Shown piece by piece: positions 1-64,000 of a stretch of 64,000 nucleotides of DNA. A model generated the notes under the pieces. That model was given only the letters and a program-made list of their open reading frames with translations. It ran no database searches and was not told where the DNA came from. The stretch comes from Clostridia bacterium (GTDB lineage: Bacteria > Bacillota > Clostridia > Oscillospirales > Acutalibacteraceae): NCBI GenBank assembly GCA_017521125.1, contig JAFXDV010000001.1:1-64000 (forward strand), in the 5' to 3' direction. Made by a program: the position numbers and the translations under genes. Position 1 is the stretch's first letter; each line of letters opens with the position of its first letter.

Positions 1-141
1 GACGTGGCCGAGCAGCTTGCTCAGCTCTTGGAAGAACTCAAGAAAGAAAAAGACTCATTTAAAGATATGGGAATTGACTACGAAGAAAAAGCCTTCTATG
101 ACATTCTCAACGTTGTAGCACGAAAGTATGAGTTTGAGTAA
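1..141 (+). CDS. hsdR: Type I restriction enzyme R subunit, C-terminal end (partial)
   Basis: An open frame runs from the window edge to a TAA at 139-141, giving 46 residues. The last part reads EEKAFYDILNVVARKYEFE, which resembles the extreme C-terminus of HsdR, the ATP-dependent translocase/endonuclease subunit of type I restriction-modification. The preceding Glu/Lys-rich helix (QLLEELKKEKDSFKDMG) also fits the HsdR tail helical region. The helicase and nuclease domains and the hsdM/hsdS genes lie outside the window, so the assignment rests on this short tail only. The gene overlaps the next ORF by 14 bases, suggesting translational coupling. Confidence 0.72.
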   Translation, partial: DVAEQLAQLLEELKKEKDSFKDMGIDYEEKAFYDILNVVARKYEFE

Positions 142-1189
142 ACAAGAAACACTACAATATTCACTACGCGATGAGTATCGCCATAGCGAATTTGATCCTT
201 CAAAAGCAAGAATTAAAAACAAGTATATTTACAACCAAGAGAATATTTTCGCAAAATCAATATTAAGTAATATTATTATTTCGTTCGAACAATTTTTAGC
301 CTCGATATATGAAACTTTAGTTTTATTTCATCCTAAATGCTATTTTGAAGATAAAAAAATTGCCGTTTGTGAACTGATAGATGGCGACTTGGGTGACATT
401 TTAAAAAGAATGATTGATCGTGAAGTAGAATCAAATATTTTTGATTCTTTAAACGCTCTTGATAGAATCAAAGAAAAAAGTAGTGTAGATGTAGACAGAT
501 TCATCCCTATACGTAAGGAGTTCGAAGAGATTTATTACAGAAGAAATATATTCGTTCATAACAATGGCTATGTTAACGAAAAATATTTAGGAAATGTAGA
601 TAAAAAATATAAAGAAAATCTTTCTGTAGGCAAAAAATTAGTTTGTGATGGATATTATTTAGATAATGCGATTTCAGTTCTGTATAAAATTACCGCTTCT
701 CTGCACTATGAAATTCTCAATGCTATTGGAGCCGATGCAGAACATTATGATTCTTTAGCAAACTTAGGATTTGAATCTTTGCAAAATAAAAATTATTCCT
801 TAGCTGAATACATTTATGGGATATTAAGAAGACATCGTACATTCCAATATATTAACAAAGCGATGTATGAGGTAAACTATATAAACGCATTAAAATTACA
901 AGGTAAAGATGTTACAAAATTATTAGAATCGTTTGATGTATCAATAGCTACAGATGATTATAAAATAGCTAAAGAATGTCTTCTAGATAATAATGATAAA
1001 GTATATGAGATGTTAACACGCACTTATCCAGAAAGTTTCAGTGCCTGGATGATTAGAGAATGGCCCATATTTATAAAATTTAGAGAAACTGAACTCTATG
1101 AAAAATTCATAAGTGAACATAAAGAAGATTTTGATAAATTTTTATTCGAGAAAGAAGCAGAAGATGAACACTTAGAAGAAGTGTTGTAA
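128..1189 (+). CDS. HEPN-domain-like protein coupled to hsdR
   Basis: This 353-residue soluble protein has no recognisable close family. Residues about 45-200 look all-helical and hold RRNIFVHNNG near residue 138, an R-x4-H motif of the type that forms the active site of HEPN ribonucleases. An acidic, helical C-terminal half (about 205-353) contains TPR-like stretches (YDSLANLGFESLQNKNYSLAEYIYGI begins this part). The ATG lies inside the end of hsdR and has only a weak ribosome site, so translation is probably coupled. HEPN proteins often act as toxins or defence effectors next to restriction systems; that role is inferred here. It could instead be a substrate-free accessory protein. Base composition is more AT-rich than the metabolic genes to the right, which fits a transferable defence locus. 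Confidence 0.6.
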   Translation: MSLSKQETLQYSLRDEYRHSEFDPSKARIKNKYIYNQENIFAKSILSNIIISFEQFLASIYETLVLFHPKCYFEDKKIAVCELIDGDLGDILKRMIDREVESNIFDSLNALDRIKEKSSVDVDRFIPIRKEFEEIYYRRNIFVHNNGYVNEKYLGNVDKKYKENLSVGKKLVCDGYYLDNAISVLYKITASLHYEILNAIGADAEHYDSLANLGFESLQNKNYSLAEYIYGILRRHRTFQYINKAMYEVNYINALKLQGKDVTKLLESFDVSIATDDYKIAKECLLDNNDKVYEMLTRTYPESFSAWMIREWPIFIKFRETELYEKFISEHKEDFDKFLFEKEAEDEHLEEVL

Positions 1190-1276
1190 ATGAAACAAGG
1201 CATCATATTTGAAAGTGCGGCGACTTGTTTTTTGTTAAATATGTCGTTTATAACTTCACACATTCGTAAAACGCAA

Positions 1277-1306
1277 CCTCCTTTGCTACAATATAGGCAA
1301 AGGAGG
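1277..1306 (+). promoter_or_regulatory. Hairpin sequestering a Shine-Dalgarno site
   Basis: Perfect 10-bp arms CCTCCTTTGC (1277-1286) and GCAAAGGAGG (1297-1306) flank a 10-nt loop. The right arm contains the AGGAGG ribosome site of the ATG at 1314, so the folded RNA would hide it. This is seen directly; regulation is inferred. Confidence 0.6.
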
Positions 1307-1313
1307 TAATTTT

Positions 1314-1400
1314 ATGGCAAACTTTATTGAAGAATTTTATTACGGCAATCTCGATCCGCAGGCGCGCAGTACCAACACGCTGAATACCAACGATTATTAA
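1314..1400 (+). pseudogene. Truncated small protein of the FIEELYYGN type
   Basis: ATG at 1314 with a strong AGGAGG site eight bases upstream starts a 28-residue peptide, MANFIEEFYYGNLDPQARS followed by nine unrelated residues and a stop. The first 19 residues resemble the start of small proteins (around 70-100 residues, possibly DUF6809) common in Clostridia mobile elements. The frame is broken where IS3-type transposase sequence begins at about 1367, so the rest of the gene is missing. Whether the peptide is still made is unknown. Confidence 0.5.
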
Positions 1401-1639
1401 CAGAGCATAACATTATTGAAAGTATGTCTCGAAAGGGTAACTGTATGGATAACGGTGCTATGGAAAACTTTTTTGGTAGATTAAAGGTTGAAATGTTCTA
1501 CGGTGAAAAATTCGAAAGCGTTAACGCTTTCATTGATGAATTAAAGAAATATATTCATTATTACAACAACGAAAGATTTTCCTTAAAACTAAAAGGAATG
1601 AGCCCGGTTCAATACCGCGCTCATTCACTTACAATTTAA
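1367..1639 (+). pseudogene. IS3-family transposase OrfB, C-terminal fragment
   Basis: From 1367 one frame encodes QYQHAEYQRLLTEHNI and continues through SRKGNCMDNGAMENFFGRLK and YYNNERFSLKLKGMSPVQYR. This is the C-terminal third of the DDE integrase domain of IS3/IS150-group transposases, including the last catalytic Glu in the ENFFGRLK block. The first two catalytic Asp residues and OrfA are absent, so it cannot be active. An ATG at 1424 would give a 71-residue product, but this is only an internal Met. The fragment is fused abruptly to the small ORF at 1314, pointing to a deletion after insertion. Confidence 0.85.
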
Positions 1640-1674
1640 TATTTAATTTTGTCTAAACTTTGGGGTTCACTTCA
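1367..1674 (+). mobile_element. IS3/IS150-type insertion sequence remnant
   Basis: It consists of the transposase fragment plus a right-end sequence at 1650-1674 (TGTCTAAACTTTGGGGTTCA...) that resembles the terminal repeat of IS3/IS150-group elements. No matching left end is seen, so only the right part remains. Confidence 0.7.
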
Positions 1675-1701
1675 AAGTACATCTGCGTATTTTTTATCAT
1701 T

Positions 1702-2781
1702 TTAACTATTTTTTGATGTCAAACAGTATTTGTTCCAAAACCGTTTAATGCCGGTGAAGAGGTGTTTTTCCATCCACAGTGTACCATAATAATGGATAAG
1801 TCCCACCAAAATTACAGCAACTGCATAGAGGCCGATGATCTTACCGCTCCACAAAGTTTCGGTAATGCTGTGGCGGAAAATTAGAATAACACCATAATGT
1901 ACTAAATAGAGAGACAGACTGAAGTCGCCTAAAAAATCTATAAATTTAATTTTGTTCATTATAACTGCCAAATAGCTCTTGCCGGACATACCGATAACCA
2001 AGGAAATAACAAAGATTAAGGAAACAAGCCATTGATAGTTGCGCGTTTCACGATTAAACATAATTATTGTTGCTATTACGTGGAGTGAAATCTCCACAAT
2101 GGTTACGATAGAAGCGCCCAATGCAGATAACTGTTTTTCGGAGAATTTAGCAGAAAGTTTATAGCAATAATAACCAAGGCACATACCGATATATGTACGG
2201 AAGACGGAAAGAGTTGTCCATCCGATCCAAACCTGATGATCTCCGCTTTCCAAATGACGCCATACACCGTAAAAGAAAATAAGTGAAACCGGCATTATCC
2301 AGTCTCTGAACCATCTGGTCTTATCGTAGTATAACAGACCCCAAATGACAAGTCCCACGATACACAAGGCCCCCATTGTCCAAGCAGGGCCGTTAAACAA
2401 AGGCATATTGTCGTTCATACCATTGATTTTTATAAGCAGTAGTTCCCAAATGTCACCACTGAAATAATCGGCATGTTGCGTAAGCGAAAAACATCTATCT
2501 ATCCATAGGCGTTTAACAACAAAAACAAACAAGAAACCGGTAAGCGCCCACGGAAACATTCTGGAAAATCTTTTAACTCCGTATTGTATAGGGGTTAAAA
2601 GATTGGCAGTATGCTCTTTTTTCTCAAATGATTTAAACAAGAACATTCCCGCACAAATCAGGTAAAATTCTACCGCCATATATCCTCCTGGCAGTCCACC
2701 TTTCAGATGATAGGCAATATGATAAAAAACGATGATGAACGAGTAATAGAACTTGAAAAAATGCACGGTACGATTTTTTAT
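1702..2781 (-). CDS. Membrane acyltransferase (acyltransferase 3 / OafA-like)
   Basis: The protein is an about 360-residue integral membrane protein with roughly ten hydrophobic segments. The N-terminus (KNRTVHFFKFYYSFIIVFYH...GGYMAVEFYLICAGMFL) matches the acyltransferase-3 pattern: R/H near the first helix, then the G-x-x-x-V-E-x-F-x-x-x-G loop. Such enzymes O-acylate cell-surface polysaccharides or lipids. An upstream in-frame ATG at 2955 would lie above the promoter and terminator at 2843-2918 and is rejected. The best placed ribosome site, AAAGGGG (2790-2796), sits before an ATA codon at 2781 where relatives would have ATG-AAA-AAT; a TTG at 2799 is the alternative. The gene is therefore either poorly translated or uses an unusual start. 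Confidence 0.75.
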   Translation of the reverse strand: MKNRTVHFFKFYYSFIIVFYHIAYHLKGGLPGGYMAVEFYLICAGMFLFKSFEKKEHTANLLTPIQYGVKRFSRMFPWALTGFLFVFVVKRLWIDRCFSLTQHADYFSGDIWELLLIKINGMNDNMPLFNGPAWTMGALCIVGLVIWGLLYYDKTRWFRDWIMPVSLIFFYGVWRHLESGDHQVWIGWTTLSVFRTYIGMCLGYYCYKLSAKFSEKQLSALGASIVTIVEISLHVIATIIMFNRETRNYQWLVSLIFVISLVIGMSGKSYLAVIMNKIKFIDFLGDFSLSLYLVHYGVILIFRHSITETLWSGKIIGLYAVAVILVGLIHYYGTLWMEKHLFTGIKRFWNKYCLTSKNS

Positions 2782-2842
2782 AATAATAACCCCTTTCAAG
2801 CAAACCTGTCTTAATAGGAAGAGACATATTAGTATTGTTAAT

Positions 2843-2871
2843 ATTATATATTTAATAGCGCAATTAGTCAA
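2843..2871 (-). promoter_or_regulatory. Promoter of the acyltransferase gene
   Basis: On the minus strand TTGACT (2866-2871), a 17-base spacer and TATAAT (2843-2848). It lies between the upstream terminator and the gene, which shows the acyltransferase is transcribed separately. Confidence 0.75.
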
Positions 2872-2879
2872 GGAATTGT

Positions 2880-2918
2880 AAAAAAAGAGACTGCGCAGAT
2901 GGGAATCCATCTGCGCAG
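2880..2918 (-). terminator. Rho-independent terminator of the repeat protein gene
   Basis: Perfect 12-bp arms CTGCGCAGATGG (2891-2902) and CCATCTGCGCAG (2907-2918) with a 4-nt loop are followed on the minus strand by TCTCTTTTTTT. It begins 16 bases after the stop of the large repeat protein. Confidence 0.9.
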
Positions 2919-2933
2919 CATTAAAACATTTAA

Positions 2934-5690
2934 TTACATGGCTTCTCCAACCCATGTAGCAATTCCATCCACTACCTCGTAAACAGAATCATTTACTCTT
3001 ACAGTGGCGGTAATGAACTGAACCTCGCCGTCCTTAACAAAGAAGTCATAACCATTATAGTTGACAATACAGGTTGAATAGTCAATTACACCATTATTAA
3101 CATGGAACCAAATACCATTGAATTTTACTAATGTATCCTCGTAATCAACAACGCCATCATTTACATACATCCAGGTGCCATCAATTTTCACAAGTGTTTT
3201 GCTGTAATTGATTTCGCCGTTTTTAACGTAGAACCAATATCCATTAAACCAAACCAAATCGGTTTCATAGGAAATTTGGCCATTGTTTACATAGAACCAG
3301 ATGCCGTTGAATTTAACAAGGGTAGGATTATAGTCGATACCACCATTCTTCACGTGGAACCAAATACCGTTAAATTTAACAAGGGTATCAGTAAGATCTA
3401 ATTGGCCGTTCTTCAGGTAGTACCAGGTGCCGTTAACCTTGGTCAAGCCCGAATTGGAGGTAAGTTGGCCATTGTTAACATAGAAGGTAACGCCGTTAAA
3501 CTCTACGATATCCGGAGAATAGTTTATCTGTCCATCCTTTACATAGAACCAGATACCATTGAATTTTACGAGGGTTTTGCTTTCGTAGTCGATCTGTCCG
3601 TTATTAACGTGGAACCAGATGCCGCCGTGTTTAACAAGTGTGTTAGAATAATCTACTCTGCCCTCTTTTACATAGAACCAGGTGTTATCAATCTTAACTA
3701 AGCCTGTTTTGTTGAAGTTTACCTTACCGTTTTCAACATAGAACCAGATATCATTGAACTTAACGAAGGTTGTAGTTTTGTTAACGCTGCCATTGGTCAT
3801 ATAATACCATTCGCTGCCAACCTTTTTAAGTCCGGTATTATCTACTAATCTACCGTCTTTAGTATAGAACCAATAGCCGTTAAATTTAACAAAACCAGGT
3901 TCATAATCAATAACTCCATCCTTTACGTGGAACCAGATTCCGTTGAATTTTACCAAAGTTTCAGTAGTATCTAACTTACCATCTTTGATGTAATACCAAA
4001 CACCCGGCTCATACCAATAATCATAATTACCATAGTAGTTATCCACCTGTACAAGTGTGGTGGAGAAGTCAACCTGGCCATCCTTGGTATAGAAGGTGTA
4101 ACCATTATATTCTACAAAGCTTCTCTCATTATAAATGTAGCTATCTCTTACGTGGAACCAAATACCATTGAATTTTACTAATGTATCTGCGTAATTAATG
4201 TGGCCATCTCTAAAGTAACGCCATGTGCCGTTTACTTTCTTTAGTGTAGGCTCATTTATATAGTAGGAACATTCGGTACATCCTAAAGAAGGATGATCGC
4301 CCTCTAAATTATAGGTGTGGTTTGTATGATCTCCTTTCTTAACGAAATATAAGTCAGCCGTATCATCTTCTTCCCAAAAATAACCGTGAACTTGTACTAT
4401 GTACTCTTTATTTGCTTCTAAGAAGAACTCTCCCGACTCTTCGCCAAAATCAAAATCATCCCAGAAAATTTCATTGGCTTTTTGATCATAAATACTATAA
4501 TAGACGTAATACAAATCCTCATCATCCGAATTTTCAATTGCATATAATCCGCTGGTGCTCGGCTTTATCTTCGCATATTGATAATTGTCTTTGTAGTCTT
4601 CGTTGTCTTTATATTCAATTGTGAAAGAGCCACCTTCGTTAACTGCAGGCAACTTAGAATATTTATCATATACTGAAGTCACATAGATTGTATCACGATA
4701 TCCGCGGTGATTCATATAGTCATATACATAAACATCTTTGGTGCCGGGACCCCAGTAGCCGACGGGTTCAATCCAGAAACCTAAACCTCTGCGATCAGCC
4801 TCATCATAACTAAGGGTTTCTTTCAAACCGTTATCATAAGAGATTATATAGTCGAGAGGAGCGTCGTCTATATAAAAATTGCTCAAAATTTCGCCTTTTT
4901 GTTCTATTTGAATATCAACTATGTTTGCCTTGTTTTTCTTCATGGAAACATTTACTTTTAATTCCTTATATTCTGAATAGTTTTCAATTTCCATTAAATA
5001 CAGCTGATCCTGCTGTAATACCATTTGACTTGAACTTCTTTCACCACCGTAGAAATATGAATCAATTACCCAGCCGCCATAAGCGTCGTAAACACATATA
5101 CTATAATCTGCATCAGGGGTGGTATGACCGAAAGTTATGGTGTAGCTACCGCTCTCTTTAGCATAATACACAACATAGCCGTTGCTATGGGCCGGAACGG
5201 TAATGCTCTTAGCGCTTTCCCCTATTTCAACTGTATTGTTACGAATGGAGGAGAAAGAAACTGTTGCCTCACCGGGCAAGTACTCTCGTGCCAGAAAGTC
5301 ATCTTCCCAATATTCTTGGTAATATTCCAACGTAACTTTATACTCGCTGCCACTCATTAAATATACAGAGTCCTCACTGTGTCCCACTTGAAAATAATTG
5401 TTGTATATTTGGTTATACTCTTCAGTTTCACCCCATGAGTATATTTCCTCAATGGTAAAGCGTACATGAGCGCCAGGTACATACTCCTTAATATCATACT
5501 GGAAATTATAAAGGAATGTGTCATCAACCTGCAGTTTATAAGAAACTGATGTTTCGTCTGCAGACCAGCTGCCGTTCCATACATAATCTGCATCGTCAAC
5601 CGTGTCAGCCGAAACTGTCATTCCTGCCGCATAGGGAAGGATGGTCAGCATCATAACGACACATAGTAATGCTGCTAATACTTTCTTCAT
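2934..5690 (-). CDS. Secreted surface protein with about 20 aromatic 21-residue repeats
   Basis: The 918-residue product starts MKKVLAALLCVVMML..., a clear signal peptide ending near SADT. The ATG at 5690 is chosen because GGAGG lies just before it; the upstream TTG at 5705 overlaps that ribosome site. Residues about 30-465 are acidic and Tyr-rich, with two stretches that look like PPC-type beta domains (ending FFLEANKEYIVQVHGYF in the second) around a bacterial Ig-like segment. From about residue 485 to the end come some 20 repeats of the form LVKFNGIWFHVKDGVIDYEPT, reminiscent of cell-wall or glucan-binding aromatic repeats. There is no LPXTG or SLH anchor, so repeat-mediated surface attachment is inferred. 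It has its own promoter and terminator and is not in an operon. The substrate or ligand is unknown. Confidence 0.8.
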   Translation of the reverse strand: MKKVLAALLCVVMMLTILPYAAGMTVSADTVDDADYVWNGSWSADETSVSYKLQVDDTFLYNFQYDIKEYVPGAHVRFTIEEIYSWGETEEYNQIYNNYFQVGHSEDSVYLMSGSEYKVTLEYYQEYWEDDFLAREYLPGEATVSFSSIRNNTVEIGESAKSITVPAHSNGYVVYYAKESGSYTITFGHTTPDADYSICVYDAYGGWVIDSYFYGGERSSSQMVLQQDQLYLMEIENYSEYKELKVNVSMKKNKANIVDIQIEQKGEILSNFYIDDAPLDYIISYDNGLKETLSYDEADRRGLGFWIEPVGYWGPGTKDVYVYDYMNHRGYRDTIYVTSVYDKYSKLPAVNEGGSFTIEYKDNEDYKDNYQYAKIKPSTSGLYAIENSDDEDLYYVYYSIYDQKANEIFWDDFDFGEESGEFFLEANKEYIVQVHGYFWEEDDTADLYFVKKGDHTNHTYNLEGDHPSLGCTECSYYINEPTLKKVNGTWRYFRDGHINYADTLVKFNGIWFHVRDSYIYNERSFVEYNGYTFYTKDGQVDFSTTLVQVDNYYGNYDYWYEPGVWYYIKDGKLDTTETLVKFNGIWFHVKDGVIDYEPGFVKFNGYWFYTKDGRLVDNTGLKKVGSEWYYMTNGSVNKTTTFVKFNDIWFYVENGKVNFNKTGLVKIDNTWFYVKEGRVDYSNTLVKHGGIWFHVNNGQIDYESKTLVKFNGIWFYVKDGQINYSPDIVEFNGVTFYVNNGQLTSNSGLTKVNGTWYYLKNGQLDLTDTLVKFNGIWFHVKNGGIDYNPTLVKFNGIWFYVNNGQISYETDLVWFNGYWFYVKNGEINYSKTLVKIDGTWMYVNDGVVDYEDTLVKFNGIWFHVNNGVIDYSTCIVNYNGYDFFVKDGEVQFITATVRVNDSVYEVVDGIATWVGEAM

Positions 5691-5816
5691 TCTTAATTCC
5701 TCCAACTCTTATAAATTTTTACCTGTCGAACTTTCTAAATAAGAAAGTATACATACTCCTCAACCAGTACCCCTCGATAATAAATACTCGTTAAAAGATG
5801 TATTGACATTAATTAT

Positions 5817-5845
5817 ATTATATAATTAAAACAACAATCTGTCAA
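5817..5845 (-). promoter_or_regulatory. Promoter of the repeat protein gene
   Basis: Perfect consensus on the minus strand: TTGACA (5840-5845), 17-base spacer, TATAAT (5817-5822). It implies a leader of about 120 bases before the ATG at 5690. Confidence 0.8.
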
Positions 5846-5871
5846 GGTATGATCGACCACGACAACAAGCG

Positions 5872-5912
5872 GAAATTAAGGAGGAAGTGAACAGAAAGCC
5901 CCCCTTAATTTC
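5872..5912. repeat. Unexplained inverted repeat
   Basis: GAAATTAAGG (5872-5881) and CCTTAATTTC (5903-5912) are perfect 10-bp arms around 21 bases, in the gap upstream of the repeat-protein promoter. No T-tract follows closely on either strand, so it is not an obvious terminator. Confidence 0.45.
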
Positions 5913-5945
5913 ATAGCTAAAAACCAACTACTAATCAAGTAATAA

Positions 5946-5976
5946 ACACCCCGTGTTCAATTAAACACGGGGTGTT
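5946..5976 (-). terminator. Terminator of ddh
   Basis: ACACCCCGTGTT (5946-5957) and AACACGGGGTGT (5964-5975) form a strong hairpin 10 bases after the ddh stop; the minus strand continues TTTATTACTTG. Confidence 0.8.
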
Positions 5977-5985
5977 TTCGTATGT

Positions 5986-6969
5986 TTAAAGCATTGTTTT
6001 TATGAGTTCCTCGAAGGTTTTTTCGCTAAGGTATTTGGGGGCAATGTCAAATACGGTCATACATCCGCTTTCGCCTTTTTTATTCAGGCGGTAGGCGGCC
6101 CTTGCATATGCGGTAAGGACGGATGCAGTAAACTCAGGGTTAGAATCAAGTTTCAGGCTATACTCGATGATGTGTTGATTCTCGCTATTTAAACCGGTTT
6201 TTCCGCTTCTGATAACAAATCCACCGTGTGGAATACCGCTATGGTCTCTCTTTAATTCTTCCTCGGTAATAAAGTGAACTATTGTATCATAGTCGGCAAA
6301 GTAATTTGGCATTGTTACGATTTCTTTTTCAATTCTTTTAAGGTCTGCGCCTTCTTCGGCAACAACAAAGCATTCTCTTAAATGCTTTTGTCGGGCTGTT
6401 AGCTCCGGTGCTTTGCCGCTTCGTACGGCTTCCAAAGCAGAGTCTACAGGAATGGTATACTGTTTTGCGTCCTTTACGCCCTCAATTCTTCTGATAGCAT
6501 CAGAATGTCCCTGGCTTACTCCTTTGCCCCAGAAGGTATAATCTTTGCCATTGGGTAAAATTGCAGATGAATACATTCTGTTAACAGAAAACATTCCCGG
6601 GTCCCAACCAACCGATATTACTCCAACCTTACCTGAGGCAAGTGCAGTCTCGTTTACGTTGGCAAAATGCTCAGGTATTTTTGCGTGGGTATCAAAGCTA
6701 TCCACCACGTTAAAGTATTTTGCAAGTTCCGGAGTTTGCTTTGGAAGGTCGGTAGCACTTCCACCGCAGATAACCATAACGTCAATTTTGTCGGTCCATT
6801 CTAAAACGTCCCTAGTGTTTACAACAGGAACGTTTTCAGAGTTTATTTTTACGCTTTTCGGATCACGGCGAGTAAAAATTGCAACAAGCTCCATATCACT
6901 TGTCGCATTTACTGCGCACTCCACTCCCCTTGCGAGATTTCCATATCCATAAATACCAATTCTAATCAT
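5986..6969 (-). CDS. ddh: meso-Diaminopimelate D-dehydrogenase
   Basis: The 327-residue product matches the usual length of this NADPH-dependent enzyme, which interconverts L-tetrahydrodipicolinate and meso-diaminopimelate in one step for lysine and peptidoglycan synthesis. Visible features are the N-terminal Rossmann motif RIGIYGYGNLARGVE, the block VVDSFDTHAKIPEH, and the signature GWDPGMFSVNRMYSSAILP followed by TFWGKGVSQGHSDA and the C-terminal NPEFTASVLTAYARAAYRL. Start at 6969 has AAAGGAAAT upstream. It is monocistronic with its own promoter and terminator. Such organisms often use this shortcut instead of the acetylase or succinylase routes; whether those are also present cannot be seen here. 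Confidence 0.96.
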   Translation of the reverse strand: MIRIGIYGYGNLARGVECAVNATSDMELVAIFTRRDPKSVKINSENVPVVNTRDVLEWTDKIDVMVICGGSATDLPKQTPELAKYFNVVDSFDTHAKIPEHFANVNETALASGKVGVISVGWDPGMFSVNRMYSSAILPNGKDYTFWGKGVSQGHSDAIRRIEGVKDAKQYTIPVDSALEAVRSGKAPELTARQKHLRECFVVAEEGADLKRIEKEIVTMPNYFADYDTIVHFITEEELKRDHSGIPHGGFVIRSGKTGLNSENQHIIEYSLKLDSNPEFTASVLTAYARAAYRLNKKGESGCMTVFDIAPKYLSEKTFEELIKTML

Positions 6970-7027
6970 CTTTTATTTCCTTTCTCATCAGATAAATGAT
7001 GTGAAAAATCTTAAAACTACAGTTTAT

Positions 7028-7057
7028 ATTTTACTACTTTTATAATATCCTTGTCAA
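7028..7057 (-). promoter_or_regulatory. Promoter of ddh
   Basis: Minus strand TTGACA (7052-7057), 18-base spacer, TAAAAT (7028-7033), about 60 bases before the ddh ATG. Confidence 0.65.
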
Positions 7058-7100
7058 CAATCATTATAACATTTTTTCAACCTATCAACCTACTTAACTA

Positions 7101-7129
7101 TTGACTTATTTTTTAGATACAATTATAAT
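7101..7129 (+). promoter_or_regulatory. Promoter of the GH3 gene
   Basis: TTGACT (7101-7106), 17-base spacer, TATAAT (7124-7129), 44 bases before the ATG at 7173. Confidence 0.8.
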
Positions 7130-7172
7130 ACAATTAAGTTAATATAATGTCAAATCTTTAGAAGGAGATTTT

Positions 7173-9635
7173 ATGAATATTTCGATTGAGACAGAAAACA
7201 AAATTGAACAAATTATAAAAGAACTCACTCTTGAAGAGAAGGTGGCGATGTGCCACGCAAACTCAAAGTTCAACTCCGGCGGAGCTGAAAGACTGGGCAT
7301 AGATGAACTTGCTATGATGGACGGACCACACGGAGTACGTTCTGAGACAGAGCGAATGGAGTGGACTTGTCTTAACAGAGAAGAGGACAAATGTACATAT
7401 TTACCACCTGAAACCACCCTTGCTGCAACATTTAACCCTAAATTAGCACGTCTTTTCGGTGAAATCTTAGGCGGCGAGGCCAGGGCTCGTGGAAAGGATA
7501 TCATTTTAGGACCCGGTGTCAACATCATAAGAAATCCTCTTTGTGGACGAAATTTCGAATATATGAGCGAGGACCCCTGCTTAATCTGCAAAATGGCACC
7601 TGAACTGGTAAAAGGTATTGAGTCTCAAGACGTATCTTCTTGCGTTAAGCATTATGCGTTAAACAATCAGGAGCTTAATCGTTTCCATGTAAATATTGAG
7701 GTGGGCAGACGTGCTCTTCACGAAATATATTTAAAAGGTTTTTATTCAGCTATAATTGAAGGTGGAGCTTCCTCTGTAATGGGTGCCTTCAACAAATATG
7801 AAGGTCAATATTGTTGCCACAATGATTATCTGGTAAATAAAGTTCTCAAAGATAAATGGGGCTTTAAGGGCGTATATTTGTCTGACTGGTCCGGTACCCA
7901 CGATACTGATGAAAGTATCTATAACGGCCTTGACATAGAAATGGGCGGCGTAAACCCTTATGATGAATATTATCTTGCAAATCCATTTTTGAAGAAAGCT
8001 AAAGAGAGCCAAGAAATAAGAGATCTTCTTGATGAAAAGGTACGCAGAATTTTGCGACTTATGTTTAGCATAAACAAATTCTCACCTGAGCGCAAAAACG
8101 GCGAATACAACACCAAAAAGCATCAACAAGGCACATATGACATTGCGGCAGAAGGTATGGTTCTTTTAAAGAACGATAAAAAACTTCTTCCCATCGATAA
8201 AAGCAAGCTTAAAAAGCTTTTGGTTGTCGGCCCTAACGCAGATATGCTTCATGCTCAGGGTGGTGGCAGCAGTGGTGTTCGAGCTTTATATGAAATCACT
8301 CCTCTACAGGCCCTCAAAGAAAAACTTTCGGGTATTTGTGATGTTGAGTATGAAAGCGGAGCGCTTGAGGTAGCTTATAAAACAATACCTTTACAAAACT
8401 TGGGTATTGTAGATTTAGAGGCCGGTTGCCGTAATTATAAAGTAATTACATACACCAAAGACGAAAACGGAAATATTTCCGAAGAAGAGAACATATGCGA
8501 TACACCTAACATTTCTGCCGGTGAAGCTTACGCTTATAAAATAATCTTTACTGTGGAAATTCCTGAAGAAGGATATTATGAGTTTAAGGCCAACACCGAT
8601 AATACCGCTACGGTTAAAATGAACGGTATCGAGTGTATGAAATTCAAAGAGCGTAAGAAAACTAAAAAATGGACTACTCTTTCGGTTGACCGTGATTTTG
8701 CAAAAGATGAAAGAATTGAAGTAGAGATATATATTGAATCTCCGAAATTTGATCTTATAGAAAAGGTTGATTTCACCTTTGGTTGGATTACCCCTACCGA
8801 CTTCAACAGTTCTTCCAAGAAAGAATCACTTATTGAAAAAGCAAAAGAAGCAGATTACGTTATCTACTGCGGAGGTCTTAACCATTCTACAGAAACTGAG
8901 GCCATTGATAGAAAAGATATGAAGCTGCCGTTTGAACAAGATCTATTGATTCCGGAGCTTATTGAAGCAAACAGCAATACCATTGTTGTTATAACTGCCG
9001 GTTCTGCTGTGGAAATGCCTTGGATAGAAAAGGTTAGCTCGGTTGTTTGGACTTGGTATGCAGGTATGGAGGGCGGAAACGCTCTTGCCGATATTCTACT
9101 TGGCAACGTTTCACCAAGCGGAAAAATGCCCTTTACTTTACCTAAATCTTTCGAAGATACTTCTGTTTATCGTTATGGCGAATATGCGCCTGATGATTGT
9201 CATTATAATGATGATATTTTTGTGGGTTATCGTGCTTTTGATAATGATAATATAGAGCCTTTGTTCCCATTTGGTCATGGTATTTCTTATACCGAATTTG
9301 AATATTCTGATTTAAGAATTGTTAAAAATGATCATGGTTTTGACGTTATCTTTAAGGTTACTAATATTGGTAACGTAAAAGCAAAAGAGACCGCTCAAGT
9401 ATATATTGGCGATTCGGTTTGCAGCGTAAAGCGTCCTCCTAAGGAGCTAAAAAACTTTGAAAAAGTAGAGCTTGATGCAGGCGAAACAACTGAAATATCC
9501 TTGCCAATTTCAAAGAAAGACCTCTCCTTCTTTGATGATTCAATAGAAGAATGGAAATTTGAAAGCGGAGAATTTACAGTATACGTTGGTTCTTCGTCAA
9601 GAGATATTAGACTAACCGATAGTATCATCCTTTAA
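7173..9635 (+). CDS. Beta-glucosidase-type glycoside hydrolase, family 3
   Basis: The 820-residue cytoplasmic enzyme (no signal peptide) has a full GH3 architecture. Residues about 10-310 form the TIM-barrel domain with MMDGPHGVR, the substrate-site KHYALNNQE and the nucleophile in YLSDWSGTHD (Asp238). The second alpha/beta domain starts near 325 (EGMVLLKNDKKLLPI) and is split by a PA14-like insertion at about 440-545. The rest of that domain carries GGLNHSTETEAIDRKDMKLP, and a fibronectin-III-like C-terminal domain ends the protein (from about 710). The PA14 insertion usually shapes specificity for short glucosides or xylosides. Ribosome site GAAGGAGA precedes the ATG. It is flanked by its own promoter and terminator, so no transporter partner is evident. 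Confidence 0.93.
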   Translation: MNISIETENKIEQIIKELTLEEKVAMCHANSKFNSGGAERLGIDELAMMDGPHGVRSETERMEWTCLNREEDKCTYLPPETTLAATFNPKLARLFGEILGGEARARGKDIILGPGVNIIRNPLCGRNFEYMSEDPCLICKMAPELVKGIESQDVSSCVKHYALNNQELNRFHVNIEVGRRALHEIYLKGFYSAIIEGGASSVMGAFNKYEGQYCCHNDYLVNKVLKDKWGFKGVYLSDWSGTHDTDESIYNGLDIEMGGVNPYDEYYLANPFLKKAKESQEIRDLLDEKVRRILRLMFSINKFSPERKNGEYNTKKHQQGTYDIAAEGMVLLKNDKKLLPIDKSKLKKLLVVGPNADMLHAQGGGSSGVRALYEITPLQALKEKLSGICDVEYESGALEVAYKTIPLQNLGIVDLEAGCRNYKVITYTKDENGNISEEENICDTPNISAGEAYAYKIIFTVEIPEEGYYEFKANTDNTATVKMNGIECMKFKERKKTKKWTTLSVDRDFAKDERIEVEIYIESPKFDLIEKVDFTFGWITPTDFNSSSKKESLIEKAKEADYVIYCGGLNHSTETEAIDRKDMKLPFEQDLLIPELIEANSNTIVVITAGSAVEMPWIEKVSSVVWTWYAGMEGGNALADILLGNVSPSGKMPFTLPKSFEDTSVYRYGEYAPDDCHYNDDIFVGYRAFDNDNIEPLFPFGHGISYTEFEYSDLRIVKNDHGFDVIFKVTNIGNVKAKETAQVYIGDSVCSVKRPPKELKNFEKVELDAGETTEISLPISKKDLSFFDDSIEEWKFESGEFTVYVGSSSRDIRLTDSIIL

Positions 9636-9650
9636 AACTTAATAACCAAA

Positions 9651-9694
9651 AAACACCCTAAGAAGAGAATAAAACTCTTTTTGGGGTGTTTTTA
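9651..9694 (+). terminator. Terminator of the GH3 gene
   Basis: AAACACCC (9651-9658) pairs with GGGTGTTT near 9685-9692, with a second internal stem AAGAG/CTCTT; T-rich tail follows. It sits 15 bases after the stop. Confidence 0.8.
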
Positions 9695-9712
9695 TATTTA
9701 AAATGCTTTAGT

Positions 9713-10105
9713 TCAATTATTATTCAGTTGCTTTTCTACATTGTCTTTTTCTGCAAATCTGGCTTTGTTTTTTTCTTCTAAATGGATTTCCCAATGGATA
9801 ATAAATGATAATAGCGCACGAATTAGAATTACTATGCCTAGAATTGCCAGTTCTTCAAGATTATGAATTATTACCGTTTTAATTATCTCGGCTCCCATTT
9901 TAAATTCAAGGGCTAATGACAAGGCTTTTCCAAGCTCAGTAACAACACTAAAATCTGCTCTTTTCACTATATGTTTAAACAGTCGCCAAAGGGCACGGAA
10001 TGAACCGACTATAATTATAATAATCCCAATAAATTCTAACACGTGTGCAGAAATTTCGGCAAAGGGATATATGAATTCTTTCAGAAGTGCTGCGATATTA
10101 GTCAT
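9713..10105 (-). CDS. DUF1622-family membrane protein
   Basis: This is a 130-residue protein with three hydrophobic helices: about 15-38 (FIGIIIIIVGSFRALWRL), a middle one near 65-80, and 85-105 (LAILGIVILIRALLSFIIHW). The E-F-I-G-I/I-V-G and LALEFKMGAEI-x-KT blocks are typical of the DUF1622 (YbhQ/YqhA-like small membrane protein) family. Function is unknown. The charged C-terminal tail (EEKNKARFAEKDNVEKQ) is cytoplasmic by the positive-inside rule. AAAGGGTG lies before the ATG. It faces the GH3 gene tail to tail and is divergent from the ABM gene. Confidence 0.82.
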   Translation of the reverse strand: MTNIAALLKEFIYPFAEISAHVLEFIGIIIIIVGSFRALWRLFKHIVKRADFSVVTELGKALSLALEFKMGAEIIKTVIIHNLEELAILGIVILIRALLSFIIHWEIHLEEKNKARFAEKDNVEKQLNNN

Positions 10106-10140
10106 TTTTACACCCTTTCTTCTTTACTTCCTACTTACAT

Positions 10141-10167
10141 ATTATACCACAAAAACCGCCTTGTCAA
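10141..10167 (-). promoter_or_regulatory. Possible promoter of the DUF1622 gene
   Basis: Minus strand TTGACA (10162-10167) and TATAAT (10141-10146), but the spacer is only 15 bases, so it may be weak or dependent on an activator. Confidence 0.4.
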
Positions 10168-10179
10168 TATTTAACTTTG

Positions 10180-10208
10180 TTGTAATTGACGTAATCCTAT
10201 GATATAAT
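10180..10208 (+). promoter_or_regulatory. Promoter of the ABM-domain gene
   Basis: TTGTAA (10180-10185), 17-base spacer, TATAAT (10203-10208), followed by AAAGGGGCGG and the ATG at 10234. Confidence 0.65.
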
Positions 10209-10233
10209 AATTAACAGTAAAGGGGCGGTTGAT

Positions 10234-10521
10234 ATGTATACCATATATGTTAAATTTGAATGTTTGGATAATAAGCGTGAAGCATTTATTAATAAGGTTA
10301 AGGATACCGGCATTTTAGATGCTATTCGTCAAGAGGACGGCTGCATTAAATATGACTATTATCTGTCCGAAAAAGATTCAAACGAGCTTTTACTTGTTGA
10401 ACAATGGGAGTCAAAAGAACATCAGCAAAAACATATTTCTGAACCCCATATGGCAAGTCTTCGTGAATTTAAGGACAATTATATCAAAAGCACTTCTTTA
10501 CGAGAAATTCAATTGCTTTAA
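10234..10521 (+). CDS. ABM-domain (YgiN-like) monooxygenase-type protein
   Basis: The 95-residue product has the ferredoxin-like ABM fold expected from its pattern: an N-terminal strand YTIYVKFECL, a helix with a Gly-rich end, then the hallmark EDGCIKYDYYLS, LLLVEQWESKEHQQKHISEPHM and a terminal strand. Family members are dimeric cofactor-free quinol oxygenases or heme/antibiotic-related enzymes; in anaerobes the substrate is usually unknown. The His in EPHM and Trp in EQW are conserved family positions. Good ribosome site AAAGGGGCGG. It precedes pyruvate kinase by 72 bases and could be cotranscribed with it. Confidence 0.85.
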   Translation: MYTIYVKFECLDNKREAFINKVKDTGILDAIRQEDGCIKYDYYLSEKDSNELLLVEQWESKEHQQKHISEPHMASLREFKDNYIKSTSLREIQLL

Positions 10522-10593
10522 ATAAGTTTATAAACACCAGGATATAATATAACACCCTGCGAAAATCATATAAATAACCCTTAGGAGAATGTT

Positions 10594-12006
10594 ATGAGAA
10601 AAACTAAAATCATATGCACCTTAGGTCCTGCAAGTGCAAATGAGGAAACCTTAAAACAAATGTGCCTTGCGGGAATGAACGTAGCCAGATTAAACTTTTC
10701 CCACGGCACACACGAAAACCATAAGGAAATAATCGATTTAATTAAAAATGTCCGTGAAAGTTTGAAGATGCCTATTCCCATCATGCTTGACACCAAAGGC
10801 CCCGAATACCGAATTAAAACCTTTAAAAATGGTAGTGTGGAGGTACATGACGGAGACCGCTTCGTCTTTACAACTGAGGATGTTGAGGGAGATAAGAGCA
10901 GAGTATCGGTTAGCTTTGACGGGCTTATAAGAGATTTGTGCGTTGGAGATAAAATTTTAGTAAACAATGGTCTTGTTGTTTTCGAGGTTAAGGAATTAAC
11001 CGAAACAGAAGCTATCTGCGAAACGATTATTGGCGGTACTCTCAGCAATCGCAAGAGTATGTCCTTTCCAAATAAGGTAATGTCAGGTCCCTATCTTTCA
11101 AAGCAGGACAAGGCTGATTTGCTTTTCGGTATTGAAAATGATGTTGACTATGTTGCCGCATCCTTTGTTTCTACTAAGGATGACGTTGTTTCTTTAAGAG
11201 AATTTCTTAACAAAAATGGTGGCAACAACATTGAAATTATTGCAAAAATTGAAAATCAGTCCGGTGTTGACAACATCGAGGAAATTTGCGAAGCCTGTGA
11301 GGGCATTATGATTGCCCGTGGCGATTTAGGTGTGGAAATTCCCTTTGTAAAGGTGCCTTCGGTGCAAAAGCTTTTAATCCGCAAATGTCGCATGTTAGGC
11401 AGACGTGTTATTACTGCTACCGAGATGCTTGAATCTATGATTGAGAACCCTCGTCCAACCAGAGCAGAAATTTCCGATGTGGCAAATGCCGTTTACGACG
11501 GCACCTCTGCGGTTATGCTTTCGGGAGAATCGGCAGCAGGTAAATATCCTGTTGAAGCCGTTAGCAGTATGGCTCAGATTTGCGAATATACTGAAAAGCA
11601 CATTGATTACAAAAAGCGTTTCTTAACCTCTGATTTTAGAATTAAGAACAATCTTGATGCCATCTCTCACGCTACCTGTTCAATGTCTATGGACGTTAAT
11701 GCAAAGGCTATAGTTGTTTCATCCGTTTCAGGTACCACTGCTCGAATGGTCAGCCGTTTCCGCAGCCCTGTGGATATTATTGGTATGACCACCGACCATA
11801 AGGTATGGAGAAAACTTGCTCTTAGCTGGGGTGTTACGCCTATGCTTGCGGAAAAATTTACCTCAATAGACGTTATGTTCTACAAGGCAAAAGAATGTGC
11901 GAAAACTGCTTTTAATCTCAAGCAAGGAGATAACGTAGTGTTAACTGCAGGGCCTATCAACGGACAGTGTGGAAACACCAACACCATTAAGGTTGAGCAA
12001 ATATAA
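10594..12006 (+). CDS. pyk: Pyruvate kinase
   Basis: The 470-residue enzyme converts phosphoenolpyruvate and ADP to pyruvate and ATP, the last step of glycolysis. Motifs in order are TKIICTLGPASAN, MNVARLNFSHGTHENH (Arg and Asn of the active site), MLDTKGPEYR, the B domain (about 70-165), the active-site lysine in EIIAKIENQSGVDNI, the signature GIMIARGDLGVEIP, TATEMLESMIENPRPTRAE and the C domain from about 350. It lacks the extra PEP-utiliser-like domain seen at the C-terminus in bacilli. Ribosome site TTAGGAGAATG is directly before the ATG. It heads a run of five same-strand genes ending at the terminator near 13.45 kb. Confidence 0.97.
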   Translation: MRKTKIICTLGPASANEETLKQMCLAGMNVARLNFSHGTHENHKEIIDLIKNVRESLKMPIPIMLDTKGPEYRIKTFKNGSVEVHDGDRFVFTTEDVEGDKSRVSVSFDGLIRDLCVGDKILVNNGLVVFEVKELTETEAICETIIGGTLSNRKSMSFPNKVMSGPYLSKQDKADLLFGIENDVDYVAASFVSTKDDVVSLREFLNKNGGNNIEIIAKIENQSGVDNIEEICEACEGIMIARGDLGVEIPFVKVPSVQKLLIRKCRMLGRRVITATEMLESMIENPRPTRAEISDVANAVYDGTSAVMLSGESAAGKYPVEAVSSMAQICEYTEKHIDYKKRFLTSDFRIKNNLDAISHATCSMSMDVNAKAIVVSSVSGTTARMVSRFRSPVDIIGMTTDHKVWRKLALSWGVTPMLAEKFTSIDVMFYKAKECAKTAFNLKQGDNVVLTAGPINGQCGNTNTIKVEQI

Positions 12007-12028
12007 CGAGTAAAGATTTGGGGATTTT

Positions 12029-12556
12029 ATGGATATTCGTATTTTGGAAAAACAGAAACAACACGAAATATATGATTCGGCTTATAGGTTGTTAGCAGAG
12101 GCAGATAACGAGTTTGTCCCTCCTCTATCTTCACGTAGTTCTTCTACACAACAAAATTTTTCTAATACACTTCAAAGCGATAATATAACCACATACTTTG
12201 AACAACTAAAAAACCAGAGATTTGCTGTCGTTTTTGAAGAAGGAGAGCTTATTTCTTTCGTTTCCTTTAAAGAAAATTACACCTGCTCTGAGATTAGCGA
12301 AAACGAGCTTCCAAATATTTACTTATCAACCCTTGTGGTTAGCCCAAAGGCAAGGGGCAAAGGTGTTACTACTGCATTATATCAAAAACTTTTCACCGAA
12401 TATGAAAAGGTCAATATTTTCACAAGAACCTGGTCAACCAATTTTGCTCACATTAAAATCTTAGGCAAATACGGCTTTGAGGTTATAAAGGTATTAAAGG
12501 ATGACCGCGGTATCGGAATAGATACAGTTTATTTTAAAAAGGCAAAAAAGATATAG
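12029..12556 (+). CDS. GNAT-family acetyltransferase
   Basis: The 175-residue protein carries the acetyl-CoA-binding GNAT core: the strand NIYLSTLVVSPKARGKGVTTALY is the V-x-P-x-x-R-G-x-G-x-A/T motif A, followed by a helix and the C-terminal NFAHIKILGKYGFEVIKVL, the usual asparagine/alanine then YGF block. The N-terminal 70 residues are polar and hydrophilic. The acceptor substrate cannot be told. It starts 22 bases after pyk with GGGGA upstream, so it is probably cotranscribed. Confidence 0.85.
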   Translation: MDIRILEKQKQHEIYDSAYRLLAEADNEFVPPLSSRSSSTQQNFSNTLQSDNITTYFEQLKNQRFAVVFEEGELISFVSFKENYTCSEISENELPNIYLSTLVVSPKARGKGVTTALYQKLFTEYEKVNIFTRTWSTNFAHIKILGKYGFEVIKVLKDDRGIGIDTVYFKKAKKI

Positions 12557-12569
12557 GAGAGAAAATCGT

Positions 12570-12896
12570 ATGTCTGCTTTTATTCCTTCTTTTGTTGTAG
12601 GTGTTGTTCTTGTCATTATTGGCATTTCCAACACAAAGGGAAACATATCATCATTACATTCATACCACAGAAACCGTGTATCTGAAGAAGACCGACTCCC
12701 CTTTGGCAAAAGGGTTGGTCTTGGCACCATTATTTGCGGGTGTGCTTGTATAATATTTAGCCTGTTTTCTGCAATAGGTCTTTACTACGGCGAGGTTTTT
12801 ACTCTTATTGGAACGACAATATTAATTGTGGGGCTTGTTATAGGTCTTGCAATTATGTTTCGAGCTATGATAAAATACAATAAAGGTATTTTTTAG
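12570..12896 (+). CDS. Small membrane protein, DUF3784-like
   Basis: This is a 108-residue protein with three predicted membrane helices: 4-22 (IPSFVVGVVLVIIGISN), about 47-70 (GLGTIICGCACIIFSLFSAI) and 76-98. The helix-loop pattern with HSYHRNRVSEEDRLPFGKRVG between helices 1 and 2 resembles small Firmicutes DUF3784-type proteins. Function unknown. It starts 13 bases after the GNAT stop with AGGAGAG upstream, and the next small membrane gene follows within a few bases, so the three form a tight cluster. Confidence 0.65.
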   Translation: MSAFIPSFVVGVVLVIIGISNTKGNISSLHSYHRNRVSEEDRLPFGKRVGLGTIICGCACIIFSLFSAIGLYYGEVFTLIGTTILIVGLVIGLAIMFRAMIKYNKGIF

Positions 12897-12907
12897 AGGT
12901 GAAGATA

Positions 12908-13132
12908 TTGAATTTACATAAAAAGAAAATGATTGCGCCCATTGTTATTACAGTAATGGTAATCTTATATTTTGTTTTATATTTTGGCTTTTTAATTTAT
13001 CTTGTTCCGGGAATTTGGAAAATTCTTTTAGGCATTATTCCCCTTTTCTTTTCAGGGGTTATGATTTATGTATGCAGAGAAAAAATAATTGAAATAAAGA
13101 AAGGTGAAAAAGATGATATTAGTAAATACTGA
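12908..13132 (+). CDS. Small hydrophobic protein, unknown
   Basis: This 74-residue protein has two hydrophobic helices, PIVITVMVILYFVLYFGFLIYLV split by a Pro-Gly turn and ILLGIIPLFFSGVMIYVC, and a basic/acidic C-terminal tail (REKIIEIKKGEKDD). TTG at 12908 is preferred as start because GAGGTGA lies seven bases before it; a GTG at 12899 sits inside that ribosome site. No family recognised. The end overlaps the YbjQ start by 20 bases, which suggests coupling of the two. Confidence 0.6.
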   Translation: MNLHKKKMIAPIVITVMVILYFVLYFGFLIYLVPGIWKILLGIIPLFFSGVMIYVCREKIIEIKKGEKDDISKY

Positions 13133-13430
13133 TTACATTAGCGGTAAAGAATTGGAGACTCTCTCTTTAGTAAAGGGAAGCACAATTCAGTCAAAGCATC
13201 TTGGCAAGGACATTGCACAGAGTTTTAAAACCTTGGTTGGTGGAGAGCTTAAAGCTTATAATGAGATGATGAATGAGGCTCGAGCTCTTGCTACCAAGCG
13301 AATGGTTGCAGAAGCAGAGGCGCTTGGAGCAGACGCTATAGTAAATATTCGTTATGCATCTTCTGCTATTATGCAGGGAGCTGCAGAGGTAATTGTATAC
13401 GGTACTGCAGTAAAATTCCTTAATAAATAA
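13113..13430 (+). CDS. YbjQ/UPF0145 family protein
   Basis: The 105-residue product reads MILVNTDYISGKELETLSLVKGS at the start, then a helical region with GGELKAYNEMMNEAR and EAEALGADAIVNIRYASSAI, which is the hallmark of the YbjQ (DUF74) heavy-metal-binding-domain-like family. These proteins form pentameric rings; their role is unknown. ATG at 13113 is chosen because AAAGGTG lies at the right distance; a GTG at 13104 falls within it. It is the last gene of the pyk cluster and overlaps the membrane gene before it, so a membrane-associated partner is possible. Confidence 0.88.
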   Translation: MILVNTDYISGKELETLSLVKGSTIQSKHLGKDIAQSFKTLVGGELKAYNEMMNEARALATKRMVAEAEALGADAIVNIRYASSAIMQGAAEVIVYGTAVKFLNK

Positions 13431-13431
13431 T

Positions 13432-13464
13432 AAGAAATGCCAAGTCGATGACTTGGCATTTCTT
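13432..13464. terminator. Bidirectional terminator between ybjQ-like and trxB
   Basis: AAGAAATGCCAAGTC (13432-13446) and GACTTGGCATTTCTT (13450-13464) are perfect 15-bp arms with a 3-nt loop and can serve both convergent transcripts. Confidence 0.88.
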
Positions 13465-14369
13465 TATCTTTTATTTATATAGTCACAAGCAAGTAATGCT
13501 GCAACTGCTCCGTCTGATGCGGCGGTAACAACCTGTCTTATCTGCTTTTTGCGGCAATCCCCTGCCACGAATATTCCGTCTTTTGCACCCTTTAGGGTTT
13601 CGTCATAGTTTGCATAGCCGTAGCTATCAAGCTCTATAACGTCCTTAAAATATTCGTTTTGAGGAATAAGTCCGATAGCAACAAACATTCCGTCGAGGTT
13701 AAGCTCCTTTGTGGTGTTATCCTCGGCATTTTTTATTACTATGCCGCCGAAAGAATCCTCTCCTAAAATTGCGTCTACGGTATGGTTCAGAATAACTGTT
13801 ATATTTTCCTTTTCTTCTATCTGTTTAGCAAGAGACGCTTCTCCTGTAAGGTATGAAAGGTTTTGCACCACGTAAACGTGTTTTACAAGTTCAGAAAGCT
13901 GAATTGCTTCCTGAAGCGCAGAGTTTCCTCCGCCTATTACCGCAACGGTTTTTCCTGTGAAGAATGCTCCATCGCAAACGGCACAAAATGAAATTCCGTC
14001 TCCGATAAATTTTTCTTCGTTAGGAAGCCCTAAGTGGCGGTGCTTTGTACCTGTTGCAATTATAACTGCTTTAGCCTCAAACGTGCCGCCGTCGGTCACT
14101 ACCTTTTTAATCTCGCCATCAATAATCTCGGTAGCCTCAGAATACTCAAATTCCACACCCTGAGTTACTGCCTGATCTACAAGATGCTCGGCAAACTCGT
14201 TTCCTGTAACCTCAGAAAAACCGGGAATATTTTCTACCTTTGGTGAGGCGGTGATTTGTCCGCCGAAGGTGCTTTTCTCGATTACCAAAACAGTCTTGTT
14301 TGCACGTCTTGCATATATACCGGAGGTTAGCCCCGCAGGGCCACCTCCGATTATTATAATGTCATACAC
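13464..14369 (-). CDS. trxB: Thioredoxin reductase
   Basis: The 301-residue flavoprotein reduces thioredoxin-like proteins with NADPH. Seen are the N-terminal FAD motif DIIIIGGGPAGLTSGIYARR, the redox pair in SFCAVCDGAFF (near residues 132-135), the NADPH-binding VAVIGGGNSALQEA, and the C-terminal FAD motif GIFVAGDCRKKQIRQVVTA. Length and architecture are those of low-molecular-weight TrxB. It begins 12 bases after the nrdD stop, so it is in the nrdG-nrdD-trxB operon; its likely partner is the redoxin domain fused to NrdD. Confidence 0.95.
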   Translation of the reverse strand: MYDIIIIGGGPAGLTSGIYARRANKTVLVIEKSTFGGQITASPKVENIPGFSEVTGNEFAEHLVDQAVTQGVEFEYSEATEIIDGEIKKVVTDGGTFEAKAVIIATGTKHRHLGLPNEEKFIGDGISFCAVCDGAFFTGKTVAVIGGGNSALQEAIQLSELVKHVYVVQNLSYLTGEASLAKQIEEKENITVILNHTVDAILGEDSFGGIVIKNAEDNTTKELNLDGMFVAIGLIPQNEYFKDVIELDSYGYANYDETLKGAKDGIFVAGDCRKKQIRQVVTAASDGAVAALLACDYINKR

Positions 14370-14381
14370 TTGGCCGTACCT

Positions 14382-16748
14382 CTACTCTATGGCTTTCTTA
14401 ATTTCGCCAACGCCTGCGAACTTCTCTACAGCACCATTCTTTACAACAACGAGGGTTGGAGCCTGTTTGATGCCAAGAGCATTAGTAAGTTCAACATTCT
14501 CAGTTGCCATTAGCTTGGTATAAGCATATCCTGCCTTTTCAAGTAAAGCATATGCGATTTTACAGTTAGGACAGGTTGGAGATGCGAAGAGGTAGCTGCC
14601 ATCTGCTAAATCGGTCTTTGCCTCTTCCTTCTTTTCCTCGCACTTGCAAGCGCACTTTTTACCTGCATTTTCTATTGCCTCTTCGGTAACTACGTATTCT
14701 TTTCTCTCTTTATACTCCTGAGTCTTACCTGCGTTCCAGTTTCTTACAGGTCTGTAGTAACCTGTAATTCTACTGTAAACCTCTGCCTCTCCGCCGCAGA
14801 TTGGGCAGTTAAAGTGCTCACCGATAATATATCCGTGGTCTTTACATACAGAGTAGGTTGGAGATAAGGTGTAGTAAGGAAGTTTATGATTTTCTGCAAT
14901 CTTCTTAACAAGCATTGCAGCAGCCTTCCAGTCAGGTAATTTCTCGCCTAAGAATGCGTGGAACACGGTACCTGAGGTGTAGAGAGTCTGAAGCTCGTCC
15001 TGAATCTCTAATGCGGTAAAGATGTCATCTGTATATCCAACAGGAAGATGGCTACTGTTAGTGTAGTAAGGAGTTTCTGCATCAGATGCAGTAATGATGT
15101 CAGGATATCTTGCTACGTCGTGCTTTGCAAGTCTGTAAGAGGTAGACTCTGCAGGTGTTGCCTCTAAGTTATAAAGGTCGCCGTATTTCTCCTGATAATC
15201 AGAAAGTCTCTCACGCATATGGTTGAGAACGTCCTTAGTGAACTCCTGACATTCCTTGTGTGTTAAGTCCTTCTTAATCCACTTAGCATTAAGTCCTGCT
15301 TCGTTCATACCAACAAGACCGATGGTTGAGAAGTGGTTTGCAAAGGTACCAAGATAACGTTTGGTGTATGGATAAAGTCCCTCATCAAGAAGCTTGGTAA
15401 TAACGTCTCTCTTGATTTTAAGTGAACGTGCAGAAATATCCATCATTTTGTCAAGTCTTGCATAGAAATCTGCTTCGTCGGTTGCAAGATAAGCAATTCT
15501 TGGAATATTGATGGTTACAACGCCTACAGAACCAGTAGATTCACCGCTTCCGAAGAAACCACCTGATTTCTTGCGAAGCTCTCTAAGGTCAAGACGGAGT
15601 CTGCAGCACATTGAACGTACGTCGCTTGGTTCCATATCACTGTTGATATAGTTAGAGAAGTAAGGTGTACCATATTTTGAGGTCATTTCAAAGAGAAGCT
15701 TGTTGTTCTCGGTTTCTGACCAGTCGAAATCTCTTGTAATTGAATAGGTTGGAATTGGATACTGGAAGCCTCTGCCGTTAGCATCGCCCTCTATCATAAT
15801 TTCGATAAAGGCCTTGTTTACCATATCCATTTCCTTCTGGCAATCGCCATAGGTAAAGTCAAGTTCCTTACCGCCAACGATAGCAGGAAGGTCCTTTAAG
15901 TCCTTAGGAACTGTCCAGTCAAGAGTAATGTTGGAGAACGGTGCCTGAGTACCCCAACGAGAAGGAGTGTTAACACCGTAAACGAAGGACTGAATAGCCT
16001 GTTTAACCTGCTTATAATTTAAGTTGTCAACCTTAACGAAAGGTGCTAAATATGTGTCAAAGGATGAGAATGCCTGAGCACCTGCCCACTCATTCTGCAT
16101 AATTCCAAGGAAGTTTACCATCTGATTGCAGAGGGTTGAAAGGTGTCCTGCGGGAGATGAGGTAATTTTACCTGGTACGCCGCCAAGACCTTCCTTAATT
16201 AACTGCTTTAAGCTCCATCCTGCACAGTAGCCGGTGAGCATTGACAAGTCGTGAATGTGGATATCACAATTTCTGTGTGCATCGCTGATTTCGCTGTCAT
16301 ACACCTCAGAAAGCCAATAGTTTGCAGTAATAGCACCTGAGTTTGAAAGGATAAGTCCGCCTACAGAGTAGGTAACGGTGGAATTCTCCTTAACACGCCA
16401 GTCAAGAACGTTAACATAGTTGTTAACTGTTTCTTTGTAGTCAAGATATGTGTTTTTAAGATTACGGAGTTTCTCTCTCTGCTTTCTGTAAAGAATGTAT
16501 GCCTTAGCAACTCCATCATATCCGCCCTGAATTAAAACAGACTCTACGCTGTCCTGAATATCCTCAACGGCTACTAGTCCGTCCTTAATCTTTCCTAAAA
16601 AGTCTGCAGAAACCTTGAGCGCTAAAAAGTCAATTATATTATCAGTATAATCTGTATTTGTTGCCTCAAAAGCTTTTTTCATTGCGTCTGCGATTTTGTT
16701 AATGTCAAAATCTACAATTTTTCCGTCACGTTTAACAATTTGATACAT
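14382..16748 (-). CDS. nrdD: Anaerobic ribonucleoside-triphosphate reductase with C-terminal redoxin domain
   Basis: The 788-residue protein is a glycyl-radical enzyme that reduces ribonucleotides to deoxyribonucleotides without oxygen. ATG at 16748 is preferred over the upstream one at 16805 because GAGAGGTG precedes it and the protein then starts MYQIVKRDGKIVDFDINKI, the usual ATP-cone beginning (residues 1-95). The catalytic barrel covers about 120-660, including FGSGESTGSVGVVTINIPRI. Near the end are the zinc site CKDHG...CPICGG and the glycyl-radical segment RITGYYRPVRNWNAGKTQEY. Unusually the protein continues after a Cys-rich linker (KKCACKCEEKKEEAK) into an about 80-residue thioredoxin/glutaredoxin-like domain with SPTCPNCKIAY and a cis-Pro block QAPTLVV. 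The following trxB supports NADPH-redoxin as electron source. Confidence 0.94.
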   Translation of the reverse strand: MYQIVKRDGKIVDFDINKIADAMKKAFEATNTDYTDNIIDFLALKVSADFLGKIKDGLVAVEDIQDSVESVLIQGGYDGVAKAYILYRKQREKLRNLKNTYLDYKETVNNYVNVLDWRVKENSTVTYSVGGLILSNSGAITANYWLSEVYDSEISDAHRNCDIHIHDLSMLTGYCAGWSLKQLIKEGLGGVPGKITSSPAGHLSTLCNQMVNFLGIMQNEWAGAQAFSSFDTYLAPFVKVDNLNYKQVKQAIQSFVYGVNTPSRWGTQAPFSNITLDWTVPKDLKDLPAIVGGKELDFTYGDCQKEMDMVNKAFIEIMIEGDANGRGFQYPIPTYSITRDFDWSETENNKLLFEMTSKYGTPYFSNYINSDMEPSDVRSMCCRLRLDLRELRKKSGGFFGSGESTGSVGVVTINIPRIAYLATDEADFYARLDKMMDISARSLKIKRDVITKLLDEGLYPYTKRYLGTFANHFSTIGLVGMNEAGLNAKWIKKDLTHKECQEFTKDVLNHMRERLSDYQEKYGDLYNLEATPAESTSYRLAKHDVARYPDIITASDAETPYYTNSSHLPVGYTDDIFTALEIQDELQTLYTSGTVFHAFLGEKLPDWKAAAMLVKKIAENHKLPYYTLSPTYSVCKDHGYIIGEHFNCPICGGEAEVYSRITGYYRPVRNWNAGKTQEYKERKEYVVTEEAIENAGKKCACKCEEKKEEAKTDLADGSYLFASPTCPNCKIAYALLEKAGYAYTKLMATENVELTNALGIKQAPTLVVVKNGAVEKFAGVGEIKKAIE

Positions 16749-16767
16749 AATATACACCTCTCGTTTT

Positions 16768-17457
16768 TTATAAATTTTTAAGTTCTGCTGTTGGTATATG
16801 AACAAGAATTTCTGATAAAAATTCTTTCATTTCCTCTTCGTTAAAAGCACTAAGACCTTGGGGATTTAAAATGCTTCCGGAATCCTTATACTGTTGCAAG
16901 AAATACTTGTCTGCACCTTTTATCCATTTGGCTAATGCTATCAGGCTTTCCTTTGTGTGAATGCCTTTTACCACCGTTGTACGAAACTCGTAAGGAACTG
17001 TCCCCTGTAATAAAAATTCCTTGGATTCGGCTATCTTTTCGAAAAACTTTTCGGTTCCTGAAGCTTTAAAATATTCTTCGGGAGAATTTTTAATGTCCAT
17101 TGCCACATAATCAACAAGCTTTTCCGAAACTAACCTTTTTAGCATTTGAGGATTTGTTCCGTTGGTGTCTAATTTTACAAGGTATCCTAATTCTTTAACT
17201 TGTTTTATAAACCCCTCTATGTCTTTTTGAATAAGAGGCTCGCCCCCTGTTATAACCACTCCGTCCAAAAGGCTTTTTCTTTTTTCAAGAAAACTTAAAA
17301 CCTCTTCGGTAGATATGCCGTCTTCATATTCTCCTTGGACTAATGACGAATTATGACAGAAAGGACACCTGAAATTGCAGCCGTGAGTAAATACTATACA
17401 GGACATAACCTGAGGGAAATCAAGTAGTGTTAACTTTTGTAATCCTGAAATACGCAT
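16768..17457 (-). CDS. nrdG: Anaerobic ribonucleotide reductase activating radical SAM protein
   Basis: The 229-residue radical SAM enzyme installs the glycyl radical on NrdD. The iron-sulfur motif is CNFRCPFCHN (C-x3-C-x2-C) near residue 30, followed by GGEPL and the SAM-binding TTVVKGIHT region. ATG at 17457 is chosen for its AAGGAGAG ribosome site and because the product then begins MRISGLQKLTLLDFPQVMS, as in the family; the ORF extends further upstream only through the promoter. It is first in the operon, 19 bases before nrdD. It belongs to the longer NrdG2-like type rather than the short enterobacterial type. Confidence 0.92.
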   Translation of the reverse strand: MRISGLQKLTLLDFPQVMSCIVFTHGCNFRCPFCHNSSLVQGEYEDGISTEEVLSFLEKRKSLLDGVVITGGEPLIQKDIEGFIKQVKELGYLVKLDTNGTNPQMLKRLVSEKLVDYVAMDIKNSPEEYFKASGTEKFFEKIAESKEFLLQGTVPYEFRTTVVKGIHTKESLIALAKWIKGADKYFLQQYKDSGSILNPQGLSAFNEEEMKEFLSEILVHIPTAELKNL

Positions 17458-17491
17458 AATTCTCTCCTTGGCTTCAAAGGGGTGTAGACTA

Positions 17492-17520
17492 AATATAGCA
17501 CATATTGGCCGCTTTGTCAA
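17492..17520 (-). promoter_or_regulatory. Promoter of nrdG-nrdD-trxB
   Basis: Minus strand TTGACA (17515-17520), 17-base spacer, TATATT (17492-17497); the leader to the nrdG ATG is about 30 bases. Confidence 0.8.
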
Positions 17521-17542
17521 GGACAAATACAAGATATTGTGT
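17495..17542 (-). promoter_or_regulatory. Pair of NrdR-like boxes on the nrd promoter
   Basis: The distal box at 17527-17542 reads ACACAATATCTTGTAT on the minus strand, close to the known NrdR consensus (acaCwAtATaTwGtgt). A degenerate copy at 17495-17510 shares the ATATTG core exactly 32 bases away, three helical turns as in other NrdR operators, and overlaps the -10 region. Confidence 0.68.
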
Positions 17543-17610
17543 TTTTTCTTAAATTTGGTAAAAGTTCACAAAAAAACCAATTTGTTTTATCAATTATACT
17601 AATTTAGCAA

Positions 17611-17645
17611 AAAATAAGTGCGAAATATAGCCTATTTCGCACTTT
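17611..17645. terminator. Bidirectional terminator overlapping the lplA stop
   Basis: AGTGCGAAATA (17617-17627) and TATTTCGCACT (17633-17643). On the minus strand it is followed by TATTTTTTGC; the arm contains the last codons and stop of lplA. Confidence 0.85.
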
Positions 17646-18609
17646 TCTTTACCATATTTATAATTTCCTTTACAAAATCTGTTTGAAAATCGTCCTTTAA
17701 TGCCTTTTCCATATCCAATATATTGTATGTAACACCCAATAACGAGTTTTTAAGTTTTTCAGAAATTTTGTCGTCTAAGGCATCGGTAAAAACTTGTAGG
17801 TCAACTATTTTTTCCCTACGTATTAAAAACCTCAGTTCGAAACTGCCTAAAGAAAGACGCCCCTTGAAAATTGCCGTAAAAGGAATTGGTGTTTCAAACA
17901 CATAGCTTTTTGAGGAGTAAAATTTTGTTAATTCCTTTATTTGTTCTTTATCCAACTCGTTAAAGGGCGCTGCTTTTAATTGGTATACCTCTTCTGCCGC
18001 TAATTGCAAATAGCCTCTCATTTTATCAGTGGTAAGGTCTTTTTTTATTTCTTTTAAATTAATAACTCTCGCCTTTACCGACTTGACCCCTTTTGCTTGT
18101 AATTTAGATATGTCAGGGGTTAAATAATTCTGTATCTTATTTATATCGCTATCAATAAGTAAAGTTCCGTGATGGTAGGCAGCGTTTTTAGTGTGATAAA
18201 AAGCGTTTCCTGAAAACTTTTTGGAATCTACCAAAATGTCGTTTCTGCCTGAAACCTCTGCTTTTATTCCTGCCAGAGCGCAGGCCTTTTTTATAACCTC
18301 TAACTGCATCTGCTGATTATAGTTTTCCTTGGAGGTAATAAATGTGAAATTTAAATTGCCTTTATCGTGAAAGACTGCTCCCCCACCAGATAAACGTCGT
18401 GCAACATAAACACCGTCTTCTTTGATTTTATTTATATCGCACTCTGCCAACGGATTTTGGTTTTTGCCTATTACAATTGTGTTTTCATTTTGCCACAAAT
18501 ACAAGATAACCGATTTTTCATCAACCGTTCTCAACAGTTGTTCCTCGATTGCCAGATTTTCATAACAGTTGGTGGAAAAATTATTTAAAACAAGCAATTT
18601 TTCTATCAT
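17632..18609 (-). CDS. lplA: Lipoate-protein ligase A
   Basis: The 325-residue enzyme activates lipoate with ATP and attaches it to lysines of E2 or GcvH lipoyl domains. Motifs are NTIVIGKNQNPLAECD, the lipoate-binding RRLSGGGAVFHDKGNLNF, the catalytic-lysine segment SGRNDILVDSKKFSGNAFY and HHGTLLIDSDINKI. Residues from about 245 form the C-terminal accessory domain needed for adenylation, so this is the full two-domain type. It is divergent from the E2-E3-E1 operon, whose lipoyl domain is the evident client. No lipA or lipB is visible, consistent with scavenging of external lipoate. Confidence 0.95.
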   Translation of the reverse strand: MIEKLLVLNNFSTNCYENLAIEEQLLRTVDEKSVILYLWQNENTIVIGKNQNPLAECDINKIKEDGVYVARRLSGGGAVFHDKGNLNFTFITSKENYNQQMQLEVIKKACALAGIKAEVSGRNDILVDSKKFSGNAFYHTKNAAYHHGTLLIDSDINKIQNYLTPDISKLQAKGVKSVKARVINLKEIKKDLTTDKMRGYLQLAAEEVYQLKAAPFNELDKEQIKELTKFYSSKSYVFETPIPFTAIFKGRLSLGSFELRFLIRREKIVDLQVFTDALDDKISEKLKNSLLGVTYNILDMEKALKDDFQTDFVKEIINMVKKSAK

Positions 18610-18625
18610 ACAATCACCTACCTGT

Positions 18626-18654
18626 ATTGTAATCTATAGTTGCCCCTCAGTCAA
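18626..18654 (-). promoter_or_regulatory. Promoter of lplA
   Basis: Minus strand TTGACT (18649-18654), 17-base spacer, TACAAT (18626-18631). Confidence 0.7.
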
Positions 18655-18709
18655 CTAAAATGTACAATATTCCTTGCTAGGTAAACACTTTTTTGTTACT
18701 CAAAAGGAA

Positions 18710-18737
18710 TTGACAAACTTTTCTTTAGTGGTATAAT
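18710..18737 (+). promoter_or_regulatory. Promoter of the 2-oxoacid dehydrogenase operon
   Basis: TTGACA (18710-18715), 16-base spacer, TATAAT (18732-18737), 45 bases before the E2 ATG, which has AGGAGG at a good distance. Confidence 0.8.
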
Positions 18738-18781
18738 AATAATGTATGTTTATATAATATTTCTTTTTAGGAGGAATTTTT

Positions 18782-20032
18782 ATGCCAAAAGCAGTCATTA
18801 TGCCCAAAGCCGGTATTACAGTTGAAAGTTGTATTATCGGTACTTGGGAGAAAAAAGTCGGCGACCAAGTAAAAGTTGGAGACATTCTCTTTACATACGA
18901 AACCGACAAGGCAAGTTTTGAATGTGAATCTACCGAAGAAGGCACCCTTCTTGAAATCTTCTTTGGTGATGGTGACGAGGTTGAATGCCTTTTAAACGTT
19001 TGCGCTATTGGTGAGCCAGGTGAAGATTGTTCTGCGCTTCGACCAAGTTCTGCCGCAGCAGCTGAAGCTCCTGCAGTTCAGGCACCTGCACAGGTTGAGG
19101 AAAAGGCTGCTCCTGTAGCACAGGCTCCTGTGACTACCGCTACTGCAACAGCAACAGATGCTACCGCAGTTTCTCCAAGAGCTAAGAAGTTGGCTGAGAG
19201 AACCGGTGTTGATGCATCTGCCGCTACACCTACCGGTCCAAATGGTCGAGTTATCGAAAGAGACGTTAGAAATCTTATTGATAATCCTGCTACCGCTAAG
19301 GCAGAAGCTAAAGCTCCTGTTAAGGTAGAAGTTGAACAGGAATACACCGATGTTAAGTTTAGCGGAATTCGCCGTGCAATCAGTAAGTCAATGAGCAATT
19401 CTCTTGCTACTGCTGCACAACTTACACATAACACTACCTTCGATGCAACAAACATCTTAAATTACAGAAAGATGCTGAAAAACAGCGAGGGAGATTTAGC
19501 AGGAATTACTCTTGGCGACATCGTTTTATATGCCGTTTCAAGAACCCTCTTAAATCATCCCGACCTTAATGCTAATATGCTCGATGGCGAGAACATCAGA
19601 CTTTTCAAGCACGTAAACCTTGGTGTTGCTGTTGACACTCCGAGAGGTCTTATGGTTCCAACCATCTTTAATGCAGACCAGAAGAGTCTTCTCGAAATCT
19701 CTAAAGAGGTAAAGCAGTTGGCTAAGGAATGCAGAGACGGAAACATCAGCCCAGATAAATTAAGTGGCGGTACCTTTACCGTATCTAACCTTGGCAGCCT
19801 TGGTGTTGAAACCTTTACTCCTGTTATCAATGCTCCACAGACAGGTATCTTAGGCGTTTGTAAGAGTGTTGAAAGAGTAAGAAGAGGTCCAAACGGAGAA
19901 ATTGAAATTTATCCTGCTATGGGACTCAGCCTTACATACGACCATCGTGCAGTTGACGGCTCTCCTGCTTCAAGATTCCAGAAAGAGCTTGGTGAAAATT
20001 TAGAGAACTTTACCGTTCTTCTTGCTAAATAA
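18782..20032 (+). CDS. Dihydrolipoamide acyltransferase (E2) of a 2-oxoacid or acetoin dehydrogenase
   Basis: The 416-residue E2 forms the core of the complex and passes the acyl group to CoA. Residues 1-80 are one lipoyl domain with the modified lysine in TYETDKASFE (Lys43). An Ala/Pro-rich flexible linker follows (about 85-125). Residues about 126-165 are the peripheral-subunit-binding domain (SPRAKKLAERTGVD, PNGRVIERDV). The C-terminal catalytic domain begins near 190 (FSGIRRAISKSMSNSL) and ends with the active-site DHRAVDG. The substrate is not determined by the E2: pyruvate or acetoin are both plausible, and the annotation acoC or pdhC cannot be chosen. It is the first gene of the operon and needs lipoylation by the divergent lplA. 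Confidence 0.94.
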   Translation: MPKAVIMPKAGITVESCIIGTWEKKVGDQVKVGDILFTYETDKASFECESTEEGTLLEIFFGDGDEVECLLNVCAIGEPGEDCSALRPSSAAAAEAPAVQAPAQVEEKAAPVAQAPVTTATATATDATAVSPRAKKLAERTGVDASAATPTGPNGRVIERDVRNLIDNPATAKAEAKAPVKVEVEQEYTDVKFSGIRRAISKSMSNSLATAAQLTHNTTFDATNILNYRKMLKNSEGDLAGITLGDIVLYAVSRTLLNHPDLNANMLDGENIRLFKHVNLGVAVDTPRGLMVPTIFNADQKSLLEISKEVKQLAKECRDGNISPDKLSGGTFTVSNLGSLGVETFTPVINAPQTGILGVCKSVERVRRGPNGEIEIYPAMGLSLTYDHRAVDGSPASRFQKELGENLENFTVLLAK

Positions 20033-20042
20033 GGTGAATAAT

Positions 20043-21410
20043 ATGGAAATTTTTGATTTATTAGTTGTGGGCGGCGGCCCGGGCGGATATCTTTGCGCTG
20101 AGCGTGCAGCTCAGGAAGGTATGAAGGTTGCAGTTTTCGAGCAGAAGGCTTTAGGCGGCACCTGCTTAAATGAAGGTTGTATCCCTACCAAAACCTTGCT
20201 CAACTCTTCAAAGATGTATCGTCACGCAAAAGAGAGCGCAGTTTTCGGCGTAACCGCTGAAAACGTTACATACAACCACGAGGCTGTAATTGAGCGTAAA
20301 GACAAGGTTGTTGCTACATTGGTTGGCGGCGTTGGCGCTACAATGAAGGCTAACAAAGTTACAGTTGTTAAGGCTAGTGCCGTAGTTAAGGGCAAGAGCG
20401 AGAACGGATTTTCTGTTGAGGCAGACGGTACTATTTACGAAGGCAAGAAACTTGTTATTGCTACCGGTTCTGAAACCGTAGTTCCTCCTGTAACCGGTCT
20501 TAAAGAAGGCTTAGCTTCCGGTTTTGTTGTTACAAACCGTGAGGTTTTAGATGAAAAGACTTTACCTGAGAAGCTTGTAGTTATTGGCGGCGGCGTTATC
20601 GGTCTTGAAATGGCTTACTATTTTGCAAGTGTCGGCGTTTCAGTTACCGTTATTGAAATGATGCCTAAAATCGCAGGTGCTACCGACCCTGAAATCTGCA
20701 AGGTATTAACCGATGCCTTTGTTAAGAGAGGTATGGAATTCAAGCTCTCTTGCAAGGTTCTTGAGATTAAAGAAAATAGTATTATTTATGAAGAGAACGG
20801 CGAGAAAAAAGAACTCGCTTGTGATAAGGTTCTTCTTTCTGCAGGCAGAAAGCCCTCTACCGCAAACATCGGTATTGAATCTCTTCAGCTTGAGATGGAC
20901 AGAGCCGCTATCGTTACCGACCGTCACTTATGCACCAATGTTTCAGGTGTTTATGCTATCGGTGACTGCAACGGAAAGCTTATGCTTGCTCACACTGCAT
21001 ACCGTGAGGCAGAGGTTGCTGTAAATCATATGGTTGGAAAATCTGACGAGATGCGTTATGACGTTATTCCTTCAGTTATTTACACCGACCCTGAGGTTGC
21101 AAGTGTTGGATATAGCGCAGATGCCGCTAAGGAAAAAGGTATGAACGTAAAGGAAGTTAAACTCCCACTTTCCTATGCAGGTCGTTATCTTGCTGAAACC
21201 CATGGTGGCAAGGGCTTTATCAAACTTGTTGTTGACACCGATAAGAATAGACTTGTTGGTTGTCATATGGTTGGCTCTTATGCATCAGAAATTATTATGA
21301 CCGCAACTATGATGGTAGACACCGAGCTTACTCCTAACAGACTCAAGAAACTCGTATTCCCCCACCCAACAGTTGCTGAAATAATCAGAGAAGCTATTTT
21401 TCACATTTAG
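20043..21410 (+). CDS. lpdA: Dihydrolipoyl dehydrogenase (E3)
   Basis: The 455-residue flavoprotein reoxidises the dihydrolipoyl arm with NAD+. It shows the FAD motif DLLVVGGGPGGYLCAERA, the redox-active cysteines in GGTCLNEGCIPTKTLL, the NAD motif LVVIGGGVIGLEMAYYFAS, the second FAD motif VSGVYAIGDCNGK and the C-terminal His-Glu pair in PHPTVAEIIREA. There is no extra lipoyl domain. ATG at 20043 is preferred over a TTG at 20022 because AAGGTGA lies just before it. It follows E2 by 10 bases and precedes E1 by 21, so all three are cotranscribed. Confidence 0.96.
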   Translation: MEIFDLLVVGGGPGGYLCAERAAQEGMKVAVFEQKALGGTCLNEGCIPTKTLLNSSKMYRHAKESAVFGVTAENVTYNHEAVIERKDKVVATLVGGVGATMKANKVTVVKASAVVKGKSENGFSVEADGTIYEGKKLVIATGSETVVPPVTGLKEGLASGFVVTNREVLDEKTLPEKLVVIGGGVIGLEMAYYFASVGVSVTVIEMMPKIAGATDPEICKVLTDAFVKRGMEFKLSCKVLEIKENSIIYEENGEKKELACDKVLLSAGRKPSTANIGIESLQLEMDRAAIVTDRHLCTNVSGVYAIGDCNGKLMLAHTAYREAEVAVNHMVGKSDEMRYDVIPSVIYTDPEVASVGYSADAAKEKGMNVKEVKLPLSYAGRYLAETHGGKGFIKLVVDTDKNRLVGCHMVGSYASEIIMTATMMVDTELTPNRLKKLVFPHPTVAEIIREAIFHI

Positions 21411-21431
21411 TCAAATAGGAGGAGATTAAAA

Positions 21432-23897
21432 ATGCCAAAAAGTTTATTTGTAGACCCAATTGAAACAAGAGCACAGGGGAAAATTACTTTCGAGGATATT
21501 CCTGTTAATGCTTACAATAAGACCATCAAAGAAGAACGTAAGCGTTACAGCGATGATGCTCTTGTTCGTATCTACCGTGACATCACTATTCTTCGTGAAT
21601 TTGAGTCAATGCTTAACCAGATTAAGACTCAGGGAGTTTATAACGGTATTGAAACTACATATCCAGGCCCTGCTCACCTTTCAATAGGTCAGGAAGCCGC
21701 TTGTGTTGGTCAGGCTTATTTACTTGACCAGAACGACTTTACCTTCGGTTCACACAGAAGCCACTCTGAAATTCTTGCAAAAGCTCTTTCTTGTATTGAC
21801 AAATTAAGCGAACAAGAGCTTATGACCATTATGGAAAACTTCCTTGGTGGTTCTGCTCTCAGAGCTACCGAGAAATTAGGTCCTGTTAAGGATGCAAAGG
21901 AACTTGCTATCCGTTTCATTCTTTACGGTACCCTTTCTGAGATTTTTGCAAGAGAAACCGGTTTCCACAAGGGTATGGGCGGTTCAATGCACGCATTCTT
22001 CTTACCTTTCGGTATTTATCCAAACAACGCTATCGTTGGTGGTTCTGCCGCTATCGCTACCGGTGCCGCTTTATTTAAGAAGGTAAATGACAAGCAAGGT
22101 ATTGTTGTTTGCAACTCCGGTGACGGTTCTATGGCAAGAGGTCCTGTTTGGGAGGCAATGAACTTTGCTGCTATGGACCAATTCCACACCTTATGGGAAA
22201 GCCACAACGGCGGTATGCCAATTCTTTACAACGTATTCAATAACTCCTACGGTATGGGCGACCAGACCAGAGGCGAAACCATGGGTTACGATATGCTTGC
22301 AAGAATCGGTTCAGGTGTTAGCCCAACTCAGTTCCACGCAGAGCGTATTGACGGCTTTAATCCTCTTGCTGTTATTGACGCTATGGAAAGAAAGCTCAAG
22401 ATCTTACGTGCAGGCGAAGGCCCTGTTCTCTTAGATACATTAACCTATCGTTACTCCGGTCACTCTACTTCCGACCAGAACGCTTACCGTACCAAAGAGG
22501 AAATCGCAGCATGGCAAGAAATTGATCCAATCATCACATACAGAAAAGGCCTTGTTGATGCAGGTGTTGCTAAAGATTCTAAGTTCGAAGAAATTCTTGC
22601 TGATACAGCTGAGCGTATGACTATGATTTGTAAGGCTGCAAGTGACGTATCTGTTAGCCCTTACGTTGACTTCAAGAAAGACCCTGCAGTTGTTGAGCGC
22701 CTAATGTTCTCTAACATGAAGGCAGAAAAGCTTGATGACCGTGAGCCTGAGGTTAATATGCCTCTTGAAGAAGTTCCTGCATACAAGAAGCTTAAAGAGA
22801 AGGTTCGTCAGCCTATCGTTGACGGCAAGCCTGTTTCCAAGATGAAGCTCTTTAACCTACGTGATGCTCTTTCTGAGGTTATTTATGACAGATTCTACGA
22901 AGACCCAACCCTTATCGCTTATGGTGAAGACGTTCGTGACTGGGGTGGTGCATTCGCAGTATACCGTGGTATGATGGATGCATTCCCACACTGCCGTCTC
23001 TTCAACTCTCCTATCGCAGAAGCTGCTATTGTTGGTACCGCAGTTGGTTACGCAGTATCAGGCGGTCGTGCTCTTGTTGAGCTTATGTATGCCGACTTTA
23101 TCGGTTGCGCAGGAGACGAAATCTTCAACCAGATGTCTAAGTGGCAGGCTATGTCTGCAGGAATCTTAAAGATGCCTATTGTTCTTCGTGTTTCTGTTGG
23201 TTCTAAGTATGGTGCACAGCACTCTCAGGACTGGACCGCACTTTGTGCTCATATCCCAGGTCTTAAGGTTTGCTTCCCTGCTACTCCTTGGGAGGCTAAG
23301 GGACTTATGGAATCTGCTCTTAAGGGTACCGACCCTGTTGTATTCTTTGAAAGCCAAAGAATTTACGACGTTGGCGAGCAGTTCCACGAGGGCGGTGTTC
23401 CTGCAGAGCGTTATGAAATCGAATTCGGCGACGTTAACAAGGTTCGTGACGGTAAGGACGTAACAATTCTTACTATCGGTGCTGCATTATACAGAGCTAT
23501 GGATGCTGCTAAAGAACTTAGCGAAAAATATGGAATGGAAGCTGACGTTATTAACATTCACTCTCTCGTTCCGCTTGATTACACTAAGATTCTTGAGTCT
23601 GTTCGCAAGACTGGCAGAGTTGTTTTAGTATCTGATGCTTGTGCAAGAGGATCCTTCCTCAACGATGTTGCTCAGAACATTACAAATCTTTGCTTCGATG
23701 ACCTTGATGCTCCACCTGTTGTTGTTGGCGCTAGAAACTGGATAACTCCTCCTTTCGAGTTTGACGAGTTCTTCTTCCCACAGGCTGGTTGGATTATTGA
23801 TGCAATCCACGAAAAGATTGTTCCACTACCAGGCCACACTGTTGAAAACGGTTGTACTGAGGCAGAAGCTGAGCGTCGTGCAAAGCAGGGCGTATAA
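21432..23897 (+). CDS. Fused alpha-beta E1 of a thiamine-dependent 2-oxoacid (or acetoin) dehydrogenase
   Basis: The 821-residue protein joins both E1 subunits. Residues about 30-440 are alpha-like, with the thiamine-diphosphate motif beginning GDGSMARGPVWEAMNF and ending NNSYGMG; the spacing between GDG and NN is about 40 residues, longer than the usual near 30. Residues about 475-800 are beta-like (VIYDRFYEDPTLIAYGEDV, NSPIAEAAIVGTAVGYAVSGGRALVELMYADFIG, KYGAQHSQDW, VFFESQRIYD). Additional insertions lie before the cofactor motif, such as FLPFGIYPNNAIVGGSAA. AGGAGGAGA precedes the ATG. Oxidative decarboxylation of pyruvate to acetyl-CoA is the most likely reaction, acetoin or a branched acid the alternatives. 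Confidence 0.92.
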   Translation: MPKSLFVDPIETRAQGKITFEDIPVNAYNKTIKEERKRYSDDALVRIYRDITILREFESMLNQIKTQGVYNGIETTYPGPAHLSIGQEAACVGQAYLLDQNDFTFGSHRSHSEILAKALSCIDKLSEQELMTIMENFLGGSALRATEKLGPVKDAKELAIRFILYGTLSEIFARETGFHKGMGGSMHAFFLPFGIYPNNAIVGGSAAIATGAALFKKVNDKQGIVVCNSGDGSMARGPVWEAMNFAAMDQFHTLWESHNGGMPILYNVFNNSYGMGDQTRGETMGYDMLARIGSGVSPTQFHAERIDGFNPLAVIDAMERKLKILRAGEGPVLLDTLTYRYSGHSTSDQNAYRTKEEIAAWQEIDPIITYRKGLVDAGVAKDSKFEEILADTAERMTMICKAASDVSVSPYVDFKKDPAVVERLMFSNMKAEKLDDREPEVNMPLEEVPAYKKLKEKVRQPIVDGKPVSKMKLFNLRDALSEVIYDRFYEDPTLIAYGEDVRDWGGAFAVYRGMMDAFPHCRLFNSPIAEAAIVGTAVGYAVSGGRALVELMYADFIGCAGDEIFNQMSKWQAMSAGILKMPIVLRVSVGSKYGAQHSQDWTALCAHIPGLKVCFPATPWEAKGLMESALKGTDPVVFFESQRIYDVGEQFHEGGVPAERYEIEFGDVNKVRDGKDVTILTIGAALYRAMDAAKELSEKYGMEADVINIHSLVPLDYTKILESVRKTGRVVLVSDACARGSFLNDVAQNITNLCFDDLDAPPVVVGARNWITPPFEFDEFFFPQAGWIIDAIHEKIVPLPGHTVENGCTEAEAERRAKQGV

Positions 23898-23908
23898 GAA
23901 AATATGAA

Positions 23909-23945
23909 AAAACACCTACGGATTAAATCCGTAGGTGTTTTTTAT
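23909..23945. terminator. Bidirectional terminator between E1 and the AraC gene
   Basis: AAACACCTACGGATT (23910-23924) and AATCCGTAGGTGTTT (23926-23940) with T-runs on both sides; the minus-strand stop of the AraC gene at 23923 lies inside the stem. Confidence 0.88.
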
Positions 23946-25104
23946 ATTCTATAGGGCTTAAATCATAATATTTTTTGAACTGTTTTGCAAAATAACTGCC
24001 GTTGTTATAACCTACCGACGTTGCTATCTCCTGAATTTGAAGGTCGGTGTTCTCCATTAACGCCGCCGCTTGTCTTACTCGTTCCTTATTCAAGAAATCA
24101 ATAAAGGTCATGCCCATTTCCTTATGAAACATTGTGGAAAGATAGTTAGCGTTTACACCAAGCTCTTTTGCGGTGGTTTTAACGCTTATATTATCGGTAA
24201 GATAATTCTTAATATATGCAACGGTCAAATGAACGAGGGGTTTTAAGTTAGGATAAATATGCTCTGTTGCAAGTTCACAATATCGGCGTATGGTATCGAA
24301 AATAAATCGGTCAACCTCTTCTATGCTTTTAATTTTTTCAATTTTTATTGCCGTTTCTTCTGAAAAACGGTCTAATCTATAGGGGTGTATTCCGCAACTT
24401 TCAAGGGCATATCGAAGTTGGGTGTTTAAAATAATACAGTAGTTTTGTCGGTTTCGCAAGGGGTTTGCATTTCGGGTGGTTATATTTTTATCACTATGAA
24501 GTTCAGACAGAAATTTTATGGCAAGTGAAAAATTCCCTTCCTTTACCGCTTCGGTTAGTGCAGCGCTTCTTTCGTAACGGTCTTCTATCTGCTTCATCTG
24601 AAGAATTTCTGCATCCCCCTCTGCCACCGCTGTTTCACTGATTTTTTCACTGCTTTCTCGAAGGTCAATTATTTTATAGGACGGATTTACTTTTCCCACT
24701 AAATTTTCGACAAGTACCGTCATTATACGATAGGCTTCATTTATGGAAATAACGGGAAGCCTTTGCACAGTTTTTACGAGACTGCCATAAGGTTCAAACG
24801 AGGTGGCTTGTCTCTCTGAAGGCCGTGTGAGAAAGGGGCCACAAAGAAACAGTCTTTTATTTCCCTTATTATAATAGGCCATAAAGCATATATCCAAAAT
24901 GCATCTTACTTCATAAATACATTTTTCCTGCATATTGGGTTTTGTTGTTTGCTTGTGTCCGTCAAATAACATTTTGATAGATATTTGATTTATTTCGCTG
25001 TTTAAGAATTTCTCTATCTCTTCCTTTGTTAAATTGACCACCGAAATACTCATTCCAGTTGTGATGTCCACAAGCTGTTTTATTAAATTTAGTTTATCAT
25101 CCAT
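23923..25104 (-). CDS. AraC-family transcriptional regulator
   Basis: The 393-residue protein has an N-terminal sensory part (about 1-150) without a clear cupin pattern, a helical central region with the phrase NPLRNRQNYCIILNTQLRYA typical of a Gram-positive AraC subgroup, and a C-terminal double helix-turn-helix (about 285-393: TAKELGVNANYLSTMFHKEMG; IATSVGYNNGSYFAKQFKKY). ATG at 25104 follows GGGTG; the GTG at 25113 overlaps it. It is divergent from the symporter and GH2 genes, which it probably activates in response to the transported glycoside. The actual inducer is unknown. Confidence 0.9.
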   Translation of the reverse strand: MDDKLNLIKQLVDITTGMSISVVNLTKEEIEKFLNSEINQISIKMLFDGHKQTTKPNMQEKCIYEVRCILDICFMAYYNKGNKRLFLCGPFLTRPSERQATSFEPYGSLVKTVQRLPVISINEAYRIMTVLVENLVGKVNPSYKIIDLRESSEKISETAVAEGDAEILQMKQIEDRYERSAALTEAVKEGNFSLAIKFLSELHSDKNITTRNANPLRNRQNYCIILNTQLRYALESCGIHPYRLDRFSEETAIKIEKIKSIEEVDRFIFDTIRRYCELATEHIYPNLKPLVHLTVAYIKNYLTDNISVKTTAKELGVNANYLSTMFHKEMGMTFIDFLNKERVRQAAALMENTDLQIQEIATSVGYNNGSYFAKQFKKYYDLSPIEYKKHLRI

Positions 25105-25266
25105 TTTACACACCCATTTTTTGTTATATGAGATTTGTTTTATAATACCATAGATTTATTGTTTTGTACAGGCCTAATTTTTGTTAAAATAATATAAAAA
25201 GAGAATTACTGGTTAATTTTCTTTATTTGTTATGTTTAAATTTTTAATTTTGAGGAGGATTTCCCT

Positions 25267-26676
25267 ATGCAAAAAGACCTTCAGCACAGAAAGTTCGGCA
25301 TAAGAGATTCCATCGCCTATGCCGCAGGTGACCTTGGTTGTAACATGAGCTTTGCACTCAAGGGAACAATGGCAATCTTCTGGACACAGTTTATGAAGAT
25401 GGACCTTTGGTACGCACTTTTATTAATTGTAGTACAAGTTTGGGACGCAATTAACGACCCCCTAATCGGTTCTATTATTGATGCCGACAGACGTAATTAC
25501 AAGAGGAACAAGTTCCTTACATACATCTGGGCAGGCTCAATCGGACTTATTGTAGGTGGCGCTTGTTGTTTCCTACCTTTCCCCAATGCAGCTCCTTGGG
25601 CTAAAGCAATAATCTTTATTGCCGGTTATGTTATTTGGGATGCTTTCTACACCGTTGCAAACGTTCCTTACGGTTCTCTTCTTTCCCTCATTTCTAATGA
25701 CGTAAAAGACAGAGCTTCCCTTTCTGCTTGGCGCTCTATCGGTTCCATTTTTGGAAATATGCTTCCTATGGTTATTCTTCCTTTCATCATCTATGATAAA
25801 GACAATAACCTTATAGGCGAAAGAGTTTTTATTGCTGCTCTTATAATGGGCGCACTTGGTTTCCTTTGCTTCCAGTTTATGATTAAAAACACCGTAATTC
25901 GTGTTGATACTAATGTTGAGGTTGGCGAAGAAGCTCCTAAATTCAACGTATTTAAAGCGTTTGGCAACTTTATTAAAAACCGTCCTGCAGTTGGTGCTAC
26001 CATTGCCGCTATGGGTATGTTTATCGGCATGCAGGGTGCAACCACCGCAGTTACCGTTATCTTCCAATCTTATTTTAAAAACGTTCAGATTTCAGGTATC
26101 GTTCAACTCTTCGCAATGATTCCTATCGTTGTATTTACCCCACTTGCTCGTAAAGCAGTTGCTAAGTTTGGTAAAAAAGAACTTGCTACCTTTGGTTCTA
26201 TCGTTTCTATGATTGCAGGTCTTGGACTTTTCATTATTATTCCAAACAACACCGGTCTTGACCTTATCATCTACATTATTTGTCAGCTCTTCTTCTCATT
26301 AGGTCTTGGTATCTATTCAACCGTTTCTTGGGCTATGATGGGCGATGCTATTGATTATAATGAGTGGAAATTCGGCACCCGTGAGGAAGGTACTGTATAT
26401 TCATTACATTCTTTCTTCCGTAAATTAGCACAAGGTATTGGACCTTCTCTAATCCTTGTTGTTATGGTAGCTTTTGGCTACGTTGGTGCCAACGAAGGCA
26501 ATCAGGTTTGGGAAGTTGCCGTTAACATGAGATATCTTGTTGCAGCAACCTTTATGTTCTCGGCAATTCTTCAGTTCATCGGTCTTGGTGTTGTTTACAA
26601 CCTTGATAAGAAAACACTTGCTCAGATGAATAAGGACCTTGGCAGAGACAGCGAAGAAGAAAAAGCAACAGTTTAA
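25267..26676 (+). CDS. GPH-family sugar:cation symporter
   Basis: The 469-residue membrane protein has about twelve hydrophobic helices. The start, FGIRDSIAYAAGDLGCNMSFALKG, and the loop QVWDAINDPLIGSIIDADRR are the hallmarks of the glycoside-pentoside-hexuronide (MelB/UidB-like) branch of the MFS. It imports a glycoside together with Na+ or H+. The neighbouring GH2 enzyme suggests a beta-glucuronide or beta-galactoside as cargo. Ribosome site GAGGAGGA lies before the ATG. A hairpin separates it from the downstream glycosidase, which may reduce the enzyme's expression relative to the transporter. Confidence 0.93.
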   Translation: MQKDLQHRKFGIRDSIAYAAGDLGCNMSFALKGTMAIFWTQFMKMDLWYALLLIVVQVWDAINDPLIGSIIDADRRNYKRNKFLTYIWAGSIGLIVGGACCFLPFPNAAPWAKAIIFIAGYVIWDAFYTVANVPYGSLLSLISNDVKDRASLSAWRSIGSIFGNMLPMVILPFIIYDKDNNLIGERVFIAALIMGALGFLCFQFMIKNTVIRVDTNVEVGEEAPKFNVFKAFGNFIKNRPAVGATIAAMGMFIGMQGATTAVTVIFQSYFKNVQISGIVQLFAMIPIVVFTPLARKAVAKFGKKELATFGSIVSMIAGLGLFIIIPNNTGLDLIIYIICQLFFSLGLGIYSTVSWAMMGDAIDYNEWKFGTREEGTVYSLHSFFRKLAQGIGPSLILVVMVAFGYVGANEGNQVWEVAVNMRYLVAATFMFSAILQFIGLGVVYNLDKKTLAQMNKDLGRDSEEEKATV

Positions 26677-26681
26677 AAACT

Positions 26682-26714
26682 AAAAGTCCGATAGCCTGTG
26701 CCGTCGGACTTTTT
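26682..26714 (+). terminator. Intercistronic hairpin between the symporter and GH2 genes
   Basis: AAAAGTCCGA (26682-26691) pairs with TCGGACTTTT (26704-26713), followed by a T then AAACCC. It may partly terminate or protect the upstream message. Confidence 0.65.
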
Positions 26715-26738
26715 AAACCCGAAAAATAGGAGAAAATT

Positions 26739-28976
26739 ATGAGACAAATTATTAACCTTAATTCCACTTGGAATTTTACAAAAGATGCTCCCGAAGTAGA
26801 AAATAGACAGTTTGAGGAAATCAATCTTCCTCATTCTTGGAATGCTATTGACGGACAAGACGGAGGCAACGATTATTACAGAGGCACCGCTTATTACGAA
26901 AAGAGTCTTTTAAAGGCAGATTTTCCAAAGGCCGACAGATATTATTTAGAAATAAAAGGTGCCAATTCCTCTGCAGACGTTATTTTAAACGGCAAGGCTC
27001 TTGCTCATCACGATGGCGGTTATTCTACCTGGCGTGTAGACATTACCGACTCTTTAGAGGATAAAAATGCTCTTGTTATTGCTGTTGACAACGCTCCCAA
27101 CGAGACTGTTTATCCTCAAATGGCAGACTTCACCTTCTATGGTGGTCTTTACCGTGACGTTAATTTAATCGCCGTTAACAACACCCATTTTGATTTAGAT
27201 TATTATGGCGGTAGCGGTATTAAAATTACTCCTAACATTGTTGGCAAAGATGCCAAAGTCGAGATTGAAGTATATACAACCGAACTTTCTGAAGAGGACG
27301 ATATTATCTATACAATCACAGATGCCGAAGACAAGGTTGTCTGTGAATGTAGTTCTAAGGAAAAGGCTTGGACCGCAAAAATCGAAAACGTAACCCTTTG
27401 GCACGGAAGAAAAAATCCTTATCTTTATACGGCTTATGCAAAAATCCAAAGAAATGGCGTAGACCTTGACAATGTTTCTTCTCGTTTTGGTTGCAGAAGC
27501 TATGAGATTGACCCTGAGCGCGGTTTCATTCTTAACGGAGAAGAATATCCTCTTCGTGGCGTTTCACGTCATCAGGACCGTTGGGGAATCGGAAATGCTT
27601 TACGTCCCTGCCACCACAAAGAAGACATTGAGCTTATTTGCGAGGTTGGTGCTACCACCATTCGTTTGGCCCACTATCAACACGACCAATATTTTTATGA
27701 CCTTTGCGACGAATACGGACAGATTGTTTGGGCAGAAATTCCTTACATTTCTAAGCATCTGCCTGGCGGTCGTGAGAATACCATCAGTCAGATGAAGGAG
27801 CTTATTACCCAAAACTACAACCACCCATCCATCGTTGTATGGGGTCTTAGCAACGAAATTGGTATCGGTGGCTCTGACGAAGATTTACTAGAAAACCACA
27901 GAATTTTAAATGATATGTGTCACGAGATGGACAAAACACGTAAAACCACCATAGCGGCAGTTTCTATGTGCAAAATTGATGACCCATATCTTCAAATTCC
28001 CGACGTTGTCTCCTACAACCATTATTTCGGTTGGTATGGCGGAGATACCTCTATGAACGGACCTTGGTTCGACAAGTTCCACGCTACACACCCCAATATT
28101 CCTATCGGTTGCTCTGAGTATGGTTGTGAGGCTCTTAATTGGCACAACTCCGACCCCAGACAAGGCGACTACACCGAGGAATATCAGGCATACTATCACG
28201 AGGAGCTTATTAAACAGCTTTTCTCAAGAAAATATTTGTGGGCTACTCACGTATGGAATATGTTTGACTTTGGTGCTGACGCACGTGCAGAGGGCGGCGA
28301 AAACGGACAAAACCACAAGGGTCTTATCACCTTTGACAGAAGCTACAAGAAGGATGCCTTCTATGCTTATAAGGCTTGGCTTTCAGACGAACCTTTCGTT
28401 CATATTTGTTCCAAGCGTTACGTTGACCGAGTTGAAGACGTGACAAAGGTTACCGTTTATTCTAACCAACCTACTGTTGAACTTTTCGCTAATGGTGTTT
28501 CCTTAGGTGTCAAAGAGGCAGAAGACCACTTCTTCCGCTTTGAAGTTGAAAACGTTGGCGAGACCCACTTAGTTGCCGTTTCAGGCGAACTAAAGGATGA
28601 AGCCGATATTAAAAAGGTTGATACCTTCAACGAAGAATACCGTTTGGTTGAAAAGGGTGCAATTCTTAACTGGTTTGACGTTGTTGAGCGTGATGGATAT
28701 TTATCCCTTAACAGTAAAATGAACGAGATTCTGTCTACCTTTAGAGGCAAACTCATTGTGGGCAAAATATTTATGAAGATGATGCCCAAGAAGAAGGGCG
28801 GCGGCAAACCGTCTGCTATGGGATTTGAGCTTAGTGATGACATGATGCAAATGATGGGCGGATTCACCTTGCTCCGTTTGACCTCTATGCTGGGTATGAT
28901 GAACATCTCCTTTACCAAAGAACAACTCTTAGATTTAAACAAAAAACTTGTAAAAATAAAAAAGAAAAGCAAGTAA
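26739..28976 (+). CDS. Glycoside hydrolase family 2 (beta-galactosidase or beta-glucuronidase type) with Met-rich tail
   Basis: The 745-residue cytoplasmic enzyme has the GH2 order: sugar-binding jelly roll (about 1-165, with LPHSWNAIDGQDGGNDYYRG), Ig-like domain, then the TIM barrel from about 275 (EYPLRGVSRHQDRWGIGNAL). The acid/base Glu is in WGLSNEIGIGG near residue 373 and the nucleophile in GCSEYGCE near 459. The usual extended beta-galactosidase C-terminal domain is missing. After an Ig-like segment (about 570-635) the last 95 residues are unusual: Met-rich, with DDMMQMMGGFTLLRLTSMLG, and a Lys-rich end. Substrate is unresolved between galactosides and glucuronides. Ribosome site TAGGAGAA. 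Likely regulated with the symporter by the AraC protein. Confidence 0.9.
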   Translation: MRQIINLNSTWNFTKDAPEVENRQFEEINLPHSWNAIDGQDGGNDYYRGTAYYEKSLLKADFPKADRYYLEIKGANSSADVILNGKALAHHDGGYSTWRVDITDSLEDKNALVIAVDNAPNETVYPQMADFTFYGGLYRDVNLIAVNNTHFDLDYYGGSGIKITPNIVGKDAKVEIEVYTTELSEEDDIIYTITDAEDKVVCECSSKEKAWTAKIENVTLWHGRKNPYLYTAYAKIQRNGVDLDNVSSRFGCRSYEIDPERGFILNGEEYPLRGVSRHQDRWGIGNALRPCHHKEDIELICEVGATTIRLAHYQHDQYFYDLCDEYGQIVWAEIPYISKHLPGGRENTISQMKELITQNYNHPSIVVWGLSNEIGIGGSDEDLLENHRILNDMCHEMDKTRKTTIAAVSMCKIDDPYLQIPDVVSYNHYFGWYGGDTSMNGPWFDKFHATHPNIPIGCSEYGCEALNWHNSDPRQGDYTEEYQAYYHEELIKQLFSRKYLWATHVWNMFDFGADARAEGGENGQNHKGLITFDRSYKKDAFYAYKAWLSDEPFVHICSKRYVDRVEDVTKVTVYSNQPTVELFANGVSLGVKEAEDHFFRFEVENVGETHLVAVSGELKDEADIKKVDTFNEEYRLVEKGAILNWFDVVERDGYLSLNSKMNEILSTFRGKLIVGKIFMKMMPKKKGGGKPSAMGFELSDDMMQMMGGFTLLRLTSMLGMMNISFTKEQLLDLNKKLVKIKKKSK

Positions 28977-28980
28977 TTAA

Positions 28981-29015
28981 AAAGGCTTAGAGAATAATCT
29001 CTAAGCCTTTTTTAA
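28981..29015 (+). terminator. Terminator of the GH2 gene
   Basis: AAAGGCTTAGAGA (28981-28993), loop ATAA, TCTCTAAGCCTTT (28998-29010), followed by T's. A near-identical stem recurs at 30857-30888. Confidence 0.9.
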
Positions 29016-29022
29016 AAAAAAC

Positions 29023-29050
29023 TTGAAATTTTGTAAAATTATGTTATAAT
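29023..29050 (+). promoter_or_regulatory. Promoter of the riboswitch-symporter unit
   Basis: TTGAAA (29023-29028), 16-base spacer, TATAAT (29045-29050), just before the glycine riboswitch. Confidence 0.7.
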
Positions 29051-29074
29051 ACTGATAATTGAATACTAAGTGAA

Positions 29075-29204
29075 GTTTGCAGAAGTTAAAACAACTGTGG
29101 GCGGATAGGACTTTGGAGAATTCTGACAAGGATTTACATCCTTGAGCAGATGCCGAAGGGGCAAGGCGAGTTATCGTTAATCTCTCAGGCGAAAGGACAA
29201 AGGG
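29075..29204 (+). promoter_or_regulatory. Glycine riboswitch (single aptamer)
   Basis: The conserved core is directly visible: GGAGAATTCTG (29115-29125), GCCGAAGGGGCAAGG (29152-29166) and AATCTCTCAGGCGAAAGGAC (29179-29198), closed by CTTTG/CAAAG. Only one aptamer core is present. Upstream GTTTGCAG (29075-29082) can pair, with several G-U pairs, to CTGTGGGC (29095-29102), possibly the ghost stem of a singleton switch. It precedes a Na+:alanine/glycine symporter, matching a common target. Confidence 0.9.
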
Positions 29205-29222
29205 TTATAAGATTTTTTGTTT

Positions 29223-29258
29223 TTCCGAGTCTTTTTATTTGGCTCGGAATTTTTTATT
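29223..29258 (+). terminator. Riboswitch-controlled terminator
   Basis: TTCCGAG (29223-29229) and CTCGGAA (29243-29249) followed by TTTTTTATTTT, between the glycine aptamer and the symporter start. It is the likely expression platform. Confidence 0.8.
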
Positions 29259-29320
29259 TTATGTTCAGTTTCTCAAAAAACGGTATTCAATAATATATAC
29301 ATTATGAAAAGGAGAAAAAA

Positions 29321-30850
29321 ATGTTAGACAAAATTGCAGAAATTAATGGTAGCATTAATGGCGTTGTCTGGGGTATTTTCGGTCTTGCCTTGCTTATCGG
29401 CACCGGTATTATCGTAACCCTCTGCACAAAGGTTTTCCAAATTTCCCACCTCGGACATTGGTGGAAGAACACAATCGGTAGTCTTTTTAAAAAGGACGTT
29501 ATCGGTCACTCAAGAGAGAAAGGTTCAATCTCACCTTTCCAGGCTCTTTGTACGGCTCTTGCCGCTACTGTAGGTACAGGTAACATCGCAGGTGTTGCCG
29601 CAGCTATCTGCTTAGGCGGTGCGGGTGCAGTTTTCTGGATGTGGGTTGCTGCTTTCTTTGGTATGATGACCAACTTTGCAGAAAACACATTAGGTATTTA
29701 TTATCGCCGCAAAAATATAAACGGTGAGTGGTCAGGTGGTGCTATGTACTACCTACGTGACGGCCTTGGTTCTAAAAAGGGTTGCAAGTGGATTGGTAAA
29801 GTGTTAGCAGTATTTTTCTGTATCTTTACAATGCTCGCTTCTTTTGGTATCGGTAGTATGGGACAGGTTAACAAGATTGTTGCTAACGTTGCCGCTGCTT
29901 TCGACGTTAAGGTTCTTTCTTCTATAAACGTTCTTGGCGACATTTCTCTTTACAACATTATTATCGGTGTTGTAATTATGGCTTTAACTGCTCTTATCAC
30001 CCTTGGCGGTCTCAAGAGAATCGCAAGCGTTGCAGAAAAAATCGTTCCCTTTATGGTAGTGCTTTTCGTGGCAGGAAGCCTTGTAATCATCGGTATCAAT
30101 TACTCTGCAATTATCCCTGCATTTAAGGCTATTTTTGTAAACGCATTTAAGCCTCAGGCCTTTGTTGGCGGCGGTATCGGTGGTGTCATCGTTGCTATGA
30201 CCAACGGCTTCAAGCGTGGTGTATTCTCCAACGAGGCAGGTCTCGGTTCTTCTGTTATGGTTCACTCTAACTCCAACATTAAAGAACCTGTTAAGCAGGG
30301 TATGTGGGGTATATTTGAAGTATTTGCCGACACAATGGTTGTTTGCACAATGACCGCTTTAGTTGTTCTCACCTCCGGCGGCCTTAAGGGCGGCGTGTTC
30401 AACGTTGAGACAGGCGCTATTGCAGAAGGTTTAACCGATGCAACCTTAGTTGGTGGCGCATTTAATCAGGTGTTCCCATGGGGTAACATTGGTCAACGCT
30501 TTATTGCTATTGCTATGTTCTTGTTTGCCTTCACCACCGTTCTCGGTTGGTCACATTACGGCTCAAAGGCTTGGGAATATCTCTTTGGCGCAAAGACAAC
30601 CTTCATTTTCCGCATTATCCACGTAATCACAGTTATCTTCGGTGCTGTACTTACTTCTTCTCTTGCTTGGGACATTTCCGATACATTTAACGGACTAATG
30701 ATGGTACCTAACCTTATTGGCGTTTTGGTACTTACTCCATTAGTTATGAAAATTGTTAAAAACTATGTTGACCGTAAAATCAGAGGTAAAGACGTTAAAC
30801 CTATGTTGTCTTATGACGAGGCTATAAACGAAGAATCCATCGAAGAATAA
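29321..30850 (+). CDS. Sodium:alanine/glycine symporter (AgcS family)
   Basis: The 509-residue membrane protein has about eleven hydrophobic helices. Family blocks are SPFQALCTALAATVGTGNIA (the signature near residue 70), GGAGAVFWMWVAAFFGMMTNFAE, GAMYYLRDGL, the R-G-V-F-S-N-E-A-G-L-G-S segment and TVLGWSHYGSKAWEYL near the end. These carriers take up alanine or glycine with Na+. The glycine riboswitch in front argues that glycine is a physiological substrate here. Ribosome site AAAGGAGA. It is a single-gene unit closed by a hairpin at 30857-30888. Confidence 0.95.
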   Translation: MLDKIAEINGSINGVVWGIFGLALLIGTGIIVTLCTKVFQISHLGHWWKNTIGSLFKKDVIGHSREKGSISPFQALCTALAATVGTGNIAGVAAAICLGGAGAVFWMWVAAFFGMMTNFAENTLGIYYRRKNINGEWSGGAMYYLRDGLGSKKGCKWIGKVLAVFFCIFTMLASFGIGSMGQVNKIVANVAAAFDVKVLSSINVLGDISLYNIIIGVVIMALTALITLGGLKRIASVAEKIVPFMVVLFVAGSLVIIGINYSAIIPAFKAIFVNAFKPQAFVGGGIGGVIVAMTNGFKRGVFSNEAGLGSSVMVHSNSNIKEPVKQGMWGIFEVFADTMVVCTMTALVVLTSGGLKGGVFNVETGAIAEGLTDATLVGGAFNQVFPWGNIGQRFIAIAMFLFAFTTVLGWSHYGSKAWEYLFGAKTTFIFRIIHVITVIFGAVLTSSLAWDISDTFNGLMMVPNLIGVLVLTPLVMKIVKNYVDRKIRGKDVKPMLSYDEAINEESIEE

Positions 30851-30856
30851 AAAAAG

Positions 30857-30888
30857 CAAAGGCTTAGAGATTACTCTCTAAGCCTTTG
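30857..30888. terminator. Terminator after the symporter gene
   Basis: CAAAGGCTTAGAGA (30857-30870), loop TTAC, TCTCTAAGCCTTTG (30875-30888). Runs of A on the left make it usable for the convergent minus-strand gene as well. Confidence 0.82.
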
Positions 30889-30892
30889 TGGT

Positions 30893-31165
30893 TTAGTCAC
30901 AACTGTTATTTGTTCCTCTGCAACTGCAAAATCTGTAGATTAAAAGTATAGCAATTAGTATTGCTATTATTACAACAAAAACTACTATAGCCGCCATTGC
31001 TGTCATAATGGTTTCAAATAAAGCGACGCCAATTAATGCGCCTATTCCTAATGCTGCAAAGAAGGTTAATATAGCAAGTATAATACCAAGGCAGCTGAAT
31101 CTGCAATTTCTTCTTGAACAACTGTTTTCATAACACTGATTATTATACATATTTCCACTTCCCAT
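30893..31165 (-). CDS. Small Cys-rich membrane protein, unknown
   Basis: This is a 90-residue protein with a Cys-rich N-terminus (NNQCYENSCSRRNCRFSC), two adjacent hydrophobic helices (about 26-48 and 53-78) and a Cys-rich end (YRFCSCRGTNNSCD). The arrangement, with cysteines on both ends on the same side of the membrane, suggests metal or disulfide clusters, but no family was recognised. The ATG at 31165 lacks a clear ribosome site; the ATG at 31150, behind GGGAAGTGGA, is a good alternative giving 85 residues. It stands alone between a symporter and an aminopeptidase. Confidence 0.55.
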   Translation of the reverse strand: MGSGNMYNNQCYENSCSRRNCRFSCLGIILAILTFFAALGIGALIGVALFETIMTAMAAIVVFVVIIAILIAILLIYRFCSCRGTNNSCD

Positions 31166-31215
31166 AAAGAATTAGGCAAAAGCCTAATACATTTTATGTG
31201 GAGTGGATTTTTTTG

Positions 31216-32604
31216 CTACTTTAAAAACTCAAGCATTGTACGATAGGTTTCATAAACGTCGAATTTGGATACAGTTTCAAAGGGAGCGTGCATTGATAAA
31301 ACAGGTACTCCTAAATCTACAACGTCTACGCCAAGGTTTGCAATATACATTGCAACTGTTCCGCCGCCGCCTAAATCTACACGGCCAAGCTCACCTGTCT
31401 GCCAGGTAATTCCCGCTTTATCTAACATACCTCTGATTTGGGCTACGTACTCTGCCGAAGCATCGGATGTTCCGCTCTTTCCACGGGCGCCTGTATATTT
31501 GGTAATAACTGCGCCGTAATTGAGTTTACAAGCGTTCTTTGGCTCTGACACGTCCTTGAAGGTTGGGTCTAATGCCGCATTAACATCTGCAGAAAGACAT
31601 TTTGAATTTCTAAGGGCTACAGTGTAGTCCTTACCCTGAATTTCAGCAATATCTCTGACAACATATTTTAAAAAGGCAGAATTTAGGCCTGTATTTCCGT
31701 CTGAGCCGATTTCTTCCTTGTCGGCAAGTATTACCATTGCGGTTTTTTCAGGGGTTTGGATCTCACAAATTGCAGTAAGTGCAGGATATGCGCAAACACG
31801 GTCATCGTGTCCGTAGGCGCCTATCATTGAGCGGTCAAATCCCAAATCGCAAGACTTAAATGCAGGAACGCACTCAAGCTCTGCCGATAAAAAGTCTTCC
31901 TCGGTTACCCCGTACTTTTCGTTTAGGATAGCCATTATATTGAGCTTTACAAGTTCACTTGCCTTATCATCCTTAAAAGGCTTGCTTCCAATTAAAATAT
32001 TAAGCTCCTCGCCTCTAATTCCGTCTGCCAGGGTACGTTTGCTCTGTTCCTGCGCTAAGTGAGGTAAAAGGTCGGTTACAACGAAGCAAGGGTCTCCCTG
32101 CTCTTCTCCGATATTAACATCCACTACGGTGCCATCCTTTTTAGCAAATACACCATGAAGGCTAAGAGGAGTTGCGGTCCACTGATATTTCTTTATTCCA
32201 CCGTAATAATGGGTTTTGAAAAGAGAAAGCTCCGCATCCTCATAGAGAGGGTTTGGCTTTAAATCAAGACGTGGAGAGTCAATGTGTGCAGCAGATATAT
32301 TAATGCCGTTATCAACTGTACTTTTGCCAACAACCACAAAGGCAACCGACTTGCCACGGTTGTTTACATAGTATTTATCCCCTGCTTTATAATTTTTGCC
32401 CTCCTCAAAGGGTAAAAAGCCTGCCTTTTCTGCAATAGCAATAGCTGCCTTAGCCGCTTCTCTTTCGGTTTTACCATCATCCAAAAATTTCTTATAGCCC
32501 TCACAATAGTCTGTGATTTTTGCCCATTTCTCATCTTCGCATGATAAAAGTCCGTTCTTTCTATCTAAAAACAGTTCCTTTTTTAATTCTTCTGCAGATT
32601 TCAT
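31216..32604 (-). CDS. M18-family aminopeptidase
   Basis: The 462-residue protein is a zinc aspartyl-type aminopeptidase of the M18 family that releases N-terminal residues, often acidic ones, from peptides in the cytoplasm. Metal ligands are seen in ISAAHIDSPRLDLKP (His and Asp), LADKEEIGSDGNTG (the catalytic Glu pair), YGHDDRVCAYP (Asp) and the C-terminal SMHAPFETVSKFDVY (His). The length matches the family. It starts directly after coaE (one base apart) and ends the DUF951-prfA-tsaC-coaE operon; AGGAGGAAAA precedes its ATG. Confidence 0.93.
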   Translation of the reverse strand: MKSAEELKKELFLDRKNGLLSCEDEKWAKITDYCEGYKKFLDDGKTEREAAKAAIAIAEKAGFLPFEEGKNYKAGDKYYVNNRGKSVAFVVVGKSTVDNGINISAAHIDSPRLDLKPNPLYEDAELSLFKTHYYGGIKKYQWTATPLSLHGVFAKKDGTVVDVNIGEEQGDPCFVVTDLLPHLAQEQSKRTLADGIRGEELNILIGSKPFKDDKASELVKLNIMAILNEKYGVTEEDFLSAELECVPAFKSCDLGFDRSMIGAYGHDDRVCAYPALTAICEIQTPEKTAMVILADKEEIGSDGNTGLNSAFLKYVVRDIAEIQGKDYTVALRNSKCLSADVNAALDPTFKDVSEPKNACKLNYGAVITKYTGARGKSGTSDASAEYVAQIRGMLDKAGITWQTGELGRVDLGGGGTVAMYIANLGVDVVDLGVPVLSMHAPFETVSKFDVYETYRTMLEFLK

Positions 32605-33195
32605 CTATTTTCCTCCTATAAAGCTGTTTAAAAGGTTAGAAAATTCCTTGTAAAGTTCTTCTTCACTATTGTTATTATAAAGTATATGCTTTGTTTTTTC
32701 TCTGTAATATTCTTCGTTTTTTCCTGCACCCATTCTAAGCTTTGCTTGAGACTCGTCTAAATTATCTCTTTTTAAAATTCTTTTAAGTCTTATTTCAGGT
32801 TCTGCTAAAATCGCACAGGTTTCATTACAAACTCGGTCCACGCCACTTTCAAACAAGGTAGGAGCATCAAGAAGAATTTTCTCCGCTTCTGCCCCTTCTA
32901 TCTCGCTTTTTAGTATCTCAAAAACAAATGGAAATATTGTATCGTTTAAAAGTCTTGTGCTTTCTTTGTTTGAAAAGGCTTTTTCTGCTAAAGTTTTTCT
33001 GTTTAAACTGCCATCTGAATTTAAAATATCATTACCAAAGGCAGTGGCAAGTGCTTTCAGACAATTTTTGTCCTCTGACGCTTTTCTTGCCGTTTTGTCA
33101 CAGTCTATAACAAAAAAACCTAAGTCCTTGGCGGCTTTGCAGGCGGTTGATTTACCTGAGCCTGTAGGGCCTGTGAGACCCACTATAAATTTCAT
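32605..33195 (-). CDS. coaE: Dephospho-CoA kinase
   Basis: The 196-residue P-loop kinase phosphorylates the 3'-OH of dephospho-CoA, the last step of CoA synthesis. Motifs are the Walker A GLTGPTGSGKST, the DCDKTARKA block, the lid-like LLDAPTLFESG and ILKRDNLDESQAKLRM. Normal length. Its start overlaps the tsaC stop by four bases (33192-33195), a tight coupling. Confidence 0.95.
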   Translation of the reverse strand: MKFIVGLTGPTGSGKSTACKAAKDLGFFVIDCDKTARKASEDKNCLKALATAFGNDILNSDGSLNRKTLAEKAFSNKESTRLLNDTIFPFVFEILKSEIEGAEAEKILLDAPTLFESGVDRVCNETCAILAEPEIRLKRILKRDNLDESQAKLRMGAGKNEEYYREKTKHILYNNNSEEELYKEFSNLLNSFIGGK

Positions 33196-34202
33196 AAGCT
33201 TATTACCTTAAAGGCGGCAGCTCTGATTAGTCTGTTATAAACCGCCAAGCCTATTCCTTCCTTTTTCGGTGCGTGGACATAAACGGTTTTTATTCCCATT
33301 TCGTCCACTTTTCGAAGAACCCCAAATATGGTTCTTGCTTGTTTTTTTGTATCGTTTGCTCCGCCATAAGATATGGCTTTAATTTTTAAGTTATCTAAAT
33401 CTTCCTCAAAGCAGATGGCGACAGAGTTTTCCTTTTGATTTACAAAGTCGCGAAATGCTTCTTTCTCCCCTTCCACAAGGTAGACCTCGGCTTTTGGGGA
33501 GTAGTGCTTATATTTCATACCCGGTGAAGCAGCTTTTTCATCATTTTTAAGTTCCTGTAAAACGGCTTTATCTACCACTGTTTCAGGTAAAATTTCTGCT
33601 ATTTCTTCAAATGTTACAAAGCCCGGTCTTAAAATTCTATATGGACTTACTGCTAAGGTAACTACGGTTGATTCTACCCCTACTGTGCAGTCATCTGATA
33701 TTATTATGGCATCTATTTTGCCATCTAAGTCTTTTAGCACATGATCTGCAGAGGTTGGACTTGGAGAACCTGAAGTGTTGGCAGAGGGTGCTGCAAGAGG
33801 AAGACCGCTTACCTCTATAAGCTTTCTTGCTACCTCGTTTGATGGCATACGAACGGCAACGGTATCAAGTCCTGCTGAAACGCTGCTTGGGATTTTTTCG
33901 CTTCGTTTTAAGATTATGGTAAGAGGTCCCGGCCAGAAATTTTGGGCGAGTTTTTCTGCATCCTCGCTAAAATCTTCTACAATTTCTCTAGTCATACCGA
34001 GATTACAGGTATGTACAATCAAGGGATTGTCCTGAGGCCTTCCCTTTGCAATAAAAATCTTATTTACGGCCTTTTCATCATAAGCGTTGGCGGCAAGTCC
34101 GTATACCGTTTCGGTAGGTATCGCTACTACTCCGCCACTTTTTATAATTTCTGCCGCTATTTTTATACCGTTAGCATCGTCGCTTAGTCTTAGGGTTTTC
34201 AT
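33192..34202 (-). CDS. tsaC: L-threonylcarbamoyladenylate synthase (TsaC/Sua5 type)
   Basis: The 336-residue protein makes threonylcarbamoyl-AMP for the universal tRNA modification t6A37. The YrdC domain covers about 10-205: GGVVAIPTETVYGLAANA, FIAKGRPQDNPLIVH, FWPGPLTIILKR, VAVRMPSNEVARKL and LAAPSANTSGSPSPTSADHV. It carries the extra Sua5 domain from about 225 to the end (ASPGMKYKHYSPKAEVYLVEG), so it is the long Sua5/YwlC-type form. Its ATG overlaps the prfA stop by one base (TAATG). Confidence 0.95.
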   Translation of the reverse strand: MKTLRLSDDANGIKIAAEIIKSGGVVAIPTETVYGLAANAYDEKAVNKIFIAKGRPQDNPLIVHTCNLGMTREIVEDFSEDAEKLAQNFWPGPLTIILKRSEKIPSSVSAGLDTVAVRMPSNEVARKLIEVSGLPLAAPSANTSGSPSPTSADHVLKDLDGKIDAIIISDDCTVGVESTVVTLAVSPYRILRPGFVTFEEIAEILPETVVDKAVLQELKNDEKAASPGMKYKHYSPKAEVYLVEGEKEAFRDFVNQKENSVAICFEEDLDNLKIKAISYGGANDTKKQARTIFGVLRKVDEMGIKTVYVHAPKKEGIGLAVYNRLIRAAAFKVISL

Positions 34203-35272
34203 TATTCCTCTGATTTAAGCATTTCTGCTCTGTAATAGGTTATTAGTGCATCTACCATTTCATCAAGGTCGCCGTTGAGCATTTGCTCAATCTTATATAG
34301 GGTAAGGCCGATTCTGTGGTCGGTTACTCTTCCTTGTGGGAAATTGTAGGTTCTGATTCTTTCACTTCTGTCTCCTGTTCCTACCTGAGACTTTCTGTCA
34401 GAAGCGATAGCCTCCGCCTGTTTTGCCTGTTCTGCTTCATATAGACGTGAACGAAGAACCTTCATCGCCTTTTCTTTGTTCTTAAACTGGCTACGTTCAT
34501 CCTGACATTCAACCACTACACCTGTTGGAAGGTGGGTTATACGAATTGCAGATTCGGTCTTGTTAATATGCTGACCGCCTGCGCCACTGGAACGGAAGGT
34601 GTCTATCTGTAAATCGGCAGGGTTAATTTCAATTTCTACATCCTCTGCTTCAGGAAGCACCGCAACAGTTACGGTAGAGGTATGAATTCTGCCTGAGGTT
34701 TCGGTTTCGGGCACACGTTGAACACGATGCACGCCGCTTTCATACTTAAAGCGAGAGTATGCACCCTCTCCCTCAATCATAAAACTAACTTCCTTATATC
34801 CGCCGAGACCTGTTTCGTTGGCGTTGACAATGTCAACCTTCCAACGTTTACTCTCGGCGTACATAGAGTACATTCTCATAAGAGAGCCTGCAAATAAAGC
34901 CGCTTCCTCTCCTCCTGCGCCGCCTCTTATTTCAACAATAACGTTTTTATCGTCGTTAGGGTCTTTGGGAAGAAGGAGCACCTTTAATTCTTCTGAAATT
35001 GTTTCCTGATTTGCCTTTGCCTCTAAAAGCTCTTCTTCAACAAGCTCTTTGAAATCTTTGTCAAGTCCGCCTTCACTCAGAAGCTCCTTTGCTTCCTCTT
35101 CGGCATTTTTTGCGGCAACATATTCTCTGAACTTTTCAACCAAAGGAGAAAGCTCCTTATGTTCTTTCATAAGTTTTTTGAACTGTTCGTTGTCGGACAC
35201 AACGTCAGGGTCGGAAAGAAGCTTTCCAACCTCTTCAAATCTTGCCTCTACAGCCTTTAATTTATCAAACAT
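34202..35272 (-). CDS. prfA: Peptide chain release factor 1
   Basis: The 356-residue factor reads UAA and UAG and releases the finished peptide. The stop-recognition tripeptide is PET within [20 protein letters not shown], as in Firmicutes RF1, and the peptidyl-tRNA hydrolysis motif is GGQ within [19 protein letters not shown]. The N-terminal coiled-coil domain covers about 1-100. The usual partner methylase gene prmC, commonly next to prfA, is not in this operon and must lie elsewhere if present. Confidence 0.97.
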
Positions 35273-35274
35273 TT

Positions 35275-35463
35275 TTATTCACCATCACTACGAATTATTT
35301 TCTTAATATTTTTTTCTATTTTGGCTCTGGGAGTCATAACCTCACGGCTACAACCGGTACATCTAACCTTAAAGTCCATTCCAACCCTTAGCACGTCAAA
35401 AGTATCGGCTCCGCAAGGGTGTTTCTTTTTCATAAGAAGTATATCCCCTACTCGAACATCCAA
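35275..35463 (-). CDS. DUF951 family protein
   Basis: The 62-residue product, [20 protein letters not shown] followed by [20 protein letters not shown], matches the small DUF951 proteins of Firmicutes. Three cysteines, HPCG and CTGC, could bind zinc. The family is widely linked to translation or chromosome-associated genes, but its role is unknown. AAAGGAG precedes the start. It is the first gene of the prfA operon, two bases before prfA. Confidence 0.88.
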
Positions 35464-35507
35464 AACAAAAACTCCTTTAATTTGAATCTAAAGTTTATAT
35501 TTAATAT

Positions 35508-35536
35508 ATTATACAATATTATTCTTTTTAAAGCAA
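35508..35536 (-). promoter_or_regulatory. Promoter of the DUF951-prfA operon
   Basis: Minus strand TTGCTT (35531-35536), 17-base spacer, TATAAT (35508-35513). The -35 is weak. Confidence 0.55.
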
Positions 35537-35543
35537 TATCTTC

Positions 35544-35572
35544 TTGTAAAGAGAAGAGAAAAATGTTATTAT
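35544..35572 (+). promoter_or_regulatory. Promoter of the yhaO-yhaN-like pair
   Basis: TTGTAA (35544-35549), 17-base spacer, TATTAT (35567-35572), about 23 bases before the GTG start. Confidence 0.6.
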
Positions 35573-35594
35573 ATCTATATTAGGGGGAGATATT

Positions 35595-36719
35595 GTGCAT
35601 AAGGTTAAAATTTTGCATACCGCAGACCTACATATTGGAGCAGAGATGTCATATCTTGGCACCAATGCAGAAAGCCGCCGATATGAAAATCTATCGGTTT
35701 TTAAAAGCATTACCGAATATTGCACCGAAAACAACATTGAAATTTGTCTTATTGCCGGAGATTTATTTGATTCAAACAGTTCAGCTACACCCTTTGCCGA
35801 CTCTGTTCTTGAATACATTTCTCTCGCTTCTTCCACCCATTTTTTCTATGTTGCGGGAAACCACGACCCTCTTGACTCCTCCTCTGTGTTTGTGGGAAGA
35901 CAACTCCCTTCTAATCTTATTGTTTTCTCGGAGAATTTTGAGATTAAAGAGATTCCTGAACTAAAAGTCAGGGTTATTGGAAAATCTTTTAAGCATTCCT
36001 TTATGGCGGCAGAAAACTTTAACAAGGTCCTACCCCTTGATGACTTTATAAATTTATTTGTTCTTCACGCTGATTTTGAAGCAGATTCTTCCAGTCCATA
36101 TAACCCTATTACAAGAGAATTTATTGAAGGTTGCTCGGCAGATTATTTGGCGCTTGGCCATATTCACAAGAGAAGCAACGTTGCTAAAATTGGTAACACC
36201 TACACCGCATACTGCGGTTCTCCTGAGGGTCACGGCTTTGATGAGCTTGGGGTTAAGGGTGCTTACGTTGGTGAGGTTTCAAAGGAGGGCGTTGACCTTT
36301 CTTTTGTTAAGTTTTCAAAACGAATTTACTGTCTTGAAGAGATTGATATTTCATCTGCTTCCTCTGCACAGTCTGCTACAGAAATTATTATAAACAAGTT
36401 AAAAAGCAGTTACGGAGAAGCTTTCAGAAATAATCTATACAAAATAATTCTAACCGGGAGAAGCGAAAATTATAAAAATCTAAATAAGAGTGAAATTTTA
36501 TCTCTTCTTACCCCTGAGCTTTATTTTGTTAAAATAAAAAACGAGCTAAAGCCCGACTATAATTTAGAAGAATTAAAGAATGAAATTTCCCTTAAAGGTC
36601 TTTTTGTTAAAAACCTTTTAAATAAAATTCAGGCAGAGCCTGATAATGAAAAGCTCCTTGACGCACTTTACTTGGGACTTGAAGCTTTTGAAGGCGAGGT
36701 GGCTTACAATGAAGATTAG
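35595..36719 (+). CDS. SbcD/YhaO-like DNA-repair exonuclease (metallophosphoesterase)
   Basis: The 374-residue protein has the calcineurin-like nuclease motifs in order: HTADLHIGA, IAGDLFDSN, AGNHDPLDS, VLHADFEADS and ALGHIHKR, which bind two Mn2+ ions. It is the Mre11/SbcD type, close to YhaO of bacilli. With the ATPase encoded next, it should form an end-processing complex. GTG at 35595 follows GGGGGAGA. The C-terminal 100 residues are the capping region. The stop overlaps the ATPase gene by 11 bases. Confidence 0.92.
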   Translation: MHKVKILHTADLHIGAEMSYLGTNAESRRYENLSVFKSITEYCTENNIEICLIAGDLFDSNSSATPFADSVLEYISLASSTHFFYVAGNHDPLDSSSVFVGRQLPSNLIVFSENFEIKEIPELKVRVIGKSFKHSFMAAENFNKVLPLDDFINLFVLHADFEADSSSPYNPITREFIEGCSADYLALGHIHKRSNVAKIGNTYTAYCGSPEGHGFDELGVKGAYVGEVSKEGVDLSFVKFSKRIYCLEEIDISSASSAQSATEIIINKLKSSYGEAFRNNLYKIILTGRSENYKNLNKSEILSLLTPELYFVKIKNELKPDYNLEELKNEISLKGLFVKNLLNKIQAEPDNEKLLDALYLGLEAFEGEVAYNED

Positions 36720-39066
36720 TTCGGTTCACATCGCTTCTTTTGGAAAATTCAAGGACTTTACCTTTAATTTTTCTGATGGCTTTAACATCATTTACGGTGA
36801 CAACGAGGACGGCAAGACCACCATTATGTCATTTATTAAAATGATGTTTTACGGTTCGCACACAAAGTCCTCCGACCTTACTAAAAATTTAAGAAAAAAA
36901 TATACCCCTTGGGATAGCGACTTTATGGCAGGAAGCGTTGATTTTACCCATAATGGTATTTCCTACCGATTAGAGCGAGAATTCAAGGGAAGCTCTACCG
37001 ACAAGATTACCCTTATAAATCTTGATTTGGGAACCAAAACGGCTCTTTCAGGCAAAACCGAGCCGGGTTCTGAGTTTTTCGGTCTTAGTGCAGGTGCTTT
37101 TGAAAAAAGCCTTTTCGTTGGTAGCCTTGGTTCTCCCGAGAAGGATGAGCTTGCAGATGGCGAAATCAACTCTAAACTTTCAAACATTATTACCACCGGA
37201 GATGAAGATATTTCCTTTGAGATGGTTAAAAAACGCATTTTAAAGGCTAAGGAAACCTTTATGTCCAAAAGCGGTAAAAAGGGCGTTTATGATTTAGGTC
37301 TTATAGAAGAAAGCAGACTTGAAAACCTCCTTTCCTTATCTAAAAATACTGAGTCTGACGCAGAAAATTTAGAGAACACCATTTCTCAAAAGGAAGTTCT
37401 TTTAAAGAATTTGAACTCTGAGGCAAACGCTCTTTTTGAACTCCTGAAAAACGCCGAAAAAATTAAAAAAGCTTCTCTTTTAGAAAGATATGTTGAGGTC
37501 TGTAAAAAGGAGAATGAAATAAAAAATCTCCTTTCCTTAAAAAACGGAGAGGCAATTACCGAAGAGTATGCCAACGCATTACAGTCAGGGCTTGACCAAA
37601 TTCAAGATATACATTCAAAAAATGAGGAAGCTTCTAAAAATTTAAACAGGTTAATTGATGAAATTTCCAAGCTCAAAGCCTCTATTGATGAGTCTTCCGA
37701 GCAATCTCTAATAAACGAAAAAAGTGAAGCCCTGGAAAGCTACAAAGCTCTTTGTGAGGAGATTAGCCAAAAGAAAATAAAATATGAGCAGTTAAAGGCT
37801 AAAGCACAAAGCTTTAACGCAAACAAGAAAACCGCCTTTGCTTTAATTATTATAGGTCTTATTGTTGCGGTTTTAGGCGCAGCAGGTTTTATAGTTTCAA
37901 AATATATAACCGTTGCCGCCCTGCCCATTGGACTTATTTTACTAATTTTAGGGTTAGTTTTTAAAAACCGTAGCGCTAAAAATCAAAGCCTTTCCGAAAT
38001 TAAAGCGTTACAGGAGACAATTACAAACCTGGAAAACAAGGCGTCCTCTTATAGTGAGCAAAGTGAAAATTTATCGGCTTCAATTAACGAGCAAATCGCC
38101 TTTAAGACAAGCCGAAAAATGCTTCTTGAAGAGAAAAAACAAGAGCTTCTTGCGAGAAAAGAAGAACTCCTTGTCTCCAAGGAAAATTTGAGTGAAAAAA
38201 GTTCTGCTCTTCTTATACTTTGCAATAAATTCAAAGCAGTAGAAGACATTTCCTTAGTGCCTCAGGTTGTTTCTGAGATTAAACTTCTTTTGGAAAAGCA
38301 AAAGGAAGCGGCAATACACAAAAATATTGCGGCAGATTCCTTGGGAGAAATATCACTTGAAGATGCTGTTTCAAGACTTTCTGCTTTGCACACCGATGAG
38401 ACGCTAAATTGCGCAACACCCGAACAGCTTGACTTAGCTAAGGATAAATTAAAGACTAAAACCGATGAAATCGGAAAAATTCGAGGAGAAATTGCGTCTC
38501 TTAAAACTCAACTCAAAACACTTACCTCAGGCGAAAACACTCTGCCAGTTATTGAACGTAACCTCTCTGTTTTAAGAGAAAGCCTGACCTCACAAAAGCA
38601 ATTCTGTGACAAATTAGATATTGCAAATGTTGCATTAGAAGAGGCCTTTATCGACCTTAGACAAAACTATTCCTCTGCTCTGGAAGAAAAGACGTCTGAG
38701 ATTTTTGCAAGGCTTACAGACGGTTCTTACAAGTCGGTTAACGTTTCTAAAAACTTCAATATAAACGTAACCGCTTCCGACAGTTTTGGACTCAAAGACT
38801 GGCAGTATTTAAGCAAAGGTACAACCGACCAGGCTTATCTGTCTTTAAGACTGGGAATTGCTTCTTTAATTGAGGGTGAAAACGAAGCTCTTCCTATTTT
38901 CCTAGACGACGTTTTATCTCAATATGACGACAAAAGAGCCGAAACTGCTCTCGAAGTTTTAAAGGCTTACGCTAATGACCGACAGATAATTCTCTTTACC
39001 TGCCACTCATATTTTGCAGATATGGGAAAGGCTTTAGGGGTAGAGGTTAAAAGTATCAAGGAGTAA
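36709..39066 (+). CDS. SbcC/YhaN-like ATPase with central membrane segment
   Basis: The 785-residue protein is an SMC/Rad50-like ATPase. N-terminal nucleotide-binding parts: IIYGDNEDGKTTIMSFIK (Walker A). C-terminal parts: LSKGTTDQAYLSLRLGIASL (signature) and LPIFLDDVLSQYDD (Walker B). Between them are long coiled coils rich in Glu, Lys and Ser, with two hydrophobic helices near 390-430 (FALIIIGLIVAVLGAAGFIV and ALPIGLILLILGLV), as in the YhaN branch of Firmicutes. ATG at 36709 is chosen because it gives the family start MKISSVHIASFGKFKDFTF; the upstream ATG lies in the nuclease gene. Membrane-tethered DNA-end processing is inferred. Confidence 0.9.
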   Translation: MKISSVHIASFGKFKDFTFNFSDGFNIIYGDNEDGKTTIMSFIKMMFYGSHTKSSDLTKNLRKKYTPWDSDFMAGSVDFTHNGISYRLEREFKGSSTDKITLINLDLGTKTALSGKTEPGSEFFGLSAGAFEKSLFVGSLGSPEKDELADGEINSKLSNIITTGDEDISFEMVKKRILKAKETFMSKSGKKGVYDLGLIEESRLENLLSLSKNTESDAENLENTISQKEVLLKNLNSEANALFELLKNAEKIKKASLLERYVEVCKKENEIKNLLSLKNGEAITEEYANALQSGLDQIQDIHSKNEEASKNLNRLIDEISKLKASIDESSEQSLINEKSEALESYKALCEEISQKKIKYEQLKAKAQSFNANKKTAFALIIIGLIVAVLGAAGFIVSKYITVAALPIGLILLILGLVFKNRSAKNQSLSEIKALQETITNLENKASSYSEQSENLSASINEQIAFKTSRKMLLEEKKQELLARKEELLVSKENLSEKSSALLILCNKFKAVEDISLVPQVVSEIKLLLEKQKEAAIHKNIAADSLGEISLEDAVSRLSALHTDETLNCATPEQLDLAKDKLKTKTDEIGKIRGEIASLKTQLKTLTSGENTLPVIERNLSVLRESLTSQKQFCDKLDIANVALEEAFIDLRQNYSSALEEKTSEIFARLTDGSYKSVNVSKNFNINVTASDSFGLKDWQYLSKGTTDQAYLSLRLGIASLIEGENEALPIFLDDVLSQYDDKRAETALEVLKAYANDRQIILFTCHSYFADMGKALGVEVKSIKE

Positions 39067-39069
39067 ATT

Positions 39070-40092
39070 ATGATTACAACTAAACCCTTTGGATTTACTA
39101 AAAATGGTTGTGCCGCAACCCTTTACACCATATCAAACGATGAAGCTTCGGTATCCATTATGGATTACGGCGCTACCATAGTTAATTTTATAGTTCGTGA
39201 CAAAAACGGCAAGGACACCGATATTGTATTAGGCTTTGATGACGTTTCGGAATATGAAGCCGACCACGACACCTATTTTGGCGCCACCATTGGAAGATTT
39301 GCTAACCGTATTGAGCATGGTACCTTTAGTATAGGAAATGAGACCTATCATCTTCCCATAAACAACGGGCCTCACTCTAATCACGGCGGCAAGGATGGCT
39401 TTTCTTTTAGATTTTTTGATGTTAAGACATACGAAAATTCACTTAAAGCCTCTATTCTTTCTCCTGACGGAGAAGAGGGTTACCCAGGTAATATGAACTT
39501 TTCGGTGCTCTTTACCCTTGTGGGCAAAGAGCTTAGCATAGAGTATTTTGCAAAAAGCGATAAGGACACCCTGGCTAACTTTACAAGCCACTCCTTCTTT
39601 AATTTGGGCGAGGATAACATCTTGGACCATTCTCTTCAGGTCTTTGCCGATGCCTACTGCGAAAATGACGAAAACAATCTTCCCACAGGCAGTATTTTAG
39701 CGGTTGACAATACCTTAATGGATTTCAGAGAGCCTGCGGTTTTATCCGAGAGAATTTTAAGTGATGAGCCTACCTTTGTCAGAGCAGGCGGTGGTCTTGA
39801 CCACAATTTTGTTCTGTCCTTTTATAGAGGAGAAGTGAAAAAAGCAGCTACGCTAAGGAGCGAAAAAAGCGGTATTTCGGTTTCCTTCTACACCGACCTT
39901 CCGGGAATTCAGGTTTACACCGCAAACTATGCCAACGTAATAGGCAAAAACGGAATGAAGTGCGGCAAGCACTCAGGCGTTGCCATTGAAACTCAAGGTT
40001 TCCCAAATTCTCCTAACGTTAGCTATTTCCCCTCTTCTATCCTAAAAGCAGGAGAAGATTTTTACAGTAAAACTGTTTATATCGTAGAATAA
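39070..40092 (+). CDS. galM: Aldose 1-epimerase (mutarotase)
   Basis: The 340-residue enzyme interconverts alpha and beta anomers of aldoses such as galactose and glucose. The active site is seen in TIGRFANRIEHGTF, NNGPHSNHGGKDGF (His), FTSHSFFNLGEDN (catalytic His) and HSGVAIETQGFPNSPN (catalytic Glu). Length and order match galM. It follows the ATPase gene by three bases without functional relation, so cotranscription is likely but not informative. The stop at 40092 is the first base of the inverted-repeat element. Confidence 0.95.
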   Translation: MITTKPFGFTKNGCAATLYTISNDEASVSIMDYGATIVNFIVRDKNGKDTDIVLGFDDVSEYEADHDTYFGATIGRFANRIEHGTFSIGNETYHLPINNGPHSNHGGKDGFSFRFFDVKTYENSLKASILSPDGEEGYPGNMNFSVLFTLVGKELSIEYFAKSDKDTLANFTSHSFFNLGEDNILDHSLQVFADAYCENDENNLPTGSILAVDNTLMDFREPAVLSERILSDEPTFVRAGGGLDHNFVLSFYRGEVKKAATLRSEKSGISVSFYTDLPGIQVYTANYANVIGKNGMKCGKHSGVAIETQGFPNSPNVSYFPSSILKAGEDFYSKTVYIVE

Positions 40093-40404
40093 AAAATGAT
40101 GAGCCTTCGGAACGCACCCTTAAGGACAAATTGGTTTTGGAACAAAAATTAGCCCTGTCTCTTTGCCTCAAACCTTGAAATACACAGAGTATTTCTTCGG
40201 TTTGTCGGCTTCGAGAACAGAACAAATTCTTATGTTACAAAACTGCGCAAAGCACCTAAAAAAGATAAATTTTTAGTGGGATAAAAGACGAAAAGACACG
40301 GTAATGCTGACGCATACCGTGTCTTTTTAACACATTAGACCGCAAAAATTTGCTTTTTTAGACAGTTTCTCCTTAAGGGTACGTTCCGTTGGCTCATCAT
40401 TTTT
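40092..40404. repeat. MITE-like element with 35-bp inverted repeats
   Basis: Arm 40092-40126 (AAAAATGATGAGCCTTCGGA...) is repeated inverted at 40370-40404 with 32 of 35 matches. Between lie about 240 bases without a gene, including a terminator-like hairpin at 40291-40328. Both arms, read inward, encode nearly the same peptide (NDEP, S or T, ERTLK, D or E, KL). The right arm overlaps the stop of the AraC gene. Confidence 0.6.
40291..40328. terminator. Bidirectional terminator within the inverted-repeat element
   Basis: AAAAGACACGGTA (40291-40303) pairs with TACCGTGTCTTTTT (40315-40328); T-runs occur on both strands. It serves galM and probably the AraC gene. Confidence 0.82.
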
Positions 40405-41254
40405 GTTTTTTACTAAACTGTTTTCTATACGCTTTTGGTGTGCAATTATAAAAGTTCTTAAAGGTCTTATTAAAATACTGTATGGTAGAAAAGCCAGAAT
40501 CAAAGGAAATTTCTCCAATAGTTTTATCTGTATTGAGGAGCTGATTTGAAGCATTACTCAGCCTTAAGAAGTTTATATAACTTACAACAGTAGAACCTGT
40601 TGCCGCCTTAAATTGTCGGCACAAGCGATATTTGTCAGTGCCTGTGGCTTTAGATATTTCCTCTAAAGAAATTTCTCTCGTGTAGTTGTCTTCAATGAAC
40701 TCTAAAACCGTCTTTAAGCCTTTTAGCTTTTCGGTATCGTAGTAAGATTCCGGATCGGTAAGGAGTTTATTCCTATACATAAAGGCAATCAGCAACTGTA
40801 TATATGCCTTTATATAGGCTTCAAAATTCGCTTTTTGATTAACCGACTCGTCAAGAAATTTTTCAAATATTTCGGAAAGCTCCTTTTCATCCTTAGATAA
40901 AAAGTAGTCCCTGTCGTGAAGGCTCGTTATAAATTTGTTAATAAAATACTCGGTGTAATTTATATGCTGTCTGAAATACCCCTCGATATCTATTTGTATA
41001 TAGTATATATCGGCAGGTTTTACGTAGCAGAGGCGGTGCATTACGTTACTATTGATAAACATAATTTCCCCTGATTTTAAAACAAACTCCTTCTCTCCTA
41101 CTATACATTTTATTTCTCCGCTATTTATTTTTACAAGCTCTACAGCATTGTGAAAATGTATGCCTCTGAGAAACTGACTATCCTTTTTAATGGTCATTTG
41201 TTTAAAGTTGAAAAAAAGACGGGGTATTTTAAAACTTATTTTTTCCTTTTCCAT
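40397..41254 (-). CDS. AraC-family regulator with cupin domain
   Basis: The 285-residue protein begins after the GAGGG ribosome site at ATG 41254 (an ORF start at 41278 lacks one). An N-terminal cupin-like ligand domain contains FLRGIHFHNAVELVKINSGE and a strand ending MFINSNVMHRL. Two helix-turn-helix motifs end the protein: ISLEEISKATGTDKYRLCRQFKAATG and the GEISFDSGFSTIQYFNKTFKNF block. It is divergent from the two ceramidase-like genes, which it likely controls. The last codons lie in the inverted repeat, which may have replaced the original C-terminus (SKKQK). Confidence 0.9.
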   Translation of the reverse strand: MEKEKISFKIPRLFFNFKQMTIKKDSQFLRGIHFHNAVELVKINSGEIKCIVGEKEFVLKSGEIMFINSNVMHRLCYVKPADIYYIQIDIEGYFRQHINYTEYFINKFITSLHDRDYFLSKDEKELSEIFEKFLDESVNQKANFEAYIKAYIQLLIAFMYRNKLLTDPESYYDTEKLKGLKTVLEFIEDNYTREISLEEISKATGTDKYRLCRQFKAATGSTVVSYINFLRLSNASNQLLNTDKTIGEISFDSGFSTIQYFNKTFKNFYNCTPKAYRKQFSKKQK

Positions 41255-41323
41255 CGTTCCCTCGCAAGATAGTTTCAAAATTTAGCAATATTAGTGTAGA
41301 AAAACACAAAATTGTTTTATATA

Positions 41324-41352
41324 ATTGTATTATGACAAGGTTTATTTGTCAA
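41324..41352 (-). promoter_or_regulatory. Promoter of the cupin-AraC gene
   Basis: Minus strand TTGACA (41347-41352), 17-base spacer, TACAAT (41324-41329). No clear promoter was seen for the divergent ceramidase-like genes, which fits dependence on an activator. Confidence 0.7.
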
Positions 41353-41381
41353 GTTTATTAAATTTTTGTGAGGTAATTTTT

Positions 41382-42881
41382 ATGAAGTATGGTTGGGCAG
41401 AAGAAAAATTCGTATTTCCAAAACCTGTAGCTCTTATGGGACAGTTTGCAACTCGTATCTCTGAGTACGAGGAAAAGCCACTTACTGTTACCGCTCTTGC
41501 GGTTGACTCAGGCGAGGACCAGATGGTTTTATGCGGTGTTGACATCATAGGCATTAACTATCCTTTAACAGATGAAATTCGCAGACGTTTAGCAGATGTT
41601 AAAGGCCTTGACCCTATGAAAGTAGTTGTCAGCGCAATTCACACTCATACAGGCCCCGGATACACAGGCCGTGGCGGAAGAAAAGCAAATATCGGCTTTG
41701 ACCCTGCTATTTATAATGAAAAAATCAATTCATTGGTGCCTGCTGAAAAACGTTACGTAGACAAGCCAAACGTATATGAAAACCCTGATATTATGAATGG
41801 CGACGAGCTTTTAGAGGAGATTGCATCCAAAATAGCAAAAGCTATTGCTACCGCCTGGGAAACTCGCAAGGAAGGCTCCTTCTCCAATGCTTTCGGCCGT
41901 GCAGTTGTTGGTATGTGCCGCCGTGTTTCTTATAACGATGGTTCTGCTCAAATGTGGGGCGATACTAATACTGCTATGTTCACCGAGCTTGAGGGCGGAA
42001 ACGATTCGGGTATTGAGCTTATGTACGTATTTGATGAAAACAAAAAGCTTACCGGTATTGTTGCAAACCTTGCTTGTCCTGCACAGTGCGTACAACACAG
42101 ACATTTCATTTCTCCTGACTTCTGGGGCGAGGCTAAGATGCTTTTAAGAAAGCATTTCGGCGAGGACCTTTTCCTCTTACCACTATGTTCTGCAGCAGGT
42201 GACCAGTGTCCTGTTGACCTTGTTCGTTGGGTTGAACCTGAAAGTGACGTTAACGATCCTAACTTAAAGAGAAATAATCCTCCCAAACGTAAGGCAGACC
42301 CATCAATGTTTGACCTTGCAGGTATGAGAAAAACTGGAAAGCGTATCGCTAACGAGATTATTGAAGTATATAACGAGGGCTTGGATGAGCCTCAGACCGA
42401 CGTTCCTCTAATTCACCACGTTCACAATATGCAGCTCCCCTTACGCCGTGTTACTATGGCTGAAGAAAAGGAAGCTTGTAAAGAAGCTCGTGAGTATCTT
42501 ATGCGCAAAGAAGAAAAGACCGACTTTAACGATACCGCAAATCTTCAAAAGGCTTTTGGTATCATCAGACGTGCTCTTCTTCAGGAAATTCGCGATGTTG
42601 TTGATACCGAAGTACATATCATCCGTCTTGGCTCTATTGCTTTCGCTTCTAACCCATTTGAGCTCTTCCTTGATTACGGAAATCAGATTAAGGCAAGAAG
42701 CAAGGCAGAACAAAGCTTTATTATTCAGCTTGCTTGTGCGGCTGATGGTTATCTCCCTACCGAAAAGGCAGAAAAGGCCGGTCACTACAGCGCATTTGTT
42801 GCCAGTGGTACAATTGGACATATTGGCGGCGAACAGTTAGTTAGAGAAACCGTTCAAGACATTAACGAAATGTTTAAATAA
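41382..42881 (+). CDS. Neutral ceramidase-like hydrolase, copy 1
   Basis: The 499-residue protein resembles the N-terminal domain of neutral/alkaline ceramidases and related bacterial proteins of unknown substrate. Family-like blocks are VVSAIHTHTGPGYTG (metal-binding His), the Asp-rich GEDQMVLCGVDIIGI, LACPAQCVQHRHFISPDF and LPLCSAAGDQCPVDLV. There is no signal peptide, so an intracellular amide or ester hydrolase is more likely than a secreted ceramidase. ATG at 41382 follows GAGGTAA; the ORF extends upstream without ribosome site. It is followed after 15 bases by a close paralogue. Regulated probably by the divergent AraC protein. Confidence 0.75.
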   Translation: MKYGWAEEKFVFPKPVALMGQFATRISEYEEKPLTVTALAVDSGEDQMVLCGVDIIGINYPLTDEIRRRLADVKGLDPMKVVVSAIHTHTGPGYTGRGGRKANIGFDPAIYNEKINSLVPAEKRYVDKPNVYENPDIMNGDELLEEIASKIAKAIATAWETRKEGSFSNAFGRAVVGMCRRVSYNDGSAQMWGDTNTAMFTELEGGNDSGIELMYVFDENKKLTGIVANLACPAQCVQHRHFISPDFWGEAKMLLRKHFGEDLFLLPLCSAAGDQCPVDLVRWVEPESDVNDPNLKRNNPPKRKADPSMFDLAGMRKTGKRIANEIIEVYNEGLDEPQTDVPLIHHVHNMQLPLRRVTMAEEKEACKEAREYLMRKEEKTDFNDTANLQKAFGIIRRALLQEIRDVVDTEVHIIRLGSIAFASNPFELFLDYGNQIKARSKAEQSFIIQLACAADGYLPTEKAEKAGHYSAFVASGTIGHIGGEQLVRETVQDINEMFK

Positions 42882-42896
42882 AGTGAGGCAAATTTT

Positions 42897-44396
42897 ATGA
42901 AATATGGTTGGGCAGAAGAAAAATTTGTATTCCCAAAGCCTGTATCTCTTGACGGACAGTTTGCAGAACGCATTTCTCAGTATGAGGAAAAGCCATTGAC
43001 TGCTACCGCTCTTGCAATTGACTCAGGAGAAGACCAGATGGTTTTATGTAGTGTTGATCTGGTTGGTATCTCATATACTTTAACAGATGAAGTCCGCCAA
43101 CGCTTAGCCCAGTGCACCAAGGACCTAGACCCTATGAAAGTGATTATCAGCGCTATCCACACCCACACAGGACCAGGCTATGCCGGCAAAGGTCAAAACA
43201 AGTCATCAGAAGGCCACACCTCTTCTTTCCGTGAAAACATTAAGAGTATGCTTCCTGCGGGTAAAAAATACGTTGAAAGCACCAACGTATCTGAAAACAA
43301 GGATATCATGAGTGGCGAAGAGCTTTTAGAGGAGATTGCCTCCAAAATAACAAAGGCTATTGCTACCGCTTGGGAGACACGCAAAGAAGGCTCATTCTCC
43401 AATGCTTTCGGACGTGCTGTTGTTGGTCTCTGCCGCCGTGTTTCTTATAACGATGGTTCTGCTCAGATGTGGGGCGACACCAATACTGCTATGTTCACCG
43501 AGCTTGAGGGCGGAAACGATTCGGGTATTGAGCTTATGTACGTATTTGATGAAAACAAAAAGCTTACCGGTATTGTTGCAAACCTTGCTTGTCCTGCACA
43601 GTGCGTACAGCATAGACTCTTTATCTCTCCTGACTTCTGGGGCGAGGCTAAAATGCTTTTAAGAAAGCATTTCGGCGAGGAAATTTTCCTCTTGCCACTT
43701 TGCTCTGCCGCAGGCGATCAGTGTCCTGTTGACCTTGTTCGTTGGGTTGAACCTGAAAGTGACGTTAACGATCCTAACTTAAAGAGAAATAATCCTCCCA
43801 AACGTAAGGCAGACCCATCAATGTTCGACCTTGCAGGTATGAGAAAAACTGGAAAGCGTATTGCTAATGAGATTATTGAAGTTTTCAACGAGGGCTTAGA
43901 CGAGCCTCAGATCGACGTGCCTTTAGTACATCACGTTCATAACATGCAGCTCCCACTACGCCGTGTTACTATGGCTGAAGTTAAAGAAGCACAAAAAGAA
44001 ATACGTGACTATCTTGCAAACAAAGAGGGTGACGTAGATTACAACGATTCAGGCAATCTTCACGGACCTATTGGCATTATCAAACGTGCCAAGCTTCAGG
44101 AAACTCGTGACATTGTGGACACCGAGGTTCATGTTATTCGTCTTGGCTCCATTGCTTTTGCTTCTAACCCCTTTGAGCTTTTCCTTGATTACGGAAATCA
44201 GATTAAAGCAAGAAGCCTTGCAGAACAGAGCTTTATTATTCAACTTGCTTGTGCGTCTGAGGGCTATCTGCCCACTGAAAAGGCAGAAAAAGGCGGTCAC
44301 TACAGCGCCTTTGTTGCCAGTGGTACAGTAGGACACATTGGCGGTGAACAGCTGGTTAGACAAACCGTACAAGACATTAACTCAATGTTTAAATAA
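42897..44396 (+). CDS. Neutral ceramidase-like hydrolase, copy 2
   Basis: The 499-residue tandem paralogue of the preceding protein has identical length and the same motifs (IISAIHTHTGPGYAG, LACPAQCVQHRLFISPDF, LPLCSAAGDQCPVDLV). The main divergent stretch is residues about 100-150 (QNKSSEGHTSSFRENIKS versus the other copy), near the presumed substrate region. Conserved His, Asp and Cys residues are kept in both, so both are probably active. GTGAGGCAA precedes its ATG. It ends in a strong terminator. Substrates of the two copies may differ. Confidence 0.75.
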   Translation: MKYGWAEEKFVFPKPVSLDGQFAERISQYEEKPLTATALAIDSGEDQMVLCSVDLVGISYTLTDEVRQRLAQCTKDLDPMKVIISAIHTHTGPGYAGKGQNKSSEGHTSSFRENIKSMLPAGKKYVESTNVSENKDIMSGEELLEEIASKITKAIATAWETRKEGSFSNAFGRAVVGLCRRVSYNDGSAQMWGDTNTAMFTELEGGNDSGIELMYVFDENKKLTGIVANLACPAQCVQHRLFISPDFWGEAKMLLRKHFGEEIFLLPLCSAAGDQCPVDLVRWVEPESDVNDPNLKRNNPPKRKADPSMFDLAGMRKTGKRIANEIIEVFNEGLDEPQIDVPLVHHVHNMQLPLRRVTMAEVKEAQKEIRDYLANKEGDVDYNDSGNLHGPIGIIKRAKLQETRDIVDTEVHVIRLGSIAFASNPFELFLDYGNQIKARSLAEQSFIIQLACASEGYLPTEKAEKGGHYSAFVASGTVGHIGGEQLVRQTVQDINSMFK

Positions 44397-44400
44397 AATA

Positions 44401-44434
44401 AAAAATCGAGTATCTTTCGATACTCGATTTTTTT
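44401..44434. terminator. Bidirectional terminator, ceramidase-like copy 2 and rubrerythrin
   Basis: AAATCGAGTATC (44403-44414) pairs with GATACTCGATTT (44419-44430), followed by T's on the plus strand and flanked by A's on the left. Confidence 0.87.
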
Positions 44435-44437
44435 GTT

Positions 44438-44971
44438 TTAATAGTTTTCTGCGTGAACCTCGAAATAACTCTTTGGATGAGCGCACACCGGGCAAACTTC
44501 AGGAGCTTTCTTACCAACAACAAGGTGTCCGCAGTTGCGGCACTCCCACATTGTTTCTCCTGCTTTTTCAAATACCTTTTGCATCTCAACATTGTTAAGA
44601 AGTCTTAGATATCTTTCCTCGTGGCTCTTTTCAATAGCGGCTACCATGCGGAATTTTTCTGCAAGTTCGGTAAAGCCCTCTTCATCTGCTTCCTTTGCAA
44701 AGGTAGCGTACATATCGGTCCACTCGTAGTTCTCTCCTGCTGCTGCAGCCTTTAGATTTTCTGCGGTGTTGGAAAGCTCTCCAAGCTCCTTAAACCACAT
44801 TTTTGCGTGTTCCTTTTCATTATCTGCGGTTTTTTGGAATAATGCAGAAATCTGCTCATATCCTTCCTTTTTAGCAACTGATGCAAAATATGTGTACTTA
44901 TTTCTTGCCTGAGATTCTCCTGCAAACGCAGCACGGAGATTTGCCTCTGTTTTTGTTCCCTTTAAATTCAT
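44438..44971 (-). CDS. rbr: Rubrerythrin
   Basis: The 177-residue non-heme iron protein reduces hydrogen peroxide and protects anaerobes. The N-terminal ferritin-like di-iron domain has the two EXXH-type helices, [20 protein letters not shown] with [16 protein letters not shown], and [19 protein letters not shown]. The C-terminal rubredoxin-like domain carries two CXXC knuckles (WECRNCGHL and [13 protein letters not shown]). AAGGAGGCA precedes the ATG. A perfect 15-bp palindrome lies just upstream at 44994-45008, in an operator position. Confidence 0.97.
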
Positions 44972-44993
44972 AATATTGCCTCCTTATTAAAAT

Positions 44994-45008
44994 CAGTAAT
45001 GATTACTG
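44994..45008. promoter_or_regulatory. Palindromic operator of rubrerythrin, Fur/PerR-like
   Basis: CAGTAATGATTACTG is a perfect 7-1-7 palindrome containing the TAATnATTA core of PerR/Fur-family boxes. It lies just downstream of the -10 element. Binding by PerR is inferred. Confidence 0.6.
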
Positions 45009-45013
45009 TTTTT

Positions 45014-45042
45014 AAAATAACATACTTTTTACTCTTTGTCAA
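45014..45042 (-). promoter_or_regulatory. Promoter of rubrerythrin
   Basis: Minus strand TTGACA (45037-45042), 17-base spacer, TATTTT (45014-45019); the -35 lies within the last codons of malQ. Confidence 0.6.
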
Positions 45043-46546
45043 GATTTTTTTGGAAAAATTTAGAAGCTCTGCCATAAAGCAAAGTATTTTCTCTTACTAT
45101 GCCCGCAAGCCACGAGTTTATACATCCCTTTTCGATACGCCACTTCCAATTTTCTCCCACGGTTGATGGGGTGTTTATTCGAGCCTCGCTACCAAGCCCT
45201 AAAAGATCGGGCATCATTATTATTGCAGTATCGGCAACCGACATAAGCGCCGTTTTTATCATTGTCCAATTAAAGCCTTCGCTACTATTGGTCTGCATAT
45301 AGCGTGTAGCAAAAGCAACCTCGTTTTTATCTGCGGTATTCACCCAACCGTTTATGGTATCGTTATCGTGGGTGCCTGTATACACAACGCAATTTTTATC
45401 ATAGTTATGAGGCAAATACTGATTATCCGAATTGCCGTCAAAGGCAAACTGAAGCACCTTCATACCCGGAAAGCCTGAGTTTTTAAGGAGTGTGTCAACC
45501 TCTTTTGTTAAAAAGCCTAAATTTTCAGCAATAATAGGCAGTTTCTTTCCATCAAAGTCTTGTTTTATAGCCTCGAAAAGTTCCATATCAGGTCCCTTTA
45601 GCCATTTACCATCCTTTGCGGTTTCTTCTCCATATTTTATTGTATAGAAAGACTCAAACCCTCTAAAATGGTCAATTCTCACTACGTCATAGACACTAAG
45701 CGCAAATTTTATGCGATGTCTCCACCAACTAAAAGGAATCTTTTCTTTTTTCATATATTCCCAATCGTAAACGGGGTTTCCCCAGAGCTGACCCTCATCG
45801 GAAAAGGCATCAGGCGGGCATCCTGCAACAAGGGTTGGAGTTAAGGTTTCATCAAGTAAAAACTGATGAGGTTTGCTCCATACGTCTGCACTGTCCAAGG
45901 CAACGTAGATAGGCATATCTCCTATTATTTCTACACCGTTTTCATTGGCATAACTTTTAAGTTTTTCCCACTGAGAAAAGAACTCGAACTGTAAAAATTT
46001 ATAAAATTCTATCTCTTGGCTTAACTCTTTTTTCTTTTTTTCTATAGTCTCTTTATCTCTAAATTTCAAGGAGTGTTCCCATTTGTACCAAGCCTCTCCG
46101 TTTTTAGAATCTTTAATTGCCATAAAAAGAGCGTAGTCATCTAACCACTCGGCTTCTTTTTCGCAAAAGCTTTTATATTCATTATTTGCTTTGTCAAAAT
46201 TATTGAATGCAATCTTCAAAACCTTATAACGATTGTTATAAAGCTTTTCGTAATCTATTTTATAAAGGTTTTCGCCGAAATCTACATTCTCAAAATCCTG
46301 CTTTTTAATAAGTCCTTTATCACAAAGCATATCAAGGTCAATAAAATACGGGTTTCCGGCATATGAAGAAAAGGACTGATACGGCGAGTCTCCAAAGCTT
46401 GTGGGAGAAAGTGGTAAAATCTGCCAATAGCTTTGCTTTGCCTCTTTCAAAAAGTCTACAAATTCATAGGCCTCTTTCCCAAAAGTGCCGATACCATAGG
46501 GTGAAGGCAAGGAAAAAATAGGCATTAAAATTCCGCTTGTTCTCAA
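45029..46546 (-). CDS. malQ: 4-alpha-glucanotransferase
   Basis: The 505-residue GH77 enzyme disproportionates maltodextrins and starch chains. Start is TTG at 46546: AGGAGAG lies six bases upstream, giving the family start (M)RTSGILMPIFSLPSPYGIGT. The in-frame ATG at 46573 is rejected because it lies in the promoter region. Active site: VVRIDHFRGFESFY (nucleophile Asp), PIIAENLG (acid/base Glu), YTGTHDNDTINGW (Asp), plus SPTSFGDSPYQSFSSYAGNP near the N-terminus. Single-gene unit; downstream rubrerythrin has its own promoter. Confidence 0.94.
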   Translation of the reverse strand: MRTSGILMPIFSLPSPYGIGTFGKEAYEFVDFLKEAKQSYWQILPLSPTSFGDSPYQSFSSYAGNPYFIDLDMLCDKGLIKKQDFENVDFGENLYKIDYEKLYNNRYKVLKIAFNNFDKANNEYKSFCEKEAEWLDDYALFMAIKDSKNGEAWYKWEHSLKFRDKETIEKKKKELSQEIEFYKFLQFEFFSQWEKLKSYANENGVEIIGDMPIYVALDSADVWSKPHQFLLDETLTPTLVAGCPPDAFSDEGQLWGNPVYDWEYMKKEKIPFSWWRHRIKFALSVYDVVRIDHFRGFESFYTIKYGEETAKDGKWLKGPDMELFEAIKQDFDGKKLPIIAENLGFLTKEVDTLLKNSGFPGMKVLQFAFDGNSDNQYLPHNYDKNCVVYTGTHDNDTINGWVNTADKNEVAFATRYMQTNSSEGFNWTMIKTALMSVADTAIIMMPDLLGLGSEARINTPSTVGENWKWRIEKGCINSWLAGIVRENTLLYGRASKFFQKNLDKE

Positions 46547-46575
46547 ATGTTTCTCTCCTAAAAATTTATACATTT

Positions 46576-46604
46576 AGTATATCACTTTTTTCTCTGAAAT
46601 TCAA
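46576..46604 (-). promoter_or_regulatory. Promoter of malQ
   Basis: Minus strand TTGAAT (46599-46604), 17-base spacer, TATACT (46576-46581). The expected transcript start near 46570 lies downstream of the ATG at 46573 and so supports the TTG start. Confidence 0.7.
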
Positions 46605-46605
46605 T

Positions 46606-46634
46606 AAACCGCCAAGTTTTTTCTTGGCGGTTTA
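46606..46634 (-). terminator. Hairpin after the ABC permease gene
   Basis: AAACCGCCAAG (46606-46616) and CTTGGCGGTTT (46623-46633), six bases after the permease stop; the T-tract is short, so termination may be incomplete. Confidence 0.65.
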
Positions 46635-46639
46635 TTTGA

Positions 46640-48391
46640 TTATTTGGTTTGTTCTTCTATAACGATATTTAAGGTGCTTAAATAGTCAGTGGTTTTGGTA
46701 AAGCTTTTGGGAATTGTAAACTTTACATATTTGGTAGTTGTTTTACCGTGGAGAGTTATTCTTGCGCATCTATCGTAGAAAACTGTAGTATCTGCAGCTT
46801 TAAGTTCTTCAATATAAATCTCATTGAGTTTTAAAAGCTCTTCCTTTGTAACGGTTATATTGCCGTAACGTTGGTCGGTAGTATCCACATAGTCACCGCT
46901 TAAAAGGTTATCCTCTACCTCGTTACACTCGCTTGTTTGCGTATTTATATAATTTTCACTTTGCATTAGTTTAAGGAGTGGCTCGTTATAAATATCTCGG
47001 TAGAGATGATAGGTTCTCATCACCTTTCTGCCTGATTTCAGTACATAGGTAATTTCAAATCGGCGGAGAGCCATACCAAAATCTCCTGTATATTCATCAA
47101 ACTCTCCTCTGTCCCCTGTGCTATTTATAACGTTGACTGCAGACTGATGGAGCTTTAACACCTCTGTAAAGCTTTTATCTAAAATTAAGTCTTCGCTATA
47201 ATCGGCATCACGAACCTTAATATATTTAATTCGGTTTTCATCCGGCACAAAGTCTACAATACTGTTTCCGATAAAGAGGGTGGAAAGGCACATAACTGCC
47301 ATTACGCCTACTGCGATGCTGCCTTTTATGAGAGATGCTTTTATACATTTAAAGCCCCTTGTCATTATAGCGCCGGCGGCTACCGAGGCAATTAAAGCTC
47401 CTATACAGAAGAAGGTCCAATAGCCTATGGAATTGGGGTGTACACCCTCAAACAAAGCCGATACAACAAGTCCTCCACCTATACTTATAAGAATTGTAAT
47501 AAGAATTGGCATAAATTTAAAGGAGTAAGCCTCGCCTGCAGTTTCGCTTTTGCGTCTTCTAAATAAAGCAATGGCAATATAGCCGAACAAAACAGTTAAA
47601 AAGAGAAGGACGATTATAGAAAATACAGTTATTTTATCTGTAAAATAGACACTAGAGCCGCCGATTACATTGTAAGTTTCATCTCTTGTTACAAGAGGCA
47701 TATTGTATGCCGAATAAAGAAGTGGAGAGGTGTAAAAGACATATTTTTCCGACATCTCAACTCCTTCAGCAAGTGTTGAGAGCCAATTTCTTATAATAAG
47801 AGCAAGTACGGGAAAACCAATATTTACTGCGGCAAGGGATATAATCATATCGAAGATTGTGCCTGCCGACACTATAAAGATTAGCATAAATATACCGCAC
47901 ATTAAAAGCTGTAAAAGGGCGAGTAAATACGCCTTTATAACTGTAAAGACTGCGGCACCTGTAACGAAAGGCAGTGCTGCTATTATTACAAGTCCTAAAA
48001 AAGATGCGGTAAGGGGTATTGCCGCACCGATAAAGGAGACGGAAAATCTTGTGAGCAAAAGCTCGTTTCGTGTTAGGGGCAGACTATGGAAAACGTCACT
48101 TGATTTTTTACTGTAAAGAAAACTGAAATTTACAAAAAGGAGCAAAAGCATTACCGCAAGTGAAATAACAAAAATTAAGGTAGTGAAGCTATCTAACAGT
48201 CCCTGAATTTCATAGGTGTTGTCCTTGGCAATATTATTAGAGTTATCCGACATATTTTTAAGAATTGCTCCGGGGCATACAAGAAGTGAAATTACCAGAG
48301 ACAAAAGGACAAATCCGCTTTGCTTTCTAAGAGAGGTCTTAAAAAAGTTAAGTGCAGGGTTTAATTTATTTGAGTATGTTTTTAATGTCAT
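46640..48391 (-). CDS. ABC transporter permease (ABC-2 type)
   Basis: The 583-residue membrane protein has an N-terminal helix (VLLSLVISLLVCPGA), about seven more segments up to residue 360 including LIFVISLAVMLLLLFVNFSFLY, the SSDVFHSLPLTRNELLLTRF amphipathic segment typical of ABC-2 permeases linked with GntR/YtrA operons, and an extracellular-type C-terminal domain of about 200 residues (possibly DUF6449-like). It overlaps the ATPase gene by 26 bases. Substrate is unknown; related systems export peptides or respond to cell-wall antibiotics. A function in envelope stress is only inferred. Confidence 0.85.
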   Translation of the reverse strand: MTLKTYSNKLNPALNFFKTSLRKQSGFVLLSLVISLLVCPGAILKNMSDNSNNIAKDNTYEIQGLLDSFTTLIFVISLAVMLLLLFVNFSFLYSKKSSDVFHSLPLTRNELLLTRFSVSFIGAAIPLTASFLGLVIIAALPFVTGAAVFTVIKAYLLALLQLLMCGIFMLIFIVSAGTIFDMIISLAAVNIGFPVLALIIRNWLSTLAEGVEMSEKYVFYTSPLLYSAYNMPLVTRDETYNVIGGSSVYFTDKITVFSIIVLLFLTVLFGYIAIALFRRRKSETAGEAYSFKFMPILITILISIGGGLVVSALFEGVHPNSIGYWTFFCIGALIASVAAGAIMTRGFKCIKASLIKGSIAVGVMAVMCLSTLFIGNSIVDFVPDENRIKYIKVRDADYSEDLILDKSFTEVLKLHQSAVNVINSTGDRGEFDEYTGDFGMALRRFEITYVLKSGRKVMRTYHLYRDIYNEPLLKLMQSENYINTQTSECNEVEDNLLSGDYVDTTDQRYGNITVTKEELLKLNEIYIEELKAADTTVFYDRCARITLHGKTTTKYVKFTIPKSFTKTTDYLSTLNIVIEEQTK

Positions 48392-49265
48392 AGCCTTCTA
48401 CCTCCAATTCATATATAAAGATTTCCTCTAAGGTGGGCTCTACTGTTTCGGCAAAAATTGGGTTTAAGGAGTTTATTTTCTCCATAATCTCTTCCTCATC
48501 TCCCCTAATTACCATTGAAACAAGTGAACCTGTTTTTTCTGCTTTTAAGATATTTAGTCCGTCAAATTTAATCTCAGGTGGTAGCGTTTTAAATGCCGCC
48601 TGAACCTTGTGAATACCGCCCCTAAGGGTTTCCAGGTTATCACTAAACACAACGTTCCCCTTATGGAGAAGTCCTACGTGGTCGCAAAGGTCTTCAAGCT
48701 CTCTAAGGTTATGGGAAGCTATAATTGCGGTCATTCCTGTTTTTTCTATTCCGTCAAGGAGTAAAGATTTTAAAACTCCTCTTATTACAGGGTCAAGGCC
48801 GTCAAAGGCTTCGTCTAAAAGGAGATATTTAGGACAGGTTGAAAGGGCAAGCATTAGTGCCGCCTGTCTTTGCATTCCCTTGGACATATTATCTATTTTA
48901 TCGGTTGCGCTTAAGGGGAAAACGCTTGTTAAATAGTCGTATCTCTCCCTGCTGAAATTCGGATACATTCCTTCATAAAAATCTGCCATTTCCTTGAGGT
49001 TAGCGCCTTTAAAGAAATAGGGTGTATCTGCAAGGAAGAAAATTTTGCTTTTAAGCTCAGGATTATTCCAGGTGCTCATACCGTCTACAATAATATTACC
49101 TCCGTCGGTAAAGTAAACACCTGCTATAACTCTCAGCAGGGTTGATTTTCCTGAACCGTTGGAGCCAACAAGTCCGTATATGCTTCCGTCCTTGATTTCG
49201 AAATTCACATTATCAAGAGCGGCATAACTCCCGAATTTTTTAGTTAAATCTACCGCTTTAATCAT
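48366..49265 (-). CDS. ABC transporter ATP-binding protein
   Basis: The 299-residue ATPase has Walker A GLVGSNGSGKSTLLRV, Q-loop region FFLADTPYFF, signature MSKGMQRQAALMLALS, Walker B KYLLLDEAFDGLDP and switch His in IIASHNLREL. A 90-residue C-terminal extension is of the kind seen in ABC-2 systems. ATG at 49265 follows GGGAGGA, eight bases into the GntR gene end. It energises the permease encoded downstream. Confidence 0.95.
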   Translation of the reverse strand: MIKAVDLTKKFGSYAALDNVNFEIKDGSIYGLVGSNGSGKSTLLRVIAGVYFTDGGNIIVDGMSTWNNPELKSKIFFLADTPYFFKGANLKEMADFYEGMYPNFSRERYDYLTSVFPLSATDKIDNMSKGMQRQAALMLALSTCPKYLLLDEAFDGLDPVIRGVLKSLLLDGIEKTGMTAIIASHNLRELEDLCDHVGLLHKGNVVFSDNLETLRGGIHKVQAAFKTLPPEIKFDGLNILKAEKTGSLVSMVIRGDEEEIMEKINSLNPIFAETVEPTLEEIFIYELEVEGYDIKNILK

Positions 49266-49635
49266 TTTCTTTTCCTCCCTCATATATTTGTTTTATTATT
49301 TTTTCCAAGTCGGCAAAAGCGAGACCTTTTCTGTAGGCCTCTTCTACCGCCCTCTTAAAATCATCCCTTGCGGCATAAACAATAGCATCTTGTGCGGTTT
49401 CGTCTCCTGAAATAAAGGAGCCTTTTCCCGACACTGAATAAATTACACCATTATTTTCCAAAATGGCGTAAGCTTTTTGAACTGTATTAGGATTTACAGA
49501 GAGTTTTAAAGCCAGTTGTCTGACGCTTGGCAATTTATCTCCGTCATTTAATACCCCTATTACCTTTAAACGAATTATTCCGTTTACTATCTGGTCATAG
49601 ATGGGCACTCGGCTTTTATAATCTATTGTAATCAA
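49258..49635 (-). CDS. GntR-family regulator (YtrA-like)
   Basis: This 125-residue repressor has a winged helix-turn-helix: RVPIYDQIVNGIIRLKVIGV then LPSVRQLALKLSVNPNTVQKAY and a short dimerisation tail, the YtrA subfamily. TTG at 49635 is chosen since GGAGGCGG precedes it; the ORF extension upstream lies in the operator region. YtrA members regulate their own ABC operons, and the dyad at 49652-49672 fits autorepression. Confidence 0.93.
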   Translation of the reverse strand: MITIDYKSRVPIYDQIVNGIIRLKVIGVLNDGDKLPSVRQLALKLSVNPNTVQKAYAILENNGVIYSVSGKGSFISGDETAQDAIVYAARDDFKRAVEEAYRKGLAFADLEKIIKQIYEGGKEND

Positions 49636-49651
49636 TTTACCGCCTCCAAAC

Positions 49652-49672
49652 TGTACTATCTGTATTAGTACA
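49652..49672. promoter_or_regulatory. Operator of the GntR-ABC operon
   Basis: TGTACT (49652-49657) and AGTACA (49667-49672) form a dyad with nine bases between, at the expected transcription start just downstream of the -10. Likely the YtrA-like binding site. Confidence 0.6.
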
Positions 49673-49677
49673 CTTGT

Positions 49678-49706
49678 ATCATACACCAAATTTTGCCTTT
49701 TGTCAA
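49678..49706 (-). promoter_or_regulatory. Promoter of the GntR-ABC operon
   Basis: Minus strand TTGACA (49701-49706), 17-base spacer, TATGAT (49678-49683). Confidence 0.75.
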
Positions 49707-49708
49707 GG

Positions 49709-49737
49709 TTGAAATTTAAAAGATTTTATGGTAAAAT
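49709..49737 (+). promoter_or_regulatory. Promoter of the ymdB run
   Basis: TTGAAA (49709-49714), 17-base spacer, TAAAAT (49732-49737), directly back to back with the GntR promoter. Confidence 0.65.
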
Positions 49738-49768
49738 AATTTGATAACATTTTAAAGGTGGTGGGGTT

Positions 49769-50548
49769 TTGAATATTCTTGTAATCGGCGACGTTTGCGG
49801 AAGTATTGGTTGCGAGACTGTTTTAAAGGTTCTCCCCTCTTTAAAAAAAGAACTAAATGTTGATTTTACCCTGATAAACGGAGAAAACTCTGCCGACGGC
49901 AACGGTATTTCGCCCACGAGCGCAGAGGTTTTGCTAAAATGCGCCGACGTTATCACAGGAGGAAATCACACCTTAAGGCGACCTGATTTTCACGCCGCTT
50001 TAGATGAAAACGAAAGACTTTTACGCCCCGACAATTTAGAGAATGCACGCTATGGCAGCGGTTATTGTCTTGTGGATATGGGTAGAATAAAGGTTGCCGT
50101 TATAAATCTTCTCGGCACAATTTATCTTGAACACTTAAAAGCCTCAAACCCATTTTTAGCCGCCGACAAATTGATTGAAAGGGCAAAAAATGATGGAGCA
50201 AATGTGATTTTGGTTGACTTTCACGCCGAGGCAACAAGCGAAAAAAGAGCTATGGGATTTTATCTTGACGGCAAGGTTTCCTGTATGTTTGGCACCCACA
50301 CCCACGTACAGACCGCCGATTTGCAGATTTTAGATGGCGGCACCGCTTATATGACCGACCTTGGAATGACAGGCCCTATAACAAGTGTGTTAGGCGTTGA
50401 GCCTTCTATTATAATTGACCGACTGAAAAACGGCTCTCAAGAGAAATTTAGGTTAGCTGAGGGTAAATGCAGTCTTGAAGGTGCATTTATTACGGTTGAT
50501 GACAAAAGCGGTAAAGCCACATCAATTAAAACTATAAGGATTGTGTGA
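49769..50548 (+). CDS. ymdB: YmdB-family metallophosphoesterase
   Basis: The 259-residue protein hydrolyses 2',3'-cyclic nucleotides or related phosphodiesters in characterised relatives. Metal-binding motifs are NILVIGDVCGSIG (Asp), LINGENSADGNGI (Glu, Asn), ITGGNHTLRR (Asn, His), LVDFHAEATSEK (His) and FGTHTHVQTAD (His-x-His). The usual GNHTW has Leu instead of Trp. TTG start at 49769 follows AAAGGTGG. Its stop overlaps the next lipoprotein gene start. It heads the run to recG. Confidence 0.9.
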   Translation: MNILVIGDVCGSIGCETVLKVLPSLKKELNVDFTLINGENSADGNGISPTSAEVLLKCADVITGGNHTLRRPDFHAALDENERLLRPDNLENARYGSGYCLVDMGRIKVAVINLLGTIYLEHLKASNPFLAADKLIERAKNDGANVILVDFHAEATSEKRAMGFYLDGKVSCMFGTHTHVQTADLQILDGGTAYMTDLGMTGPITSVLGVEPSIIIDRLKNGSQEKFRLAEGKCSLEGAFITVDDKSGKATSIKTIRIV

Positions 50549-52125
50549 TTATGACCTTTAAGAAGCTTTTAATTTTACTTTTAGCTTTAAGTTTAATTAT
50601 GCTGACTGCCTGTAAAGGCGGTGGTCAAAACACACCCTCATCAGAGGAAACGCAAGAAAGCTCTCCTGTTACACAAGGCGAAACCTTACAGCTGCTTTTT
50701 TGCGAAAACGACACTATAAACCCTTACAAAACCATAAATAAATCAAACGCCGAAATCGCTCAGCTTATATATGAGCCTCTTGTTAAAATAAACAGTGAAT
50801 TTGAACCTGTTTTGGCTCTTGCTAAATCGGTAGAGATAAACGGAAACCTTTGTACCGTTTCGCTAAACGATGCTATGTTTTCTGATATGAGCCAAGTAAC
50901 TGCAGATGATGTTGTTTTTTCTTGCGGTCTTGCAAAAAATTCTCAGAGATTTGCTTACCTCTTTTACGAGGTAAAAAACGTTTATGCCGTTGATTCAAGC
51001 ACCGTTGCTTTCGAGCTTACTAAAAACGACCCTTATTTTAAAAATCTACTTACCTTTCCCATAATAAAGGCGGGCACCGATAATTTAAGGGATGAAGACA
51101 ATATGGAAATTGCTCCTATTGGTTGCGGAAGGTTCGTGCTCTCTGTAAAAGATTCAACTCTTTTGCCTTTTGAAAATTATTACGGCAATAAAGCCAATAT
51201 TTCAAAAATAAAACTCATAAACGCCCCTGACTCTGAGTCGGTTGAGCATTTTGTCGAGAGTAACGCCACCGACATTTACTTTACAGATTATTCTGACGCT
51301 AACATTTACAGAATGAGTGGTATAAGAGAGTCTGTTAACCTGAACAATCTTGTTTATATTGGTATAAACCACAACAACCCGCTTCTTGCCACAGATGAAA
51401 TGCGTTATGCTATATCCTCTGCTCTTGATAAAAATGAAGTTGCGACAAAGGCCTTTTACGGCAATGCAGTTGCCGCAACCGGATTTTTCCACCCTGCTTT
51501 TAAGGAAATTGCAGGCATTCAAACCCTTCAAACCACTCCAAACGAAAAAATAGTTATTGAGAATTTGGAGAAAATAGGTTATAATAGTACAGATACGAAG
51601 GGTATTAGAAAAAGTCCTTATGGCAACCGCCTTTCTTTTAACCTTCTCGTAAACCGAGATAACCCCTCAAAGCTTAGTCTCGCTTATCTCATTAGTGAGC
51701 AACTTAAAAGGGTTGGTATTGAAATTAAAATCAATGAGGTAAACTCTTCACAGTTTTCTTCACTTGTCTCTGACGGTAATTTTCAGCTTTATATTGGAGA
51801 GGTTAAAATTCTTCCCAATATGGATATAAGCTCTCTTGTTTTACCGGGTGGCTCTGCGGCGGCAGGCATCACTTCCCCTGTAGCAGAGAGTGTTGAAGAA
51901 CAGGTTGTTTACAGCAACAAGGCTTACATTTCGGTTATAAGCGGTTTTTACAATGGCAAGAATTCCATTGCCGACGTTGCCTCGGCTCTCATTTCTTCTA
52001 TGCCCGTAATTCCCGTTGTTTTCAGAAGCGGACTCGTTTTCCATTCAGATGACATTTCAGAAATAGGCGAGGTTTCCTACACCGACCTATTTTTGTCTAT
52101 AGATAAATTTAAATTTGAAAATTAG
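50545..52125 (+). CDS. Oligopeptide/solute-binding lipoprotein
   Basis: The 526-residue protein is a family 5 extracellular solute-binding protein of the Opp/Dpp type. It begins with a lipoprotein signal, LILLLALSLIMLTACKGG, Cys about residue 23 being lipidated, followed by a Ser/Gln-rich linker. Characteristic parts are LLFCENDTINPYKTINKSNAEI, FELTKNDPYFKNLL and IGCGRFVLSV. GTG at 50545 overlaps the ymdB stop; ATG at 50551 is the alternative. No permease or ATPase genes are next to it, so partner components must be elsewhere or it acts alone. Confidence 0.88.
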   Translation: MIMTFKKLLILLLALSLIMLTACKGGGQNTPSSEETQESSPVTQGETLQLLFCENDTINPYKTINKSNAEIAQLIYEPLVKINSEFEPVLALAKSVEINGNLCTVSLNDAMFSDMSQVTADDVVFSCGLAKNSQRFAYLFYEVKNVYAVDSSTVAFELTKNDPYFKNLLTFPIIKAGTDNLRDEDNMEIAPIGCGRFVLSVKDSTLLPFENYYGNKANISKIKLINAPDSESVEHFVESNATDIYFTDYSDANIYRMSGIRESVNLNNLVYIGINHNNPLLATDEMRYAISSALDKNEVATKAFYGNAVAATGFFHPAFKEIAGIQTLQTTPNEKIVIENLEKIGYNSTDTKGIRKSPYGNRLSFNLLVNRDNPSKLSLAYLISEQLKRVGIEIKINEVNSSQFSSLVSDGNFQLYIGEVKILPNMDISSLVLPGGSAAAGITSPVAESVEEQVVYSNKAYISVISGFYNGKNSIADVASALISSMPVIPVVFRSGLVFHSDDISEIGEVSYTDLFLSIDKFKFEN

Positions 52126-52135
52126 GAGGATTTGT

Positions 52136-52486
52136 ATGTTAAAATATGAAACTTTAAATGGTGCAATCACTATTTCCGAAGACTATTTGCAAAAGCTTAT
52201 CGGTCAAGCGGTTACCTCCTGCTATGGCGTGGTTGGTATGGTACCAAGCGGAAGCAAACAAAAAATATTTGACCTTTTCTCAAAAAAGGAAAGTCTAAAT
52301 AAAGGTATCATCATCAAAGGAAATGCTGATAAAATTTCTGTAGAACTTCACATTATGGTTTCCTACGGAATGAATATAAATGCTATTGCTCAAAGCATAG
52401 TTCACAAGGTTCAGTACACAGTTTTAGAGTCTACCGGAATTAAGGTAGACAAGGTTACCGTAAAGGTTGACGGTATTAAAGACTGA
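52136..52486 (+). CDS. yloU: Asp23/Gls24 family protein
   Basis: The 116-residue protein reads GAITISEDYLQKLIGQAVTS at the start and ISVELHIMVSYGMNINAIAQ later, the pattern of the Asp23/Gls24/YloU envelope-stress family. In bacilli yloU precedes yloV (fakA) as here. ATG at 52136 follows AGGAGG. Precise role unknown; cell-envelope related is inferred. Confidence 0.92.
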   Translation: MLKYETLNGAITISEDYLQKLIGQAVTSCYGVVGMVPSGSKQKIFDLFSKKESLNKGIIIKGNADKISVELHIMVSYGMNINAIAQSIVHKVQYTVLESTGIKVDKVTVKVDGIKD

Positions 52487-52533
52487 TTTTATCTGCCCAC
52501 CTTTATGTTTGGGGCTATTTAAGGAGTGTTCTA

Positions 52534-54210
52534 ATGTTTAACGGAAATATTCTGCGTGATGCAATCATCTCGGCAGCAAACAATATTGCCAATAATAGAA
52601 AACAGGTTGATGACCTGAACGTGTTCCCTGTCCCTGACGGAGATACAGGTACTAATATGTCTATGAGTATCGGCAATGCCGCAAGAGAGCTTGAAAGACT
52701 TGATAATGAAACTGTTGGCAAGGTTGCATCAGTTGCCGCATCGGCTCTTCTCAGAGGTGCCAGAGGAAACTCAGGCGTTATCACCTCTCTCCTTTTCAGA
52801 GGCTTTGCCAAAGGCTTTAAGGATGCCGATGAAATTACTTCTGAAAATCTTTCTGCCGCTTTTTCTTACGGTGTTGAAGCCGCTTACAAGGCAGTTATGA
52901 AACCTACTGAGGGTACAATACTTACTGTTGCAAGGGTTGCAAGCGAATATGCCACCACCGCTAAAATCGAGGGCAAAGACCCTCTAGAGGTTTTTGAGGC
53001 GGCAATGGAGGGTGCTAACGTTGCTCTTGCCAATACACCTGAACTTCTTCCTGTTCTTAAAAAAGCCGGAGTTGTAGATGCAGGTGGTAAAGGCTTCGTT
53101 GTGATTCTTGAGGGTATGTACTCGGTTCTTAAAAATGGTGTTATGATTGAAGCTAAGGCTTCTGCTAATGCAAACGAAGAGCCTGAGGAAGAATCAAGAA
53201 ACGCCGCAGGCGAGTTTGAGGGAGATATTAACTTCCCTTACTGCACCGAGTTTATCGTAAACAGAGATGCAAACTGCGACAAAGAGCCAAGTGAGCTTAG
53301 AGCTTATCTTGAAAGCATCGGCGACTGTGTCGTTGTGGTTGATGACGAGGAAATCATTAAGGTTCACGTTCACACCGATCATCCCGGCAACGCTATTGAA
53401 AAGGCTCTTACCTTTGGACCTCTTGTTAAGTTGAAAATTGAAAACATGTGCGACCAACACGAACGTGCTAAACACGACTCTCAGGCCGCTTCTAAAAAAC
53501 CTGCTAAAAATGCCGACCGCACCGAAACTATTAAATCGGTTGCTCCTGAAAAGCATTATGGCTTTGTTTCGGTATCTGCCGGCGACGGCCTTGCAGAGTT
53601 ATTCCGTGACCTTGGTGTTGATACTATCGTTAGTGGCGGTCAGACAATGAACCCAAGCACCGACGATATTCTTCGTGCTATTGAGGCTACCCCTGCAGAA
53701 ACTGTTTTTGTGCTTCCTAATAATAAAAATATTATTATGGCTGCAGAGCAGGCTATTCCTCTTGCTACAAGAAAGGTTATTGTTATTCACACACGCACAA
53801 TTCCTCAAGGAATTACCTGTGCCTTAAACTTTGACCCTGATGCAGATGACAACACCAACGCTCTTGCTATGCAGTCGGCTATTGATAACGTGTCTACCGG
53901 TCAGATTACCTTTGCTGCAAGAGATTCTGAATTTGACGGCAAGGCTATTAAGCAAGGCGAACTCCTTGCCCTTGAAAACGGTAAAATTACCTTTACCGAA
54001 ACCGACCTTGAAAAATGCATGCTAAAACTTGCAAAACAGATGATTAAGAAAAACAGTGAGTTTGTTACTATTTTCTATGGTCAGGATATTACCGAGGAGC
54101 AGGCTGAAGCGATTTACAACAGCGTTAATGAAAAATTCGGTGACAAGGTGGAAATTACCTTGGTTAACGGTGGTCAACCTGTTTACTATTTCATTATTTC
54201 GGTTGAATAA
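52534..54210 (+). CDS. fakA: Fatty acid kinase, ATP-binding subunit
   Basis: The 558-residue protein (YloV) has an N-terminal DAK2 domain with DLNVFPVPDGDTGTNMSMSI (Mg-ATP binding) and LLRGARGNSGVITSLLFRGF, a middle domain ending in IIKVHVHTDHPGNAIE, and a C-terminal region. With a FakB partner it phosphorylates fatty acids for phospholipid synthesis from exogenous fatty acids. No fakB (DegV) is seen in the window. It starts 47 bases after yloU and is followed after two bases by recG, the order conserved in Firmicutes. Confidence 0.93.
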   Translation: MFNGNILRDAIISAANNIANNRKQVDDLNVFPVPDGDTGTNMSMSIGNAARELERLDNETVGKVASVAASALLRGARGNSGVITSLLFRGFAKGFKDADEITSENLSAAFSYGVEAAYKAVMKPTEGTILTVARVASEYATTAKIEGKDPLEVFEAAMEGANVALANTPELLPVLKKAGVVDAGGKGFVVILEGMYSVLKNGVMIEAKASANANEEPEEESRNAAGEFEGDINFPYCTEFIVNRDANCDKEPSELRAYLESIGDCVVVVDDEEIIKVHVHTDHPGNAIEKALTFGPLVKLKIENMCDQHERAKHDSQAASKKPAKNADRTETIKSVAPEKHYGFVSVSAGDGLAELFRDLGVDTIVSGGQTMNPSTDDILRAIEATPAETVFVLPNNKNIIMAAEQAIPLATRKVIVIHTRTIPQGITCALNFDPDADDNTNALAMQSAIDNVSTGQITFAARDSEFDGKAIKQGELLALENGKITFTETDLEKCMLKLAKQMIKKNSEFVTIFYGQDITEEQAEAIYNSVNEKFGDKVEITLVNGGQPVYYFIISVE

Positions 54211-54212
54211 TT

Positions 54213-56231
54213 ATGGCAAATTTGAATGACAACATTCAGTATTTAAAGGGTGTGGGAGAAAAACGCGCCCTATTATTTAAAAAATTGGGCACCCAGACAA
54301 TTGGTGCCCTTTTGCGTTTTTACCCCAGATCTTATGAAAACTGGAGCGATATTACGCCTATCGCCGAGGCTCGAGGTATGGGCAACGTTTGTATTAAAGC
54401 TACTGTTACCACACCTGTAAAAGAAAACTTTATCAGAAAAAATATGGTGCTTTACAAGTTTACTGTAGCAGACAATAGCTCAAGTATGCTTGTTACCATA
54501 TTTAACAATAAATACGATGCGGCCAAAATACATATGGGCGAGGAGTTTTTGTTCTTTGGTAAACTAAGTACCGATAGCTTTTATGCAGAAATGTCCTCCC
54601 CTAAAATTAAGCCCACTAAAGCGGCAGGCATACGCCCTATTTACCCATCGGTTTCAGGCCTTTCCTCTACCGCAATAGAAAATCAGGTAAAAATTGCCTT
54701 ATCTTCTGTTTTTTTAGAAGAATTTTTGCCTCAAAAAATAATTGAAGAAAACGGGCTTTGCAGTTTTGAGTTTGCCCTTCGCAACATTCATTTTCCCGTT
54801 AGTGAAGAAGCTTTAAACCAAGCTCGAAAGAGACTTGTTTTTGAGGAACTGTTTTTACTGCAGACCTCTCTGCTGCTACTTAAAAACATTAACCGAGGCA
54901 GAACGCCTTGTATTTTAAATAGAGACTATACTGATGAGTTTATTAAAATGCTTCCCTTTAGTCTTACGAACGCACAAAGACGCTCAATAAAAGACTGCGT
55001 TTCAGATATGTCGGCAAACCGACCTATGAACCGTCTTGTTCAGGGAGACGTTGGCAGCGGAAAAACCGCCGTTTGCGCCGCAGTTTCCTATAGTGCGGCA
55101 AAAAATGGATTTCAGGTTGCCGTTATGGTGCCTACCGAGATTTTAGCCGAGCAACATTTTGCTACATTTAAAAGATTTTTTGAAAACACGGGCATTTCCT
55201 GTGATTTGCTTACAGGAAGACTTACTAAAAAGCAAAAGGAATTGGCAACTCAGAGGCTACTTTCAGGCGAAACAGACATAGTTATCGGCACCCATGCACT
55301 CCTTAGCGATAACGTGGAATTTAAAAACTTGGGGCTTGTAGTTACCGATGAACAACACCGTTTTGGCGTTGAACAAAGGGCAAATCTTACCGCCAAGGGA
55401 GAACACCCCCACGTTCTTGTTATGTCGGCTACCCCGATACCTCGCACCTTAGCCCTAATTATTTATGGAGACCTTGATGTTTCGATTATTGATGAGTACC
55501 CCAAGGGGAGAATGCCTATTGAGAGTTATTCGGTTTCCTCAAAGTTGCGCCCAAGGGTTTATAACTATATCAAAAAGCATATAGCCGAGGGTAGACAAGG
55601 ATACATCGTTTGCCCCTTGGTAGAGGAGAACGACTCTGACCTTATTCCTGCCGAGGAATATTATGAATCTCTTAAAGAAAATGAATTCAAAGGTTACCGT
55701 TTAGGTCTTATTCACGGCAAAATGAAGGCGAAAGACAAAGACTCTGTTATGAGAGAGTTTAGTCTTGGAAATATTGATTTACTTATTGCCACTACGGTTA
55801 TTGAGGTTGGTATTGACGTGCCTAATGCCGCAATTTTAGTTGTTGAAAATGCCGAGCGTTTTGGTCTTTCTCAACTTCATCAGTTGCGTGGCCGAATCGG
55901 CAGAGGAGGATATAAATCTACCTGTATCTTCATTTCAGACGGTGGACAAGTTGCCAAAAAACGTCTTGATATTATGTGCTCAACAAATGATGGCTTTAAA
56001 ATTGCCGACGAAGATTTAAAGCTCAGAGGTCCCGGAGACTTTTTAGGCAACCGTCAACACGGTCTGCCCGAGCTTCATATAGCCGACTTTGTTTTGGATA
56101 TAGAGGTGCTTCGTAGTGCGGGTGTTCAGGCTAAAAAGCTTTTAGCTGAAGATTACTCCTTACAAATGCCCGAAAACCAAGCCTTTAAAAAAGAAATTAA
56201 AAACCTTCTTTCCAGTATGAAAAACAACTAA
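54213..56231 (+). CDS. recG: ATP-dependent DNA helicase RecG
   Basis: The 672-residue helicase reverses stalled replication forks. The N-terminal wedge/OB domain begins NIQYLKGVGEKRALLFKKLG. Helicase motifs are VQGDVGSGKTAVCAAVSY (Walker A), VVTDEQHRFGVEQR (DEQH box), VLVMSATPIPRTLALIIYG, and TTVIEVGIDVPNAAILVVENAERFGLSQLHQLRGRIGR, positions 4-6. Family length is normal. It lies two bases after fakA. Confidence 0.97.
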   Translation: MANLNDNIQYLKGVGEKRALLFKKLGTQTIGALLRFYPRSYENWSDITPIAEARGMGNVCIKATVTTPVKENFIRKNMVLYKFTVADNSSSMLVTIFNNKYDAAKIHMGEEFLFFGKLSTDSFYAEMSSPKIKPTKAAGIRPIYPSVSGLSSTAIENQVKIALSSVFLEEFLPQKIIEENGLCSFEFALRNIHFPVSEEALNQARKRLVFEELFLLQTSLLLLKNINRGRTPCILNRDYTDEFIKMLPFSLTNAQRRSIKDCVSDMSANRPMNRLVQGDVGSGKTAVCAAVSYSAAKNGFQVAVMVPTEILAEQHFATFKRFFENTGISCDLLTGRLTKKQKELATQRLLSGETDIVIGTHALLSDNVEFKNLGLVVTDEQHRFGVEQRANLTAKGEHPHVLVMSATPIPRTLALIIYGDLDVSIIDEYPKGRMPIESYSVSSKLRPRVYNYIKKHIAEGRQGYIVCPLVEENDSDLIPAEEYYESLKENEFKGYRLGLIHGKMKAKDKDSVMREFSLGNIDLLIATTVIEVGIDVPNAAILVVENAERFGLSQLHQLRGRIGRGGYKSTCIFISDGGQVAKKRLDIMCSTNDGFKIADEDLKLRGPGDFLGNRQHGLPELHIADFVLDIEVLRSAGVQAKKLLAEDYSLQMPENQAFKKEIKNLLSSMKNN

Positions 56232-56248
56232 TTTTTATGGAGCAATTT

Positions 56249-57109
56249 ATGTCAGAAATTTTTACCCATTCAGTTTTACACGCTGTAACAGACACCCTTA
56301 AAATGCTTCCCATTCTCTTTTTAGCATATCTGCTTATGGAAGTTTTGGAGCATTTTGAGTCAGGTAGACTCTCTGCCTTTATGAACAAAAGCCGAAAACT
56401 CGGTCCTCTTATGGCTTCTGCCATAGGACTTATTCCTCAATGCGGTTTTTCAGGAGGAGTTGCCAGTCTTTATGCCGCAGGAACTGTTACCACAGGTACA
56501 CTTATATCTGTTATTTTAGCCACAAGCGATGAAATGTTGCCTGTTCTTTTATCGGCAAACATTCCTGTTAAAATAATTATCGCAATTCTTCTTTCAAAGC
56601 TTGTCATCGGCGTCATTTTCGGTTTTGCTACCGATTTTGTTTTGAGGAAGAAAAAGTTGGAGAAAAAGGAAAATATTCACGAGTTTTGTGAGCGTGAGCA
56701 TTGCAGGTGCAAGGACGGAGTTTTCATTTCGGCCTTAAAGCACACCTTGAAAATTGCAGGAATCATCCTTCTTGTTATTTTCCTTCTTAACCTTTTATTT
56801 GAACTTATAAGCGAGGAAACTCTTAAAGGCATTTTAAATATCCCTGTTGTCAGTGAACTCTTTGCTTCGGCTATAGGACTCATTCCCAGTTGCTCGGTAT
56901 CGGTGCTTCTTACCAACCTTTTCGCAAACGGAGCCTTGGGCATCTCCCCTCTTCTTTGCGGACTGCTTACTAATGGTGGAATTGGCCTTTTAGTTTTATA
57001 CAGAGCAAACCCTAATAAAAAGGATAATTTGCTTATTACTCTTGTGATTTTTGCCATTGGCTTTGTTGCAGGTACTCTTACAGGTCTTATTTTTAATAAC
57101 ATTTTGTAA
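56249..57109 (+). CDS. Putative heavy-metal exporter (ArsP_2 / arsenic efflux type)
   Basis: The 286-residue membrane protein has about eight to ten helices with an internal duplication: GLIPQCGFSGGVASLYAAG (near 75) and GLIPSCSVSVLLTNLFANG (near 220), each with P-x-C followed by a Ser-rich turn. A Cys/His loop, HEFCEREHCRCKDG, lies between the halves. This matches the putative 10-TM metal exporter family often called arsenic efflux or manganese transporter. ATG at 56249 follows GGAGCAA. The metal is not determined by sequence. Confidence 0.8.
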   Translation: MSEIFTHSVLHAVTDTLKMLPILFLAYLLMEVLEHFESGRLSAFMNKSRKLGPLMASAIGLIPQCGFSGGVASLYAAGTVTTGTLISVILATSDEMLPVLLSANIPVKIIIAILLSKLVIGVIFGFATDFVLRKKKLEKKENIHEFCEREHCRCKDGVFISALKHTLKIAGIILLVIFLLNLLFELISEETLKGILNIPVVSELFASAIGLIPSCSVSVLLTNLFANGALGISPLLCGLLTNGGIGLLVLYRANPNKKDNLLITLVIFAIGFVAGTLTGLIFNNIL

Positions 57110-57125
57110 ATATTTTCATAAAGCA

Positions 57126-57154
57126 TTGAATTTTATCTGTTTTTATTCTAAAAT
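57126..57154 (+). promoter_or_regulatory. Promoter of the two-gene membrane protein pair
   Basis: TTGAAT (57126-57131), 17-base spacer, TAAAAT (57149-57154), followed by GGGAGG and a TTG start. Confidence 0.65.
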
Positions 57155-57183
57155 AGAATTATAAAACTCAGGGAGGTTTCAAC

Positions 57184-57912
57184 TTGGAAAACAGCAACTT
57201 AAAGCTTGGCTTTAAACTTTTAGGGAAATATATTTTCTGCCTTGTTATGGTGTTCTTTATAAATATTTCCTTTTCTATGATAATTACTGCGGTAGCCACC
57301 GAAAATATTGGTTACAACGTTTCCTATTACGACGATGCCACCGACAGTTTAGTGCATCTTTATACCCATTATAACGAGGACGGACCCGATACAAAATACG
57401 TCGAATATGAATCTCAGGGCTATTCTCTTTCGGTACAAAGTTTTCGTTCTGAACCAAATAAAATTACCAATATTTTATTTTTAACCGTTTGTCAGATTAT
57501 AATGATAGTCATTGTCTTCCTTTTCTTCTGCAATATGCTATTTTATATGGGAGATTCCGACTGCAATAAGGTTAATTTCGGACAGATAAAAGAAGACAAG
57601 CTAAAGGGCCTCAAAATCGGTCTTGTGCCCTTTGTTTTTCAGTTAATTCCGTATCTGCTACTCTTTTTAGGAAAGCTTGGAATTATAAAAAACGGCATTT
57701 TCTTGGTGTTCAGGCTCTTTAACTTCTATCTTAACCCTATTATTATGGCTATTGTTGGCAACACCACTATTCTTGCGGACATCAGTTGGGGTAGAATTTT
57801 CGCACTTTTACCGCTTATTTTAATTACCCCTGTTATGTCCTTTATCCTATACTATTTAGGCTATCAAAGGATAAACGTTTTAGAAAATATGGTCTATAAA
57901 AAGGAGAAATAA
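57184..57912 (+). CDS. Membrane protein, unknown
   Basis: The 242-residue protein has an N-terminal helix (IFCLVMVFFINISFSMIITAV), an about 70-residue external Tyr/Asp-rich segment and four more helices (IIMIVIVFLFFCNMLFYMG; LVPFVFQLIPYLLLFLG; a region around 185-200; ILITPVMSFILYYLGY). No family recognised. TTG start at 57184 follows GGGAGG. It is followed after two bases by a YesL-like membrane gene, suggesting one complex or common regulation. Confidence 0.7.
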   Translation: MENSNLKLGFKLLGKYIFCLVMVFFINISFSMIITAVATENIGYNVSYYDDATDSLVHLYTHYNEDGPDTKYVEYESQGYSLSVQSFRSEPNKITNILFLTVCQIIMIVIVFLFFCNMLFYMGDSDCNKVNFGQIKEDKLKGLKIGLVPFVFQLIPYLLLFLGKLGIIKNGIFLVFRLFNFYLNPIIMAIVGNTTILADISWGRIFALLPLILITPVMSFILYYLGYQRINVLENMVYKKEK

Positions 57913-57914
57913 TC

Positions 57915-58733
57915 TTGGCTAAATTTGGTTTTTTCGATTATACTAAACCAGGTCCCGGTGTGGACAAAAAGGCTCCTAAAAAACACGCTTTTTTCGAGTT
58001 CTTTGAATTATGGTTCAACAACATATGGAGTCTCATTTCGGTAAACATATCATACAGTTTGCTTGTTACCTTTCTTCTTCCTTGCGGACTTGGAAGTGCA
58101 GGTGTCACTAATGTTGCCCGTAGCATTGTAAGAGGAAAGCATTCGTTTGGTATGTCAGACTTTTGGGATACCATAAAGAAAAACTGGAAACAGGCATTAC
58201 CCGCAGGAATAATAAACATACTTATTACCGCACTTTTGGCATACGGCATTTATTTCTATTTTTCTGCAGAGGGTGTTTTCTCGGTAATCGGTACAGGTGT
58301 GCTACTTGGTGTATTTATGATTTTTTCCTTTATGAAATATTACATCTGGCTACTGGTTATTACCTTTAAACTTCCTCTTCGAAAGATTTACAAAAACGCA
58401 TTTCTTTTTTCTTTCATTAACTTTAAAAAGAATTTAATTGTGGGCATTGCTTCCCTTTTATACTACGCTTTAATGGTTGTTATCTTTTGGGCAATACCAA
58501 ACAGTTTTGTTATAACCCTTTTAATCCTTATAACAATTATGTTCTATGTTGGCTTTAAGCAATTACTTGTTCTTTACTGCGTTTTCCCCAGTGTTGAAAA
58601 GGTTATGATTATTCCTTACTATGAGAAAAATCCGGATGCCGACATAGAGCTCAGAAGAAATCTCGGTCTAATAAATGAAGATGAAGATGAAGCCGTATTT
58701 AACGATGAAAGAATATTAAAAGCAGACGAATAA
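57915..58733 (+). CDS. YesL/DUF624 family membrane protein
   Basis: The 272-residue protein has five to six helices. The phrases FNNIWSLISVNISYSLL, LPCGLGSAGVTNVARSIVRGKHSFGMSDFW and KYYIWLLVITFKLPLRKIYKNA are the DUF624 (YesL) pattern; family members are often near sugar-transport or polysaccharide genes, but function is unknown. The C-terminus is acidic (EDEDEAVFNDE). TTG start follows GGAGAAA. It ends in a strong terminator shared with ansA. Confidence 0.85.
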   Translation: MAKFGFFDYTKPGPGVDKKAPKKHAFFEFFELWFNNIWSLISVNISYSLLVTFLLPCGLGSAGVTNVARSIVRGKHSFGMSDFWDTIKKNWKQALPAGIINILITALLAYGIYFYFSAEGVFSVIGTGVLLGVFMIFSFMKYYIWLLVITFKLPLRKIYKNAFLFSFINFKKNLIVGIASLLYYALMVVIFWAIPNSFVITLLILITIMFYVGFKQLLVLYCVFPSVEKVMIIPYYEKNPDADIELRRNLGLINEDEDEAVFNDERILKADE

Positions 58734-58734
58734 A

Positions 58735-58770
58735 AAAAAGGATTACGACCTCGGGTCGTAATCCTTTTTT
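58735..58770. terminator. Bidirectional terminator, YesL-like gene and ansA
   Basis: AAAAGGATTACGACC (58737-58751 region) pairs with GGTCGTAATCCTTTT, loop TCG; runs of A and T on both sides. Confidence 0.9.
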
Positions 58771-59770
58771 ATTTTATTTTTTCAAAGTAAAGATTTTGGT
58801 TTATTATTTCTTTTTCACCTAATGAATAGGCATAAATAAGTTTAGCGTAGGCAGCTTCTACAGATATATTAGAAAGCCTATATACATTTTTAAGTTTTAC
58901 CGCCGAGTCAAGACTTTCATAAATTTTCTCCCCTTCTTTAAAGGAGGAAATATACAGGTCAACTCCTCTTTCTTCGCATCTCTTTGCAAAATTTACAAAT
59001 GAGGTTTTATCCCCGCTTGTGCAAAGTGTTGCACTATGGTAACCTACGTTTAAAATAGCCTTTAGTCCTGTTATATCAAACCTGTCATAATCAAGGTCGG
59101 GATAAGCCTTAATTATTGCCACTTCAGATTTAAGCTCTACTGTAGGAAGTTTTTCTTTTTTTGCATTAAGCTCATCAAGGTTAGGGTTCAAAAGGTCATT
59201 CTCTCTTGAAAATTTACCCTCGCAGATTTTCCCTAAGGGCCTTTTATTAAAGCTTTCAAACTCGTCTGCAAAATGGTCTGCTTCGCATAGCCTTGTTGCA
59301 AGGTAAACATAGTTTTCTTCTTGCTTATAGCAGACATATACTCCCCTTTTTATCCGGTTATCGCATATAAGGTCTATGGCACTTTTAAAGTTTTCAAGGC
59401 CATTGCTGCGCCGGTCCTCTAAAATATAATTTGAGGCGATAAAGACTATTGGGCAATTTTTATGTCTTAAAAGATATCCTGCCATTGCCGCCGTGTAAGA
59501 AACGGTATCGCTACCGTGGGTTACGATAATGCCGTCATATTGGCTCTCATCCACCTGATTTATAGCATCAATAAGCCTGTTCCAATGGTCAACACCCATA
59601 TTTTCGCTTAAAACAGTAAATGGCTCTAAGACATCAAAGTTATGCTTCTCGCCTATTTCCTCGTTATACTTACGAATTAAGAGCTTTGTATTTTCAGGAG
59701 CAATATTTCCCTTGTGGTTTAAACTGCTCCCTATTGTACCTCCTGTGAAGACTACTAAAATGTTAGGCAT
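58769..59770 (-). CDS. ansA: L-asparaginase, type I-like
   Basis: The 333-residue cytoplasmic enzyme hydrolyses asparagine to aspartate and ammonia. The two active-site threonine motifs are VVFTGGTIGSS (residues about 6-16) and GIIVTHGSDTVSYTAAM (Thr-Asp of the catalytic pair near 90). No signal peptide, so type I rather than the periplasmic type II. Its ATG overlaps the mscL end by eight bases, so it is the last gene of the MATE-kinase-mscL-ansA operon. Confidence 0.9.
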   Translation of the reverse strand: MPNILVVFTGGTIGSSLNHKGNIAPENTKLLIRKYNEEIGEKHNFDVLEPFTVLSENMGVDHWNRLIDAINQVDESQYDGIIVTHGSDTVSYTAAMAGYLLRHKNCPIVFIASNYILEDRRSNGLENFKSAIDLICDNRIKRGVYVCYKQEENYVYLATRLCEADHFADEFESFNKRPLGKICEGKFSRENDLLNPNLDELNAKKEKLPTVELKSEVAIIKAYPDLDYDRFDITGLKAILNVGYHSATLCTSGDKTSFVNFAKRCEERGVDLYISSFKEGEKIYESLDSAVKLKNVYRLSNISVEAAYAKLIYAYSLGEKEIINQNLYFEKIK

Positions 59771-60209
59771 TAGTCTTTTCTTTTAAAGCGTCACGGATTT
59801 CTTTTAGGATGTCGATTTCAGTTTCAGTCTGCTCTTCTATAGCCTCTTCTACTACTTCTTCTGCTTTTTTAAACTTAGACTGAATGCCTAAGATAAGCTT
59901 TAGCATAACGAAAATGCATAGTGCAATAATTAAGAAATCAATAATTGTCTGTATAAAGTTACCATAGAACAGTGCGGTTTCTGCAGTTTGTAAGGTGCCA
60001 TCTGCAGCATATACAGCTTCTTTAATTACCCATTTCCAATCGGTAACGTTAAGTCCGCCAACGATGATACTAATAAGTGGCATAATAACATCGTTAACTA
60101 AACTTGTTACAATTTTGCCAAATGCACCACCTATGATAACAGCTACCGCCATATCAACAACGTTACCCTTAGCAATAAAGGCTTTAAATTCATCAATAAA
60201 TTTTTTCAT
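59763..60209 (-). CDS. mscL: Large-conductance mechanosensitive channel
   Basis: The 148-residue channel protein protects cells from hypo-osmotic shock. Typical blocks: EFKAFIAKGNVVDMAVAVIIG (TM1 with the pore-constriction region), GKIVTSLVNDVIMPLISIIVGG, and TM2 FIQTIIDFLIIALCIFVML, then an acidic cytoplasmic bundle EEVVEEAIEEQTETEIDIL. Length slightly above the E. coli form, within the family range. ATG at 60209 follows AGGAATAG, two bases after the kinase gene stop. Confidence 0.97.
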   Translation of the reverse strand: MKKFIDEFKAFIAKGNVVDMAVAVIIGGAFGKIVTSLVNDVIMPLISIIVGGLNVTDWKWVIKEAVYAADGTLQTAETALFYGNFIQTIIDFLIIALCIFVMLKLILGIQSKFKKAEEVVEEAIEEQTETEIDILKEIRDALKEKTNA

Positions 60210-60211
60210 AT

Positions 60212-60916
60212 CTATTCCTCTTTCATAAAATTATTAAAACTCAGCGTTGCCGCTTCGTCTGATATATCACAATAGAGCTTATAAACCTTGCATTTTTTCA
60301 GCATCAGGTCCGCAAGTTCTAAAAATTTGGAAACGCTATTGGCTTCTTTAGGTATAACAAACTGTTCCATTAAAAGCTCTGCCGCATCTATATCGGAAAT
60401 TTCTTCTAATCTGTTTTCTTTGCTCTTAATAACAAAGCAGAGGGCTTTTAAGGGGGCGGTGATTTTTTCGCCCATTTTATCCTTTCCCTTCCAGGCAGAC
60501 GGATATGCAATAAACTCATTGTCTACGAGCCTTACAATAGGTTTATCTCCATTTATTACCCTAACTCTATCCCCAAAGTTTTTAATAAGAAGGCTTGTGT
60601 GGGTAGATTTTCCTGCACCACTTTTGCCGCAAATGGCATATGCTTTCCCATCTTTTTCAACCATTGAAGAATGAAGCATAACGGCATTAAAGAGAGGTAG
60701 CTTTCTGCAAATTTCCCTATATGTTACAACACCTTCGCAATACGATTTTGGGAATTCAGGCTGAAGCATAAGTTGGGCTTCTATTTCCCTTGCATCAGGG
60801 GTTATTTCCATATCAGGCGTTTCAAAATCGCAAAGATATTCCTGACACAGTCTTCTTAGATATTTATACTTGTTATTTATTTGTATTTTAATTCCTGCAA
60901 GTTCTATTCTCAGCAT
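60212..60916 (-). CDS. HprK-like P-loop kinase (orphan)
   Basis: The 234-residue protein has the Walker A motif AICGKSGAGKSTHTSLLI near 98 and the paired INGDKPIVR, features of the HPr kinase/PEPCK-like fold. It is shorter than HprK (about 310) and lacks the regulatory N-terminal domain; the first 85 residues instead are a beta-rich domain with LFNAVMLHSSMVEKDGKAY leading into the kinase. The substrate is unknown; a protein serine kinase is inferred. It overlaps the MATE gene by 29 bases. Confidence 0.72.
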   Translation of the reverse strand: MLRIELAGIKIQINNKYKYLRRLCQEYLCDFETPDMEITPDAREIEAQLMLQPEFPKSYCEGVVTYREICRKLPLFNAVMLHSSMVEKDGKAYAICGKSGAGKSTHTSLLIKNFGDRVRVINGDKPIVRLVDNEFIAYPSAWKGKDKMGEKITAPLKALCFVIKSKENRLEEISDIDAAELLMEQFVIPKEANSVSKFLELADLMLKKCKVYKLYCDISDEAATLSFNNFMKEE

Positions 60917-62279
60917 TCTCTTTTTTCCTTCTATAAATCATTAAGCAAATAAAATGTGCTGCAAAAGTTATAAACCAGGATATTGGGTAAGAGTAATAAA
61001 GGGCTTGTAGGCTTCCGCCAATCCAATTAAAGAAGGTAAATATCCAGAGAATTCTTATTCCGCAAACTCCCAAAATGCTTACCATCATTGGTGTCCAGGA
61101 GATTCCAAGTCCTCTAAGAGAACCAACGGTTACGTTCATAAGTCCCCCTATAAAGAAGCTAACGCCCATAATGTTCATTTTTACCTGACCGAATTTAATA
61201 ATGTCTGCAGGTAAAACGGTAACGTCTGTGGATGCACTGGCTGTAAAGAGTGATAAAAGTTCTTTACTGAACACTATAGTCATAAGACCTATTGAAAGCC
61301 CTGCAATAACCACAAACAAAAGGCAACGTTTGTAAACCTTTCTTATTCTTGTGAAATTCTTAGCGCCGTAATTCTGAGCCGTAAAGGCAAGACATGTGTG
61401 ATAGAATCCGTCCATTGCTACGAAAACAAGGTTTTCTATGGTTGTAGCTGCCGCCACACCTGAAACAACCGCCGCACCAAATGAATTTACAGTAGACTGT
61501 ATTACGATGTTTGAAAGGGAAAAGGTGCAGCTTTGTATGCTTGCGGGAAAGCCTAAAAGAAGCATTTCTTTTAAAGATTTTAAATATATTTTAGTCTTTT
61601 TAATTTGATATTTATAAATATCGTCGGTTTTCATAAGGTAATAAACAACCATTATCGCCGAGTATATCATTGAAATAACTGTAGCAAGGGCAACTCCCAC
61701 AACGCTGAGGTTGAAGCCTACTACAAAAACGAGATTTAAAACAACGTTAATAACTCCCGATACGGCCAAGACATATAGCGGTCTTTTAGAGTCTCCTGCA
61801 GCTCGAAGAATTGCCGCACCGAAATTATAAATTGTAACAAAAGGCATACCGAGAAAATAAATTCTGAGGTACAAAGTGGCAAGGTCCAAAACCTCGGGTG
61901 GTGCCGACATCAAAATTAAAGCTTTGCGGGCAACTATAAGTCCTACTATCATAGCAAATAAACCACTGATAATGCTTATTGCCATAGCGGTATGTACAAC
62001 TTTATGGAGTTCATCTTTAGCCTTTGCGCCATAGCATCTGCCTACAATAATATTGGCGCCTACCGAAAGACCTATAAAAAAGTTGGTAATGAGATTTATA
62101 AGTGCGGTGTTTGAGCCAACTGCCGCAAGGGCGGTACCTCCTGCCCATCTTGCAACTACAATCATATCAGCCGCATTGTAAATCATCTGCAAGGCGCCTG
62201 ATAAAACTACAGGCAAGGCATAAAGCAGAATGTTCTTACTTAATGGCCCCTCCAGCATATTTATATTATTTCTTCGCAT
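60888..62279 (-). CDS. MATE-family efflux transporter
   Basis: The 463-residue membrane protein has about twelve helices. Start motif is MLEGPLSKNILLYALPVVLSG (ATG at 62279 with GGGGTAG upstream); YNAADMIVVARWAGGTALAA, NFFIGLSVGANIIVGRCYGA and GVAAATTIENLVFVAMDGF are typical of the DinF/NorM branch of the MATE family. It exports cationic drugs or other organics with Na+ or H+. First gene of a four-gene operon with the HprK-like kinase, mscL and ansA. Confidence 0.93.
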   Translation of the reverse strand: MRRNNINMLEGPLSKNILLYALPVVLSGALQMIYNAADMIVVARWAGGTALAAVGSNTALINLITNFFIGLSVGANIIVGRCYGAKAKDELHKVVHTAMAISIISGLFAMIVGLIVARKALILMSAPPEVLDLATLYLRIYFLGMPFVTIYNFGAAILRAAGDSKRPLYVLAVSGVINVVLNLVFVVGFNLSVVGVALATVISMIYSAIMVVYYLMKTDDIYKYQIKKTKIYLKSLKEMLLLGFPASIQSCTFSLSNIVIQSTVNSFGAAVVSGVAAATTIENLVFVAMDGFYHTCLAFTAQNYGAKNFTRIRKVYKRCLLFVVIAGLSIGLMTIVFSKELLSLFTASASTDVTVLPADIIKFGQVKMNIMGVSFFIGGLMNVTVGSLRGLGISWTPMMVSILGVCGIRILWIFTFFNWIGGSLQALYYSYPISWFITFAAHFICLMIYRRKKENAENRTCRN

Positions 62280-62319
62280 AAAAATACTACCCCGCAACCA
62301 AGCTATTTTGACTATAATC

Positions 62320-62347
62320 ATTATAGCATAGTTACGGGATAGTTCAA
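62320..62347 (-). promoter_or_regulatory. Promoter of the MATE operon
   Basis: Minus strand TTGAAC (62342-62347), 16-base spacer, TATAAT (62320-62325), just after the thiT stop. Confidence 0.65.
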
Positions 62348-62353
62348 GTATTT

Positions 62354-62935
62354 TTAATCGGAAATTCCCTTCATAATGGGCTTAATGTTGGATATTGCCA
62401 ATACACCAACCACTGTTATGATAATCTCAGGTACCATATAGCTTGCGTTATAGCTTAGAGAGCCAATCCAAACCTCTGTAAAGCCTTCAGCGTAATCTGC
62501 CCAAATGGTAACACCTGTGATAAAGTGACAAAGGAGTCTTAAAACACAAGCAATTCCTGCGCCTAAGGCAAGGGCAACGCTGTTGTTTTTAAGTTTTCCT
62601 TTAAACATTCCAGACACACCCATTATTCCGTAGGCTACAAAGTAATCTAAAAAGAAAAGGGTTAAGTATGCGGGAATTCCTGCCACGTAGGAGAAATTAT
62701 CAAGTCCTCCTATTATCATATCAAGCACACCCATTGTAGCACCACAGGTAAGTCCCCAAGAAAGTCCGTAATGCCAACCGAGGAGTGCCAAAGGCACCAT
62801 ACTAAAGGGGGTTACGCTTCCACCGACGGGAAGTTTAATGGGGGTAATTTCGTTTAGTACAATGGAAATTGCAATAAACATTGCCGAAATTACCAGTCTT
62901 TTGGTCATTTGCGATTTTGTTAGTGTTTTCTTCAT
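62354..62935 (-). CDS. thiT: Thiamine ECF transporter S component
   Basis: The 193-residue membrane protein with six helices binds thiamine. Family features: SVTPFSMVPLALLGWHYGLSWG, YVAGIPAYLTLFFLDYFVAYG, and HFITGVTIWADYAEGF, all matching ThiT aromatic/acidic thiamine contacts. ATG at 62935 is chosen because the ORF extension overlaps the terminator hairpin at 62953-62986; GGAAGCAG precedes it. ATPases and EcfT are elsewhere. A TPP riboswitch precedes it, confirming the substrate. Confidence 0.95.
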   Translation of the reverse strand: MKKTLTKSQMTKRLVISAMFIAISIVLNEITPIKLPVGGSVTPFSMVPLALLGWHYGLSWGLTCGATMGVLDMIIGGLDNFSYVAGIPAYLTLFFLDYFVAYGIMGVSGMFKGKLKNNSVALALGAGIACVLRLLCHFITGVTIWADYAEGFTEVWIGSLSYNASYMVPEIIITVVGVLAISNIKPIMKGISD

Positions 62936-62952
62936 TTTTCTGCTTCCTTTAT

Positions 62953-62986
62953 AAAAAAATTTACCGCACAAAAACCGTGCGGTAAA
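62953..62986 (-). terminator. TPP riboswitch terminator
   Basis: TTTACCGCAC (62960-62969) and GTGCGGTAAA (62977-62986), followed on the minus strand by seven T's, 18 bases upstream of thiT. It is the expression platform of the TPP switch. Confidence 0.85.
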
Positions 62987-63004
62987 TTAATTTAAATTTC
63001 ATAA

Positions 63005-63080
63005 TCTCCCTACGACGGCATTATCCATATCAGGTTAAAGGGTTTGAGTAAACTCATCTCAGCCTTTCGGCACCCCTGAT
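63005..63080 (-). promoter_or_regulatory. TPP riboswitch (THI element)
   Basis: Read on the minus strand: CAGGGGTGCCGAAAGGCTGA, then CCTTTAACCTGATATGGATA and AATGCCGTCGTAGGGAGA, all canonical TPP-aptamer elements. Positioned between promoter and terminator of thiT, so thiamine pyrophosphate should repress it. Confidence 0.97.
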
Positions 63081-63112
63081 TAAATATTTAGTTTTTTGTT
63101 CGGTATGGCTGT

Positions 63113-63141
63113 ATTATAATACCTATTTCAACATTTGTCAA
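63113..63141 (-). promoter_or_regulatory. Promoter of thiT
   Basis: Minus strand TTGACA (63136-63141), 17-base spacer, TATAAT (63113-63118), upstream of the TPP riboswitch. Confidence 0.85.
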
Positions 63142-63150
63142 CAATATATT

Positions 63151-64000
63151 TTATACTGTCGCAGTTTCAATTTCCTTTATATTGTGCATTTCATCAGAAC
63201 TGTCGGCGTTCTTATTTACCTCTTCAGGATTTTTGTAGGTAGGCACAGCCTTCATCATTGCCGCTTTTACAATACTGCTATCAATAGTATCCTGAGCCTT
63301 TTCTACCGCTTTAACAAGGGAAGCTATTTTCTTGTCTACCGCTGCTCTTGTAAGAGGTTTATCCTTTTCTATGAATATCATATTGTTTTCGGTTTTATCA
63401 AGGTTTTCCGACTTAATAAGAAGCTCCTCGTAAAGCTTTTCACCGGGACGAAGTCCAACCTCTACAATATCAATATCCTTATAAGGAGTAAGGCCTGAAA
63501 GCTTAATCATATTTTCGGCAAGGTCTATAATTCTGATGGGCTTGCCCATATCAAGAACGAAAAGCTCACCGCTTTTTGCCATATATCCTGCAGTCATAAC
63601 AAGCTGAGATGCCTCAGGTATGGTCATAAAGTATCTGATAATTCGTTTGTCGGTTATTGTAACAGGTCCGCCCTTTTCAATTTGACGTCTAAAGAGGGGT
63701 ATAACCGAACCATTAGAGCCAAGAACGTTACCAAAACGCACTGCAGAAAATGAGGTTTTACTATCATTACGACACTGAATAATCATTTCGCACATACGCT
63801 TTGATGCGCCCATAATATTAGTGGGGTTAACCGCCTTGTCAGTAGATACAAGTATAAACTTTTCTACGCCGTATTTTTCAGCAACATCGGCGGTGTTGTA
63901 TGTGCCAAGCACGTTGTTCTTTATAGCTTCGCAGCCACTATGCTCCATTAACGGAACATGCTTATGTGCAGCGGCGTGGAAAACAATTTGAGGCTTGTAT
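63151..64000 (-). CDS. CapD/FlaA1-type nucleotide-sugar dehydratase, 3' part (partial)
   Basis: The C-terminal 282 residues are in the window; the reading frame is open past the right edge (YKPQIVFHAAAHKHVPLMEH). It is the SDR-fold polysaccharide biosynthesis protein of the CapD/EpsC/PglF type: KHVPLMEHSGCEAIKNNVLG, ILVSTDKAVNPTNIMGASKR (the Met-Gly-Ala-Ser-Lys active-site segment), VRFGNVLGSNGSVIPLFRRQI, and GPVTITDKRIIRYFMTIPEA are all family blocks. These enzymes are UDP-GlcNAc 4,6-dehydratases that make deoxy-sugars for surface glycans. The N-terminal membrane part is off the window. The thiT promoter lies just beyond its stop. Confidence 0.93.
   Translation of the reverse strand, partial: YKPQIVFHAAAHKHVPLMEHSGCEAIKNNVLGTYNTADVAEKYGVEKFILVSTDKAVNPTNIMGASKRMCEMIIQCRNDSKTSFSAVRFGNVLGSNGSVIPLFRRQIEKGGPVTITDKRIIRYFMTIPEASQLVMTAGYMAKSGELFVLDMGKPIRIIDLAENMIKLSGLTPYKDIDIVEVGLRPGEKLYEELLIKSENLDKTENNMIFIEKDKPLTRAAVDKKIASLVKAVEKAQDTIDSSIVKAAMMKAVPTYKNPEEVNKNADSSDEMHNIKEIETATV

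What the first reader, a model, noticed from the sequence alone, without database searches (positions are those of the whole stretch)
40092..40404. 35-bp inverted-repeat element with coding-like arms overlapping an AraC gene end
Two arms match at 32 of 35 positions, about 240 bases apart, with a terminator in the middle. Inward reading of each arm gives almost the same peptide (NDEP-S/T-ERTLK-D/E-KL), with one synonymous change. This looks like a mobile or structured repeat that has supplied the AraC stop codon.
Basis: seen in the sequence. Interest (0 to 1): 0.5.

Follow-up and report, generated by a model that had tools for sequence, protein, structure and literature searches.

The report
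Mini-transposon nested in terminator hairpins
The inverted repeat is a gene-less mobile element of about 280 bases that sits in the loop of a transcription stop signal between two genes; dozens of relatives in uncultured gut bacteria sit in such loops too, and the enzyme that moves them was not found.

Summary
The inverted repeat is real (37 of 42 positions), but it is two nested things. Inside (40108-40388) lies one copy of a dispersed, gene-less repeat, 273-278 bp in 49 of 55 copies, with its own terminal inverted repeats. Outside lie the two 14-bp arms of a host terminator hairpin, split by the element. Between them is a direct TT on each side. Of 63 fully flanked copies, 55 could be bounded: 41 carry a 2-bp direct repeat (re-paired flanks: mean 17.8, maximum 30), and removing the element restores a hairpin with the junction in its loop in 52 of 55. 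Element-free orthologous terminators were found for two other copies, not for the window copy. The element carries a central terminator-like hairpin, and 37 of 58 consensus pairs show compensatory change. Best reading: a MITE-like element that inserts into terminator loops, moved in trans by an enzyme that I did not find. 'Mobile or structured repeat' holds. The 'coding-like arms' follow from any inverted repeat, and the AraC stop codon lies in the host arm. New variant of a known kind.

The parts
39070..40092 (+). Aldose 1-epimerase gene (galM-like); its TAA is 40090-40092
   Evidence: Pfam PF01263, E 3.5e-77; ORF
40092..40105 (+). Left arm of the host terminator hairpin (AAAAATGATGAGCC)
   Evidence: Complementary to 40391-40404 and not shared with the otherwise similar second copy of this genome
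40106..40107 (+). Left copy of the 2-bp direct repeat TT (target site duplication)
   Evidence: 41 of 55 copies have a matching 2-bp repeat here
40108..40388 (+). The element itself, 281 bp
   Evidence: Boundaries from the matching ends of 55 copies
40108..40133 (+). Left terminal inverted repeat (CGGAACGCACCCTTAAGGAC...)
40165..40209 (+). Hairpin of the first internal arm (GCCTCAAACC...GGTTTGTCGGC); its inner part is shared with other repeat families
   Evidence: Folds; matches of this part alone
40235..40257 (+). Most conserved internal stretch TTACAAAACTGC...GCACCT, used as the search pattern
   Evidence: Alignment A1
40291..40328 (+). Central terminator-like hairpin with T-tract (A-tract on the other side)
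   Evidence: Perfect 13-bp stem; one + strand terminator-like site overlapping it; compensatory changes
40363..40388 (-). Right terminal inverted repeat
40389..40390 (+). Right copy of the 2-bp direct repeat TT
40391..40404 (+). Right arm of the host terminator hairpin (GGCTCATCATTTTT)
40397..41278 (-). AraC-family regulator gene; its stop codon (40397-40399) lies in the host hairpin arm
   Evidence: Pfam PF12833, E 7.1e-21

Best explanation
It is a non-autonomous, MITE-like DNA element. A transposase acting in trans (not found) would recognise the 16-20 bp ends, cut the loop of an extruded or single-stranded terminator hairpin with a 2-base stagger and join the element there; gap repair duplicates the two loop bases. 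The host terminator arms then extend the element's own inverted repeat outward. Because the element folds back on itself and carries a terminator-like hairpin, termination for the neighbouring genes is probably kept, so that insertion just behind genes costs little. Shown by sequence: the repeat family, sharp ends, 2-bp direct repeats, placement in hairpin loops behind genes, element-free orthologous terminators for two copies, and compensatory change in internal stems. Inferred: the enzyme, the cutting of the hairpin tip, and preserved termination.
For: Copies in the own genome, in 13 of 60 relatives and in 115 MAG stretches. Of 55 bounded copies: 2-bp direct repeat in 41, re-paired mean 17.8 and maximum 30 of 2000; repeat of 2 to 5 bp in 44, mean 18.9 and maximum 31 of 5000; own flanks complementary, 37 of 55 above the 99th percentile of cross pairs; predicted empty site a hairpin with the junction in the loop in 52, mean -15.1 against -4.85 kcal/mol for cross-joined flanks; T-tract in 50, A-tract in 46; none inside an ORF, and 47 of the 49 with both neighbours visible lie behind at least one gene. 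Element-free orthologous terminators: L186 against L241 and L242, L161 against L285. Length 273-278 in 49 of 55. Ends alike within a genome, different between genomes.
Against: No transposase lies between such ends in the places checked, and the three families tried do not follow the element. 14 of 55 copies lack the 2-bp match, 11 lack any of 2-5 bp. L105 is inserted beside an intact hairpin, in its T-tract. The C15 copy of the own genome (L011) has ATGATGAG arms like the window copy but no A- or T-tracts, and it failed the boundary rule. No empty orthologue of the window copy was found. The consensus scan found a terminator only on the + strand of the window, so the two-way claim there rests on the hairpin's A- and T-tracts. 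No transcript data.
Confidence: 0.75

Rival explanations
1. Insertion is not aimed at loops: the element lands widely and only copies in terminators survive, because elsewhere they harm the host.
For: No copy lies inside an ORF and most lie just behind genes, as purifying selection would also give.
Against: Selection for a harmless place does not ask for the loop itself, yet the junction is in the loop in 52 of 55. One copy sits in a T-box leader terminator ahead of a gene, not a neutral place.
Confidence: 0.12
2. The element spreads through single-stranded DNA or an RNA intermediate (Y1-type transposase, reverse transcriptase or similar), the hairpin being recognised as a folded single strand.
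For: Strong folding of both strands (z about -14); compensatory changes in internal stems; several half copies end near the central terminator (L207, L214, L283).
Against: No Y1 transposase match in G000, G005, G008, G012, G013, G027 or G047, which have element matches. G-T cells do not greatly outnumber A-C cells in the ends (20 to 13) or the central hairpin (11 to 7, column 188 left out), so no single RNA strand is plainly favoured there, though arm 2 (64 to 13) and hairpin 1 (0 to 9) differ. Reverse transcriptases were not searched.
Confidence: 0.15
3. It is moved by an IS1182-family transposase, as IS1272 and TnSha1 in staphylococci.
For: That family aims at hairpins and terminators (PMC4923244, PMC5678879); a remnant of it in G027 appears to lie in a terminator-like hairpin (L224).
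Against: Matches in only 4 of 13 genomes, none in the own genome or in G013 (97% complete, over 20 end matches); the IS ends as read by eye differ; IS1272/TnSha1 make no duplication and delete or replace hairpin sequence, here the hairpin is kept with a 2-bp repeat.
Confidence: 0.08
4. A repeat with coding-like arms that donates stop codons to genes.
For: Near-identical inward peptides; the AraC TGA lies in the arm.
Against: The peptide identity follows from the inverted repeat; the ends differ wholly between subfamilies; the TGA is outside the element boundary.
Confidence: 0.02

Closest known systems
IS1272 / TnSha1 (IS1182 family), staphylococci; PMC4923244 (passages read) and PMC5678879 (abstract and sections 22 and 24 read)
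   Same: Targets hairpins of no fixed sequence, several of them transcription terminators; terminal inverted repeats.
   Different: Carries a transposase; inserts into stems with partial deletion or replaces the hairpin; no target duplication. Here: gene-less, junction in the loop, hairpin kept, 2-bp direct repeat, other ends.
MITEs such as RUP and BOX of pneumococcus; PMC3049150 and PMC10969869 (passages read)
   Same: Short, gene-less, dispersed, folded, with terminal inverted repeats and target duplications; often between convergent genes.
   Different: The passages read do not describe insertion into terminator loops; autonomous partner not found here.
SPRITE, the terminator-like repeat of pneumococcus; PMC3049150 (passages read)
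   Same: Terminator-like repeat close to gene 3' ends.
   Different: Simple 18-bp duplex with T-rich tract and AAAA/TTTT ends; no duplication could be established there.
IS30 and IS630 families (recalled, no paper read)
   Same: Short target duplications of 2 bp (IS30 2-3 bp), IS30 with palindromic targets.
   Different: IS630 duplicates TA only, here AA and TT prevail; no IS30 match in 18 genomes.
REP elements with Y1 transposases (recalled)
   Same: Palindromic repeats behind genes.
   Different: Far longer and more complex here; no Y1 match in the own genome.

Membership tests
MITE | Short, multicopy, terminal inverted repeats | tested here: met
   263-281 bp in 55 copies; ends match
MITE | Target site duplication | tested here: met
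   2-bp direct repeat in 41 of 55 against mean 17.8 re-paired
MITE | No coding capacity | tested here: met
   No ORF of 40 aa or more wholly inside the window copy; other copies not tested
MITE | Derived from or moved by an autonomous element with the same ends | tested here: inconclusive
   None found among 17 places and 8 places; draft genomes, contigs often break in the repeat
IS1182 family (IS1272, TnSha1) | Hairpin as target | tested here: met
   52 of 55 junctions in a hairpin loop
IS1182 family (IS1272, TnSha1) | No duplication; hairpin partly deleted or replaced | tested here: not met
   Direct repeats and complete hairpins
IS1182 family (IS1272, TnSha1) | Transposase present in carriers | tested here: not met
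   4 of 13 genomes match, not G000 or G013; drafts
IS30 family | IS30 transposase in carriers | tested here: not met
   0 of 18 genomes; drafts
REP/RAYT system | Y1 transposase in carriers | tested here: not met
   None in G000, G013, G027; present in 25 of 60 relatives without following the element
SPRITE | Sequence and HMM match | not tested
   Compared by description only
Known Rfam RNA family | Covariance-model match to the element | tested here: not met
   No gathering match on the element in the window; permissive scans gave only chance-level matches or none

The most novel reading that the evidence does not exclude
A lineage of transposition systems whose target is the tip of intrinsic-terminator hairpins, read by shape, with a 2-bp duplication of the loop, carried by gene-less elements that bring a spare terminator and whose two ends change completely in step while staying complementary; the enzyme would be of a kind not yet linked to this behaviour.
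Probability: 0.35. Interest if true: 0.75.

Novelty: new variant of a known kind. Interest (0 to 1): 0.58.

Why it matters
It is a clear natural case of shape-directed insertion into terminator loops, in which target duplications mark the cut and the hairpin is kept, unlike the IS1272 model. It explains composite long inverted repeats behind genes in these bacteria and some contig breaks in their assemblies, and it offers many natural test sites. One copy sits in a T-box leader terminator, so such elements might alter regulated termination. If the enzyme is found, it could place DNA behind genes with little harm.

Tried and rejected
Autonomous partner by end pattern: 17 places in G009, G013 and G027 and 8 places in G066 and G060 were contig ends, truncated copies, deletion products, ordinary pairs, or (L277) a chance hit followed by no element sequence; none showed a gene between two ends. 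Eight further regions were not printed: their contigs end about 120 bases past the element end. Not every unpaired end listed was fetched.

Transposase families: PF13751, NF033563, PF01797: none fits.

tRNA origin of a second repeat family, whose ends look like a tRNA 3' end: ARAGORN found none in L013, L014, L058, L059.

Carriage by viruses, plasmids, phages: no match.

Empty-site comparisons that told nothing, because the terminators were not homologous or the alignment did not span the junction: L056 in three genomes, L154 in three, L147 in two, L200 in one; L143, L089 and three further genomes for L161. L105 and L146 gave no spanning hit in another genome. For the window copy, the epimerase 3' ends of six relatives were printed out of eight asked (L067 and L073 gave nothing): none has a terminator homologous to 40092-40404.

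Rows dropped before counting: of 63 fully flanked copies, L121 (chance hit in Vaginella, no ends) was excluded and seven failed the end-match rule (L090, L125, L126, L129, L134, L169, L004); 55 remain. L087 and L095 are one insertion counted twice; L108 and L180 have doubtful ends but stay in the 55. For the alignment six of the 55 were left out (L095, L108, L180, and the shorter L175, L182, L195).

Full report
OBSERVATION. The inverted repeat at 40092-40133 / 40363-40404 is present: 37 of 42 positions match, 32 of the outer 35. The best 35-mer inverted repeat in 60 single-base shuffles of the surrounding 500 bases was 25 of 35. Both strands of 40086-40410 fold far better than dinucleotide shuffles, z about -14. 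The repeat lies between two convergent genes, an aldose epimerase and an AraC regulator.

OTHER COPIES. The own genome (1.33 Mb, 17 contigs) holds more copies. One is split between two contig ends that overlap by 93 identical bases; joined, it is a second full copy. Its body is close to the window's, but its outermost arms differ (ACTGCGAC / GTCGCAGT instead of ATGATGAGCC / GGCTCATCAT). A search of 60 genomes gave matches in 13, eight of them of the window's genus counting its own; in G012 only a short inner hairpin matches, and in G009 only short pieces. An even sample of the order gave 3 of 295. No viral, plasmid or phage match. The distribution is patchy.

ANATOMY. Of 63 fully flanked copies, 55 passed a rule that used only the match between their two ends. 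Length is 263-281 bp, 273-278 in 49 of 55; the window's is 281 bp, 40108-40388. Ends are alike within a genome and differ between genomes (CGCCGACACCACATAAGG in G027, CGCCCACGCCCCATAGGG in G013, CGGGAGTTGTTCTTAGGG in G066). In an alignment of 49 copies, 37 of 58 consensus pairs have changes on both sides that keep the pair, in the ends, the central hairpin, and elsewhere. In the ends G-T cells number 20 and A-C cells 13; in the central hairpin 11 and 7, leaving out column 188 (17 G-T); in the middle of arm 2, 64 and 13; in hairpin 1, 0 and 9. In the ends and central hairpin this does not single out one RNA strand, so selection there may act on DNA or on both strands; the other two helices point in opposite directions.

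TARGET. Just outside the ends, 41 of 55 copies have the same two bases on both sides (AA 20, TT 17, TA 4), against a mean of 17.8 and a maximum of 30 in 2000 re-pairings. Repeats of any length from 2 to 5 occur in 44 of 55 against a mean of 18.9 and a maximum of 31 in 5000. Further out, the flanks of each copy are complementary to one another: mean score 9.9 own, 4.6 across copies; 37 of 55 above the 99th percentile of the cross values. Removing the element and two bases gives a hairpin with the junction in its loop in 52 of 55, mean -15.1 kcal/mol against -4.85 for flanks joined across copies. A T-tract follows in 50 and an A-tract precedes in 46. These are the marks of intrinsic terminators. 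No copy lies inside an ORF of 100 aa or more. Of 49 copies with both neighbours visible, 23 lie between convergent and 24 between tandem genes, 2 between divergent ones; 51 of 70 distances to a gene 3' end are 13-37 bp.

EMPTY SITES. In L186 the element sits in the terminator of a T-box leader ahead of a gene with a TGS domain, probably threonyl-tRNA synthetase (recalled). The T-box model matches the element-free orthologues at E 1.6e-15 and 3e-14, below Rfam's gathering score. In G062 and G063 those sites have a homologous terminator, a few bases different, without the element; a third, G065, has no element but a diverged terminator. The direct repeat at L186 is 3 bp (TTA), not 2. For L161, the orthologous site in G064 is a terminator of related sequence without the element. 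At the epimerase 3' end, G002 has an intact terminator with stem GCGTCGG / CCGACGC, and G001 has the same left half followed by what looks like an element's left end and no right half. Other comparisons told nothing. No empty orthologue of the window copy was found.

CONSEQUENCES FOR THE FINDING. The near-identical inward peptides follow from the inverted repeat. The AraC TGA (40397-40399) is in the outer arm, so on this reading the element did not supply it. One observation disturbs this: the diverged C15 copy of the same genome (L011) also has ATGATGAG arms, without A- or T-tracts. ATGATGAG occurs 4 times in the window, 1.5 expected, two of them these arms. I treat the agreement as chance, but it is unexplained.

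MECHANISM. The facts fit DNA transposition into the exposed loop of a terminator hairpin with a 2-base stagger, by an enzyme acting in trans. No gene lies between such ends in the places checked, and IS1182, IS30 and Y1 genes do not follow the element. These are draft genomes whose contigs often end inside the element, so an autonomous copy may have been missed. The central terminator-like hairpin and the foldback form suggest that termination survives insertion; this is inferred, and the consensus scan saw a terminator only on the + strand of the window.

COMPARISON. TnSha1 and IS1272 target hairpins and terminators by structure, but delete or replace part of the hairpin and make no duplication (PMC4923244 passages; PMC5678879 abstract and sections 22 and 24). 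MITEs such as RUP and BOX, and the terminator-like SPRITE, share single features (PMC3049150 and PMC10969869 passages). Nine literature searches, seen as listings apart from these four papers, showed me no MITE described as inserting into terminator loops; that is limited to the open library and to these terms.

VERDICT. A new variant of a known kind: well supported in anatomy and target, open as to the enzyme.

Noticed in passing
L206, L216, L217, L274: Deletion derivatives of about 43-45 bp that consist of little more than the two ends back to back, still inside or beside terminator stems.
   Followed up: partly
L207, L214, L283, L274 (second end): Half copies that keep the right end and stop at or near the central terminator-like hairpin.
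   Followed up: no
L013 2278-2552, L014 2429-2701, L058, L059; L025, L034, L062: Other repeat families share one inner hairpin with this element (CCTTGAAATAC..GTATTTCTGCGG) but have different ends: structured repeats in these bacteria look modular.
   Followed up: partly
L186 2162-2434: A copy sits in the terminator of a T-box leader ahead of a TGS-domain gene; effect on regulation unknown.
   Followed up: partly
L009 end and L052; window 40108-40388 and L074: Copies of different subfamilies lie behind what looks like the same gene in different species: one with matching C-terminal codons (probably arginyl-tRNA synthetase, recalled) and the epimerase; repeated independent hits on the same terminator position are possible.
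   Followed up: no
L224 about 1330-2045: A truncated IS1182-family transposase copy appears to lie inside a terminator-like hairpin (GGGGCTGT...ACAGCCCC), as IS1272 does.
   Followed up: no
L011 2501-2785: Diverged copy of the own genome with ATGATGAG arms like the window copy but without A- or T-tracts.
   Followed up: partly
L012 2526-2563, L065 2181-2251: The central hairpin of the element occurs alone, without the rest, between genes.
   Followed up: no
window 62990-63087 (-) and 29103-29210 (+): TPP riboswitch and glycine riboswitch.
   Followed up: no
window 41382-42881 and 42897-44396: Two adjacent, closely similar proteins of 499 aa; the first has no Pfam match at E 0.001, the second was not scanned.
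   Followed up: no
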